49,799 bases of DNA from Kordia sp. (lineage in GTDB: Bacteria > Bacteroidota > Bacteroidia > Flavobacteriales > Flavobacteriaceae). Location of the stretch: positions 1 through 49,799 of the forward strand of contig NZ_JAKVBC010000039.1 of the NCBI RefSeq assembly GCF_022447245.1, read 5' to 3'. The position numbers were made by a program, and so were the translations under genes. The notes beneath the pieces were generated by a model, which was not told where the DNA came from, searched no databases, and worked only from the letters and a program-made list of their open reading frames with translations. This document shows, piece after piece, positions 1 through 49,799 of this stretch; within the stretch, counting starts at the first letter, position 1, and each line of letters begins with the position of its first letter.

Positions 1-498
1 GCCACAATAACAATTTCCCACGTCCGATGCCCACCCATAGGATCCATAGCGAGACCCCCACCATCGACCCCAGCCCAAAGTGTTCCAGCCTCCCCAGCCC
101 CAGTTATTCCAGCCGCCACCATAAACATTTATAGTGATATCATCTGCGGTTTCACCCCAAGGAGAGTAGCTTTCTGAGTATCCAATTGCGTCAACATTTG
201 TTTCTGTCTGTGGTTCAACATTACCTTGACTAGAATACGATTCTACGTCTGTAAAAACATCGCCATAACGATCATCAGCTTCGTATGATTTTTGCTCAAA
301 ATAATTTTGATATGCGTTGTTGGTACCATTATTGTTGTTAACAACTTCTACTGTTTCGCTTCTTTGTTCACCAGAACTATAAATTCCATCATCATACGTA
401 GCTTGCTGGTATGTGCCACAAGATGTTAATGTCAAAAAAGTTATCGCTAAAATATGTATAGCCTTTATGTAGTTTAGTGAATAGTAAATTACTCGCAT
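1..498 (-). CDS. Lipoprotein of unknown function (3' end cut by window)
   Basis: An open frame runs from an ATG at 498 to the window edge, 166 codons with no stop, so the C-terminus is missing. The start is preceded by AGGAG six to eight bases upstream. The N-terminus is a lipoprotein signal peptide with lipobox LTSC followed by GTYQQ (Cys at about residue 27), so the product is expected to be membrane anchored. The mature part is rich in Asn, Gln, Ser and Tyr, then becomes a Gly/Trp-rich stretch (repeated GGW and NNWGWGGWN-like units) near the cut. No family recognised. It diverges from proS. Confidence 0.75.
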   Translation of the reverse strand, partial: MRVIYYSLNYIKAIHILAITFLTLTSCGTYQQATYDDGIYSSGEQRSETVEVVNNNNGTNNAYQNYFEQKSYEADDRYGDVFTDVESYSSQGNVEPQTETNVDAIGYSESYSPWGETADDITINVYGGGWNNWGWGGWNTLGWGRWWGSRYGSYGWASDVGNCYCG

Positions 499-598
499 AT
501 CTCCTAAAATTAATTGTTGAACAATACAAAAATAGTTAGTTTTGTCGAAACTATTTTTTATTTAACATATTCACAATATTTGTGCCAAACTACTAAGA

Positions 599-2077
599 AT
601 GAGCAAGAAATTAACAAAGAGATCTGAGGATTATTCAAAATGGTATAACGAATTGGTTGTAAAGGCTGATTTAGCTGAAAACTCAGCTGTAAGAGGATGT
701 ATGGTAATTAAGCCATACGGGTATGCCATTTGGGAAAAAATGCAAGCTCAATTAGATAAAATGTTTAAAGAAACTGGACATGAAAATGCATATTTTCCAC
801 TATTTGTGCCTAAAAGTCTCTTTGAAGCCGAAGAAAAAAATGCAGAAGGCTTTGCAAAAGAGTGTGCAGTAGTTACTCATTACAGATTAAAAACTGACCC
901 TGACAAAGACGGAAAACTCATTGTAGATCCTAATGCGAAATTAGAAGAAGAACTTATTGTACGTCCAACTAGTGAAGCAATTATTTGGAACACCTATAAA
1001 AATTGGATTCAATCGTACAGAGATTTGCCTATTTTGATAAATCAGTGGGCAAATGTAGTTCGTTGGGAAATGCGTACGCGCTTATTTTTGAGAACAGCTG
1101 AATTTTTATGGCAAGAAGGACATACTGCGCATGCAACAAAAGATGAAGCAGTTGCAGAATCGTTGCAAATGCAAAAAGTATATGCAGAATTTGCAGAAGA
1201 TTTTATGGCAATGCCTGTTGTTAAAGGGGCAAAAACAGAAAGTGAACGCTTTGCAGGAGCATTAGATACGTACACAATTGAAGCCTTAATGCAAGATGGA
1301 AAAGCATTGCAAGCTGGGACTTCACACTTTTTAGGTCAAAACTTTGCGGAAGCATTTGATGTGAAATATGTAACAAAAGAAGGAAAACAAGAATTAGTTT
1401 GGGCTACTTCTTGGGGAGTTTCTACACGATTAATGGGAGGGTTGATTATGACACATAGCGATGATGCAGGATTAGTATTGCCTCCAAAATTAGCGCCAAT
1501 TCAAGTGGTTTTTGTTCCTATATACAAGAATGAAGAACAATTTGAAGCAATTGCAGCGAAAGTCGTTGAAATTTCAGGTGAATTAAAAGCTAAAGGAGTC
1601 TCTATCAAATTTGATAAAAGAGATACCTTACGCCCAGGAGCTAAGTTTGCAGAGTGGGAATTAAAAGGAGTACCATTACGTATTGCTGTGGGAGCACGTG
1701 ATTTAGAAAACGGAACCTTAGAAATTGCACGTAGAGATACTTTTGAAAAGCAATCTGTTGCTCAAGAAGATGCCGTAGCAACTGTTTTGAGTCTCTTAGA
1801 TGCAATTCAAGAGGATTTATTTACAAAAGCTAAAAATTACAGGGAAGAAAACACAACAGAGGTTGATACTTTTGAAGAATTTAAAAATGTTATAAAAAAT
1901 AAAGGAGGATTTGTTTCGGCGCATTGGGATGGTACTCAGGTAACTGAGAGCAAAATAAAAGAATTAACCAAAGCAACAATCAGATGTATTCCATTAGATG
2001 CTTTGGAAGAAGAAGGAAAATGTGTATATTCGGGTCAGAAATCGACTAAAAGAGTTCTATTTGCCAAAGCTTATTAA
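599..2077 (+). CDS. proS: Prolyl-tRNA synthetase, archaeal/eukaryotic-type
   Basis: Class II aminoacyl-tRNA synthetase that charges tRNA-Pro. The 492 residues fit the short form without the editing insertion found in the Escherichia coli type. Visible signatures: RPTSEAIIW in the catalytic core, class II motif 2 around [21 protein letters not shown] (about residues 158-178) and motif 3 around [19 protein letters not shown] (about 280-298). An anticodon-binding domain follows (from about 305, [11 protein letters not shown]) and the C-terminal zinc-ribbon-like domain ends [12 protein letters not shown] start after an AT-rich leader; a stem-loop (AAAATAGTT/AACTATTTT, 529-557) followed by a short T run lies in the leader and could attenuate expression. 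Confidence 0.97.
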
Positions 2078-2105
2078 AAAAAATAAAAAAAACTTTTAAA
2101 AATAG

Positions 2106-2135
2106 TTGGAGCATATAAAAATAGTTGTATTTTTG
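2106..2135 (+). promoter_or_regulatory. Bacteroidetes-type promoter for tRNA-Glu and rpsT
   Basis: TTG at 2106-2108 and TATTTTTG at 2128-2135 (matches TAnnTTTG exactly), separated by 19 bases. This is the known consensus of the primary sigma factor in Bacteroidetes. It places the transcription start about 12 bases before the tRNA, and rpsT probably shares the transcript because no terminator separates them. Confidence 0.75.
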
Positions 2136-2155
2136 CATCCGCTAACAGAAATAAT

Positions 2156-2227
2156 GGCCCGTTCGTCTAGGGGTTAGGACGCCAGGTTTTCATCCTGGTA
2201 ACAGGGGTTCGAATCCCCTACGGGCTA
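2156..2227 (+). tRNA. tRNA-Glu (anticodon TTC)
   Basis: A 72-base cloverleaf. Acceptor arms GGCCCGT and ACGGGCT pair (first pair G-T), the anticodon stem CCAGG/CCTGG carries loop TTTTCAT with TTC in the centre, and the T arm is AGGGG TTCGAAT CCCCT. The discriminator is A at 2227; CCA is not encoded (the next bases are CTA). It sits between proS and rpsT. Confidence 0.97.
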
Positions 2228-2267
2228 CTAAACATAAAGTTTTAAAAAAAGATAATTAAGAAGAGAG

Positions 2268-2519
2268 ATGGCAAATCATAAGTCAGCATTAAAAAGAATT
2301 AGAAGTAACGAGACGAAGCGTCTAAGAAATAGATATCAGCACAAAACGACTCGTAACGCTATTAAGAAATTAAGATCTGTTACTGATAAGAAAGAAGCTG
2401 AAGCTTTATTATCTAGCGTAACTTCTATGATTGATAAATTAGCTAAGCGCAATATTATTCACAATAATAAAGCGGCTAATTTAAAATCAAAATTAGCTAA
2501 ACATGTAAGTGCACTTTAA
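2268..2519 (+). CDS. rpsT: 30S ribosomal protein bS20
   Basis: 83 residues, very basic, beginning [22 protein letters not shown], which is the S20 signature. It binds 16S rRNA in the body of the small subunit. Length is normal for Bacteroidetes S20. It lies 40 bases after the tRNA-Glu and ends just before a strong terminator, so tRNA-Glu and rpsT probably form one transcription unit. Confidence 0.97.
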
Positions 2520-2550
2520 TAAAAAGTACATACTTAAGATATAACAATAG

Positions 2551-2578
2551 ACTCCAATTTTTTAATTGGAGTTTTTTT
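2551..2578 (+). terminator. Intrinsic terminator after rpsT
   Basis: Stem ACTCCAATT (2551-2559) / AATTGGAGT (2564-2572) with a TTTT loop, followed by a T run to 2578. Confidence 0.9.
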
Positions 2579-2683
2579 ATGTCTTATAGTTTGCTAAAAC
2601 CTCTAGAAGTAAATTTCTTTAGAGATAAAATTATAAGGTGTTTTAAAGGCTCGTTTTTTAGTCTTGTAAAAATTGTATGGAAT

Positions 2684-2722
2684 AAAAAAGAGCTGCTCAA
2701 TGTCATCTATTGAGCAGCTTTT
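2684..2722 (-). terminator. Intrinsic terminator after rho
   Basis: Stem AGCTGCTCAA (2691-2700) / TTGAGCAGCT (2710-2719), 9-base loop. On the minus strand it is followed by CTTTTTTATT, so it ends the rho transcript; on the plus strand only TTTTAG follows. Confidence 0.88.
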
Positions 2723-2743
2723 AGTTTATGTTTTGGTTTTTAA

Positions 2744-4471
2744 TTATCCATTCATGGAAATTAAAAACTCTTCATTGTTTCGAGTTTGTTTTATGCGTTG
2801 GTTGATGAATTCCATAGCTTCTACAGGGTTCATGTCTGCTAAATATTTACGCATTACCCACATGCGTTGTATTGTGCTTTCATCAAGTAATAAGTCATCT
2901 CTACGTGTACTGGAAGAAGTAAGATCGATTGCAGGGAAAATTCTTCTATTAGAAATCTTACGATCTAATTGAAGCTCCATGTTTCCAGTACCTTTAAATT
3001 CTTCAAAGATTACTTCATCCATTTTAGATCCAGTTTCTGTCAATGCAGTTGCAATGATTGATAACGATCCGCCGCCTTCAATATTACGAGCAGCTCCAAA
3101 GAAACGTTTTGGTTTATGAAGTGCATTTGCATCTACACCACCACTTAATATTTTACCAGAAGCAGGTTGTACTGTATTGTAAGCTCTGGCCAATCTAGTA
3201 ATAGAATCCAATAAGATAACTACATCGTGTCCGCATTCTACCAAGCGTTTTGCTTTTTCTAAAACAATATTGGCAACTTTTACATGGTCAGAAGCTTCTT
3301 TGTCAAATGTAGAAGCGATTACTTCACCTTTTACATTACGTTGCATATCGGTAACTTCTTCAGGACGTTCATCAATCAGTAAGATGATTTGGTATACTTC
3401 AGGGTGATTAGCAGCAATTGCATTTGCAACGTCTTTCAAGAGCATTGTCTTTCCTGTTTTTGGTTGAGAAACAATCATTCCTCTTTGTCCTTTACCAATA
3501 GGAGAGAATAAGTCAATAATTCTGGTTGAAATGGTACTTTGACGTTCTGCTACTTTAAACTTTTCATCTGGGAATAATGGAGTTAAATGTTCAAAAGCAA
3601 CACGATCACGTACTACTTGTGGATCTAAACCGTTAATCTTACTCACTTTAATTAAAGGAAAATACTTTTCGCCTTCTTTTGGTGGGCGAACAATTCCTAA
3701 AACTGTATCTCCAGTTTTTAATCCGAATAAGCGAATTTGTGATTGAGATACATAAATATCGTCAGGAGATGATAAATAATTATAGTCAGATGAACGTAAG
3801 AAACCGTAACCATCTTGCATGATGTCTAAAACACCTTCACTTTCAATAATTCCATCGAATTCAAAGTCAGGCTCGCGATAGCGATTACGCTGATCTTTGT
3901 TTCCGTTATTTTTATGCGAATTATCTTTCTTATTGTTGTGTTTGTTTTGTTGTAAATGATCTTTCTTGTTGTTGTGTTTATTGTTATTATTTTGTTGCTT
4001 CTTATTATTGTTGTTGTTAGAAGTATCTGAATTATCGTTTTCAGATTTCTTTGAATCTTCTTTTTTTGCTTGAGGAGCAGTATTTTTTTGATTCTTATCT
4101 AATGGTTTATTCTTATCTACGGTCTTACGAGTAGGTTTGTTTTGTTTTGGTGTCTGTTGTGTATTAGATTTTTCAGAAGGATTTGGAGTCGATTTTTTTT
4201 GTGAAGAAGCTGCTTGTGGGGAAGAAGGTTTTTTATCAGCTCGTTGACTAGGCTCTCTTTTAATTCTTTTTCGCTTTGGAGCAGGTTCTTCTGACTTGGA
4301 TTCTGTTTTAGTAATTGGTGCAACTGACTCAGGATTACTAGCCTGTAGGTCTAATATTTTATAAATTAAATCTAATTTCTTTAAGGTCCTATATTTTGGA
4401 ACAGCTAAAGCTTTGGCTATTTCTTGTAATTCAGGGAGTTTTTTACTTTTTAATTCTGAAATTTCTAACAT
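2744..4471 (-). CDS. rho: Transcription termination factor Rho with long N/K/Q-rich insert
   Basis: Hexameric RNA-dependent ATPase that ends transcription. 575 residues against about 420 in E. coli. Order: Rho N-terminal helical domain (about 1-45), a low-complexity insert (about 50-205) first rich in Ser/Pro/Lys then in Asn/Lys/His/Gln with runs of five Asn, the cold-shock RNA-binding domain (about 208-280, with DGYGFLRS), and the ATPase core with Walker A PKTGKT (about 340), Walker B VVILLDS and the GGSL and [13 protein letters not shown] regions. Large inserts at this place are typical of Bacteroidetes Rho; work on Bacteroides thetaiotaomicron showed that its insert drives condensate formation. 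The insert's own sequence is simple and probably disordered. Confidence 0.97.
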
Positions 4472-4581
4472 GTAATGGCTTGTAATGAATTGTTTTTTGA
4501 AAAATGAGTAGTAATGGTTACTCGTAAGAAGTATGTAAATCTATTAGTAACAATAGATTATGAATTATCTATGCAATAATA

Positions 4582-4635
4582 CAAATTTATTTTAATAAAC
4601 AAAATAGTATTTTATGAAAAGAACTATTATTTTTG
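4582..4635. promoter_or_regulatory. Divergent -7 elements for rho (-) and the DUF4293 gene (+)
   Basis: TATTTTTG at 4628-4635 on the plus strand lies 17 bases before the DUF4293 start. CAAATTTA at 4582-4589 reads TAAATTTG on the minus strand, 110 bases upstream of the rho start. Both match TAnnTTTG. No clear TTG lies at the right distance for either, so support is only moderate. A 110-base leader on rho would leave room for autoregulation, which is usual for rho. Confidence 0.45.
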
Positions 4636-4652
4636 TGATCCAATTTTAAGAT

Positions 4653-5066
4653 ATGATCCAAAGGATACAAAGTTTATATATGTTATTAGTCGCAGCAGTT
4701 GCGGGTGGTTTGTCATTTGTATTCAATCTATATACTTTAGAAAATGAAGTAGAAGTTTTTGCTAAAGACGATCTTTCCTATTTTGGATTGTTTATGGCGT
4801 CAGCAGCGCTTGCTTTGATCACGATCTTTTTATTTAAAAATAGAAAATTACAATTTGTGTTGAATCGTTTCAACATCTTATTTCACCTTATTTTATTAGG
4901 GATATTTGTATATCGAATGCTAAATTTATCTGGAGGGATTGATAAAATCTCTGAGAAAGGTATTGGGGTTGTTCTTCCTCTTATTTCTATCGTTTTATTA
5001 GTGCTCGCAAACCGAGCAATTAAAAAGGATGAAGACCTTGTAAAATCTGTAGATCGATTGCGATAA
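4653..5066 (+). CDS. DUF4293 family four-helix membrane protein
   Basis: 137 residues starting MIQRIQSLYMLL, the typical DUF4293 opening. Four hydrophobic segments are visible: about 8-27, 45-62, 70-90 and 103-120, with a charged tail ending DLVKSVDRLR. Function unknown in the family. It is divergent from rho, an arrangement I believe is common in Flavobacteria, and ends at an intrinsic terminator. Confidence 0.85.
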   Translation: MIQRIQSLYMLLVAAVAGGLSFVFNLYTLENEVEVFAKDDLSYFGLFMASAALALITIFLFKNRKLQFVLNRFNILFHLILLGIFVYRMLNLSGGIDKISEKGIGVVLPLISIVLLVLANRAIKKDEDLVKSVDRLR

Positions 5067-5096
5067 ACCTAACATCTTAGTAATCTTAGTGCGTAA

Positions 5097-5130
5097 AAAC
5101 TCCAAAGTGTCAAAACTTTGGAGTTTTTTT
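5097..5130 (+). terminator. Intrinsic terminator after the DUF4293 gene
   Basis: Stem AAACTCCAAAGT / ACTTTGGAGTTT with loop GTCAAA, followed by seven T. Confidence 0.9.
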
Positions 5131-5282
5131 ATGAAAAATGCTTAAATCATTTAATGATTTAATTACTACAAATATCAAGTAAAAATACGTACATCTAAAA
5201 ATCAACAAAAACACGTTAAAATATCCATTGAATCAATTGTAAGTTTATGCAACTTTTTAACCTAACATAAAAAATATTAACT

Positions 5283-6137
5283 ATGGGACTTACAGCATCA
5301 ATTTACGGAGGTGGACCTTTTTATCCAGGATCAGATTCTGCCTTACCAACAATTAAAGAATCAGGATTTACAACAGTAGTTTGTTGGGCACTTCATGTGC
5401 GTCCAAATGGTGATTTAGCATATAATGATACACTTATTATATCAAATGGTCAATATGTAGGAGATCCATCTTGGGGAGAAGAATTGGAACAAGTAAAAGA
5501 AGGAGGAAGTGTCAATAGAATATTATTCTCAATAGGTGGATGGGAAACAAATGATTTTTACCACATTATGAGTTTGTTAAATACACAAGGTGATGGACCT
5601 TCTAGTATTTTATATAAAAACTTTGAAACATTGCGTCATGTGATTCCAGCAATTGATGGAATTGATTATGATGATGAAGGAAATTACAATATCAATACAA
5701 TTACTAGATTTAGTCGTATGTTAGCAACTATTGGATTTGAAGAAATTACTTTTTGTCCATATACAAATAGTCCATTTTGGATAAATTGTTTAAAGTGTTT
5801 AGAACAAACGAACCCTGGACTAGTAACCAGATTCAATTTGCAATGTTATGCAGGAGGAGCTTATAATATTGGTAGAGTTAAAAAAGATTGGATCGATCCT
5901 TTACAGGTAGCTATGGGTAGAGGTTTTGATGCTGCAGGTTTCGTAGATCCAGGTTTATGGTGCAAGCATGGAGATGAGTGTATGCAAGGAATGGATCCAA
6001 AACAAATAAAAATTCAATTCACAAAGTGGAAAAAAGATAAAATCACAGGAGGATTCATCTGGCTGTATGATGATATCCAAAAATGTGGAAACGATCCACA
6101 AGTATATGCAGATGCTATTTTAAGTGGATTAAGTTAA
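5283..6137 (+). CDS. GH18-type glycoside hydrolase-like protein without signal peptide
   Basis: 284 residues. The GH18 catalytic motif DxxDxDxE is complete as DGIDYDDE (residues 125-132, Glu132 the expected acid), preceded by the SxGG strand LFSIGGW (81-87) and followed by a C-terminal strand GGFIWLYDD (256-264) with the Trp usual for the last strand of the barrel. GH18 enzymes cleave beta-1,4 GlcNAc links in chitin, peptidoglycan or N-glycans. The protein starts MGLTASIYGGG, right in the first barrel strand, so there is no signal peptide, no carbohydrate-binding module and no T9SS tail. It stands alone between two terminators. Substrate is not predictable; it may act in the cytoplasm, be released by lysis or use an unknown export route. 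Confidence 0.82.
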   Translation: MGLTASIYGGGPFYPGSDSALPTIKESGFTTVVCWALHVRPNGDLAYNDTLIISNGQYVGDPSWGEELEQVKEGGSVNRILFSIGGWETNDFYHIMSLLNTQGDGPSSILYKNFETLRHVIPAIDGIDYDDEGNYNINTITRFSRMLATIGFEEITFCPYTNSPFWINCLKCLEQTNPGLVTRFNLQCYAGGAYNIGRVKKDWIDPLQVAMGRGFDAAGFVDPGLWCKHGDECMQGMDPKQIKIQFTKWKKDKITGGFIWLYDDIQKCGNDPQVYADAILSGLS

Positions 6138-6161
6138 AATACACTATATTTAATAATATAT

Positions 6162-6191
6162 AAACCTCAGTAAAATACTGAGGTTTTTTGT
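6162..6191. terminator. Bidirectional terminator between the GH18-like and phosphoesterase genes
   Basis: Stem AAACCTCAGTA (6162-6172) / TACTGAGGTTT (6176-6186) with an AAA loop and T run on the plus strand. It separates two convergent genes; the minus-strand gene ends at 6193. Confidence 0.85.
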
Positions 6192-6192
6192 T

Positions 6193-6690
6193 TTAATACC
6201 TATTCGCCAACTCAATAATCTCCAAATCTTTGATTTTGTCTTTATCAATCACAAAACGAAGCATGGTACGTACTTTATGAAAGCCATGTTTTCCGCATGC
6301 GCCTGGATTCATATGAAGTAAATTCAACTTTTTATGAAACATTACCTTTAAAATATGGGAATGCCCGCAAATAAAAAGCTGTGGTGGATTTTGACGAATT
6401 TCATCACGCACACGCAGGTTGTATTTATTTGGGTAACCGCCAATATGTGTTATCCATACATCAACATCTTCACACATAAAACGATTGTGTTCTGGAAATT
6501 CCATACGTGCTTTATCGTTGTCAATATTTCCGTATACACCACGCAAAGGTTTTAATTTTTGTATTGTATCTGTTACTGACAAATCACCAATATCGCCTGC
6601 ATGCCACACTTCATCAGCATAGTCTACATGTTTTAAAATTTGATCGTCAATATGACTATGTGTGTCAGATAGGAGTAAAATTTTCTTCAT
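6193..6690 (-). CDS. YfcE/MJ0936-type metallophosphoesterase
   Basis: 165 residues with all calcineurin-like motifs: DTH (D9, H11), GDIGD (D33), GNID (N55), H82 in ITHIGG, and GHSH (H110, H112). These ligate two metal ions. The small family to which YfcE and MJ0936 belong hydrolyses phosphodiesters; the natural substrate is not known. The ATG at 6690 gives the usual short N-terminus (MKKILLLSDTH). Divergent from truA. Confidence 0.93.
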   Translation of the reverse strand: MKKILLLSDTHSHIDDQILKHVDYADEVWHAGDIGDLSVTDTIQKLKPLRGVYGNIDNDKARMEFPEHNRFMCEDVDVWITHIGGYPNKYNLRVRDEIRQNPPQLFICGHSHILKVMFHKKLNLLHMNPGACGKHGFHKVRTMLRFVIDKDKIKDLEIIELANRY

Positions 6691-6848
6691 AAAATCATTT
6701 TAATAAATTATCCACGAGCAACCGTAAGATATTTACAAGGAATTTTCTTTTAAAAAGGTAAAACCAAATACTGGCGTAATTAATCTCGATTACCGACTAA
6801 AAGTTTGCTAAATAATTCTTAATTAGCTTAACCTAATGAATTAAAACT

Positions 6849-6856
6849 TATCTTTG
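6849..6856 (+). promoter_or_regulatory. Candidate -7 element for truA
   Basis: TATCTTTG matches TAnnTTTG and lies 31 bases before the TTG start of truA. No TTG lies at the expected upstream distance. Confidence 0.4.
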
Positions 6857-6887
6857 TCAGTCTGAAACAAAAGTAGCAAATATTACT

Positions 6888-7640
6888 TTGAGATACTTCA
6901 TTGAACTTTCGTATAATGGCAAAAATTATCACGGTTGGCAAAATCAACCGAATGCCATTTCTGTGCAAGAGGTTATTGAAAAATCCTTGTCTACTTTGTT
7001 GCGATCAACCACAGCAATTGTTGGTGCAGGAAGAACAGATGCTGGCGTACATGCCAAACAAATGTATGCGCATTTTGATACCGACATATCATTTGATCCG
7101 TCAGAAATAACATATAAGTTGAATTCGTTTTTACCAAAAGATGTGGCAATTCAACACATTCATCCCGTTCATGCCGATGCACATGCACGATTTGATGCCA
7201 CTGGAAGAACCTATGAATACTGGATAGTTTCAAAAAAAAATCCATTTCATAATCAATCAGCGCATACCGTTTTTAAACAACTGAATGTGGCTATAATGAA
7301 TGAAGCGGCAAAAGAGTTGTTTAACTACGATGATTTTAAGTGCTTTTCCAAAACACATACAGATGTAAAAACCTACATCTGTAAAATTGAAAAAGCAGTT
7401 TGGGAACAAAAAAATGAATTGCTAGTATTTACCATTCGTGCTGATCGCTTTCTTAGAAACATGGTTCGCGCCATTGTTGGAACGCTATTGGAAGTCGGAT
7501 TGGGAAAATTATCCATAGCTGAATTTAAACAAATAATAGAATCGAGAGATCGAAATAAAGCAGGAACATCGGTACCAGGAAAAGCTTTATATTTAACTGA
7601 GGTAACATACCCAACAGAAACCTTTACAACCAATGGCTAA
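6888..7640 (+). CDS. truA: tRNA pseudouridine(38-40) synthase TruA
   Basis: Converts uridines 38-40 of the tRNA anticodon arm to pseudouridine. The 250 residues carry the catalytic motif GAGRTDAGVHA with Asp51, and RADRFLRNMVR in the second half, both diagnostic of TruA. The start is TTG: it codes the first residue of the family's usual opening (RYFIELSYNGKNYHGWQ), and no ATG lies upstream in frame at a sensible distance. It overlaps the next gene by 8 bases, so the two are translationally coupled. Confidence 0.95.
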   Translation: MRYFIELSYNGKNYHGWQNQPNAISVQEVIEKSLSTLLRSTTAIVGAGRTDAGVHAKQMYAHFDTDISFDPSEITYKLNSFLPKDVAIQHIHPVHADAHARFDATGRTYEYWIVSKKNPFHNQSAHTVFKQLNVAIMNEAAKELFNYDDFKCFSKTHTDVKTYICKIEKAVWEQKNELLVFTIRADRFLRNMVRAIVGTLLEVGLGKLSIAEFKQIIESRDRNKAGTSVPGKALYLTEVTYPTETFTTNG

Positions 7641-9423
7641 AGTAACCGGAAAAGTATTTGATTTTGGTCTTTTTAAAAGATTATTGACCTATACAAATCC
7701 CTATAAAATCACCTTATATTTTGTAGCAGTTGCAGCAATATTATTGTCTGTGTTTGCGGTGGGACGTCCTTTTTTATTGAGAATTACTGTAGATGATTAC
7801 ATTTTGACCAAAGATAAAGAAGGTTTACTGATTTATATCTTGTTGATGTTAAGTGTATTGTTGATGGAAGTTATTTTTCAGTTTTTATTTGTGTTCTATG
7901 CCAATTGGTTAGGGCAAACCATTATTAAAGACATTCGTCAGAAGTTATTCCATCACATGCTTCAATTTAAAATGGCGTATTACGATACATCTTCGGTAGG
8001 ACGCTTGGTAACAAGAGCGGTAAGTGATATTGAAACTATTGCCAGTATTTTTAGTCAAGGATTATTTGTCATTATTGCTGACTTATTGAAAATGTTGGTT
8101 GTAATGGGCGTTATGTTATGGATAAGTTGGAAATTGGCATTAACTGTATTTGCGATTCTTCCTTTGATTATTTATGCTACACGTGTATTTCAAAAAGCGA
8201 TGAAATCTGCCTTTGAAGAAGTACGTGCACAAATATCAAATCTGAATTCTTTTGTGCAGGAACGAGTGACGGGAATGAAAATCGTTCAATTATTTTCAAG
8301 AGAAGAAACAGAATACAAGAACTTTAAAGCAATTAACGAAAAGCATAAAAAAGGCTGGTTAAAAACCATTTGGTATAACTCTATATTTTTCCCAATTCCG
8401 GATTTAGCAAATTCTATTGCTGTAGGTTTAGTAGTTTGGTATGGAGGTCTAATGACTGCCGAAATTGTTACGACAGAATTAGCAACAGATGGATCTGAAC
8501 AATTAGGAAATGTATTTGCATTTATCATGATGATCGGAATGCTATTTAGACCATTACGACAAATTGCAGACAAATTCAATACCTTGCAAATGGGAATGGT
8601 AGCAGCAGGAAGAATTTTTGAAATTTTAGATACAGATAGTAAAATTGAAGACAATGGCAACATTACTTCTTTAGATATTAAAGGCGACTTGACTTTTAAA
8701 GATGTTCGTTTTTCATATATACAAGATGAAGAGGTATTGCATGGAATTTCATTTGATGTTCAACAAGGACAAACCGTGGCAATTGTTGGAGCTACTGGAG
8801 CTGGAAAATCCACGATTATCAATTTGTTGAATCGTTTTTACGAGATTGATTCTGGATCAATTTCGATTGATGGAACAAACATCAATGATGTAAAATTAGC
8901 AGCGCTACGCGCAAAAATTGCAGTTGTATTGCAAGATGTTTTCTTGTTTGCAGATACCATTCTAAATAATATCACGCTCAAAAATCCAGCAATTACAAGG
9001 GAAACAGTGGAAGCCGCTGCAAAACAAATAGGTGTTCACGATTTTATCATGAGCTTGCCAAATAACTACGAATACAATGTAAAAGAGCGTGGAAGCATGT
9101 TATCTTCTGGGCAGCGACAATTGATTTCATTTTTACGTGCGTATGTTACAAACCCTAGAATTTTAATCTTAGATGAAGCAACCTCATCAGTTGATTCGTA
9201 TTCAGAACAGCTCATTCAAAACGCTACAGATACTATTACAAAAGGAAGAACTTCTATCGTCATTGCACACAGATTGGCAACCATCAAAAAGGCTGACAAA
9301 ATCATTGTGATGGATGCTGGAGAAATTGTAGAACAAGGTTCTCACGAACAATTGCTACAAATCGATAACGGTTATTACAAAAACTTATACGAAGTGCAGT
9401 TTATTCAGCAGGAAGCGGTTTAA
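7633..9423 (+). CDS. MsbA-type ABC exporter (fused membrane and ATPase domains)
   Basis: 596 residues. The six-helix exporter domain covers about 1-330; the ATPase has Walker A GATGAGKST (386-394), Q-loop QDVFLFAD, signature LSSGQRQ (490-496), Walker B LILDEA (511-516) and switch His546. It works as a homo- or heterodimer. The Bacteroidetes homologs that follow truA are annotated as lipid or multidrug exporters; the sequence does not tell which. Coupled to truA by an 8-base overlap. No terminator is seen downstream. Confidence 0.93.
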   Translation: MAKVTGKVFDFGLFKRLLTYTNPYKITLYFVAVAAILLSVFAVGRPFLLRITVDDYILTKDKEGLLIYILLMLSVLLMEVIFQFLFVFYANWLGQTIIKDIRQKLFHHMLQFKMAYYDTSSVGRLVTRAVSDIETIASIFSQGLFVIIADLLKMLVVMGVMLWISWKLALTVFAILPLIIYATRVFQKAMKSAFEEVRAQISNLNSFVQERVTGMKIVQLFSREETEYKNFKAINEKHKKGWLKTIWYNSIFFPIPDLANSIAVGLVVWYGGLMTAEIVTTELATDGSEQLGNVFAFIMMIGMLFRPLRQIADKFNTLQMGMVAAGRIFEILDTDSKIEDNGNITSLDIKGDLTFKDVRFSYIQDEEVLHGISFDVQQGQTVAIVGATGAGKSTIINLLNRFYEIDSGSISIDGTNINDVKLAALRAKIAVVLQDVFLFADTILNNITLKNPAITRETVEAAAKQIGVHDFIMSLPNNYEYNVKERGSMLSSGQRQLISFLRAYVTNPRILILDEATSSVDSYSEQLIQNATDTITKGRTSIVIAHRLATIKKADKIIVMDAGEIVEQGSHEQLLQIDNGYYKNLYEVQFIQQEAV

Positions 9424-9489
9424 TTTTGTATGTAAAAATCTTAATTTACAACAATCGAAAAATATTTTTAGTGGAGATACTTCATTTGA

Positions 9490-10245
9490 ATTTTTACAAC
9501 GTACACTGGACTTGTTTCATTAGAATTATATAAGAATGATTTACTATTTACTCCGTTCGAGTTTTTGATGGTTGTGATGTTTTATTTTTTTGTGAAAAGT
9601 TGTTTAGATGAAATAATGAGAAGAAAGTACTCATATGTACTTTTTATTCCTTTCTTTTTAGCAATATCATATCAGGTATTGACGGAATTATTTAAGATAG
9701 ATTATGAATTTGTGATATATTAGAATTGGACTGCAGAATATTCTTCACTGCTTTTCTCTGTAATAATTATTATACTGGTGTATACAACCATAACTATTTA
9801 TGATAAAAAAATAAAACCTAAAGATTTTAAAAGAATTCCAAAAACCACTTTATGGTTGAAAAAAATGCTAATATTTGGTTTATTGTTGTGTGTTTTGTGG
9901 TTTATATCAATTGTTTTCTTAAGACCCATCTTAGGAAAAGGATATTATAAATATTATCCGTTGTGGATTGATATTTCTATTTTAATTTATTAGATGTGTT
10001 GTACATCTATCATTCAAAATCTTTTGTATAGAGATAGGCAAAAAATAAGAGAAAAATCGAAAAGAGTAGGCACTAAAAAAGAATTTAGTAACACTGAACA
10101 AAGAAAGAATAAATTTGACAAAATTCATCAATTCGTGTTACAAAATGAACTGTATCTAGAGCCTGAAATGACTCTTTTTAGGTTATCTGAAAAATTAGAA
10201 ATTAATGAAGGATATCTTTCTCAGATTATTAATAAGCAGCCCTAA
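9490..10245 (+). pseudogene. Decayed AraC-family regulator with membrane sensor domain
   Basis: One reading frame spells a membrane domain (hydrophobic stretches near VVMFYFFV, YVLFIPFFLAISYQVL, YSSLLFSVIIIILVY, MLIFGLLLCVLWFISIVF) followed by a linker and the first half of an AraC helix-turn-helix (ending LSEKLEINEGYLSQIINKQP). The frame has TAG at 9721-9723 and 9991-9993, no start codon after the TGA at 9487, and the second half of the DNA-binding domain is replaced by unrelated sequence after about 10240. Flavobacteria have many regulators of this build, with a multi-helix membrane part fused to AraC. Identification rests on the layout and on the YLSQIIN helix. Confidence 0.75.
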
Positions 10246-10531
10246 GAATATAACTAGCTGTCAGCTAACTAGTATTGTAAACTATAGTATAAATTTTCCA
10301 CCTACATACAATACAAATAATTATGCATGTGCAGATTTTGGAATAAATATTGGTAACTTAGGCGGAATGAATTTACCATCAACAACTGTAAGTTCTTTAC
10401 TTTTTAATGGAAGAAGTCCTGCAATTTTAGGTCAAGAAGTTAGAGCTCGAGATTCAGATTCTACTACCACGATAACAAAAACGAGTAATAACTCGCCATT
10501 GCGTCAAGGTGGGTGTTTGAGTTCAAACTAA
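10246..10531 (+). pseudogene. Orphan C-terminal fragment of an unrecognised protein
   Basis: An open frame of about 95 codons without start continues to a stop at 10531. It is polar and rich in Asn, Ser and Thr, ends SPLRQGGCLSSN, and contains GINIGNLGGMNLPSTT. It abuts the broken AraC gene, so its own N-terminus was lost at the junction near 10245. No family recognised. Confidence 0.4.
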
Positions 10532-10546
10532 AAAATAAATATTAAG

Positions 10547-11092
10547 ATGAAAATCAAAAAACAAAAAAAGTCAACATCTAAAAATGTAATGCATTTATTT
10601 TTGAATTTAATTTTCAAAAATTCCAAAAAGAAATTAATAATAACTTTCTTCTGTATGCTCTTTTTTTCTAGCTGCTATAGTCAAAAGAAATATAATAAAC
10701 TTCCAAAAACAAACAATAGCAGTCTTATAGTTATTATTAATGATTCTATAATTTCAAGCGAGAGTTCTATCAGCAATCACAAAGAAACGATTGAGAAGAT
10801 GTACGTCATGAAAGAAAAACCAAATCGCAAAGAGCATAAATTTTATAACCTAAGTGAAAATGGTATTGTATTAGTTGATATGAATAAAAAAGTAAAAACT
10901 ATAAGTCAACAAGAATTAAATAGTTTTTTTAAGATCAATCCTTTGAATGAAATTTATGTTAATGGATATTTGATTGAGCACCGAGATTACGAAATTGCGA
11001 CTGAAAGCATTGTAAAAATAGAATTCATACAACCCAATACGAAAAATGATCTAAAAAATAAAACAATCAATATATGGATGACATCTAACTAA
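10547..11092 (+). CDS. Small lipoprotein of unknown function
   Basis: 181 residues. A Lys-rich N-terminus is followed by a hydrophobic segment (LIITFFCMLFF) and lipobox FSSC (Cys near residue 43), so it is probably a lipoprotein; an internal Met at residue 15 would give a more usual signal length. The rest has IVIINDSII near the front and a C-terminal half (NEIYVNGYLIEHRDYEIATESIVKIEF) that loosely resembles a TonB-receptor plug-like fold seen in small Bacteroidetes proteins. That likeness is a guess. It may once have belonged with the decayed genes before it. Confidence 0.55.
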   Translation: MKIKKQKKSTSKNVMHLFLNLIFKNSKKKLIITFFCMLFFSSCYSQKKYNKLPKTNNSSLIVIINDSIISSESSISNHKETIEKMYVMKEKPNRKEHKFYNLSENGIVLVDMNKKVKTISQQELNSFFKINPLNEIYVNGYLIEHRDYEIATESIVKIEFIQPNTKNDLKNKTINIWMTSN

Positions 11093-11111
11093 TAAAACAT
11101 AACATGACTAC

Positions 11112-11143
11112 AAAAAGTCACATGAATAACATATGACTTTTTT
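11112..11143. terminator. Bidirectional terminator between convergent genes
   Basis: AAAAAGTCACATG / CATATGACTTTTTT with one mismatch and a short loop; T runs on both strands. It can end the lipoprotein gene (+) and cdaA (-). Confidence 0.75.
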
Positions 11144-11175
11144 GCTTACAGCAAATCACAAAAGCAAAAAAAATC

Positions 11176-11958
11176 CTAACTCAAATCATTCTCTAACATT
11201 TCTTGAAGTACTTCGATGCCTTTATAAAATACAAACTCTCCATCACGGATATACGAAACTTGTCCAGTTTCTTCAGAAACCACCAATACTAAAGCATCCG
11301 TTTTTTCAGTGATTCCTACGGCTGCTCTATGGCGCAATCCAAAACGTTGTGGAATTATAGTAGATTTTGAAACTGGTAAAATAACGCGTGTTGCTGTCAC
11401 ACGATTTCCTTCAATAATAATGGCGCCATCGTGCAACGGACTATTTTTAAAGAAGATTGTTTCCAGCGTTGGGACATTTACATCCATGCCCATCGTATCG
11501 CCAGAATCTTTGACAAATTCTAACGAATTATTACGCTCAATGACAATAATAGCACCTGTTTTGGTTGCAGACATTTTGGTACAGGCTTCCAAAATAGCTT
11601 CAACATCTGTATCAGTATTAATTTCTTGTTTTAAAAACTTAAAATGCTTTACAAAACTACGTTTCGTAGCAAAATTAGTGGAGCCAATCATCAATAAAAA
11701 CTTTCGAATTTCTTGTTGGAATACAATGAATAAAGCTAAAATTCCAACGTCTATAAAGGCACCAAAAATAGTGCTCAATACTTTCATGTCTAGTGCTTTG
11801 GTAATCTGCCAAATCACAAAAATGATAACAATTCCAATAAAAATATTAATAGCAGCAGTTCCTTTAACAAGCTTGTATACATAGTACAACAACACTGCAA
11901 CGAGAATAATTTCGATGAAGTCTAACAGTCCAAAATTTAAAAAACCAAAGAAGTCCAA
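11176..11958 (-). CDS. cdaA: Diadenylate cyclase CdaA (c-di-AMP synthase)
   Basis: Makes the second messenger c-di-AMP from two ATP. 260 residues: three membrane helices in the first 90 residues, then the DisA_N/DAC domain with the catalytic DGA motif (SPLHDGAIIIEGN, residues 177-179) and RHR (209-211). This is the membrane type that is essential in many bacteria. It lies downstream of folP on the same strand, with about 410 bases between them that hold a mini-gene on the opposite strand. No regulator of the CdaR type is nearby. Confidence 0.95.
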   Translation of the reverse strand: MDFFGFLNFGLLDFIEIILVAVLLYYVYKLVKGTAAINIFIGIVIIFVIWQITKALDMKVLSTIFGAFIDVGILALFIVFQQEIRKFLLMIGSTNFATKRSFVKHFKFLKQEINTDTDVEAILEACTKMSATKTGAIIVIERNNSLEFVKDSGDTMGMDVNVPTLETIFFKNSPLHDGAIIIEGNRVTATRVILPVSKSTIIPQRFGLRHRAAVGITEKTDALVLVVSEETGQVSYIRDGEFVFYKGIEVLQEMLENDLS

Positions 11959-12151
11959 AGTGAGTTTTTGCTATACGAATAAGTAAAAATAACAAATATT
12001 ATGCAATAGCAAATAAACTGTAGCATAAAACGAATTATTTGTGTAACGATCTTAAAAATATTAAAACAAACTTGCCAATTGAAAACACAATGATTTTAGT
12101 GTGAAAATTTTTGTTTTGAACCATCATTCAGTCAAAAAAACAAACTACATT

Positions 12152-12316
12152 ATGTTACACAAAATTTTAAAAATTGACGGTGTTTTAGAGCTCGAGAAAT
12201 CACAACAGCACAAAATTAACTGTATTCGTGTCTAATCCTTCAGCAATGGAGTTTATTTTGATTGCGGACATCATTGTGCTGAAATACAATGTTGTCTGTG
12301 CGATCCAGATCTTTAA
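12152..12316 (+). pseudogene. Cys-rich peptide mini-gene with GG-type leader, interrupted by TAA
   Basis: An ATG at 12152 opens a leader MLHKILKIDGVLELEKSQQ that matches the small bacteriocin-like leaders common in Bacteroidetes (pattern ILxLxGVxxLxKxxQKxI). After 27 codons comes TAA at 12233-12235, and the same frame then continues SFSNGVYFDCGHHCAEIQCC and LCDPDL to a second TAA at 12314. Two parts that fit each other in one frame argue that a single 54-codon precursor was broken by one nonsense change. The double glycine expected after KIN is absent. It has its own terminator and lies between folP and cdaA on the other strand. Confidence 0.6.
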
Positions 12317-12339
12317 AATGTAAGAAACACATGAAATCG

Positions 12340-12371
12340 ACTACCTAGAAGTAATTTTAGGTAGTTTTTTT
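12340..12371 (+). terminator. Intrinsic terminator after the Cys-rich mini-gene
   Basis: Stem ACTACCTA (12340-12347) / TAGGTAGT (12358-12365), 10-base loop and a T run on the plus strand only. Its orientation supports a plus-strand transcript in the folP-cdaA gap. Confidence 0.8.
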
Positions 12372-13191
12372 ATAACATTCCAACCAACTTAATACATTCT
12401 ACTGCTTCTTTTACATCATGGACACGCAAGATAGAAGCGCCATTTTGCAAAGCAATCGTATGCAAGACAGAAGTTCCGTTCAAAGCTTCTTGTGGAGAAA
12501 CATCTAACACTTTATAAATCATAGACTTTCTAGAAACTCCGGCTAATATTGGACAATCTAATATTTCAAACAAACGTAACTCTTTTAAAATGGTATAATT
12601 ATGAGCAATTGTTTTTCCAAAACCAAAACCTGGATCAACAATAATATCCTTGATTTTACATGAGCGTGCGAGCGCAATCTTCTCGGAAAGTTCATGGAAA
12701 ATATCTTTCAAAACATCTTCATAGCTAGGATTTTGCTGCATCGTTTTTGGAGTTCCCTGCATGTGCATCATAATATAAGGAACACCAAGATCGCCCACAA
12801 CGTTCATCATATTGTTATCTAAATTTCCAGCAGAAATATCATTCACAATAGCAGCACCTAAATCGATAGCGGCCTTAGCAACTTCGCTGCGAAAAGTATC
12901 AATGGAAAGAATTGTTTCAGGAAATTTATGTAAAATCAATTTCAAAATAGGCAATAAGCGTTGTTTTTCCTCTTCTAAAGAAACATGAGGTGCATTTGGA
13001 CGCGAACTATATGCGCCAACATCAATAAAAGTAGCGCCATCAGTTAGCATTTTTTCTACTTGTGTTAATATAGTAGAAGCATCTTTGTACATTCCGCCAT
13101 CATAAAAAGAATCGGGAGTTACATTCAAAATCCCCATGACTTTTGGCGTTTCCAGAGACACTAATTTTCCATTACAGTTTATACTTTGCAT
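12370..13191 (-). CDS. folP: Dihydropteroate synthase
   Basis: Joins p-aminobenzoate to dihydropterin pyrophosphate in folate synthesis. 273 residues with the standard motifs: VMGILNVTPDSFYDGG (about 18-33), SRPNAP loop, DPGFGFGKTIAHN (about 187-199) and GVSRKSMI (about 218-225), and a C-terminal RVHDV. Length is normal. It is divergent from the BT_3928 gene. Confidence 0.96.
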   Translation of the reverse strand: MQSINCNGKLVSLETPKVMGILNVTPDSFYDGGMYKDASTILTQVEKMLTDGATFIDVGAYSSRPNAPHVSLEEEKQRLLPILKLILHKFPETILSIDTFRSEVAKAAIDLGAAIVNDISAGNLDNNMMNVVGDLGVPYIMMHMQGTPKTMQQNPSYEDVLKDIFHELSEKIALARSCKIKDIIVDPGFGFGKTIAHNYTILKELRLFEILDCPILAGVSRKSMIYKVLDVSPQEALNGTSVLHTIALQNGASILRVHDVKEAVECIKLVGML

Positions 13192-13241
13192 ACATAAATA
13201 CCTTTAAAACTAACTTATGTCCTTTTCTTTTTTTAAATTGG

Positions 13242-13249
13242 TAATTTTG
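13242..13249 (+). promoter_or_regulatory. Candidate -7 element for the BT_3928-type gene
   Basis: TAATTTTG matches TAnnTTTG, 78 bases before the ATG at 13327. It supports a leader of about 70 bases. A TTG upstream is not evident. Confidence 0.35.
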
Positions 13250-13326
13250 GACGAAATTTACATAAAATCTTGCGTATCGCATAACAAATAGATGGTTTGC
13301 TCAAGAACTATCATAAAAAAATTACA

Positions 13327-14523
13327 ATGGAAAATACAGGAGAAGTGAAAAACTCAAAAGCAAAGCAACTTTGGCTACAAATTGTTAAATATAAAGTAGC
13401 TTTTTTTAATACAGTTTACGGAAAAATACTCACGATCATTTGTCAAATTTTTGTAGGTGGATTATTTATTTTTTCAGGTTTTATAAAGCTCAATGATCCT
13501 GTAGGATTTTCGTTTAAATTGACAGATTACTTTGCAGAAGATGTATTAAATATGGAGTTTCTCTCACCGTATGCCTTGTGGATGGCAGTCTTTTTAGTGA
13601 TTCTGGAAGTCATTCTTGGAGTCATGATTTTACTGAGTTTGTTAAAAAAACCTGTATTGTGGAGTTTGCTAGGATTAATCGTTTTCTTTACCTTCCTGAC
13701 ATTCTATTCAGCATATTTCAATAAAGTAACGGATTGTGGGTGTTTTGGTGATTTTTGGAAATTAACTCCTTGGGAAAGTTTCTGGAAAGATATCATTTTA
13801 CTAGTGGCAATTTTGATTCTTTTTATGGGAATTAAAAACATCAAACCAATTTTACCTCAAAAAGCAAATATTGCAATTACTACAGTAAGTTTATTGGTAT
13901 GTATTTTCTTTGGAAGACACGTACTAAACCACTTACCAGTATTTGATTTTAGAGCGTATAAAATCGGTACAAATATTATGGACGGAATGACAATTCCACC
14001 AGATGCACCACGACCAGTTTTTGAATATGTATGGATTTTTGATGTCAATGGTGAAGATTTAGAAATAACAACACAAGATGCAAATTATCCTGAAGTAGAA
14101 GGTGGAACTTACAAGAGTGTAACTAGTAAGATTATAGAAGAAGGTTACGAACCACCAATTCACGATTTCTCTATTGAAAGCTTAGATGGAGAGGATGTCA
14201 TGGAAATGATGATGGAAGAAGAAAAACTCATCATGGTTATTATATATAGCTTGGATAAAGTAGAAGAGGAAGGTCTATTAAAAGTCAAATCATTTACAGA
14301 TAAAGCTATTGACGCGGGTTACAAAGTGATTGGTTTGTCATCCTCTGATCCGCAAGATTTAAAAGACTTATCCGCGGTTATGGAATTCAATTTTGACTTT
14401 TACCTAACAGATGAAACAGCATTAAAAACGACGTTACGATCCAATCCTGGAGTGATGAAAGTTGAAAAAGGAACCATTACAGATAAAAAACATTACAACG
14501 ATTTTGACACCATAAAACTGTAA
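13327..14523 (+). CDS. BT_3928-type membrane protein (DoxX/MauE-like plus thioredoxin-like region)
   Basis: 398 residues from the ATG at 13327 (an earlier in-frame TTG is less likely). Four membrane helices in the first 185 residues carry FVGGLFIFSGFIKLNDPVGF and, between helices, the DCGCFGDF motif typical of MauE/DoxX-like redox membrane proteins. The C-terminal part after about 220 lies outside the membrane and resembles a thioredoxin fold without a CxxC. This type is widely conserved in Bacteroidetes beside folP and tpiA; the role is probably in envelope redox chemistry but is not proven. Confidence 0.82.
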   Translation: MENTGEVKNSKAKQLWLQIVKYKVAFFNTVYGKILTIICQIFVGGLFIFSGFIKLNDPVGFSFKLTDYFAEDVLNMEFLSPYALWMAVFLVILEVILGVMILLSLLKKPVLWSLLGLIVFFTFLTFYSAYFNKVTDCGCFGDFWKLTPWESFWKDIILLVAILILFMGIKNIKPILPQKANIAITTVSLLVCIFFGRHVLNHLPVFDFRAYKIGTNIMDGMTIPPDAPRPVFEYVWIFDVNGEDLEITTQDANYPEVEGGTYKSVTSKIIEEGYEPPIHDFSIESLDGEDVMEMMMEEEKLIMVIIYSLDKVEEEGLLKVKSFTDKAIDAGYKVIGLSSSDPQDLKDLSAVMEFNFDFYLTDETALKTTLRSNPGVMKVEKGTITDKKHYNDFDTIKL

Positions 14524-14532
14524 AAACAATTC

Positions 14533-15609
14533 TTGGGAAGATACATACTACATAAAATCGGTTATGCATTTCTAACACTTTTCGGAGTCGTTACTGTGAT
14601 TTTTTTCTTGTTTAATATATTAACGGGCGATCCTGCAAAAATGATGCGTGGGCAAAATCAAACAGAAGAGCAAATTGCCGTAGTCAAAAAAAAATATGGC
14701 TTTGATCAACCGATATTGACACAATATGCATACTATCTTAATGATTTGTTGCCAGTGTCTTTTCATTCTACCCAAGAAGATGATTATACCTATTTGTCTG
14801 ATAAAAAATACAGCGCAGCCAAACTCTTTACCATTGGAAACACGACAACAGTGATAAAACTTCCGTATTTGCGAGAATCCTTTCAAAAATCGGGCAAAAG
14901 TGTAGCACAAGTCATCAAAGAAACATTGCCTAATACGATAGTGCTAGCAGTAGCTGCGATAAGTATTGCGATGTTGCTTGGAATCATATTTGGAATTATC
15001 TCTGCGTTGTATAAAGACACATTTTTAGACAAGATGATTCAAATCATAAGTACGTTAGGAATGAGTGTACCTTCTTTCTTTAGTGCCATATTATTTGCAT
15101 GGATTTTTGGTTTTCTATTGCATGAATTTACAGGCTTGAATATGACAGGTAGTCTCTATGAAGTAGACGATTTTGGAGAATCGATTAGTATTCGTTGGAA
15201 AAATCTCATCTTGCCAGCTATTGTCTTAGGAATCCGTCCGTTGGCTGTTGTTATTCAACTCATGCGAAATTCGTTACTAGAAGTCTTCAATCAAGACTAC
15301 ATTCGTACGGCAAGAGCCAAAGGTTTGAGTGAATTTCAAATCATACGAAAGCATGCTGTGAAAAATGCGTTAAATCCTGTAATTACTGCTATTTCGGGTT
15401 GGTTTGCTTCCATGTTAGCAGGAGCTGTATTTGTAGAATACATCTTTGGTTGGAACGGACTTGGAAAAGAGATTGTTGATGCTTTAAATAGTCAAGACTT
15501 ACCCATTATTATGGGAGCTGTTCTAATAATTGCGTCTATGTTTGTAATTATCAATATTTTAGTCGATATTACGTATAGTTACCTCGATCCCAAGATACGT
15601 CTAAAATAA
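14533..15609 (+). CDS. ABC transporter permease, DppB/OppB family
   Basis: 358 residues with the family opening GRYILHKIGYAFLTLFGVVTVIFFLF, GDPA, and the permease motif around YIRTARAKGLSEFQIIRKHAVKNA (EAA loop, about residues 255-278). Six helices expected; a long loop (about 45-130) faces the periplasm. The start codon is TTG nine bases after the previous stop, with no better alternative. No DppC, ATPase or binding protein is adjacent, so partners must be elsewhere. Confidence 0.9.
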   Translation: MGRYILHKIGYAFLTLFGVVTVIFFLFNILTGDPAKMMRGQNQTEEQIAVVKKKYGFDQPILTQYAYYLNDLLPVSFHSTQEDDYTYLSDKKYSAAKLFTIGNTTTVIKLPYLRESFQKSGKSVAQVIKETLPNTIVLAVAAISIAMLLGIIFGIISALYKDTFLDKMIQIISTLGMSVPSFFSAILFAWIFGFLLHEFTGLNMTGSLYEVDDFGESISIRWKNLILPAIVLGIRPLAVVIQLMRNSLLEVFNQDYIRTARAKGLSEFQIIRKHAVKNALNPVITAISGWFASMLAGAVFVEYIFGWNGLGKEIVDALNSQDLPIIMGAVLIIASMFVIINILVDITYSYLDPKIRLK

Positions 15610-15622
15610 AACAACCTTTTCA

Positions 15623-18600
15623 ATGAAGAAAATTACACTATTTATAGTGCTGTTTCTTAGTGTCTATAATTTGCGTGCACAATGTCCAACAGAAGACATT
15701 GTTTTATCAACGCAAGAGGAAGTAGATACTTTTGTGACTGCCTATTCCACTACTTGTACAAATATTCCAGTAAGTATAACAGTATCTGATAATGTTGCAG
15801 ATATAAGTGGTTTGAATTTTATCACTTCTATTGATGGATCATTTGAAATTTTGAATACCGCCCACAGCACCAATATTGATTTTAGCAACTTAGTTTCAGT
15901 AAGTGGAGACCTAAAGTTTGAATACAATCATGGAGTAGAAACTATTTCAGGTTTTAATAGTCTTACAACTATCGGCGGTACATTATCATTTCTAACCAAT
16001 GAAGATTTAGAAGAAGTCTCAGGTTTTAATAATTTAATAACTGTTGGAGGATCTGTTCTCTTTAGTCATTTTTATGACCAAGATGTATCTCCAATCGTTC
16101 CAAGTATGAATTTGATAAATGGCTTCAATAATGTTGAAACTATTGGAGGAAGTCTATACATGGGACTTTACAGAAGAATAACTTTTAATGCTTTTAACAA
16201 CCTAGAAACTATAGGAGGAGGTTTAAGTTTCAGCAGAACATATTTTCATGATTTTATAGGACTTACACTTTTGGAACGAATAGAAGGTGGTATTGGCTTT
16301 TTTTGTGACAATTGGGATGATGATGATGTGAATGCAATAAACGACTTTACGTCGTTAGAATCCATAGGAGGTAGTATTGGTTTGACAGGAATTTTTGATG
16401 AATGCACTACAAGTGTGGGACTAAGCTTTTTAAACAATCTCAGAACGGTAGAAGGAGATATCAATTTGAATTTTGCAGGAATACGTTATGGATTGACAGG
16501 ACTCGAGTTTGTTGGAGGAAATTTAGATTTTAATGGCGGAAGAGCTTTTCCTAGTAGTTTACCTCAACTTCAAACCATCAATGGAAACATTACTTTTGGA
16601 CTAGACGCACAATCTTTCACAGGAACTAATGCCTCTTTAAATTTTCCAAATCTAGAAACTTTAGGTGGAGGAATTAACATAACAGAAGAATCTTCAGTAG
16701 GAACGATTAATTTAAATAGTTTAACATTTATTGGAGGAGATATTGTTTTTTCTGGATATGAGGTAAGTGTAGGCGCCATTAGTGCAAACGCACTCACACA
16801 CATGGATGGGTCTATTTTATTTCAAAATATTTTAGACTTATCATCTCCCATTTCTATGAATTCATTACAAACTATAGGTGGCAGTCTTTCCTTTTTAGGC
16901 ACTTGGGGAAATACAGGGAATGTAAGCTTTCAGAGTTTATATGCGATCAATCAGAATTACAGAATTACGAATACCGAAGAATTTACAACCTTAAATATGG
17001 CTCCAATACTGCATACTGTTGGAGGCAATGTTACTGTGCAAGGCAACTGGCAATTAGTAAGTCTAGGTGGTTTAGAAACAATACAAAACATTGGGGGAAA
17101 TCTAATAATTCAGGATAATTATGTTTTAACCGACTGTTCCGCAATTTGTGAATATGTTTCCAATAACACAAATTATACTGTTGGTAATAATACCTTAGAA
17201 TGTATTACTTCTCAAACTTGCACGAGTAATACAATTGAAGGAACCATTTTGCAAGATTTTGATCTAGATGGTTGCTCTGCTACAGATTTTCCTTTAGAAA
17301 ATATTTCTGTTATCGCCTATGATGGAACTGACTATTTTACCACATTTACCAATGAAAATGGTGAATATTCTATAACAGTTCCTGAAGGTTCGTATTCAGT
17401 ATATCCAAATTCAGATAGCGCAATTGATATGACACCTGCATCCCAAAATGTAACTTTTACGGGAAGTGACAACACAGAAGTAGTTGATTTTTGTGCTACG
17501 TTTAATACATTAGTAGATGATGTATCCTTAACTATTTCACCAATCTATATCGCTGTGCCAGGTTTTGAAGCACGATATAGTATTGTCATAGAAAATCAAG
17601 GAACAACTATTCAAAATGGAACAGTTAATTTTACGTTTAGCGATGCAAATTTAGATTTTACCTCAGCCACAATTCCTCCAACAACTCAGGCTACTAATTT
17701 ACTAACATGGGATTATACGAATTTAATTGCAGGTGAAACAAGAAGTATCATAGCCTATTTTGACGTATTGCCACCACCAACAAACAATATTGGTGATATT
17801 CTTACCTTTTCAGGAAATGCGCCATTAGCATCAGATGCCAATCCAAATGACAATCAAGACAATATATTTCAAGTAGTACTTTCGTCCTATGATCCAAATG
17901 ACAAAACAGTTTTGGAAGGCGAGCATCTATTAATTGAAGATATTGATGAATATTTACATTATGTAATTCGATTTAAAATGAAGGAACGTCTCCGGCTGTA
18001 AACATTCGTATTGTAGATTTTATGAGCAATTTGATCGATTGGGAAACCTTTGAACCTGTAGATGCGAGTCACGATTATGCAGTCTGTTTAGTTACTGGAG
18101 AGAATCCGTCATTGGAGTTTTTATTTAATGATATTTATTTACCAGATAGTACAAATGATGAACCAAATAGTCATGGTTATATTGCATTTAGAGTGAAACC
18201 AAAAAGTACTGTACAAGTTGGAGATATAATTGATAATAGAGCAGGAATTTATTTTGATTTTAATGCACCAATCATCACCAATAAAACAGAGACACGTATC
18301 GTAGAAGATACGGATAGCGATGGAATCTATAATTATCAAGATAACTGCCCAAATATTCCAAATGCAGATCAAGCTGACCAAGATGGAGATGGAATAGGCG
18401 ATGTGTGTGACAATGATACAGATGGTGATGGTATTCTAAATGTAGATGATAATTGTTCAACAATTACAAACCCAAATCAAGAAGACTTTGATGAAGACGG
18501 AATTGGCGACTTATGTGACGACGATGATGATAATGATGGAATTCTTGATGTAGATGATGATTGTCCATACTACAATGGAACAACAACAGATGGTTGCCCG

Positions 18601-19350
18601 TTTATTTTACCAATCGATAATTATTTAATCCTAACAGAAAGTGAAACCTGTGCAAGTTTAGATAATGCTAAAATTGACATCAAAGCGACCGAAAATCATA
18701 ACTACGAAGTAGACTTAAAACGAAATGGAACTCCAATAAACTTACCAGTAAATACATTCACGGAAGATTTACTGATTGAAAACTTGGATGCAGGAACCTA
18801 CGAATTGTGCTTCAGCATTACCGCAGAAAACTACGAACAATGCTTTACAGTAATTATAGGTGATCCAGCAGAGTTACATGCAAATTCAGCACTCTCAAGA
18901 AGTAATGAATATACGCTAGATTTAACAGGTGCAATCAACTACAGTATTTTTATCAATGGAGAAGAATTTACAGTAATTGCGCCAGATGAAAATACGGAAG
19001 TAACCTTCACCAAACAATTAAACAAGCCAATAAACACTGTTGAGGTATATACAGAAAAGGCTTGCCAAGAAAAGTTTACAGAAACAGTAAAAACGATTTC
19101 GAATGCTAACTTTGTTATGGTCCCAAATCCAAGCAGTAATAATGTGTTTCTAAGTTTGCTAAATGCGGGAGACATTAAAAATGCAAGTGTAAGTATATAT
19201 GATGTATCAGGAAGATTGATAGTTACAAAAACGATCAAAACTCCAATAAACAATCAAAAAATAGAAATCAAAGAATTAAAAACAGGTGTCTATTTTGTTC
19301 AGTTAGCAACAAGCGAAAATACATTCACTCAAAAACTAATTAAAAAATAA
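15623..19350 (+). pseudogene. T9SS-exported leucine-rich surface protein, split by a frameshift
   Basis: Two frames (15623-18001 and 18022-19350) read as one protein of about 1240 residues. Order: signal peptide (MKKITLFIVLFLSVYNLRAQ), about 25 short repeats with NNLETIGGSL-like units (receptor-L/leucine-rich type), an SdrD-B-like segment (EGTILQDFDLDG), a YDPNDK domain (DUF7619 type), three thrombospondin type 3 calcium repeats ([19 protein letters not shown]) and a T9SS type A sorting domain ending FTQKLIKK. The break is near 17974: loss of one base turns the expected [14 protein letters not shown] into a stop; the downstream frame restores [15 protein letters not shown]. As written, the first product lacks the sorting signal and the second lacks a signal peptide, so neither would reach the surface. 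Confidence 0.85.
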
Positions 19351-19354
19351 AAAG

Positions 19355-20062
19355 ATGAAGAAATTTTTAGGACTTTTTGCAAGGATAGTGTTAGTAAGTT
19401 GTAGTTCTGGAGATTCTGATCCTGCTCCAGAACCAGAAAATAATACTCCTTCTGAAAGTAGTTATATAGAACCAAACAATAACGCAGTATGTACAGGAGA
19501 AGAAATCTCAGATACTGAAATTAGCGTTAACTTTCAATGGAATGCTTTTCAAGATGTTGAAGATACCAATCTGCAATATACATTTACAATCAGAAACGTA
19601 ACAACAAATTTGATAGTTGCTACAGAGAATCTAACAGGAACTTCAACAAGTATTACTTTAGAAAAAGGAACTTCATATTCTTGGAATGTAACCGCAACTG
19701 ATAGTGAAAATGCCTCTGTTACGGGAGCAACATGGCAATTTCAAACGCCTTTTAATACAATCACAAACTATTTGCCTTTTCCAGCTACATTAACAAGTCC
19801 TGACAATGGAGCAACAGTCACAGTAACAGATGTAGTACTCACTTGGGAAGGAAATGATCCAGATGAAGGAGAAACCGAATTATTGGAATATAATGTGTAT
19901 GTTGATTCAGTAAATCCACCAGTTGCAGAAGTAGCTACAATGCTATCAGCAGAAACGCATACGGAAATATTAACAGCAGGAGTATATTATTGGAAAATAG
20001 AATCTAAAGACCCAAGTGGAAATATCTCTAATTCTGAAATACGACAATTCATTGTAGAATAA
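19355..20062 (+). CDS. Lipoprotein with two fibronectin-like domains
   Basis: 235 residues. The start is four bases after the previous stop. A short signal peptide ends in lipobox VSC (Cys16), but an Arg at position 10 interrupts the hydrophobic core, which could weaken export. The mature part has a Pro/Glu linker and two beta-sandwich domains of fibronectin type III style (SVNFQWNAFQDVEDTNLQYTF and VVLTWEGNDPDEGETELLEY), ending IRQFIVE. Such proteins often follow large T9SS proteins. Function unknown. Confidence 0.7.
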   Translation: MKKFLGLFARIVLVSCSSGDSDPAPEPENNTPSESSYIEPNNNAVCTGEEISDTEISVNFQWNAFQDVEDTNLQYTFTIRNVTTNLIVATENLTGTSTSITLEKGTSYSWNVTATDSENASVTGATWQFQTPFNTITNYLPFPATLTSPDNGATVTVTDVVLTWEGNDPDEGETELLEYNVYVDSVNPPVAEVATMLSAETHTEILTAGVYYWKIESKDPSGNISNSEIRQFIVE

Positions 20063-20078
20063 ACTAACTAAGGTAAAT

Positions 20079-20648
20079 ATGAAAGTTTTTAATTATTTTT
20101 TCGCCTGTATTGCTATCATAGTATGTGTATGGTCTTGTAAAAACAGAACGGCAACAGAACAACCAAAAGCCACTGAAACACCCATAAAAAAACTGCTTTC
20201 AGATGGAACTCCAATACGTATTCTAATTGATAAAAGCGATTATAAGCTGTCCATATTTGCAGCCGATACCTTAGTAAAAGAATATCATGTTGTTTTTGGT
20301 GGAAATCCGGTGGACGACAAAGAAAAGGAAGGAGATCAACGAACGCCTGAAGGAGTATTTGGCGTACGAGATAAATATCCTCATAAAAAATGGTCAAAAT
20401 TTATTTGGATCGACTATCCTAATGCCGAATCGTGGAAAAAGTTCAATCAGCGTAAAGCAGATGGTGTCATAAAAGAAGGAGAAACCATTGGTGGCGAAGT
20501 AGGAATTCACGGAGTACCAGATGGTATGGATGCTATGATTGATGAAAAACGAAATTGGACCTTAGGGTGCATTTCTATGAAAAACAAAGACGTCGATGAA
20601 ATTTATCCCTACATTACCAAAAACACAAAAATTACCATTCAAAAATAG
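20079..20648 (+). CDS. L,D-transpeptidase (YkuD domain) lipoprotein
   Basis: 189 residues. Signal peptide with lipobox VWSC (Cys20). The YkuD domain shows IHG (His144) and TLGCISM (Cys164), the catalytic HG and [ST]xGC motifs. These enzymes form 3-3 links in peptidoglycan or attach proteins to it. The usual residue after GC is Arg; here it is Ile-Ser, a variant seen in the ErfK-like Bacteroidetes group. Located in the periplasm, 16 bases after the preceding lipoprotein gene. Confidence 0.88.
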   Translation: MKVFNYFFACIAIIVCVWSCKNRTATEQPKATETPIKKLLSDGTPIRILIDKSDYKLSIFAADTLVKEYHVVFGGNPVDDKEKEGDQRTPEGVFGVRDKYPHKKWSKFIWIDYPNAESWKKFNQRKADGVIKEGETIGGEVGIHGVPDGMDAMIDEKRNWTLGCISMKNKDVDEIYPYITKNTKITIQK

Positions 20649-20649
20649 C

Positions 20650-21138
20650 ATGAATTCCATACTGCGAATATTAGCACTTGCCCTTTTATAAACGAGTTGT
20701 CAAAAAGAAATACTAAAAGGATTTCCTCCAGAAGCATTACAAGAAACAATGCGTTCTTCAACAAGAGAAATCATTACTTTTGAAAACATATTAGCAAAAT
20801 ACCAAGGAAAAACTATTTTTGTGGATATATGGGCTTCATGGTGTAGCGATTGTTTGATTGGAATTCCCGGAATCAAAGAAATTCAAAAAAATAATCCGCA
20901 ATTAACATACCTATTTATATCTTTAGACCGAAATGTACAAAGCTGGAAAGCAGGAATTGAAAAATATGGACTCAAAGGAGAATATTACTTTCTAAAGTCA
21001 GGAATGAAAGGTACATTTGGAAAAGCAATAGATGTCGATTGGATTCCCAGATACATGATCGTCAATCCCGATGGTAGTATCAAACTCTTTGAAGCCATAA
21101 AAACAAATGATGAAGCATTGCTAAATGCATTAAAATAA
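20650..21138 (+). pseudogene. TlpA-like thioredoxin with a stop codon in its signal peptide
   Basis: An ATG at 20650 starts a lipoprotein signal peptide (MNSILRILALALL) interrupted by TAA at 20689-20691; the frame continues TSCQKEILKGFPPEAL (lipobox TSC) into a full thioredoxin domain with WASWCSDC. From an internal ATG at 20749 a 129-residue thioredoxin (CSDC at 32-35) could still be made, but it would stay in the cytoplasm. The family is a periplasmic thiol-disulfide oxidoreductase. It lies just before tpiA, the place where Flavobacteria often carry such a gene. Confidence 0.8.
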
Positions 21139-21167
21139 CAATAAATAGGTTAATAAAAAACAATAAA

Positions 21168-21917
21168 ATGAGACGTAAAATAGTTGCAGGAAACTGGAAA
21201 ATGAACAATGATCTTTCAGAAACGGAAGCATTATTAAATGATTTAATTGCACAAGTACCGAATACGGATGTAAATGTCATGGTAGCACCAACTTATGTAA
21301 ATCTTTTTCAGGCGTTTAACGTATTAAAAGAACATAACATAGAAGTAATTGCTCAAAACATGCATCAAGAAGCTAAAGGAGCATATACTGGTGAAATTTC
21401 AGCAAACATGCTAAAAAGTGTTGGTATAAATACTGCAATTTTAGGACATAGCGAACGTAGAGCATACTTCGGAGAAACAGATGAATTACTAGCTAAAAAA
21501 GCAGATGCTGCTTTAGCAAATGACATACAAGTAGTATTCTGTTTTGGAGAAGAATTAGAAGATCGCAAAGCTGGAAATCATTTTTCAGTAGTAGAAAGCC
21601 AATTAAAAAATGCACTATTTCACTTAGATGCTTCTGCTTGGAAAAATATCATTCTTGCATACGAACCAGTTTGGGCTATTGGAACCGGAGAAACGGCTTC
21701 TCCAGAACAAGCGCAAGAAATGCACGCTTTTATTCGTAAAACCATCTCTGAAAAATTTGGAAGCGAAATAGCAGATGAACTTTCTATTTTATATGGAGGA
21801 AGTGTAAAACCTGCCAATGCCGCCGAAATCTTTGCCAAAGAAGATGTAGATGGAGGATTGATAGGTGGCGCTTCCTTAAAAGCAGCTGATTTTGTAGCAA
21901 TCATTAACGCATTCTAA
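21168..21917 (+). CDS. tpiA: Triosephosphate isomerase
   Basis: Interconverts dihydroxyacetone phosphate and glyceraldehyde 3-phosphate in glycolysis. 249 residues, with Lys11 in GNWKMN, His94 in ILGHSERR, Glu166 in AYEPVWAIGTG and the phosphate loop ILYGGSVKP. Two bases separate it from prmA, and the pair tpiA-prmA-clpS is an operon found across the Flavobacteriia. Confidence 0.97.
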   Translation: MRRKIVAGNWKMNNDLSETEALLNDLIAQVPNTDVNVMVAPTYVNLFQAFNVLKEHNIEVIAQNMHQEAKGAYTGEISANMLKSVGINTAILGHSERRAYFGETDELLAKKADAALANDIQVVFCFGEELEDRKAGNHFSVVESQLKNALFHLDASAWKNIILAYEPVWAIGTGETASPEQAQEMHAFIRKTISEKFGSEIADELSILYGGSVKPANAAEIFAKEDVDGGLIGGASLKAADFVAIINAF

Positions 21918-21919
21918 TC

Positions 21920-22756
21920 ATGTCTACAACATATATTGGATATACCTTCAAAGTATCACCAGTACAACCAGCTACTGAAATATTAATAGCTGAGTTAGGT
22001 TTTGCAGGATTTGAAAGCTTTGTGGAAAATGAAGAAGGTGTCAACGCCTACATTCAAAAAGACGATTGGCACGATGCTATTTTGGACGATATTCAAATAC
22101 TGAAAAATACAGAATTCAGTATCAGTTATCAACAAGAAGAAATTGCGCAAGTCAACTGGAATGAAGAATGGGAAAAGAATTTTGAACCTATTGAAGTAGA
22201 TGGAAAGTGTGTAGTTAGAGCGCCTTTTCATGAGCAACCATCCGTAGAATATGACATTGTAATTGAACCAAAAATGAGTTTTGGAACTGGTCATCATGAA
22301 ACTACACACATGATGTTACAACATATATTAAACACAGATGTTACCGGCAAAAAAGTATTAGATATGGGGTGCGGAACTGGTGTTTTAGCTATTCTGGCAG
22401 AAATGAAAGGAGCCCAACCACTTGATGCTATTGACATTGATAATTGGTGCTATTTAAATTCGCTAGAAAATGTAGAACGCAATAACTGTAAGCATATCGC
22501 TGTATATGAAGGAGATGTTTCTTTGTTAGAGGGAAAAAACTATGATATCATCATAGCTAACATCAACAGAAACATCTTATTAAACGATATTCATCAATAT
22601 GCTGCTTGTTTAAATGAGAATGGAATCCTCTTCTTAAGTGGCTTTTATAGTGAAGACATTCCTATGATTACAGATGAATGTGAAAAAAACAAGTTAAAAT
22701 TTGCAGACAAACTCGAAAAAAACAATTGGGTTTCATTAAAATTTGTAAATTCGTAG
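21920..22756 (+). CDS. prmA: Ribosomal protein L11 methyltransferase
   Basis: Trimethylates ribosomal protein L11. 278 residues: an N-terminal L11-binding domain, then the SAM domain with EPKMSFGTGHHETTHMM (about 114-130), VLDMGCGTGVLAI (about 143-155) and IIANINRNIL, the NxNR-like active-site loop. Start ATG lies two bases after tpiA. Confidence 0.95.
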   Translation: MSTTYIGYTFKVSPVQPATEILIAELGFAGFESFVENEEGVNAYIQKDDWHDAILDDIQILKNTEFSISYQQEEIAQVNWNEEWEKNFEPIEVDGKCVVRAPFHEQPSVEYDIVIEPKMSFGTGHHETTHMMLQHILNTDVTGKKVLDMGCGTGVLAILAEMKGAQPLDAIDIDNWCYLNSLENVERNNCKHIAVYEGDVSLLEGKNYDIIIANINRNILLNDIHQYAACLNENGILFLSGFYSEDIPMITDECEKNKLKFADKLEKNNWVSLKFVNS

Positions 22757-22769
22757 TAAAATATTGAAT

Positions 22770-23045
22770 ATGAGTATACAAGAACAAATTAAAGAAGACT
22801 TACTGACCTTAGAAGATATACAAAAGAACAATGAAATTGTGTTGTATAACGATGATGTAAACACTTTTGATCATGTTATTCAAACACTCATATATGCATG
22901 TGATCATACTGCTGAGCAAGCAGAACAGTGTTCCATAATTGTTCATTACAAAGGAAAATGCACGGTAAAGACAGGAGAGTATAAAGACTTAAAACCTAGA
23001 TGCAGTAAACTGTTAGAAGCAGGACTTTCTGCAGAAATAATCTAG
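22770..23045 (+). CDS. clpS: ClpS, adaptor for the ClpAP protease
   Basis: 91 residues from the ATG at 22770. Contains the ClpS core VLYNDDVNTFDHVIQTL with the N-degron pocket residues (Asn-Asp-Asp), and a C-terminus ending AGLSAEII. ClpS hands N-end-rule substrates to ClpA or ClpC. It is the last gene of the tpiA-prmA-clpS unit, followed by a strong terminator. Confidence 0.94.
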   Translation: MSIQEQIKEDLLTLEDIQKNNEIVLYNDDVNTFDHVIQTLIYACDHTAEQAEQCSIIVHYKGKCTVKTGEYKDLKPRCSKLLEAGLSAEII

Positions 23046-23078
23046 CTAACATAAAGAATTTTAGTACATTATAAATCA

Positions 23079-23110
23079 ATAGGCGCTTTTAGTAAAGCGC
23101 CTATTTTTTT
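23079..23110 (+). terminator. Intrinsic terminator after clpS
   Basis: Stem ATAGGCGCTTT / AAAGCGCCTAT with a four-base loop, followed by seven T. Confidence 0.93.
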
Positions 23111-23268
23111 GATGAATATCTAACAAAACACATTAAATCTGTTAATTTTTTAGAAAAATGTAATCTTTTTAACACTTTATTAGGAATTATTTAACTGAAT
23201 TTATAATTTTATTGTGTGTTAAAAATCGCTCCAAACAATTATTAACATTAACCGAAAAAACTTCTAAA

Positions 23269-24105
23269 ATGAAAAAAATTAAAAACTTAGCAATGCTAAT
23301 TGCATTGGCTATGGGGCTATCTTTAACATCTTGTAGCAAAGAAAATGACACAGTAAGCAATGATCAAGATTCTGCAATCGGAATTTCTCAAGAAGTGCTG
23401 CAAAAAGCGCAAGATCTTCACTTCAATACCTTTGACATGCAAGAAGTCTCAATGGAAAAGCCAGGAGGTAAAATTGAGCAAGGATTTATGCTTGAAGGTG
23501 ATATCTTTATGACTCGCGACCAATTAATGAATATGGTGCTTGGCGGAGATATTACAAGCAAACAATATCGTACAAACAATCTTGTAAATGACGGTGTAAT
23601 TACAATCATTGGGTATACAGGAAATAATTCTAATGGAATTACACAAAAAATGCGTACAGGTCTTCAGTGGGCTGTAAATAACTATAATAGATTAAACTTA
23701 GATATTAGTTTCCAATTAACTTTTGGTACTGATTACCAAAACAAAGATATGGTAGTGTATCAAGTAGCTGGTGGAGCTGGTGGATCTGCAGGTTTCCCTT
23801 CAGGAGGAAATCCAAACAAATGGGTTCGTATTAATTCAGGGTTAGCTCCTTACAGCAACAATGTACATGAGCACGTAATCGGACACGAAATTGGACACTC
23901 TATCGGATTCCGTCACTCAGATTATTTCAGCAGACAAAGTTGTGGACAAAATACAAACGAAGGAAGTGCAGGAGTTGGAGCAATTCACATCCCAGGAACA
24001 CCTACAGGATGGGATCCAACATCATTAATGAATGCTTGCTTTAGCTCTAGCGAAGATGGAGAATTCAACAATAATGATATTACAGCATTAAGATTCCTTT
24101 ACTAA
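23269..24105 (+). CDS. M57 (HEIGH) metalloprotease lipoprotein
   Basis: 278 residues from the ATG at 23269 (MKKIKNLAML). Signal peptide with lipobox LTSC (Cys22). The zinc site is HEIGHSIGFRH (His206, Glu207, His210, His216), and SLMNACF (Met254) fits the Met-turn of metzincins. This matches the dual-action HEIGH peptidase family M57. It is anchored to the outer membrane or secreted. A pro-region of about 100 residues precedes the catalytic domain. Monocistronic, ends at a terminator. Confidence 0.9.
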   Translation: MKKIKNLAMLIALAMGLSLTSCSKENDTVSNDQDSAIGISQEVLQKAQDLHFNTFDMQEVSMEKPGGKIEQGFMLEGDIFMTRDQLMNMVLGGDITSKQYRTNNLVNDGVITIIGYTGNNSNGITQKMRTGLQWAVNNYNRLNLDISFQLTFGTDYQNKDMVVYQVAGGAGGSAGFPSGGNPNKWVRINSGLAPYSNNVHEHVIGHEIGHSIGFRHSDYFSRQSCGQNTNEGSAGVGAIHIPGTPTGWDPTSLMNACFSSSEDGEFNNNDITALRFLY

Positions 24106-24174
24106 AAACCTATTTATTACAAGCGTAATAATTAATACTTTAAAATAAAAAATCGAGAGTGATTTTTAACACAG

Positions 24175-24200
24175 AAAAGGCGCATGACCAAGCGCCTTTT
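24175..24200 (+). terminator. Intrinsic terminator after the M57 protease gene
   Basis: Stem AAAAGGCGC (24175-24183) / GCGCCTTTT (24192-24200), loop ATGACCAA. Confidence 0.85.
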
Positions 24201-24289
24201 CGTTATTTATAGCCGTATGTTTTATGAATGTATAAACGAAATCAATCAATAAAAAGAAGTGTATACATAAATAAAATACATTTGTGTAA

Positions 24290-25111
24290 ATGATGTACTT
24301 ACTCCAAAATAAAAAAGATAAAAAAATAATAAAAGTACAAATTATCGCAAGTGAATCATTTTCATCTCTCTTTAAAAATCCAAACTTTTACGGTGTATTC
24401 TTCTTCCATAATGGCGAATGTATCTTAACTTTTGAAGGGAAAGAAAAAACGATTTCTAATCAAAATGTGCTGTTTTATTATCCGTATCAACAACTGCATA
24501 TAACAGGAAGTTTTGAAGGTGTATGTATTCAATTTCATCCCGATTTTTTCTGTATTGACATTCATGCAAAAGACATAGGCTGCCAAGGATTATTATTTAA
24601 TAACTTTATGAATGACCAAATATTAGCGTGTTCAAAAGAGGAATATGCTGATGTATTAGACTATTATTCAAAAAGAATTGTCTCAAAAAGAAATTGGACA
24701 ATTAGATATGATATCTAGTCAATTAAAAATGCTGCTCATACAAGCAGTTCGTTATAAAAAAAAGAAACAAGAAATTGCATCTGCTCGAAAAGAAAACCTT
24801 CACTATCAAATAGAAAAGTTGATAGATGCGCATTTTAAAAATAATCATCTGTAGCTTTTTATGCAAATAAAGTTGAAGTGTCGGTATCTACTTTTAGCAG
24901 ACTTTATAAAAAATATTTTCAAAATAGTTTCATCACACTTCTCAATCTAAAACGCATTGCAAGCGCAAAAAATAAATTGTTTTTGACAAATACACCAATC
25001 AAAGATATTGCTTATAAAGTGGGTTACAAGGATCCATCATACTTTAGTAGAATTTTTAAAAAAACACACCAAAATTTCGCCAAAAGAGTTCTGAAAACAA
25101 CTGAAAACTAA
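24290..25111 (+). pseudogene. Heavily decayed cupin-AraC transcription regulator
   Basis: Three frames together spell an AraC regulator: an N-terminal cupin-like part (24290-24718), a middle helix region (ELSQKEIGQLDMISSQLKM), then the DNA-binding domain (VAFYANKVEVSVSTFSRLYKKYFQ, then DIAYKVGYKDPSYFSRIFKK). Frame changes lie near 24675 (in an AAAAA tract), near 24850 (stop then shift) and near 25065 (in an A tract), and the last helix reads TKISPKEF followed by TGA. With at least three indels it is not functional. An intact AraC gene lies nearby at 25891-26769 on the other strand. Confidence 0.82.
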
Positions 25112-25173
25112 CAGATTGATTTAATTGTCCATCTGTTGGTTCAATCGTCCTTAAATATAGTATTGTAACATGT

Positions 25174-25181
25174 TAGTTTTG
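25174..25181 (+). promoter_or_regulatory. Candidate -7 element for the small gene at 25204
   Basis: TAGTTTTG matches TAnnTTTG, 22 bases before the ATG. It suggests a leader of about 15 bases. Confidence 0.4.
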
Positions 25182-25203
25182 TTTAAAACTAAAAATTTAC
25201 ACA

Positions 25204-25440
25204 ATGGGACAAAATGGCATATGGTTGCTTACTATGCAAACCTCAACACCACAAGAAGGATATGAACTTGCCATAAAATTATCCAGAATGGGCGTAAAAT
25301 CCACACAGCCAGATGTAGAAGTATTAAAAAAAATACATCCAGAATATGCGAACAATCCAACAGATCTTACAAGAGCTTCACATGTAATTGCTGTTAATTT
25401 TCAAACAATTGCTGTAGCAAATGATTATTGGAAATCATAA
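25204..25440 (+). CDS. Small protein of unknown function
   Basis: 78 residues, soluble, without signal peptide or membrane helix; begins MGQNGIWLLTMQTSTPQEGY and ends VANDYWKS. It has a promoter-like element directly upstream and its codon use is like its neighbours, so it is likely a real gene. No family recognised. It lies between a dead AraC gene and a Cys-rich peptide gene on the other strand. Confidence 0.6.
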   Translation: MGQNGIWLLTMQTSTPQEGYELAIKLSRMGVKSTQPDVEVLKKIHPEYANNPTDLTRASHVIAVNFQTIAVANDYWKS

Positions 25441-25459
25441 CTTTTGAATAGATATTGAA

Positions 25460-25525
25460 AAATTCACTTCATACCTAAATTCATAGACATATATACATGC
25501 CGCAAATCTACAATGAAGTGAATTT
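25460..25525 (-). terminator. Long inverted repeat between convergent small genes
   Basis: Arms AAATTCACTTCAT (25460-25472) and ATGAAGTGAATTT (25513-25525) are perfect over 13 bp with a 40-base spacer. On the minus strand the second arm runs into TTTTTC, so it may end transcription of the Cys-rich peptide gene; the long spacer makes it an unusual terminator and it could instead be a protein-binding dyad. Confidence 0.5.
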
Positions 25526-25562
25526 ATTAGATTTTTGGAAATAAGATAAGCTTACATACTTC

Positions 25563-25774
25563 TTAAAGATCGATGTAGCATATACAAATTTGCCATCCAT
25601 TGAACGATTCAGGATCATAGGAAACTCCTTGTGAACCATTGCAACAACCAGTTCCTCCTTGACAAGGACATTCACAGGTCTCTGCCGGGACTGCTCCACC
25701 GATTTTAGACTGTTCTAACTTGGAAATTGATTCTTTGCTGAGTTTTAGTTTTTTGAATTTACTTTTTTTTTCAT
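25563..25774 (-). pseudogene. Cys-rich peptide precursor with GG leader; ATG out of frame at an A9 tract
   Basis: The minus strand carries ATG at 25774 followed by nine A. In the ATG frame a stop comes after nine codons. In the frame reached by adding one A, the sequence reads KSKFKKLKLSKESISKLEQ then SKIGG, the class I lanthipeptide-type leader with a double-glycine cleavage site, followed by a 43-residue core starting AVPAETCECPCQGGTGCC and ending WQICICYIDL, with seven Cys, then TAA at 25563. Upstream of the tract this frame has no start codon before TAA. With one more A the product would be 70 residues. It could be dead, phase-variable, or rescued by slippage on the A tract. Confidence 0.75.
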
Positions 25775-25890
25775 AATGTGCAGAATATTAGGTTTATCGC
25801 ATTAAATATAATGTTTGTAAAACCGTATCTAATCTTACATTTTGTAGTATTTATGAAGGAAAAATCAATAAAATGTATGTTGGACATACG

Positions 25891-26769
25891 TTAAATGACT
25901 TCATTTCTATAGCTAGTAGGAGCATGTCCTACATGTCTTTTAAAATATTTGACAAAATAAGAAGGATCGTCAAAACCTACTTTAAAAGCTATTTCACCTA
26001 TTTGTAAAGAAGTGAATTTCAGCAAACGTTTTGCTTGTAAAATAATGCGATTTGCAATAATTTCAGAAGCAGATTTTTTGGCAATTTCTTTGGTAATGGT
26101 ATTCAATGTTTTAGAAGAAATATATAAGAGTTGGGCATAATCAGCTACCGATAATCCTTTTGCATAATTATCTTCCACAAGTTCTTTATACTTAGCGAAT
26201 TGTAATTCGTAATGATTCTTAAATGTCAATTGTCGATGCTGTTCTTTTTGATGTACACGCTCCAAATTAATCAACAAAGCTTTTAACGAAAATCGAATAC
26301 TATCTTCATAACCAAATTGTGTTCGGTTTGAAAGTTCTCGTGAAATCAGTTTGGTATGTAAATGTGCCGTTTCAGCAGTATCATCATCAATAATATATTG
26401 CGGATTTTCTTGAGAATTGAAAATGTGATACTTTAAAAAAATATCTACATCATTATGCATAAAAAAGCTTTCATTAAAATGAATTAACAAACCTTGTATA
26501 TCCAAGTTATCATCAAAAGCATGCACACGATCCTTTGCTATAAAAAAAATCATGTTTTTTCGGATTTCATAAGATTCAAAATCGACAACATGGCTACCTC
26601 CATCTTCAAAAAACCAAATAACTTGATAATAACTGTGTGAATGTGGAATTGCAGCTTTTTCAACACTTCGCTTTCGATATGCATTCAAATCATACATTTC
26701 AAATTGAAGCATCTCTGGATGTGCTTTATGCAGATGATACTGTGCGATATGTTTGGTAGAATCTTTCAA
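25891..26769 (-). CDS. AraC-family transcriptional regulator
   Basis: 292 residues. The N-terminal half is a cupin-type sensing domain (IPHSHSYYQVIWFFEDGGSHVVDF); the C-terminal hundred residues hold two helix-turn-helix units (LSVADYAQLLYISSKTLNTI and LQIGEIAFKVGFDDPSYFVKYFKRHVG). It probably responds to a small molecule and controls the SDR and oxidase genes just upstream on the same strand; the gap to the oxidase gene is 34 bases. Confidence 0.92.
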   Translation of the reverse strand: MKDSTKHIAQYHLHKAHPEMLQFEMYDLNAYRKRSVEKAAIPHSHSYYQVIWFFEDGGSHVVDFESYEIRKNMIFFIAKDRVHAFDDNLDIQGLLIHFNESFFMHNDVDIFLKYHIFNSQENPQYIIDDDTAETAHLHTKLISRELSNRTQFGYEDSIRFSLKALLINLERVHQKEQHRQLTFKNHYELQFAKYKELVEDNYAKGLSVADYAQLLYISSKTLNTITKEIAKKSASEIIANRIILQAKRLLKFTSLQIGEIAFKVGFDDPSYFVKYFKRHVGHAPTSYRNEVI

Positions 26770-26803
26770 AAGTCAATTTAAAAATACAATAAGTTTCCAA
26801 GAA

Positions 26804-27853
26804 TCAGGCTATGGATATAATTTTCTCTGCAGCATTCAAACCACTTAGCACAGCGCCATCCATATAACCACCATGAATAGCAGCGGTTTCAGCTCCTGAA
26901 AATAGTAGCTTTCCGTCGAAATACATTTCCTGAAACTTCGGATTACCATAGCGTGGACTCATATAAATAGATTTAATGTCATTAGAAGCCGTAAAATGAT
27001 ACTGTGACCAATCTTTCTCTTGGTAAGTCACATAGTCTAAAACTTCCTTTCCTAAATATTTTTGTATATAGTCTAAGATTTTAGTCTTCCGTTCTTCTTT
27101 AGAAACATCACGCAATGCTTCATTTACAAAACCCATCAGGCTAAAATTGTTGTTATTTACGCAGCAATGATCGTAAAGCTCCGTTACACAACCAATCTGT
27201 CCAATAATAGTTCCCGAAAAGCCTTTAGCCTTCCAAAAAGGTTCTTTAAAAGTCAAACCTACTTTCATAGCATTGCTCATCCACGTATGTGTATTTTTCA
27301 TGTCTTGCACTAAATCTGCTGGCAATTCAGGAGAAAACTTGATGTTGGAGGCAATTCTTGGGGGAATGGTAATAATAACTTTGTTTGCAATGTAATTACT
27401 TGTATTTGTGGTGATAACGAATTTGTTTTCTAATTCTACAACCTTTGAAACAATAGTGTTGGTATGAATTTTATCTCTATAAAATGACGCTAACTTTTCA
27501 ATCAACGCAATAGATCCACCAGCAATTCGAAACGCTGATGGATAACTTGGATCGTTTTCAAAATAATGGGCAGGAGCCATGGAATTGTAGACCAACACAC
27601 TTTTTCCATGACTAAATTGATGAAACTTCTTTATAGCGACTTCATCAATAAGTGCAGACAAATGTTCATGATGGTTTTGGAACCAAGTAGCACCAAAATC
27701 TATATGTTGCTCAGTCATAATACGACCGCCAATACGATCTCTAGCTTCTAAAACCAACAGATCAGTTTCACCTTTTTGGTATAATTTAAAAGCAGTCGTT
27801 AAGCCAGACAAGCCTGCGCCAATAATTATGTATTTAACTTTCTTTTGTGTCAC
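26804..27853 (-). CDS. FAD-dependent amine oxidase family protein
   Basis: 349 residues, somewhat shorter than most flavin monoamine oxidases. N-terminal dinucleotide fold IIIGAGLSGLTTAFKL, then EARDRIGGRI, and a C-terminal FAD motif FSGAETAAIHGGYMDGAVLSG. The GATWF stretch fits the active-site entry of the family. No signal peptide. Substrate unknown. It follows the SDR gene by 11 bases and precedes the AraC gene, suggesting a small oxidoreductase operon. Confidence 0.88.
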   Translation of the reverse strand: MTQKKVKYIIIGAGLSGLTTAFKLYQKGETDLLVLEARDRIGGRIMTEQHIDFGATWFQNHHEHLSALIDEVAIKKFHQFSHGKSVLVYNSMAPAHYFENDPSYPSAFRIAGGSIALIEKLASFYRDKIHTNTIVSKVVELENKFVITTNTSNYIANKVIITIPPRIASNIKFSPELPADLVQDMKNTHTWMSNAMKVGLTFKEPFWKAKGFSGTIIGQIGCVTELYDHCCVNNNNFSLMGFVNEALRDVSKEERKTKILDYIQKYLGKEVLDYVTYQEKDWSQYHFTASNDIKSIYMSPRYGNPKFQEMYFDGKLLFSGAETAAIHGGYMDGAVLSGLNAAEKIISIA

Positions 27854-27864
27854 AATCGCTTCTT

Positions 27865-28614
27865 TTAATTTCTTCCTGACATTACGCCTCCATCAGTATC
27901 CCAAATAGCGCCAGTTACCCATGATGCTTTATCTGAAAGCAAATATGAAATGGTGTCTGCTACATCTTGTGCTTTTCCATTGCGTCCAATTGGATGGAAT
28001 CCATGGAAACTTTGTAAGGCATCATGCGCTTCTTGTTTTCCTCCAAAAACACTTTCATACACAGGAGTTTCAACAACCGCAGGAGAAACAGCATTTACAC
28101 GAATCTTATGATCTGCCAATTCCATAGCCAAATGTTGTGTCAATGAATGCAATCCAGCTTTCTGCATAGAATACGCTGAAGAAGGTGTTGCTTTTATGGC
28201 TTGTTTTGCCCACATAGAACCCACATTTACAATAGCGCCACCATTGGTTAAGCTCATCTTTTTAGCTGCTGCTTGCGTAATAAAGAAAAAACCTCTATTT
28301 AAATCTTGATACGAATCGTAATCCGCTATAGTATGATCTAAAAAAGCTTTCGGCCCAAAAATTCCAGAAGCGTTTACGAGATAATCTAAATTATCTAATC
28401 CATTGATCTTTTCGTTCAAAGTATCAACCTCTGCCGCATTGGTAATATCTACTTGATGTGTATGTAAATTTTTGCCAGCTACATTTTTAAACGCTTCCAG
28501 TTTTGTAGTATTTGTGCCGACTACGTGTACCTCAACACCTTCGTTTAATAAATTTTGTGCAGTGGCTCTTCCAATTCCACTACTTCCGCCTATAATTAAT
28601 GCTCTTTTACTCAT
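27865..28614 (-). CDS. Short-chain dehydrogenase/reductase
   Basis: 249 residues from the ATG at 28614 ([10 protein letters not shown]), which places the cofactor loop GGSSGIGR correctly; a longer frame upstream lacks sense. Active-site residues appear as NVGSMW (Ser) and YSMQK (Tyr-x-x-x-Lys). The C-terminus is [13 protein letters not shown](P)-dependent oxidoreductase of unknown substrate, first gene of the run SDR, amine oxidase, AraC. Confidence 0.92.
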
Positions 28615-28731
28615 GTTGTATATTTTTTTATGATTTATATTTTTTACAAGACAAAAGTAATTTGCTATCAAAAGAAGAAATAGTGCATATTAGACAATGA
28701 ATGGTAATTTTGGGAAAATGATTTTCTAAAA

Positions 28732-28766
28732 AGAAAAATCCTTCTCAAAAATAGGAGAAGGATTCT
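28732..28766 (-). terminator. Terminator after the persulfide dioxygenase gene
   Basis: Stem AATCCTTCTC / GAGAAGGATT with an 8-base loop; on the minus strand it is followed by TTTCTTTTT. Confidence 0.85.
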
Positions 28767-28789
28767 ATAATATTTGTATTTTATGTTCT

Positions 28790-30196
28790 TTATAATGTAG
28801 ACGGACATACAAATTCTGTCAACGGAATATTGGTCTTTTCAATGGCAGCAAATCCTCCAGCAACATCAATTACCTTGTGAAAACCGCGTGCTTTTAAAAT
28901 AGAAGCCGCTATCACAGAACGATATCCACCAGCACAATGAATATGATATTCTGTTGTCGAATCAATTTCGCTCATATTGTTATTGATATAATCTAAGGCA
29001 AAATGTTGCGCGCCCTCAATATGTTTTGCTTTGTATTCGCCATCTTTACGAACATCCAATACATTAAGTTTGTTTTCTAACAATCGTTTTTCAAACTCAT
29101 CTGCAGGAATAGATTCAATGCTAGCAGTTTCTCGTCCGCTAGCTTTCCATGCTTCAATACCACCTTCTAAGTATCCTAAAGTATTATCGAATCCAACTCT
29201 AGAAAGACGTGTAATGGCTTCTCCAGATTTTCCTTCTGGTACAATTAATACAATTGGTTGTTGCAAATCTTTAATCAATGCACCAACCCAAGGAGCAAAG
29301 CTACCGTCAAGTCCAATAAAAATACTATTTGGAATGTGTTCAGTTGTAAAATCTTCTCGGTTACGAACATCCAAAACTAAAGTATCTTCTTCGTTGGCTA
29401 AGGCTTCAAGTCGTTCAGGACTAAGAGGAATGTTTCCTTTTTCCAAAACGGTTTCAAAAGAAGTATATCCAACTTTATTTAACAAAGCATTTTTAGCAAA
29501 ATACTGTGGAGGTGGAGCAATTCCATCCAACACTTCTTTTACAAATTCTTCTTTGGTCATATCAGCACGCAACGCGTAATTTGTTTGCTTTTGTTCTCCT
29601 AAAACACCTACAGTTTCTTTGCTCAAGTTTTTTCCGCAAGCAGAACCAGCACCATGTGCAGGATACACGATAATATCATCAGCTAAAGGCATAATCTTTG
29701 TACGAAGCGAATCGTAAAGCATTCCAGCCAAATCTTCTTTGGTCAAATCTGATTTAATGGCCAAATCTGGTCGTCCAACATCACCTAAAAAGAGCGTGTC
29801 ACCAGAAAAAATAGCATGTTCTTTTCCGTTTTCATCAATCAATAAATACGTAGTAGATTCTAAGGTGTGCCCTGGTGTATGTAAAACTTTTATTTTGAGG
29901 TTTCCTAAAGTGAATACTTCATTATCTGCTGCGCTGTACATTTCGTAATCAGTCTTTGCATTAGGACCAAAAACGATTGTTGCACCAGTTGCTTTAGCCA
30001 AATCTAAATGACCTGACACAAAGTCTGCATGAAAATGTGTTTCAAAAACATACTTGATTTTCACGCTGTTAGCTTTTGCTTTGTCAATATATGTCTGCGT
30101 TTCTCGTAATGGATCAATTATTGCAGCTTCACCATTAGATTCTATATAATACGCACCTTGCGCTAAGCAACCTGTATATATTTGTTCAATCTTCAT
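28790..30196 (-). CDS. Persulfide dioxygenase fused to two rhodanese domains
   Basis: 468 residues from the ATG at 30196. The metallo-beta-lactamase part (about 1-230) has THFHADFVSGH (His54, His56, Asp58, His63), PGH (His110), SGD (Asp133) and His181, which in ETHE1-like enzymes bind one iron and oxidise glutathione persulfide to sulfite. Two rhodanese domains follow: the first (about 265-355) has EGKSGE where the Cys should be and is probably inactive; the second (about 370-460) keeps Cys421 in HCAGGYRS. The fusion fits sulfide detoxification. Confidence 0.92.
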   Translation of the reverse strand: MKIEQIYTGCLAQGAYYIESNGEAAIIDPLRETQTYIDKAKANSVKIKYVFETHFHADFVSGHLDLAKATGATIVFGPNAKTDYEMYSAADNEVFTLGNLKIKVLHTPGHTLESTTYLLIDENGKEHAIFSGDTLFLGDVGRPDLAIKSDLTKEDLAGMLYDSLRTKIMPLADDIIVYPAHGAGSACGKNLSKETVGVLGEQKQTNYALRADMTKEEFVKEVLDGIAPPPQYFAKNALLNKVGYTSFETVLEKGNIPLSPERLEALANEEDTLVLDVRNREDFTTEHIPNSIFIGLDGSFAPWVGALIKDLQQPIVLIVPEGKSGEAITRLSRVGFDNTLGYLEGGIEAWKASGRETASIESIPADEFEKRLLENKLNVLDVRKDGEYKAKHIEGAQHFALDYINNNMSEIDSTTEYHIHCAGGYRSVIAASILKARGFHKVIDVAGGFAAIEKTNIPLTEFVCPSTL

Positions 30197-30345
30197 TCTT
30201 ATGATTTTACAGTTACAAATATAACAAACATTATGATTGTAAGTGTTGTACAGCGTTGGTATTAATTTGTTAAAAATTATATACCGTTTATGAGAATATT
30301 GCAATAAAAAGCATGTTAAAATGCTATATTTATCCAGAAATTACT

Positions 30346-32058
30346 ATGAAAATGCCTACAAAAAAGTTTAAAATATGTATCACTATGGCTGGTGCTGTTT
30401 CAGCAGGAGCCTATACCGCAGGAGTTATTGATTATTTGTTAGAATCTTTGTACCTATGGGAAAAAGCCAAAGAACGCAATAGAAATTTAGGAAAAGATCA
30501 TCCAGAATATGATGAATCGATTCCTATGCATGATGTAGAATTGGAAGTATTGAGTGGTGCTTCTGCAGGAGGAATTACGGGAACATTGACTGTATTAAGC
30601 TTACTAGACAAAGATCATCGGTTTGTGAATAAGGACAACCCTACAGGAGAAAACAATGTTTTTTATCAGTCTTGGGTAAAAATGGCAGATACCGATACAG
30701 AAACGTCTTTGATGCAATTGCTGCATGTAGATGATTTGAAAGTTGACGAATATCCAGAGTCGTTGCTCAATGTGGCGCCCATCGAATCCATTGCCGATAA
30801 TGCTTTAAAAACGAATGATCATGTAGCATTTCCTAGTTATGTTTCCAAAAGCTTAGACTTAGTTTTGACAACAACGAACTTACGAGGCTTAAATTTTAAT
30901 ATAGATTTTAAGGATAGTGAAAGTGTTATTACGAATCATGGAGGCTTTTTTCGATACAAAATAGCAAATGACCAACATAAGTCAGGAATTCCTGAGCATG
31001 AAGACTCTTTATATTTTGTGTTAGATTTAAAAGATCCAGAACATATAAACTATCTGAAAAATGCTACTTTAAGTACTTCTGCTTTTCCTATTGGATTAAA
31101 ATCCCGAGAAATTACCATTGCGAATGAATATGTAGCGCGCTATCCAAAATATTTATTTGATAGGAGTGAAGGCATTCGTGTGGATTTTAAGAAAGATGAT
31201 ATATATAGGTTTAATTCGGTAGATGGTGGATTAATCAACAATGAACCTTTTGGTATATGCATGAAAGTACTTATTGAGAAGAATGAAACCATCCGTGAAG
31301 ACGATAACTATGCTATTGTCATGGTTGATCCTTTTCCAAATCAAGATCATGATTTGGATCCGTACGATAGCAAACGTGATATTATTACTACAGCCAAAGG
31401 AATGTTTAAAGCACTGCGAAATCAAGTAATGTTTAATCAAGATGGAATTTTAGAAGCATTGTCTTTAAGCAATAGAACCAAATTTTTGGTAGAACCTAAG
31501 CGTAAGCATAAAACTATTAAAGGATGGATACGTTCTAAAAAAGATTTGGCTTCAGCACCTTTAAGTGGTTTTGGTGGGTTTTTAGATGAATCGTTTCGTG
31601 CACATGATTTTCACTTAGGAAGAAAAAACTGCCAATCATTTTTACGTTATTATTTTGCAGTAGAAAACAAAAATATAGTCAAGCGTTTTGGTGCGCAAGT
31701 GACAGCTGCTGCTAAAAATCGTTTTTCATACAGTGATAAAGACGATTTGAATAAAGTACCAAAATACTTTCCTATTATTCCTGATATGCGCGCCTTGCAG
31801 GTAATCAATAAAAAATTTGATACTGAAACGTATGGAGTAGATGCAAGTTTAGAATATCCAGAGTATCCAAAATATAATATGGAAACTTTTGATAAGGTAT
31901 ATAAGAAACCAATTCAAAAACGAATTCGTGCCATCATAAAATCATTTACTAAAAGTGGTTTTTACACCTTTGCTTTTCGACTTCTTGGACAACGAAAAGC
32001 CTATAAAGTTGTTCGTAAAACAATCAAAGATAGTTTGGACGAGAGTGGACTTTTATAG
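30346..32058 (+). CDS. Patatin-like phospholipase
   Basis: About 570 residues from the ATG at 30346 (an in-frame ATG at 30313 is also possible). The patatin domain has the oxyanion loop GAVSAGAYTAG, the nucleophile elbow SGASAGG and the dyad Asp in SVDGGLINNEP. Serine acyl hydrolase of lipids. The C-terminal part (from about 400) is basic and Pro/Tyr-rich. No signal peptide. The gene is followed by 1.2 kb without genes. Confidence 0.9.
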   Translation: MKMPTKKFKICITMAGAVSAGAYTAGVIDYLLESLYLWEKAKERNRNLGKDHPEYDESIPMHDVELEVLSGASAGGITGTLTVLSLLDKDHRFVNKDNPTGENNVFYQSWVKMADTDTETSLMQLLHVDDLKVDEYPESLLNVAPIESIADNALKTNDHVAFPSYVSKSLDLVLTTTNLRGLNFNIDFKDSESVITNHGGFFRYKIANDQHKSGIPEHEDSLYFVLDLKDPEHINYLKNATLSTSAFPIGLKSREITIANEYVARYPKYLFDRSEGIRVDFKKDDIYRFNSVDGGLINNEPFGICMKVLIEKNETIREDDNYAIVMVDPFPNQDHDLDPYDSKRDIITTAKGMFKALRNQVMFNQDGILEALSLSNRTKFLVEPKRKHKTIKGWIRSKKDLASAPLSGFGGFLDESFRAHDFHLGRKNCQSFLRYYFAVENKNIVKRFGAQVTAAAKNRFSYSDKDDLNKVPKYFPIIPDMRALQVINKKFDTETYGVDASLEYPEYPKYNMETFDKVYKKPIQKRIRAIIKSFTKSGFYTFAFRLLGQRKAYKVVRKTIKDSLDESGLL

Positions 32059-32258
32059 AAATGTCTTTTAAAAAACTAACAAATTTTAGGAATATGAATC
32101 GTTTTAAATTGGCTTAAATCCAAATTTTAGACTCTATTCTTATCCACAAATTTATAAAACTGTAGGTTTCAAAAGGACTCAGCTTTTTTTAAAAAACTTC
32201 CACGCTAGATAGTTTTTATGTGTTGATAATCAGTATTTTAAACACTTATGTATTTGCC

Positions 32259-32276
32259 CGTAATTTATAAATTACG
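32259..32276. repeat. 18-bp perfect palindrome
   Basis: CGTAATTTATAAATTACG is its own reverse complement. It follows TATTTGCC (32251-32258), a degenerate -7 element, so it would cover a start site and act as an operator. Inference only. Confidence 0.5.
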
Positions 32277-32406
32277 TGTGCATTTTCTTTTATCATACGA
32301 CTAGTTTGTCTAAGTTTACCATAGGTTTTTTAGGTTATTTATTCTTCAAAAGAAAAATTTACATACTAAATGTAAGTCCGCTTAAAGAAGAATATATTTC
32401 TTATGC

Positions 32407-32437
32407 AAAAAGGAGTGTTGGGGGACGCTCCTTTTTT
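32407..32437 (+). terminator. Hairpin 1 of the array, terminator-like
   Basis: Stem AAAAAGGAGTGT / ACGCTCCTTTTT with one G-T pair; loop TGGGGG; six T follow. Confidence 0.85.
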
Positions 32438-32575
32438 GTTTTTCTACACAAAATCTAACGCTTATTTTTATTTTTCAACGCCTATAAAATAATTTACCAC
32501 TTCTACCAAACCTTTTTACTACATTAGATCAAGTTTCAATGAGTATTTTATTGAGGTTTATTATTCTACAAACAG

Positions 32576-32601
32576 AAAGGAACGTTGGGGAACGTTCCTT
32601 T
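32576..32601. terminator. Hairpin 2 of the array
   Basis: Perfect 11-bp stem AAAGGAACGTT / AACGTTCCTTT with loop GGGG. Clearly related in sequence to hairpin 1, but followed by CGCTTT rather than a T run, so termination would be weak. Confidence 0.6.
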
Positions 32602-32852
32602 CGCTTTATATAAAATGCTTCTTTTAGAAGCTAATACTTTTTTTTATAATTTATATTGTTATTCTAATATATGTTGTTTTGACCATTGATAAGTTTTCTA
32701 ATTAGCATTTCTGTCTTAATAAGTAGACATGTGGAACTGATACTGATTTATATATAAATCATAGCTAACTGTCTGATTGTCTGTAGAAAACATTTTATTT
32801 TGAACACTTATCGTTAAAATACTGTCATTCGTCTATACTATGTTGCTGATTT

Positions 32853-33170
32853 ATCGACTTTAGGGAGTATATATTATTCATCCCTTTATATTTGTTATAT
32901 ACATTTAGTATTACGATAATTACAATCTGGTAAATTGTAAAATATAAAGAACTTTTAATGCCCCAAAAGTTCTTTTTTTCTTTTCTGAACTATTGCATTC
33001 TCCTAAATCTTTTCTTTTTTTGTTAGTTTAACGATCTATTACGACCACTCATCTATATATAATTGTATTTTCATCGACTTTGTATGAGGTAGAGTAAATA
33101 CTAGAGTATATTTACACTGTTACTATTTAGTATTGAAGTGACAATCTGATAAATTGTTTAAAAAATAAAA
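32853..33170 (+). repeat. Duplicated non-coding motif before hairpins 3 and 4
   Basis: Both copies carry, in order, ATCGACTTT (32853; 33073), TTTAGTATT (32904; 33126) and ACAATCTGRTAAATTGT (32922; 33141), at nearly equal spacing (51 and 53, then 18 and 15 bases), and both run into a terminator hairpin. The last block forms a small stem ACAAT/ATTGT. Between blocks the copies differ, as expected for an old duplication of a structured RNA. Confidence 0.55.
32946..32979 (+). terminator. Hairpin 3 of the array, terminator
   Basis: Stem AAAGAACTTTT / AAAAGTTCTTT, loop AATGCCCC, followed by T. Confidence 0.88.
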
Positions 33171-33204
33171 AAAGAATCCTTTGCCCTGAGGATTCTTTTT
33201 TTTT
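33171..33204. terminator. Hairpin 4 of the array, terminator on both strands
   Basis: Stem AAAGAATCCT / AGGATTCTTT, loop TTGCCCTG, nine T in total on the plus strand; seven T on the minus strand, so it may also end the CxxCH lipoprotein transcript coming from 33270. Confidence 0.88.
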
Positions 33205-33269
33205 GGAGCATTTCTAAAAATTAAAAACTGATATATTTATCTTCTTTTCAGAAAGTTTTTTCTACGTAA

Positions 33270-34748
33270 TTATTTCTTTTTTTTTATGAAAGCATCTTGA
33301 AATTCTCTTACTTTCATAGCGTGAATTTCGCTCTTAGACTTCCCTTTTTGTTGTTCTAAATAACCATTAAAAGCATGACTTAGATATAAAGGTGACGATG
33401 GATTACCGCTACTGAAACTTTTAGCACTGTGACATGATAAGCAGTTTGTTAAGTTTTCTGCATCAATACTACTTAAACTAGATTCAAATGTTTGTGTATA
33501 CGTTTCCATAGAAATATTTGCTGAGTTTAAAGAACCTCTCGCTACTGATCCTGGTGTTGCACTTCCTAAGCCATATCCTTCTTTGATTAATAAAGCAACT
33601 TGTTCTTCTGGTGTTAAACCATCTGTATTAATCCATATAGAACCTGTATATGCATAATTATTCCAAACATCTGTTAGATTTTTAGCAACACAAGCATCAA
33701 TAGTCCCAATATTGTTGAAGTTTTCAGGTTCTGATTGACTCGTTTTCATAAAGTTTGTTGTAGGATCACTTCCTTCAACTCTAGGAACACCATATTGGAA
33801 AAGCGTATATGCTTCATCTTCTGCTTTTGGTGCTGATCCGCCCCATGTAATTCCATCAATGTTAGAAACACTTCCTTTTTTGAATAATAATTTTTCAACA
33901 TCGGCACTTGCAGTTCCTTTTGTCCAATCAAAAATTGGTGCTAAACTATTATGCTCAAATGTTGCCCAAATAAATTCTGGATGATTTTCCACTACGCCAA
34001 CAACATGCATTCCTAAAAGAGCTACTTCTGTCATAGTACCGTCAATACTTGCATTTGTTGTAAAATAGTTAGCTACATCCGATTGAGGAATGGCTGAAGT
34101 AGCAACCCACGATGTTTTTAGTTCAAAAGATCCTACAGGGAACACTTTTGAGTTATTAGGGTCTAGCGTTCCGTCAATTATTTGTGTGCCGTAAGTGGTT
34201 CCAGTTTCATACATGGTATCATTCATGAAAATAGCATAATATACGGTTGCAGAACTACCATTGTTAAAGTTTGGATTTGATGTTAAAATTCCTGCCGAAC
34301 CCGCTTGTTTTTCTTCTGATGCAGAAAGTGTTAAAGAAGCGCCACTAGGAATGGTTAAAGGATTCATATACGGATCAACCTGTGAAATACTTCCATCTCT
34401 TAAGAATAAAGGTGTTTTATTGCTGTCAGGAACTGTTAACCATAAGAATTTTTGCCATGACCATTGGTGGAATATACAGTTTGTAGTTTCACTGGCTGCA
34501 AATGGACTATCAGCTCCTTCTGCAGGCGCCGGTGTTTGTGTATGTGGAAACCAATCTGTTTCACATTCGCAAGGACTTGTTGAGGTATCTGCCTCTGCTA
34601 AGTTGTAATCTGCTTGCGCTTTGGCTTTAGAAGCATCAGTTGTAGTTTCGGTGTCTTTTTGCTTATCATCTTTCTTCTTTTCTTCGCAAGAATTTAAAAA
34701 TAATAAAGCAATGCATAGGAATGCAGTAGTTTTTAATAAGGTTTTCAT
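33270..34748 (-). CDS. Lipoprotein with one C-type heme motif
   Basis: 492 residues. Signal peptide and lipobox LNSC (about residue 21), then a charged Lys/Asp/Glu linker. One CLSCH motif (Cys436, Cys439, His440) near the C-terminus would bind a single covalent heme; Met residues after it could give the second ligand. The large middle region (SATVYYAIFMNDTMYETG, WIEVS-like beta strands) resembles a group of mono-heme proteins of unknown function. Periplasmic side of the outer or inner membrane. Confidence 0.75.
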   Translation of the reverse strand: MKTLLKTTAFLCIALLFLNSCEEKKKDDKQKDTETTTDASKAKAQADYNLAEADTSTSPCECETDWFPHTQTPAPAEGADSPFAASETTNCIFHQWSWQKFLWLTVPDSNKTPLFLRDGSISQVDPYMNPLTIPSGASLTLSASEEKQAGSAGILTSNPNFNNGSSATVYYAIFMNDTMYETGTTYGTQIIDGTLDPNNSKVFPVGSFELKTSWVATSAIPQSDVANYFTTNASIDGTMTEVALLGMHVVGVVENHPEFIWATFEHNSLAPIFDWTKGTASADVEKLLFKKGSVSNIDGITWGGSAPKAEDEAYTLFQYGVPRVEGSDPTTNFMKTSQSEPENFNNIGTIDACVAKNLTDVWNNYAYTGSIWINTDGLTPEEQVALLIKEGYGLGSATPGSVARGSLNSANISMETYTQTFESSLSSIDAENLTNCLSCHSAKSFSSGNPSSPLYLSHAFNGYLEQQKGKSKSEIHAMKVREFQDAFIKKKK

Positions 34749-34964
34749 TTTTGTTATGGTGTTAATATGGTTAGTTTATGGTGTATTTAGATATCTCAAA
34801 TTTCACAAAAAAAATATATAATACATAGCGTATAAATACTTGATTTTAGCATCAAATCTTGAATTATCAATAAAAAGGTAAGAAAAAGGAAGTTAAGAAG
34901 GAATATAAATAGTTTGTGTTACTATTTTATATGTAGTTTTTAATGCGATTTAAGAGTGTTTTAT

Positions 34965-35462
34965 TTACGTGCGAGAAATTGAATCGACTAGTTTTAAAAT
35001 AGTGGGCATTCTATGTGGACCGTGGAGTAGTTGAATCTTTTCTAAAACAGTTTCTTTGTCAATGCCAATACAGGATACAAACAATGGACTTTCGCTCGTA
35101 CCGCGTTTGATTGGTGTAGCTACTTTTTCAGTATGAATAAATGATTTTTTTGCAATACCAATAATCGGGATTTTTTTATCGAGAGCTTCCCAAACATAAC
35201 CGCCTAAACCATATTTATGGTCATTATGTACAAAAACATGTCCATCAAGAATAATCGCCTCTAGTGTATCCAATGATACTTGCTCAAGTACTTTTAAAAT
35301 ACACGGCAATTCTCTTCTATAAAACTCTCCAGAAATATAAGGTTCTACTTCTGTAATAATTTCTGTATAAATATGTTGAGGAGTTTCATCTTCCCAATTA
35401 AATACCACACAAACAGCTTTTGCATAAGTTTCTTTATAATGGATATCAATAGCAGCAATCAT
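34965..35462 (-). CDS. Short endonuclease V-like protein
   Basis: 165 residues against about 220 for classical Nfi. The core is recognisable: DIHY (Asp6 for the first metal ligand), PYISGEFYRRELP (Glu51) and ILDGHVFVHNDHKYGLGGYV (Asp73), then IGIAKK. EndoV cuts DNA or RNA next to inosine. The N-terminal 35-50 residues of the usual enzyme, including part of the wedge region, are absent, as in a Bacteroidetes subgroup. Whether it still cleaves inosine cannot be told. Gene follows PhoD on the same strand. Confidence 0.85.
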   Translation of the reverse strand: MIAAIDIHYKETYAKAVCVVFNWEDETPQHIYTEIITEVEPYISGEFYRRELPCILKVLEQVSLDTLEAIILDGHVFVHNDHKYGLGGYVWEALDKKIPIIGIAKKSFIHTEKVATPIKRGTSESPLFVSCIGIDKETVLEKIQLLHGPHRMPTILKLVDSISRT

Positions 35463-35488
35463 GGCGTAAAGCTATTAAAATTATAAAA

Positions 35489-35518
35489 AGAAAGCACTAC
35501 ATTTTAGCAGTGCTTTTT
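35489..35518 (-). terminator. Terminator after the PhoD gene
   Basis: Stem AAAGCACT / AGTGCTTT with a 10-base loop and T-rich flank on both strands. Confidence 0.75.
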
Positions 35519-35522
35519 AATA

Positions 35523-36854
35523 TTATTTTTTCTTTCTAGGATAGCGTAAATCTTTGGCTTTGATTTCATAATCAAAAGCTTTGTTTCCATCAGAATCATA
35601 AATGGTGAGCACCAGTATACGATCTCTACGTTTTCCTGTGATTTCCATAATTCCAAAATTACGATTGTAGAATGTTTTTCCTTTTACTTGGCGTGTATTA
35701 CCTTCATCTCTTGGTGAATGCACTCCTGAAGTTAAAGGAGAACAGGTGATATCAATTAAAGGATAAGCATCTTTACGTTCTAGTCTTGAAATTTCAGTAT
35801 GATGTCTATCTCCACTAATAAAAAGTACACCTTCAATTTTAGCATCATCTAAGCGTTTTAGCAACGCTGCATGTTCTGTTGGATAAGTTATATAGTTTTC
35901 AAACTTAGCTACATCACTAATCACTTGTCCACCGTTTACAACAATTTTGAAAGTCGCTCTACTTTTGGTCAATGCATCAATCAGCCAATTAAGTTGTTGT
36001 TTTCCAAGGTAGTCTTTATCTGGATTGGGATCTCTATTTGGAGCTTTATGATAACGATCGTCAAGCATAAAGAATTCAACATCATTCCAAGCAAAATGTT
36101 GCGTTACACCACCATTTCCAGCAGCATTTGTGTTCAAATTTCCCCAATAGTCGTTAAAAGTCTGTTCAGCAATTCGTTTATTTACATAGCTACGATCTGA
36201 GTCATTTGGACCATAATCGTGGTCGTCCCATGTAGCATAATTATGAACGCTACCTAGCAAGGCCTGTAGTTCTTTTGTAGCACGAGTATGTCTGTAACGA
36301 TGACGAATACCTGTAATTGTCATGAAGTCAGGTGTACGCAAATAGACATTATCTCCAACCCAAATCATTAAATCTGGATCTTTTTGAAGGATAGAATTAA
36401 AAATTTGATACTTATCTCCGTATGGTTTTGGACGATCGTCTTTCTTTTCATTTATAAAACTACAGGAACCTAGTGCAATTTTAAAATTTGGTGGATCGGT
36501 TCGGTATTGCCATAAAGTTTGTGTTTGAAACTCTAGCTTGTAATTTCTTGGAACATATACATCATTGATGTACAGTTTGTAAGTATAGTTTTTTCCATAA
36601 TCAACTTCATTTGGGGTCAATTTCGCAATAAAATCGCCTGCTTTAGTTGTTTGAACGGATTCTGTAAACTTTTCGGCTTCGTTTTCAGTAAAATATCCAA
36701 TTTTTACCTCAGCAGGTTTCGTTGTTTGTACCCAAATCAACGCTTCTCTAAAATCAGAATAACCTACCATTGGACCTGATTGCAATAGGTTTTTTTGAGC
36801 AATAGCAATAGTTACACATAAAAAACAGAGAAGTACACTAAAAATCTTTTTCAT
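35523..36854 (-). CDS. PhoD-type alkaline phosphatase/phosphodiesterase
   Basis: 443 residues. Signal peptide MKKIFSVLLCFLCVTIAIAQ, an N-terminal beta domain (about 25-120) and the PhoD metallophosphatase domain with LGSCSF, WVGDNVYLR, ATWDDHDYGPND and GDRHHTE, which bind iron and calcium in the family. It releases phosphate from phosphate esters outside the cytoplasm. No T9SS tail. Alone between terminator and AT-rich gap; no Pho box assigned. Confidence 0.92.
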   Translation of the reverse strand: MKKIFSVLLCFLCVTIAIAQKNLLQSGPMVGYSDFREALIWVQTTKPAEVKIGYFTENEAEKFTESVQTTKAGDFIAKLTPNEVDYGKNYTYKLYINDVYVPRNYKLEFQTQTLWQYRTDPPNFKIALGSCSFINEKKDDRPKPYGDKYQIFNSILQKDPDLMIWVGDNVYLRTPDFMTITGIRHRYRHTRATKELQALLGSVHNYATWDDHDYGPNDSDRSYVNKRIAEQTFNDYWGNLNTNAAGNGGVTQHFAWNDVEFFMLDDRYHKAPNRDPNPDKDYLGKQQLNWLIDALTKSRATFKIVVNGGQVISDVAKFENYITYPTEHAALLKRLDDAKIEGVLFISGDRHHTEISRLERKDAYPLIDITCSPLTSGVHSPRDEGNTRQVKGKTFYNRNFGIMEITGKRRDRILVLTIYDSDGNKAFDYEIKAKDLRYPRKKK

Positions 36855-37026
36855 AAATCGATATTCTATTAGGCTGTAAATTTCGGTATAAAGTTACATA
36901 ACAAGTTTAAATCTAAGTTATCAATTGCATGAATACTTTCTTATGAATTGTAAACTAGAATATCTTTTGATTCCTAAATAATACATACTTTTAGCACTTA
37001 AATAATTATCGAAGTATTTTTTAAGA

Positions 37027-37506
37027 ATGGAAACACCGTTACTTTTTTATAGAACACGAAAACGAAGAAGAAGAACATTATTTTCTTCAATGTTTATCAT
37101 TTTTATTTCCATGTTAGCGATACTCTTTTTGCCTTCCATAATGACTTATATCTTTTTTGGATTGTTCATTTTTATGGGATGTTATCTGATGAATACATAT
37201 TTGAAGAATGAACCTTCTGTTATTGTAAGTAAATCTGGAATAAGGAGTTCAGTGAATGGAGTAGGGACAATTTCTTGGAAATTTATAGCCGGATTTGATA
37301 TTGTATCGGGTATTAACTTTGAAGCTTTGGTTATATTATTAAAAGATCAGGAAACCTTTTTTCAAGATAAAAATAGCATAGTGAAAAATTTGATGAAGTC
37401 AAATACAAGACGTTTTGGAAGTCCAGCTGTAATTCCAGAAACTGAGTTTCATGTGTCTTTGCCAGAAGCTATAGAAATGATTGAGAAGTATAGAAACTTA
37501 AATTAG
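37027..37506 (+). CDS. STM3941-type membrane protein
   Basis: 159 residues. A basic N-terminus (RTRKRRRR), two membrane helices (about 18-56) and a cytosolic PH-like domain (EPSVIVSKSGIRSS, GTISWKFIAGFDIV). This build fits the STM3941 family, function unknown. Its stop overlaps the stop of a small gene on the other strand. Confidence 0.75.
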   Translation: METPLLFYRTRKRRRRTLFSSMFIIFISMLAILFLPSIMTYIFFGLFIFMGCYLMNTYLKNEPSVIVSKSGIRSSVNGVGTISWKFIAGFDIVSGINFEALVILLKDQETFFQDKNSIVKNLMKSNTRRFGSPAVIPETEFHVSLPEAIEMIEKYRNLN

Positions 37507-37613
37507 CTTTTCAAATAAAACAGACTAATCATTACAAAAATGATGATTCCTGCAATAGCGCTGAAAAAACCAGCGATAAATACTTTTAAACACAATAACT
37601 TTTTCTTGTTCAT
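37503..37613 (-). CDS. Small one-helix membrane peptide
   Basis: 36 residues from ATG 37613: MNKKKLLCLKVFIAGFFSAI and a hydrophobic tail ending LFYLKS, one helix with positive N-terminus. It is convergent with the STM3941 gene and overlaps its stop by four bases. A hairpin with seven T on the minus strand ends just upstream of it at 37645. Too short to place in a family; it could be a chance frame. Confidence 0.4.
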   Translation of the reverse strand: MNKKKLLCLKVFIAGFFSAIAGIIIFVMISLFYLKS

Positions 37614-37644
37614 AATTTTTAGATGACAGGTATACGTATGTTTA

Positions 37645-37685
37645 AAAAAAGACAAAGTGGCGGAGAATATCCAAGCCACTTTGCC
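37645..37685 (-). terminator. Intrinsic terminator on the minus strand downstream of the exporter
   Basis: Stem CAAAGTGGC / GCCACTTTG (37653-37661, 37675-37683), 13-base loop, then a run of seven T on the minus strand. It is 190 bases past the exporter stop, leaving a long 3' region that may hold a processed RNA. Confidence 0.8.
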
Positions 37686-37847
37686 AGCCTAAAAATAATG
37701 ATAGGTTCCCCTAAACCTAAAAAAATAGAGAGATAACACATTTTGCGTTTGCCTAGTATTCCCAGTAAACTAGACAATGAAAAATTAAAAACTTAATGAA
37801 AAAAATTAGTGCAACCTGTGTTGATCTCTCATCCCCATTTTTATTTG

Positions 37848-37868
37848 TGTATACTAACTACGTATACA
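37848..37868. repeat. Small dyad at the exporter 3' end
   Basis: TGTATAC-7-GTATACA, perfect over 7 bp, ten bases past the exporter stop. May be a weak hairpin or a binding site. Confidence 0.35.
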
Positions 37869-37878
37869 ACTTTCTTTT

Positions 37879-39744
37879 TCACGATATATAATTTATTGTT
37901 TCCGGTGTTTTCAGTATTTTTTTCCAAAAATCACTGTAAAAATTTGGTGTTTTTAATAATGTTTTATGATTACCATGTACTTTTGTTTCTCCTTCTTGCA
38001 TGACATAAATTTCATCAGCAATTTGTTTTAAATAGTGTAAGTGATGTGAAATGAAAATGATGGTAATTTTTGACTTAAATTGTTTTAATAATTCAAAGAC
38101 AAATAATTCTGTTTTTCTATCCATGGAAGCTGTAAATTCATCTAAAACCAATAGCTGAGGTTTTTTGTACAATACACGAATTAGTGCTAATATTAGCTTT
38201 TGTCCGCTTGATAAGTTTACGCCGCCTTTGCCTAACATAGTAGCATACCCTTTTGGCAAACGTTGAATAAAATCTTCGAAACCGTATTCTGTGATAAATG
38301 CATCTACATTTTGTAAGGTATCATCTTCACCAAGTACAATATTGTCAAATACAGTATTTGGGAAAATTGGAATTTCTTGTGGAATAACTCCGATAATATT
38401 TAGCCAATCTTTTGTTAATACCTGATGAAGCGGAATTTCTTTATTTACTATAATTTCTCCGTTAGTGTGTGTGTAGAACTTTTGAATAATTTGTCCTAAA
38501 GTACTTTTTCCACAACCGCTTTCACCAACAATGGCAATACATTGTTTTTGGGAAATTTTAATATTAACATTATTGAGTACTTGTTTTTTATCTTCAAAAC
38601 CAAAAGACACATTTTTGATTTCGAGTGATTTAAACTTTTTTACAGGAGTTTTTCCAGTATCTTCTTCTTGCAACGCTGTAAACTCATGTACTCTATCAAA
38701 TGCAACTTTTGCTTCGTTTATTGGAATGGCAACTAAGGCTAAACTTGCGACCGAAGGTAATAATGAACTTGCAATACACAAAACTGCTGTTAATTCACCA
38801 ATGAGCATGGTACCGCCATACACTTGAAATGAGGTGTATATTAAAACGCTCATCAAAAATAAAACGCCAAATACACTTGAAAATAGCGACAATCGAACAT
38901 TTATTTTTCCAAGTTGAAATACTTTATCTTGAAAATCGCCATAAACACGTTGATTCAACTTTTGAAAAACACCTTGTCTGTTGGTATTTTTAATAATAGA
39001 TATATTTTGCAATGAACTGATATAATTACTTTCATTATCGGTACAGCTTTGCATCACTTCTTTTTGGGCTTTGATGATTTTTGTGTTAAAACCATACATC
39101 AATAAGAAATAAAACGGTAAGCTAATGGCGGCAATCAACCCAATATGCCAAGAATAGTAAAACAAAAAGCCTAGGGATACTATCGAAATAAGGGTATGAA
39201 TCACTACGTTTCCAATGACAACTTTAATAACATTTTGAATGCGTTGTGTATCGTTGAATCTCGCTACCAATTCGCCAATCTTACGAGTATCAAAGAACGG
39301 TTTAGGTAAACTTAGCAACGAAGTATAAAATCGATCAATAATACGATTGTTTACGTTTTTACTCTGTGAAATTAAGAATTGATTACGCAAAGTAGTAAAA
39401 TATGCTCTAATCAATAATAACACCGTTACAACACTCATGCTAATAATGAGCATTTTGGTATTTTTTGATGGTAAAATAACATCAATAAGCTGTTGAGCAA
39501 ATACCGCAATGCTCATCCCTAAAATAGCAATGCAAAGGCCTAAAATAATACTGTAACCTATAGTTTTTTGGTCGGGTTTTATAATATTTAAAAACCACTG
39601 TTTACGTAATTCGTAGCGTTTGTTAAATTTTTCTGAGTTTTCATCGATATTCATCGATTGAATGATTTGGTATACAATGCCAAAAGCTAAAATCAAGATC
39701 GCTAGGATCAAGAAATAGATAATATTATCATTAGTTAGTTTCAT
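37879..39744 (-). CDS. Peptide exporter-type ABC transporter without the C39 peptidase
   Basis: 621 residues. The first helix (about 8-28) and a short linker replace the N-terminal C39 peptidase seen in peptidase-containing exporters; the six-helix domain follows (60-360), then the ATPase with GESGCGKST, the signature LSSGQKLIL, Walker B LLVLDEFTAS and a double His after ISHH. The membrane domain looks closest to bacteriocin and RiPP exporters. It is divergent from the TPR-AraC regulator across two dyads. It may export the GG-leader peptide of this locus with a separate protease. Confidence 0.85.
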   Translation of the reverse strand: MKLTNDNIIYFLILAILILAFGIVYQIIQSMNIDENSEKFNKRYELRKQWFLNIIKPDQKTIGYSIILGLCIAILGMSIAVFAQQLIDVILPSKNTKMLIISMSVVTVLLLIRAYFTTLRNQFLISQSKNVNNRIIDRFYTSLLSLPKPFFDTRKIGELVARFNDTQRIQNVIKVVIGNVVIHTLISIVSLGFLFYYSWHIGLIAAISLPFYFLLMYGFNTKIIKAQKEVMQSCTDNESNYISSLQNISIIKNTNRQGVFQKLNQRVYGDFQDKVFQLGKINVRLSLFSSVFGVLFLMSVLIYTSFQVYGGTMLIGELTAVLCIASSLLPSVASLALVAIPINEAKVAFDRVHEFTALQEEDTGKTPVKKFKSLEIKNVSFGFEDKKQVLNNVNIKISQKQCIAIVGESGCGKSTLGQIIQKFYTHTNGEIIVNKEIPLHQVLTKDWLNIIGVIPQEIPIFPNTVFDNIVLGEDDTLQNVDAFITEYGFEDFIQRLPKGYATMLGKGGVNLSSGQKLILALIRVLYKKPQLLVLDEFTASMDRKTELFVFELLKQFKSKITIIFISHHLHYLKQIADEIYVMQEGETKVHGNHKTLLKTPNFYSDFWKKILKTPETINYIS

Positions 39745-39809
39745 CTTTTGGTGATTAGGGTTTCAATAATTCATCGTTGTACCGTAAATTGTTGCTGATT
39801 TTGGAAAGT

Positions 39810-39864
39810 TTGTTGATTCGCTACTAGTCGTTGGTAAGACAACTAGTAGCACGTTAATCAACAA
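39810..39864. promoter_or_regulatory. Nested dyad, likely operator or cruciform
   Basis: Outer arms TTGTTGATT (39810-39818) and AATCAACAA (39856-39864), inner arms CTACTAGT (39821-39828) and ACTAGTAG (39842-39849). Total 17 bp paired, with a 13-base loop and no T run, so it is not a terminator. It lies 66 bases upstream of the exporter start. Confidence 0.65.
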
Positions 39865-39981
39865 CCATACTTTAAGAAAGTATTCGTCGATCTAAATATT
39901 TACGAACTGAACATTGCGATAAAGAAATCGGCTAAACTTTATTTTCATGTTTTTCAGAAGCAAATAATTTAGATCTTCATT

Positions 39982-40008
39982 TGAAGTTTTTGTTATGAGA
40001 AAACTTCA
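39982..40008. promoter_or_regulatory. Second dyad in the divergent region
   Basis: TGAAGTTTT-9-AAAACTTCA, perfect 9-bp arms. Arm spacing of about two helical turns fits a dimeric regulator. Confidence 0.5.
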
Positions 40009-40126
40009 TTGCTTTTGAATCGCTTATCGTTTATTGTTACGGTAAATGTAAGATGAAAATTCCCCTAAAAACAAGAGAAGCTATTCACGATTTATAAATC
40101 TTTCATAAATTTTTATAAAAAAAATG

Positions 40127-40134
40127 TACCTTTG
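40127..40134 (+). promoter_or_regulatory. -7 element for the TPR-AraC gene
   Basis: TACCTTTG matches TAnnTTTG. It puts transcription start near 40141 and so rules out the TTG at 40137 as start codon, favouring ATG at 40188. Confidence 0.5.
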
Positions 40135-40187
40135 GTTTGATTGAAAACTTACCCGAACTTAGTATATATAGTTTACAGCCACCACCG

Positions 40188-41918
40188 ATGATCTCTAAAA
40201 AAAGACCAATTAAAAACTCAGTATTTACAGTAGTGTTACTGCTTTTTAATATTGTTTTAGTTGCTCAAAACAATGTTATAAAAGCCAAGGATAATACTTC
40301 CAAAGTAACCAAGGCAAAGTCAAAAATAAACGCGCAAAAACGCAGCGAATTAGAAATGGCTTTACAGAAGGCAAAACAGACTGAAAACACCTCAGAAATA
40401 GCAAAAGCATACTACGAATATTCAAATTTTTATCTGAGATACTTGGATGAGTTATGTGTACGATATAGTGACAGTATTATATATTTAACGAAAGATTTAA
40501 AAAATAATAAAAGGTTTCCAGCAGATGGATATAATCAAAAAGGAAGGTATTATTATCGACTTGGAAAATACAAACTCGCACTTGATAATTTTACAACCGC
40601 ATTAGATCGTGCTCCTGAAAATACAATACTACATGAAACAATCAATTTCAATATAGGTTTAATAAAAAATACGATCAAACGACATGATGAGTCTAAAAAA
40701 ATATTTAAACAATATGTTCGTTTTTTAGAATCAAATGAAGATCAAATTAAAACCAAAAGCTATAACAGAGCTTTGTTTGCGCTTTCGCACTCATTTACCT
40801 ACACAGGTGAATTTGATTCTGCTAGATATTATATTGATAAAGGAATGAAAAATAGCATGGCTATTAATGATCAAGATAGTTATAATTATTTTGTGTTAAA
40901 TTCTGGAATTAACTCTTACTTTAAAAAGGATTATAAAGCTGCGCAAGATAGTTTGATAAAAGCGAAGAATACGTTTGCTAATGATAAAAATCAAATACTA
41001 TCCCTAGCTTTTGCGTATTTATTTTTAGGAAAAACGAATAAGGCTTTAAATGAAGATAGTATTCAACACTTTATAAAAGTCGATTCTATTTTGGAAATAA
41101 CCAAAGATGTAATGCCCGAATTATTAGAAGCTTATCCATATATTAAAGAATACTACAAGTCTAAAGGCGATCGGGAAAACTTAAATCATTATATGACTCA
41201 AGAATTAAGCTTTCGAGATATTTCTACAGCAAATTATGAGGATCTAGTTAAAAATATTGTTACAAATTATGATAATAAAATTCTAGAAAAAGAAAGAAAC
41301 AAAATTATCAAGGAAATAAAAGAAAAGGATAATGTTATTATCATTGTATTGTTATCTCTGTTATTAGCTTTTGCAGGAGCAATTTATTATTTCTTTAGAA
41401 AACAAGTCATTCACAAAAAGCGTTTTCATAAATTACTAGCAGAACAACAAAAGAAAAAGGAACGCATAGCCCAAGAGACAAAAAAAGAACAAATAGTAGA
41501 AAAAAAGCCTTCAACTACTATTGAAAATACGATAAAAGAATTGCCAGAAGATTTGGTAAATGACATTTTAACCAAACTTGAAAAGTTTGAAGCAACAGAT
41601 AAGTTTGTAAAGAAAAAATATACCTTGCCTCAACTGGCAAAAGAGTTAAGTACGAACGGGACTTACTTATCAAAAGTAATTAATGAAGTGAAGCAAGTAA
41701 ACTTTTCTAATTACCTAAATCAACTAAGAATTGAATATGCTATTGAGCAAATCACAAATAATTCTCGTTTTAGAGAGTATACAATAAAAGCCATTGCTGA
41801 AGAATGTGGATTTAAAACGCAACAGTCATTTTCAGCTGCTTTTTATAAAAAAACAGGAATAAAACCGTCATTTTTTATACGACAATTAAAAAACAAGATA
41901 AAAAATATAAACAACTGA
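40188..41918 (+). CDS. TPR-transmembrane-AraC regulator
   Basis: 576 residues from ATG 40188. Order: signal peptide or first helix (FTVVLLLFNIVLVAQ), a periplasmic part with TPR-type helical repeats (about 50-350, for example YNQKGRYYYRLGKYKLALDN), a transmembrane helix (VIIIVLLSLLLAFAGAIYYFF, about 387-407), a coiled basic linker, then the AraC DNA-binding domain (LPQLAKELSTNGTYLSKVIN and IKAIAEECGFKTQQSFSAAF). This is a one-protein sensor that could signal from the periplasm to DNA. It sits between the exporter and the peptide gene and probably controls both. Confidence 0.9.
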   Translation: MISKKRPIKNSVFTVVLLLFNIVLVAQNNVIKAKDNTSKVTKAKSKINAQKRSELEMALQKAKQTENTSEIAKAYYEYSNFYLRYLDELCVRYSDSIIYLTKDLKNNKRFPADGYNQKGRYYYRLGKYKLALDNFTTALDRAPENTILHETINFNIGLIKNTIKRHDESKKIFKQYVRFLESNEDQIKTKSYNRALFALSHSFTYTGEFDSARYYIDKGMKNSMAINDQDSYNYFVLNSGINSYFKKDYKAAQDSLIKAKNTFANDKNQILSLAFAYLFLGKTNKALNEDSIQHFIKVDSILEITKDVMPELLEAYPYIKEYYKSKGDRENLNHYMTQELSFRDISTANYEDLVKNIVTNYDNKILEKERNKIIKEIKEKDNVIIIVLLSLLLAFAGAIYYFFRKQVIHKKRFHKLLAEQQKKKERIAQETKKEQIVEKKPSTTIENTIKELPEDLVNDILTKLEKFEATDKFVKKKYTLPQLAKELSTNGTYLSKVINEVKQVNFSNYLNQLRIEYAIEQITNNSRFREYTIKAIAEECGFKTQQSFSAAFYKKTGIKPSFFIRQLKNKIKNINN

Positions 41919-41978
41919 TTTTCATTGCTTTGAAATTGTGTTTTTAACTTAAAATTTATAAATATTGTGTAGTTTCAT

Positions 41979-42010
41979 TTGTTTTTATCCTAATAAAGGT
42001 CATACATTTG
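41979..42010 (+). promoter_or_regulatory. Promoter of the GG-leader peptide gene
   Basis: TTG at 41979-41981 and TACATTTG at 42003-42010, 21 bases apart. Transcription would start near 42017, before the ATG at 42035. Confidence 0.65.
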
Positions 42011-42034
42011 AGTATAACATTAAAACGAAAAAGA

Positions 42035-42220
42035 ATGAGAAACCAAACTACATCCCTAAACAAATTGCTATTATCAAAAGTGAAAATAGCTACTGTAAGT
42101 GAGCAAGAAATGATTTTAGGTGGTGACCGCAAAAAAAGAGGTACCAACTCAAAAACAGGAGATAATGGTAACACAATGTTTGGCTACGTTGGTCCAGTAG
42201 ATGAACTAGCATTCATGTGA
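42035..42220 (+). CDS. Precursor peptide with double-glycine leader
   Basis: 61 residues from ATG 42035. Leader: LNKLLLSKVKIATVSEQEMI then LGG, which matches the Bacteroidetes natural-product leader (lanthipeptide-type K-x-x-x-KIAxLxxxEMxxxxGG). After GG the core is 31 residues, DRKKRGTNSKTGDNGNT and a tail MFGYVGPVDELAFM. It has several Thr/Ser but no Cys, so a lanthionine ring is not possible; other Ser/Thr or backbone changes, or simple export, remain open. It has its own promoter and precedes the prolyl oligopeptidase by 71 bases. No LanB, LanC or radical SAM gene is visible in the window. Confidence 0.78.
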   Translation: MRNQTTSLNKLLLSKVKIATVSEQEMILGGDRKKRGTNSKTGDNGNTMFGYVGPVDELAFM

Positions 42221-42291
42221 AGTCATTTTAAAGTGCTAAAAGTGTGCAAGTCCTTTACCAAGATTTGTACACTTATTAATTTTCAGATTTT

Positions 42292-44478
42292 ATGAGTAGA
42301 AAATTGCTATGTATTATTTTAATAATTCTCGTAAGTTGTTCAAAAGAACATTCGTTTCAACGAACGCTTCCTGATACTATTAAAGATAATACTACTGAAA
42401 CATATCATGGGAAAGTAATTGCAGATCAATTTAGACCGTTGGAAAACATAAAAGATTCTATGGTTTTGGACTGGTATGAAAAAGAAGCTAATTATGCAAA
42501 CAATATACTCAATAATATCACAAGTCGTGAGTTATTTCAAGCTCAAAAGAATGCTTCTAGCGTTCAAATTTCTGAGCTAACTTTTACGAACGACGACCAT
42601 TATTATTACTTAAAAAAAGAAGCCAAAGAAATTACCGCAAAACTATACTGTAGGTATCAATTAAAAGGTGAGGAGATACTAATTTTTGATCCTAAAAACT
42701 ATCAAACAATTTCAAGTGATACCTACTATATTAATTATTTTAACCCAAGTTGGGATAATAGTAAAATCGTGATTAGTCTTTCCAAAGATGATGAGGAAAT
42801 TTCCAATATGATCATCTTAGACACAAAAACAAAAAAACAATATCCGCAAGTAATACAAAATGCCTGGCCAGTTGCGTTAGGCGGCGTACGTTGGTTGTCT
42901 GACGATAGCGGTTTTTTTTATGAATATGTCCCTGAGACTAATAGTGATGCTGAAGATTATTTGAAAAACGTAGAAACCGTTTTATATAAAATTGGAAGCA
43001 ATCCAAAAAGGAGAAACGTATACTTTTCTAAAAAGAACAACCCAGAAATTAAAATGAATTCAGGAGATTTTCCTGAGATAATTCTACAAAATCCAAATGA
43101 CAAGTATTTGTTCAGTAATGTTTCTGGTGCAAGTGCATATTATGAGTATTACTATACAGAATATGCTAATTTGTACAATACTAAAATAGCATGGCAACCT
43201 TTATTTAAGCAGGAAGATAAAGTGCCATTTTTTTATGTGATGGAAGATGATTTGTATTTTGTAACAGCTCGAAACGCTTCTAATTTCAAAATATGTAAAA
43301 CATCATTGAAAAATCCAGATGTTCGCAATGCTGAAGTCGTAGTAGCAGAAGATCCAAGAGCAACTATTTCTGATTTTGTACTTACCAAACAAGGATTATT
43401 CTTTGTGAAAACAAAAAACGGAGTGTCTTCAAAACTTTATAAATTAGAAGATAGGGAAGTAGTAGAAATTCCAATTCCGAAACCAGCAGGAGCCATTTAT
43501 TTGATTTCTAAAGGAACGAATTATGATGATTTATGGATTGAAGTTAGCGGCTGGACGACCAATGAAGTACGATACAAATACAATTCAGAGGATAGTACAT
43601 TTATGGAGGAAAGTATCTATCCAAAAAAGAGCACTAAAAATTACGATGATATTGTTGTAGAAGAAGTAGAAGTACCTTCGCATGACGGAGTATTGATTCC
43701 ACTTTCGTTAATTTATCATAAAGACACACAAAAAGATGGAAACAATCATGTAATGATGAGTGGTTATGGAACGTACGCTTTTTCCATGACACCAGAAGTA
43801 AATCCATTGATGATGCAATGGATTGATAAAGGAGGAATTTATGCTGTAACTCATGTGCGTGGAGGAGGAGAAAAAGGAGATACTTGGCACAAAGCAGGAT
43901 TTAAAAAGACCAAACCCAATACATGGAAAGATTTTATTGCTTGTACAGAATATTTAATCGAAAAAAAATATACCAATCCTAAAAAAATTGCAGCCTGGAG
44001 TTCAAGTGCTGGAGGAATTTTAATTGGACGTGCTATTACAGAACGCCCAGATTTATATGCAGCAGCCATTGTGCGTGTGGGTAAACTAAATACCTTGCGC
44101 TCTGAAAATACACCAAACGGACTCAATGGTGTCAAAGAGTACGGAACTGTAAAAGCCCCGAACGAGTTTACATATTTATTAGAAATGGATGCATATCACC
44201 ATATAAAAAAAGGAGAAAAATATCCTGCATTATTATTGACAGCAGGAATGAATGATACTAGAGTTCCGATGTGGCAACCTGGAAAGTTTGCCGCAAAAAT
44301 GATTCAAGCCAATGCAGCCAATACTCCCATTGTATTCAATATCGATTTTAAAAGCGGACATGGATTTGATGCAAGTGCCGAAAAACGGAGTCGAGAATTA
44401 CAAGACATGTTGTCTTTTGCATTTTGGCAAACTGGGCACAAAGATTTTACACTAAAAGAAAATTCATTTACAAATTAA
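42292..44478 (+). CDS. Prolyl oligopeptidase (S9A) lipoprotein
   Basis: 728 residues. Signal peptide and lipobox VSC (Cys16), so it is anchored in the periplasm. A beta-propeller (about 70-410) precedes the alpha/beta hydrolase domain with catalytic Ser572 (SSSAGG), Asp655 (NDTRVP) and His690 (GHG). These cut after Pro in peptides; some plant and fungal members cyclise peptides. It follows the precursor peptide gene whose core has a single Pro (YVGPVDE). Lipid anchoring and the gene order suggest that it acts on an exported peptide. Ends at a terminator. Confidence 0.9.
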   Translation: MSRKLLCIILIILVSCSKEHSFQRTLPDTIKDNTTETYHGKVIADQFRPLENIKDSMVLDWYEKEANYANNILNNITSRELFQAQKNASSVQISELTFTNDDHYYYLKKEAKEITAKLYCRYQLKGEEILIFDPKNYQTISSDTYYINYFNPSWDNSKIVISLSKDDEEISNMIILDTKTKKQYPQVIQNAWPVALGGVRWLSDDSGFFYEYVPETNSDAEDYLKNVETVLYKIGSNPKRRNVYFSKKNNPEIKMNSGDFPEIILQNPNDKYLFSNVSGASAYYEYYYTEYANLYNTKIAWQPLFKQEDKVPFFYVMEDDLYFVTARNASNFKICKTSLKNPDVRNAEVVVAEDPRATISDFVLTKQGLFFVKTKNGVSSKLYKLEDREVVEIPIPKPAGAIYLISKGTNYDDLWIEVSGWTTNEVRYKYNSEDSTFMEESIYPKKSTKNYDDIVVEEVEVPSHDGVLIPLSLIYHKDTQKDGNNHVMMSGYGTYAFSMTPEVNPLMMQWIDKGGIYAVTHVRGGGEKGDTWHKAGFKKTKPNTWKDFIACTEYLIEKKYTNPKKIAAWSSSAGGILIGRAITERPDLYAAAIVRVGKLNTLRSENTPNGLNGVKEYGTVKAPNEFTYLLEMDAYHHIKKGEKYPALLLTAGMNDTRVPMWQPGKFAAKMIQANAANTPIVFNIDFKSGHGFDASAEKRSRELQDMLSFAFWQTGHKDFTLKENSFTN

Positions 44479-44542
44479 AGATTGCTATTTTTTATTTTTC
44501 GAAATTAAGAATACGCATATTTTTACTAACTCAATCCAATAG

Positions 44543-44570
44543 AAAAGCCAGACCGAAACGTCTGGCTTTT
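44543..44570. terminator. Terminator after the prolyl oligopeptidase gene
   Basis: Stem AAAAGCCAGAC / GTCTGGCTTTT with loop CGAAAC, T-rich on both sides. Confidence 0.9.
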
Positions 44571-44614
44571 CGCTTTGTTTTATTTTTAAATTGATTAGTA
44601 ATTCATAGAATAGG

Positions 44615-44820
44615 TCAATGTATTGCTTCGGTTACAATTTTCACATTATCATCAATAACACGTTCTATCAGTAAACGTTTGGGGTCAATGGCAGCTTTTG
44701 CAGGAACTGTATCGACTTCAAATGTAAAGTTCATTTGCTTATCAGTAATTAATACACGTTTTACAACTAGCAATTCTTTTTCTTCATCGTCAGCATATAA
44801 ACCAATTTCTACCCAATCAT
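44615..44820 (-). pseudogene. C-terminal remnant of an M1-type aminopeptidase
   Basis: About 68 residues on the minus strand (NDWVEIGLYADDEEKELLVV then VPAKAAIDPKRLLIERVIDDNVK) look like the last beta-sandwich strands of the large ABC-permease/M1 peptidase proteins of Bacteroidetes. Everything upstream is gone and the sequence runs straight into a histidine kinase fragment on the other strand at about 44822. Identification is by recall of the VPAKAxIDPxxxLIDR pattern. Confidence 0.55.
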
Positions 44821-44823
44821 TTT

Positions 44824-45243
44824 GTGTGTAAAGAAGATACTGTTGCCATCGCAAGTGAAGTAGCATACTTAGAAAATTTTATTGCATTGCAAAAGATGCG
44901 ACATCACAATCGTGGTCAAATTAGCTTTGAAAAAGATATTACTATTAATAGATTGCAAATAACGCCTATGATTTTGATTGTATTTTTAGAAAATGCTTTT
45001 AAACATGGTTTTGATTTGCTTGAAAAAGATGCTTTTTTAAAAATAGAACTTACCGTAAAAGAAAATTTACTTCATTTTTTTATTGAGAATAATTTTAATG
45101 AAGCTGATCAAAATAAATCAATAGGTATAGGACTTGAAAATGTAAAAAGAAGATTATCTTTAATTTATCCCAATACTCATGAATTGACTATTGTCAAAGA
45201 AAACACGTTGTTTCGCGTGGATTTAAAATTACATATCGAATGA
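44824..45243 (+). pseudogene. C-terminal remnant of a LytS-type histidine kinase
   Basis: About 139 residues: the end of the dimerisation region (SEVAYLENFIALQKMRH) and the ATP-binding domain (ITPMILIVFLENAFKHG with the N box, GIGLENVKRRLSLIYP). The membrane part and the phospho-His region (NPHFLFN) are missing, cut at the junction with the M1 remnant. The stop overlaps the next ATG (ATGA), as in a real operon. An intact paralogue is at 48060-49118. Confidence 0.82.
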
Positions 45244-45966
45244 ATTGTATTACTGTAGATGATGAACCATTAGCACACAAAAATTATACAGAATTATTGT
45301 GTCAATCTTTCGTTTTTAACCATTGAAAGCGAATGCCATTCTGCTTTTGAAGCAATCAATTATTTACATGGACACGAAGTAGATTTGATTTTTTTAGATA
45401 TCAATATGCCAAAGTTAAAAGGATTGGATTTTTTACGCACAATCAAAAATCCTCCATTGGTTATTATTACAACGGCTTATCAAGAATATGCGATGGAAGG
45501 TTATGAGTTGAATGTGATAGATTATTTATTGAAGCCCTTTAGTTTTGAGCGTTTTTTAAAAGCGATACAAAAAGCGAAAGATCACAAAAAGTTATTGGAT
45601 TTATCAGTAACAGGAAGTTCCAAACCAAAAGCAATACAGTCTTCAACTCAAAAAACTACTGTGGAGCGTATCTTCATTAAGGGCGATAAAAAAATCCACC
45701 AAATACAATAAGATGATATTCTCTACCTAGAAAGTTTGGGGAGTTATGTAAAGATTCATTTAGAAAATGAAACCATTACAACACTAGATCGCTTAACTAA
45801 TTTTGAAAAGACATTTCCTATAAATCAGTTTCTTCGCGTGCATAAATCTTTTATCATTGCTATAAAAAAAATCCTAACCATTGAAGGAAATCGATTAAAA
45901 ATTGGGGAAGCTACCATTCCAATCGGGAATGTGTACAAACAAAATTTGACCAAAATCATAAAGTGA
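45240..45966 (+). pseudogene. LytTR response regulator broken by a frameshift and a stop
   Basis: Starts MNCITVDDEPLAHK, then shifts frame in an A5 tract near 45280; the other frame goes on QNYCVNLSFLTIESE into a receiver domain with phospho-Asp in FLDINMP and YLLKPF. After a linker, TAA at 45709-45711 interrupts KKIHQIQ and the LytTR DNA-binding domain follows (DDILYLESLGSYVKIHLEN and FLRVHKSFIIAI). With both lesions and a truncated kinase the pair is dead. Confidence 0.85.
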
Positions 45967-45978
45967 TTGAATCATAAA

Positions 45979-47226
45979 TTAATCCTCTATTTTACGTTTA
46001 ATTTTTTCAATTCGAGTTTTATAATAATCAATAGGATTTATACTAAATGCTTTTTTTATGTGTATTAAAGCATTTTGATAATCGTTTTGTAATACATAAT
46101 ATTCTGCTATGGAGTCGTAAGCATTTGCGCTTTTAGGATAGTATTCAATGGCTTTTTCAAAGTACATTTTCGCTTTTTCCAATTGTTTCATTTCCATACT
46201 CATATAGCCTAACATATTAAAAAGCTCTTCAGGATAAGGCGGAACTTTATATCCAAAATGTTTTTGAAGTTTCTGAGCTCTATGGTTGATGATGCTCAGT
46301 AGTTCTCCTTTTGAAGTTCCTGGAGAATTTATTTTATCTGTTTCTTCCATTTGAAACCATTCAAAAATAAATAACAAACCGTCTCTAATTGAAGGTAGCG
46401 GTACTGTGCCATGTATATCTTTGGGATAAAACTTCCATGCAAAGCGCAAATCGGTGGGTTTATTTTTTTCTATAAACCTGGAAAACTCAATGATTGAACG
46501 TGGAAATAACGAGAATTCTGTTGTATCCTGCATTACATTATTAATATTGATTTTACTATTCTGTCTATGCAATTGACCACTTAATGAGATAAAAAGAGAT
46601 TTTCCTGTAAACTTTTTCTTGGCTAATACTTTTTTAGCCTCTTTTAATAATTTTTGATGATCCCAATCTAGGCTTGGATCAATCGCTAAATAATTGTCAA
46701 ATAAATCAGTGTGATGAATTAGTGTATTTATGGTAAACAAACCTGCATACGAATGTCCAATCAGTGTTCTATATGGTGTTGCTGGATACTTACTCTCAAT
46801 ATAAGGAATTAACTCATCTCTAATAAATTGTGTAAAGTTTTCGGCGCCTCCACTTTCTTGATTGAAGGAAATTCCTCTTCTTCTACTTATTTTTGAGGTG
46901 GTTAAATCTCGTGTTCTTTGCCTTCTGTTGGAAATTCCAACAATGATCATTTCAGAAGTAAAACCACTGCTATAATAGTTATACACTGCAAAAACAGCCC
47001 CTAAATGTACACCTCCGTCTAAAACATATGTAACAGGGTATTTTCGGCTACTATTTGGATCAAAACTTTCAGGGAGTTGCACCCAAAATTCACGATTTTC
47101 CTTTAAGTGATTTGAATACAAACTATCCAGTTTTCCTAACTCTATTAAATATTTTGATTGTCCAGATACCTTTGTAATTGCAAAACAAACGATTGCAATT
47201 AATAGAATTGAAGTGTTTTTTCTCAT
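45979..47226 (-). CDS. Secreted esterase (IroE/esterase D type) with C-terminal TPR
   Basis: 415 residues. Signal peptide MRKNTSILLIAIVCFAITKVSGQ, then an alpha/beta hydrolase with nucleophile GHSYAG (about residue 161) and His in DIHGTVP, as in the IroE-like siderophore esterase/enterochelin hydrolase group. Two TPR units follow (MEMKQLEKAKMYFEKAIEYYP and YVLQNDYQNALIHIKKAFSIN). Periplasmic or surface enzyme; the substrate is not known. It lies downstream of the LytTR pair on the same strand, with 153 bases between. Confidence 0.86.
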   Translation of the reverse strand: MRKNTSILLIAIVCFAITKVSGQSKYLIELGKLDSLYSNHLKENREFWVQLPESFDPNSSRKYPVTYVLDGGVHLGAVFAVYNYYSSGFTSEMIIVGISNRRQRTRDLTTSKISRRRGISFNQESGGAENFTQFIRDELIPYIESKYPATPYRTLIGHSYAGLFTINTLIHHTDLFDNYLAIDPSLDWDHQKLLKEAKKVLAKKKFTGKSLFISLSGQLHRQNSKININNVMQDTTEFSLFPRSIIEFSRFIEKNKPTDLRFAWKFYPKDIHGTVPLPSIRDGLLFIFEWFQMEETDKINSPGTSKGELLSIINHRAQKLQKHFGYKVPPYPEELFNMLGYMSMEMKQLEKAKMYFEKAIEYYPKSANAYDSIAEYYVLQNDYQNALIHIKKAFSINPIDYYKTRIEKIKRKIED

Positions 47227-47379
47227 GTCAATGTAAATCTTATAATCTAAATCTACATGAATTATAAATACACAAATGATTTAATAGACTAATTTGGAGA
47301 ATCTGCAAACATATAACTGATAAGCGTCTATGATTGCTTAAATTTTCAATAAGAAGACTTTTTTAAGGTAAGAAATACG

Positions 47380-48060
47380 CTATCTTTTAATTTTTTTTAT
47401 CACTTTTTCCTTATAAGAATCACTAATAGGAATTTCAATTTCTCCAATTTCTATGTCGTTTTTAGTATAGGCAGAAATCTTGTTAATATTTACTATATAT
47501 GAGCGATGGACACGTAAAAAATGATTGTTAAGCTCTTTTTCAAAAGCAGAAATTCCTCCTTTAAAAAGTATTTTTTTGTTCTCTAAATGAATTTGGAGAT
47601 AGTCTTTTAAGCTTTCTATGTATAATACATCATCAAGTATAATCTTGATGTTTTTTTTATTGCTTTGAATATAAATGTGCTTATTGACTGAATCATTAAT
47701 CCCAGTTTTAACACTCTCTAAAAATTTATGTATTGCTTTTAAAAATCGGGTGAAAATTATGGGTTTTAAAAGATAATCCACAACATTTAATTCATATCCC
47801 TCTAGTGCATATTCTCTAAACGCAGTTGTAAAAATAACCTTAGATGATATGTTTAGATTCTTGAGAAAGTCAGTTCCTTTAAGTAATGGCATTTCTATAT
47901 CTAAAAAAATTAAATCAACTTTTTCTTCTTTAAGGACTTTAAAGGCTTCAATTGCAGATGCACAGGAAGCTACTAACTTAAAATTTTCTAGTTGTGACAA
48001 ATGCCTTTCCATAAGCTCTCTCGCTAATTCTTCATCGTCAACGATTATACATGTATACAT
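47380..48060 (-). CDS. LytTR response regulator
   Basis: 226 residues: receiver domain with VDDEE, phospho-Asp in FLDIEMP and YLLKP, then a LytTR DNA-binding domain (DVLYIESLKDYLQIHLENK, FLRVHRSYIVN). Its ATG overlaps the kinase stop, so the two are translated together. It probably regulates the esterase gene next to it; that target is inferred. Confidence 0.94.
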   Translation of the reverse strand: MYTCIIVDDEELARELMERHLSQLENFKLVASCASAIEAFKVLKEEKVDLIFLDIEMPLLKGTDFLKNLNISSKVIFTTAFREYALEGYELNVVDYLLKPIIFTRFLKAIHKFLESVKTGINDSVNKHIYIQSNKKNIKIILDDVLYIESLKDYLQIHLENKKILFKGGISAFEKELNNHFLRVHRSYIVNINKISAYTKNDIEIGEIEIPISDSYKEKVIKKIKR

Positions 48061-49118
48061 TAGTTAGTAATTAGATTTAAGGTTGCGCTAAAATTCTTTT
48101 CATTGTCATTTAGAGTTAAAACATGGTTATTTCCATATAAAATATCCAACTGTTTCTTAACATTCTGTAATCCTAATGACTGTCTATTTTTAGTCTCATT
48201 TTCGGTATTAATTATTGAGGGTTTGGTATTTTCTATTTTAAAAAAAATAGCACTACCATCTACCTTTAACGTGATAGTAATTCTTGCTTCATTAATTTCT
48301 TCACTTACTCCGTGTTTAAAAGCATTTTCTACGAAAGTAAGCAATAATAATGGCGCAATCTTCGCACCCGTTTCTACATCGTGCTCAAAATTTATTTTTA
48401 ATCTTTTTCCATATCGTATTTTTTCTAATGCTATATAATTATCTAAAAGCTTTATTTCGTTGGTTAAAGGAACAAATTTGTCATTACATCTAAATAAAAT
48501 ATAATCTAATATTTCTGAAAGTTTATGAATGATCTCAGGCGCATCATCAGATTTCTTTAAAGTCAATAAATAAAGATTATTAAGAGTATTAAATAGGAAA
48601 TGAGGGTTCAATTGATTCTTTAAAGCTTCTAACTCTGATGATTTTTTTTGCTCTTTTAAAGTCAATATCTCTTTTTGATTGCGATAGTATTCAAAGGCAG
48701 TTAAAATGGCTGTGGGTAAAATTAATGCCGTAAAATCGTGAAAAAACGGAAATAAATCTGTGATCTGTTCTAAAAATGTACTTTGGTGTCTAGTTAGGTA
48801 AACTTCTGGATATTTGGGAATTAAATAATAACTTTTAATAAAATTATATATTACATATGTTAAATAAGCCGCGATGATAATACTAATGACGAACAAGCCT
48901 CTTTTCTTATTGTTCAATAACTTTGGAATCAAAATAAAAAGCACAAGATATGTGAGACCTACTTGAACCAATAACGAAAAAAACATATTTTCAAATAAGA
49001 ACATTTTGTTTGTATCAAAAGGCCATCTAGCTCCAATATAATAAGCAAGCAATAGTATCCAAAACAGCAAATGGAAAAGTGTTTTTTTGTGAAAGATTTT
49101 GTTTTTGATAGTTCTCAT
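48060..49118 (-). CDS. LytS/YehU-type sensor histidine kinase
   Basis: 352 residues from ATG 49118 (MRTIKNKIFHKKTL). Four membrane helices in the first 150 residues with no large outer domain, then a coiled segment and the His_kinase domain with QLNPHFLFNTLNNLY (phospho-His), and the ATP site LLTFVENAFKHG and LGLQNVKKQL. Partner of the LytTR regulator that follows without gap. Signal unknown. Confidence 0.93.
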   Translation of the reverse strand: MRTIKNKIFHKKTLFHLLFWILLLAYYIGARWPFDTNKMFLFENMFFSLLVQVGLTYLVLFILIPKLLNNKKRGLFVISIIIAAYLTYVIYNFIKSYYLIPKYPEVYLTRHQSTFLEQITDLFPFFHDFTALILPTAILTAFEYYRNQKEILTLKEQKKSSELEALKNQLNPHFLFNTLNNLYLLTLKKSDDAPEIIHKLSEILDYILFRCNDKFVPLTNEIKLLDNYIALEKIRYGKRLKINFEHDVETGAKIAPLLLLTFVENAFKHGVSEEINEARITITLKVDGSAIFFKIENTKPSIINTENETKNRQSLGLQNVKKQLDILYGNNHVLTLNDNEKNFSATLNLITN

Positions 49119-49235
49119 TTGCGTAAAGGTTAACAATACATAATTTTTAAGCAATTAATATAGTTCTAAATTTTAAGAGAATTAGAAAAATTGACGAATA
49201 GAAAGAAACTGCAAACATATAGCCAATAAGTGACT

Positions 49236-49334
49236 ATGTTTTTTATTTACCATACTTGGTGTTTAAAAAGAGCAACATTTAGATTGCAGAAAAAGTATGA
49301 TGAATTGATAGAGAGTGTAAAGAAAGTTATTTAA
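49236..49334 (+). CDS. Doubtful 32-residue frame
   Basis: MFFIYHTWCLKRATFRLQKK then a helix ending ESVKKVI, directly followed by the hairpin at 49341. The helix-rich charged tail and the hairpin are the only support; it could be a gene remnant. Confidence 0.25.
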   Translation: MFFIYHTWCLKRATFRLQKKYDELIESVKKVI

Positions 49335-49483
49335 AACTAAAAAGCAAGCTATTTAGCTTGCTTTCCATTTATTTGTGACCTCGAACCTTTAAAGTACGAA
49401 CTTTTTATTGGAGGGTTTGAGACCTATTAGTATGTTTATGAAAGAATACAATTCCTTATTGATAGCATTTTAAATTATTAATA

Positions 49484-49648
49484 ATGAAACACAATTCAAA
49501 CAAACATCGTCAACCTATAATTGGTAGTATAAACCACATCGTAAGCGTTTTTCAAAACCTTATTGAGAACGCTCAAGTATTTAACAAGTTTATCAACAAA
49601 CAAAGTTTAAACTTAAAAAACTTATCAAATATTCAATTTCTTTGTTGA
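49484..49648 (+). CDS. Doubtful 54-residue frame
   Basis: MKHNSNKHRQPIIGSINHIV to NIQFLC. No signal, no family, no clear promoter; listed because it is the longest frame in the stretch. Confidence 0.25.
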   Translation: MKHNSNKHRQPIIGSINHIVSVFQNLIENAQVFNKFINKQSLNLKNLSNIQFLC

Positions 49649-49799
49649 ATGCTGTCTTATTATTAAAAAAAAACTACAACTTCCCATTATGATCATTATT
49701 AAATAATAAAATCATAATTCAATTTTATCTAACACGAGATCCTAGTTAAAAAAATAGTATTTTTAAGGAATTAGTGATCATTCCCCCATTTAGAGGACA

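Follow-up and report, generated by a model that had tools for sequence, protein, structure and literature searches.

Within a window of 49,799 nucleotides from a Kordia sp. genome (contig NZ_JAKVBC010000039.1, the whole stretch of DNA that was analysed) we found three neighbouring genes which, to judge from sequence comparison, are inherited together as one unit. They encode a regulator with a TPR sensor and an AraC-type DNA-binding domain, a small precursor peptide with a GG leader, and an S9A oligopeptidase. The regulator, predicted to span the membrane, probably switches on two genes, one for a small peptide that is exported and one for an enzyme that cuts peptides. Most likely the peptide leaves the cytoplasm and would then be trimmed by the oligopeptidase, and the TPR domain might possibly sense it; this may represent peptide signalling of a kind new for flavobacteria. 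Among the listings, abstract openings and passages of open-licence literature covered, none described a regulator, a GG precursor and an S9A peptidase together.

Recurrence of the module

The gene order regulator, GG-leader precursor, S9A peptidase recurred in Kordia, Aquimarina, Chryseobacterium, Flavobacterium and other genera. A leader profile trained on Kordia alone was run on 2,165 small ORFs from 70 non-Kordia loci (a second leader profile had a training set including hits that it later scored). Its 47 top-scoring matches, spread over 46 of the 70 loci, each lay 5' of an S9A gene of the same orientation, and the co-occurrence of both genes in other Flavobacteriaceae that a preliminary description of the locus had envisaged was thereby found. 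In a tree of 132 S9A sequences, from which three rows shorter than 600 aa had been dropped (second copies in L138, L140 and L145, cut by the locus end), the peptidases linked to a precursor belonged to one clade. Some members of this clade were without a precursor: for 16 rows neither precursor nor regulator was found, and 7 had a regulator only, 3 of them being second copies of tandem S9A genes. A clade-type S9A was present in 40 of 397 family genomes (E 1e-150, two best candidates scored per genome), and 9 of the 27 loci from this search (L138–L164) carried a GG precursor. Regulator distances followed S9A distances with r 0.93 (75 pairs); in Flavobacterium alone (8 pairs) the correlation of 0.98 was hardly above the 0.95 obtained in permutations, and a test of precursor and regulator on independent pairs was not significant (median p 0.125). 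Genome G010 encoded regulator, operator and precursor without a clade S9A, and the peptidase is therefore dispensable there. Overall, these comparisons support that the pairing of precursor and peptidase is not accidental and that the regulator is part of the unit.

Genes and putative control elements of the Kordia locus

The precursor gene (42035–42220, forward strand, ATG start) encodes 61 aa. Its leader (42035–42124) carries an LxLxKx5-type motif and ends in GG at residues 29–30, followed by a core of 31 aa without Cys; the ATG of the S9A gene (42292) follows after a gap of 71 nt. This arrangement agreed with the preliminary description, which had also called the leader lanthipeptide-type. 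Motif and GG site resemble that type, but the match to NF038153 (lant_leader_L1a) stayed below threshold with 15 bits against a cut-off of 22; none of ten other precursors reached the cut-off of any lanthipeptide or RiPP leader model used. Visual inspection showed a charged leader that lacks any extended hydrophobic segment and terminates in GG. Cores of the wider family (n=76) were short and hydrophilic, with a mean GRAVY of -0.93, and most were acidic, 64 having a negative net charge; 37 contained no Cys, 20 one and 19 two or more. All six window-type cores were net positive (+1 to +4), and cores were hypervariable, with 42% identity among close orthologues.

The S9A gene (42292–44478, forward strand) encodes a putative lipoprotein of 728 aa with Peptidase_S9_N and Peptidase_S9 domains. 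Beta-propeller and alpha/beta hydrolase domains and a Ser-Asp-His triad place it in the S9A family, with S572, D655 and H690 aligning to the catalytic residues; all 112 clade rows have the Ser, and Asp and His are each found in 111, the one remaining row having a gap. The N-terminus MSRKLLCIILIILVSC has a lipobox by eye. As a crude lipobox pattern fitted only 45 of the 112 clade peptidases, anchoring is probably not general. The Trp which we take to stack against the S1 proline in prolyl oligopeptidases (presumably W595 in POP numbering) was found in all 8 housekeeping rows and in none of the 112 clade or 12 sister rows. The preliminary description had placed the action of this enzyme at the single Pro of the core. 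None of five orthologous cores had Pro at that position, three of six had no Pro at all, and neither a Pro at a common position nor a common C-terminal follower was seen among the cores. With the S1 Trp absent and no conserved core Pro, cleavage or cyclisation directed by Pro is not supported, yet 63 of the 76 wider-family cores hold a Pro somewhere.

The regulator gene (40188–41918, forward strand) encodes 576 aa from the ATG at 40188, the listed TTG start lying 17 codons 5'. HTH_18 scored well above its cut-off, TPR_8 just above and other TPR models just below. An AlphaFold model (mean pLDDT 83.8) has an N-terminal helix (8–33), hydrophobic by sequence, a TPR superhelix (approximately 38–326) and a single long helix (329–434) that includes the one presumed transmembrane stretch. 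This is in line with the membrane-spanning regulator of the preliminary description, and we infer that the TPR domain is periplasmic and the HTH cytoplasmic. Fold matches included Rap/Phr and NprR/NprX, but LGN, APPBP2 and other TPR proteins matched at equal Z, so that peptide sensing does not follow from the fold. Among six orthologues the TPR part was 62% identical and the HTH 90%; the sensor part evolves faster.

Divergent from the regulator, an ABC exporter gene (37879–39744, reverse strand) encodes ABC_membrane and ABC_tran domains without a C39 match, as previously described. It was found beside all six Kordia loci of this orthologous group (with a length of 390 aa in L038) and beside these loci only; at four other Kordia loci, ABC proteins that clustered loosely with it had a different start and were of other kinds by eye. 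The exporter is thus particular to this group of loci and falls outside the general module.

LanB or LanC matches were absent from the window contig, and to this extent the earlier statement that no dehydratase or cyclase is encoded holds. It does not hold generally: the window genome had one LanB and three LanC-like matches, all on other contigs, LanB was present in 11 of 11 Kordia genomes, and LanC and C39 proteins were present in 6 of 6 tested. The Kordia locus encoding LanB, LanC and C39 also has a TPR-AraC gene beside two precursors. Outside Kordia, a split LanB (family assigned by Pfam on one representative pair) was encoded in the flanking DNA retrieved for 30 of the 70 loci, in Chryseobacterium immediately 3' of the S9A gene, and the reading of a module without any maturases was rejected on this ground. 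LanC was searched for at 20 of these 30 loci, and 8 of the 20 genomes, which are draft assemblies, gave no match. Beyond LanB, the families that recurred in the flanks were an S8 protease, one resembling ATP-grasp proteins and few others, and none was recognised as an immunity gene.

A putative operator element with a -33 box (41949–41981, forward strand) precedes the precursor gene, with the core ATTTATAAAT at 41954–41963 and CATTTG at 41976–41981. Upstream of the regulator gene itself, a second operator-like ATTTATAAAT (40090–40099) was kept in all six orthologues. Approximately 80 nt 5' of the ATG, 58 of 83 precursor genes had a dyad with an ATTYATRAAT-like core, compared to 4–11 in control stretches; this core was common across lineages, with locus-specific flanks. 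The window operator itself is weakly palindromic (9/12), and its string occurred once in each of the six Kordia genomes that carry this type of module and was absent from the other five (reversed control 0). At the stringency applied, each genome had one or two operator sites, and a global regulator was accordingly not favoured; such a promoter-proximal dyad fits a local circuit. Before the precursors of Kordia's LanB locus, the best dyad (9/12 at -75) had another core, and no ATT[TC]nn[AG]AAT was found. Further downstream lies the promoter-like TACATTTG (42003–42010, forward strand, -32 from the ATG), which we take to be a Bacteroidetes -7 type motif. The 8-mer was unchanged in four of six orthologous loci, the G being lost in two, and TAnnTTTG was present in 33 of the 70 upstream regions, where single-base shuffles gave a mean of 8.5, in line with the promoter of its own suggested earlier for the precursor. 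A hairpin between precursor and S9A gene (42240–42274, forward strand, z -3.73) kept its pairing in 97.4% of cells over six orthologues, compared to at most 59.5% when slid. Covariation was not above shuffles (263/500), and we regard the element as a conserved inverted repeat and claim no more.

Possible functions of the module

We give slightly better than even credence to a dedicated RiPP-type peptide module, in which the regulator would activate precursor and peptidase genes and the exported peptide would be trimmed or cleared by the S9A and sensed by the TPR domain in a loop. The AraC domain of the cognate regulator would bind the dyad and activate the precursor gene, and read-through past the hairpin would activate the S9A gene. 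The precursor might be dehydrated at Ser/Thr by LanB, encoded locally in many genera and acting in trans in Kordia, and then cut at GG; either the divergent ABC exporter or an exporter of C39 type would carry out its export. Outside the cytoplasm the S9A would trim or clear the peptide at a non-prolyl site. The periplasmic TPR superhelix might close the loop by sensing either the product itself or how much trimmed peptide there is relative to untrimmed.

The locus could instead be a RiPP locus without feedback, with the S9A as maturation protease of a LanB-dependent peptide (cf. FlaP/flavipeptin) and the regulator answering an environmental cue. The split LanB beside non-Kordia loci, most directly in Chryseobacterium, the TPR-AraC gene in Kordia's own LanB locus and the class I type of the leader motif, although below cut-offs, all speak for it. 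We nevertheless consider it rather unlikely, and it leaves unexplained why each module has its own regulator, why the operator occurs at so few sites per genome and why the sensor evolves faster than the HTH. Alternatively, the peptide might be secreted as an antimicrobial or for competition, and the S9A, on the surface of the producing cell, would confer immunity or clear the peptide. This reading would suit the hypervariable core and the several paralogous modules per genome, and was given more weight because the window-type cores are net positive. It is still distinctly improbable, as wider-family cores are short, hydrophilic and mostly acidic and no recurrent flank family was recognised as immunity.

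A macrocyclase of the PCY1/OphP kind would belong to the same family, and both enzymes were among the fold and sequence matches of the S9A; ordinary prolyl endopeptidases outscored them, however, and the cores lack both a shared Pro and a shared C-terminal follower, which leaves this reading very little probability. That a protease, a small ORF and a regulator of a common type are neighbours by chance could be argued from the abundance of small ORFs and of TPR-AraC genes, the latter with 20 matches over 400 residues in this genome (window's own counted), 2 of which adjoin a clade S9A; the abundance of such regulators also weighs against the dedicated module. The cross-genus leader-profile test, the single S9A clade and the distance correlation contradict chance adjacency, and its probability is negligible.

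Returning to the sensed-peptide module, we tentatively suggest, at somewhat less than even probability, a widespread peptide autoinduction in Bacteroidota. A one-component transmembrane receptor (periplasmic RRNPP-like TPR, cytoplasmic AraC) would be paired with a private, hypervariable, GG-exported peptide, LanB-dehydrated in some genera, and a co-inherited extracytoplasmic S9A would make or destroy the active form. Several orthogonal copies per cell would each have their own operator. If the TPR domain reads the peptide, this would be a membrane-spanning counterpart of TPR quorum sensing in a major Gram-negative phylum. The parallel module copies are individually testable, and the module offers a defined peptide partner for a non-prolyl S9A branch. 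It also highlights LanB-flanked peptides that are often without Cys and, in some genomes, without a detected LanC.

Comparison with known systems

TPR genes also occur in the Bacteroidales RiPP clusters BGC2 and BGC9 with GG precursors, and the authors point out that domains of this kind are known to act in regulation once a pheromone has bound (PMC10352776). The terms oligopeptidase, peptidase S9 and S9 family are absent from that text, and its passages considered here describe neither an operator nor co-inheritance. For a Spirosoma MNIO cluster, a prolyl oligopeptidase with a secretion signal was suggested to cut a Bacteroidota RiPP (PMC12636315), similar to the role considered here. According to the parts considered, that is a single cluster with another precursor type and another modifying enzyme, and the words regulator and AraC are absent from the text. 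FlaP and LanPB, described in passages of PMC10885120 and PMC7268733 as S9 oligopeptidases of class III lanthipeptides, resemble the module in being encoded with a RiPP precursor. FlaP, as described there, cuts after Pro in a class III leader, whereas the module S9A lacks the prolyl S1 Trp and is accompanied by a TPR-AraC regulator and a precursor whose leader ends in GG.

Class I lanthipeptides of Bacteroidetes have an LxLxKx5L leader, often with GG, and a C39 protease, as outlined in PMC7268733. Leader motif, GG site and the split LanB beside many non-Kordia loci are shared with the module. In contrast, the window core and nearly half of the 76 wider-family cores lack Cys, the window precursor is not encoded with LanB, its contig has neither LanB nor LanC, and LanC matches were missing in part of the LanB-flanked genomes. 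RRNPP receptors are described in the part of PMC10075063 considered as intracellular proteins of 250–500 aa with mostly SEC-exported propeptides, surveyed in Firmicutes. As in Rap-Phr, NprR-NprX and PlcR-PapR, the precursor gene of the module directly adjoins the gene of a TPR regulator. The module regulator differs in being predicted to span the membrane, in its 576 aa and in its AraC HTH, its peptide has a GG-type leader, and the unit includes a gene for a peptidase.

A conserved regulator, precursor and S9A peptidase unit

The window comprises an entire contig, and the four genes that the preliminary description had placed at this Kordia sp. locus were all found at their positions: an ABC exporter in divergent orientation (37879-39744, minus strand), a TPR-AraC regulator (40188-41918, plus strand), a GG-leader precursor (42035-42220, plus strand) and an S9A peptidase (42292-44478, plus strand). 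The precursor leader matched the NCBIfam class I lanthipeptide leader model below the cut-off only. At one Kordia locus the divergent exporter (L038:4021-5193) comprised only 390 aa, compared with about 620 aa in the other five Kordia genomes. The window also contained remains of a LytS/LytR-type two-component pair (44824-45966, plus strand), consisting of a short kinase-like fragment (Pfam match below cut-off) and a response regulator that a frame break plus an in-frame stop divide into receiver and LytTR pieces; another such pair, with open reading frames, was located at 47380-49154 (minus strand).

A search with the S9A peptidase recovered many paralogues across 11 Kordia-genus genomes. Among 22 Kordia loci, including the window, a GG-leader ORF was encoded ahead of the S9A gene in 20 and a TPR-AraC gene in 19. 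Exceptions were L050 and L051, where no precursor was found, and L041, which is truncated by a contig end. An S8 subtilase occupied the expected place of the regulator in L050 and L052. Members of this subtilase family (assignment based on L058 and L050) were repeatedly found next to the module, in some cases between precursor and S9A gene (L058, L063, L067, L078, L081, L106, L113, L122, L124, L050, L052 and L054).

A leader profile trained on the 20 Kordia precursors was used to scan 2,165 ORFs from 70 non-Kordia loci (790 kb). Every one of the top 47 matches, distributed over 46 of these loci, preceded a co-oriented S9A gene, at a median distance of 40 nt and a maximum of 1,726 nt. Rank 48 was an ORF within a regulator gene, and the first ORF upstream of no S9A gene appeared at rank 52. 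With a second profile, trained partly on matches of the first, precursors were found in 59 of the 70 loci (the one in L063 being a fragment without start methionine), and outside these 59 L094 showed a variant leader ending in AG. No precursor lay within the 1.5 kb flanks of eight housekeeping S9A loci, which share 26-29% identity with the query. The leader matches across loci and their absence from the housekeeping loci bear out the proposed pairing of precursor and S9A gene as non-accidental. Five loci (L113, L115, L118, L058 and L091) held two S9A genes each and yielded no more than one precursor.

A tree was built from 132 S9A proteins and rooted by housekeeping enzymes; all 89 precursor-linked proteins fell inside one clade of 112 rows (SH-aLRT 98). 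The flanks of 12 flavobacterial rows outside this clade showed no precursor and no regulator. The clade also included 16 rows with neither gene found and seven with the regulator only, some of these being cut at contig ends or second tandem copies. Regulator and S9A distances were correlated over 75 pairs (r 0.93, against a maximum of 0.69 in 1,000 permutations within genera) and among within-genus pairs (r 0.95; permutations at most 0.49), with a small excess in Flavobacterium alone (8 pairs, r 0.98 versus 0.95 in permutations). Joint gain/loss of the precursor and the regulator did not reach significance in a formal test (median p 0.125). In genome G010 the regulator, operator and precursor are present without a clade S9A gene nearby (L233:7331-9061, contig C12), an arrangement suggesting that regulator and precursor together form the more basic part of the module.

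The peptidase and the core peptides

The peptidase has an S9A fold, with the prolyl endopeptidase 2bkl as nearest entry. The catalytic Ser was present in 112 of 112 clade rows; Asp and His were each kept in 111, with one gap. The S1-pocket Trp occurred in 8/8 housekeeping rows and 0/112 clade rows, and the Asn following the catalytic Ser was replaced by Ala or Gly in the clade; both residues have functional roles in prolyl oligopeptidases. Action at the single Pro of the core, as proposed earlier, could not be upheld, since this Pro is not conserved and three of the six orthologous cores have none. Pro was present somewhere in 63 of 76 family cores and Cys was absent from 37. Family cores are hydrophilic and mostly of net negative charge (64/76), and the six cores of the type found in the window carry +1 to +4, opposite to the family trend. 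Charge therefore speaks against a membrane-active peptide family-wide, but not at the window locus.

Modifying enzymes

The preliminary description had noted no dehydratase or cyclase in the window; for the module family this does not hold, and we rejected the reading that the module has no maturase, as a split LanB flanks 30 of the 70 non-Kordia loci. The split LanB was typed as PF04738 plus PF14028 on a representative pair (L061), and in Chryseobacterium it is located immediately downstream of the S9A gene. LanC gave no match in eight of 20 tested, possibly incomplete draft genomes with a LanB-flanked module; in one of these eight (L126) no precursor was found.

One LanB was encoded in each of the 11 Kordia-genus genomes. 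In the window's genome its locus (L229:3630-14861, contig C1) comprises LanC, split LanB, HlyD and a C39 exporter, together with a TPR-AraC regulator and two precursors with a similar leader. Because this locus exists elsewhere in the genome, modification and GG export of the window peptide in trans are possible. RiPP precursors may be governed more widely by TPR-AraC regulators.

Some modules of the second Kordia type lie near genes that we presume to be a grasp-with-spasm system, with Pfam matches weak or below cut-off save for one SPASM match. On contig C1 of the window's genome, L230:8820-12558 holds five small 'KGGSG' or 'KGDSG' precursors in a row, a SPASM protein, a C39 exporter and a candidate ATP-grasp gene read by eye, without Pfam match; the row lies about 4 kb ahead of a further regulator-precursor-S9A module.

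Putative operator and proposed mechanism

A conserved element precedes the Kordia precursors, TCGTGATATTTATAAATATCACGA in one type and TTAAAATTTATAAATA in the window's type; in the window, the element and a -33 box together span 41949-41981. A best dyad of at least 10/12 was found in 47 of 84 upstream regions (shuffles 12.65) and of at least 11/12 in 25 (shuffles 1.05). Dyads of at least 8/10 lay at -98 to -64 in 58 of 83 regions, while five other stretches of equal width gave 4 to 11. The core is mostly ATT[TC]ATRAAT, with flanks varying from locus to locus. With up to 3 mismatches allowed, the second-type palindrome of 24 bp matched 12 sites, spread over 10 of the 11 genomes; the reversed control matched none. 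By position, eight of these sites lie ahead of precursor-S9A pairs, one ahead of the S9A-less precursor in G010, one ahead of a row of GG and Cys-rich precursors in G009, and two adjoin no recognised precursor. At L217 (G009, contig C2) three GG and Cys-rich precursors in tandem on the minus strand are preceded, at 94 nt, by an operator-like palindrome. At the same tolerance, the element of the window type plus its -33 box occurred once per genome in the six genomes that carry this module and had zero sites in the other five Kordia-genus genomes. The window's own element is weakly palindromic (9/12), and a second ATTTATAAAT upstream of the regulator gene itself is kept in 6/6. Of 70 regions upstream of precursors, 33 contained a TAnnTTTG element (single-base shuffle mean 8.5).

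By comparison of sequences we could show the three-gene unit, the S9A clade, the operator pattern and the loss of the prolyl Trp. We infer that the cognate regulator binds the putative operator; the precursor peptide would be dehydrated, exported by a presumed route, trimmed and possibly sensed. No description of the regulator, GG precursor and S9A triad was found in the open-licence library searched. The individual parts of the module are of known kinds; what appears to be new is their three-part combination, a transmembrane TPR-AraC receptor that has an operator of its own, and an S9A partner of non-prolyl type.
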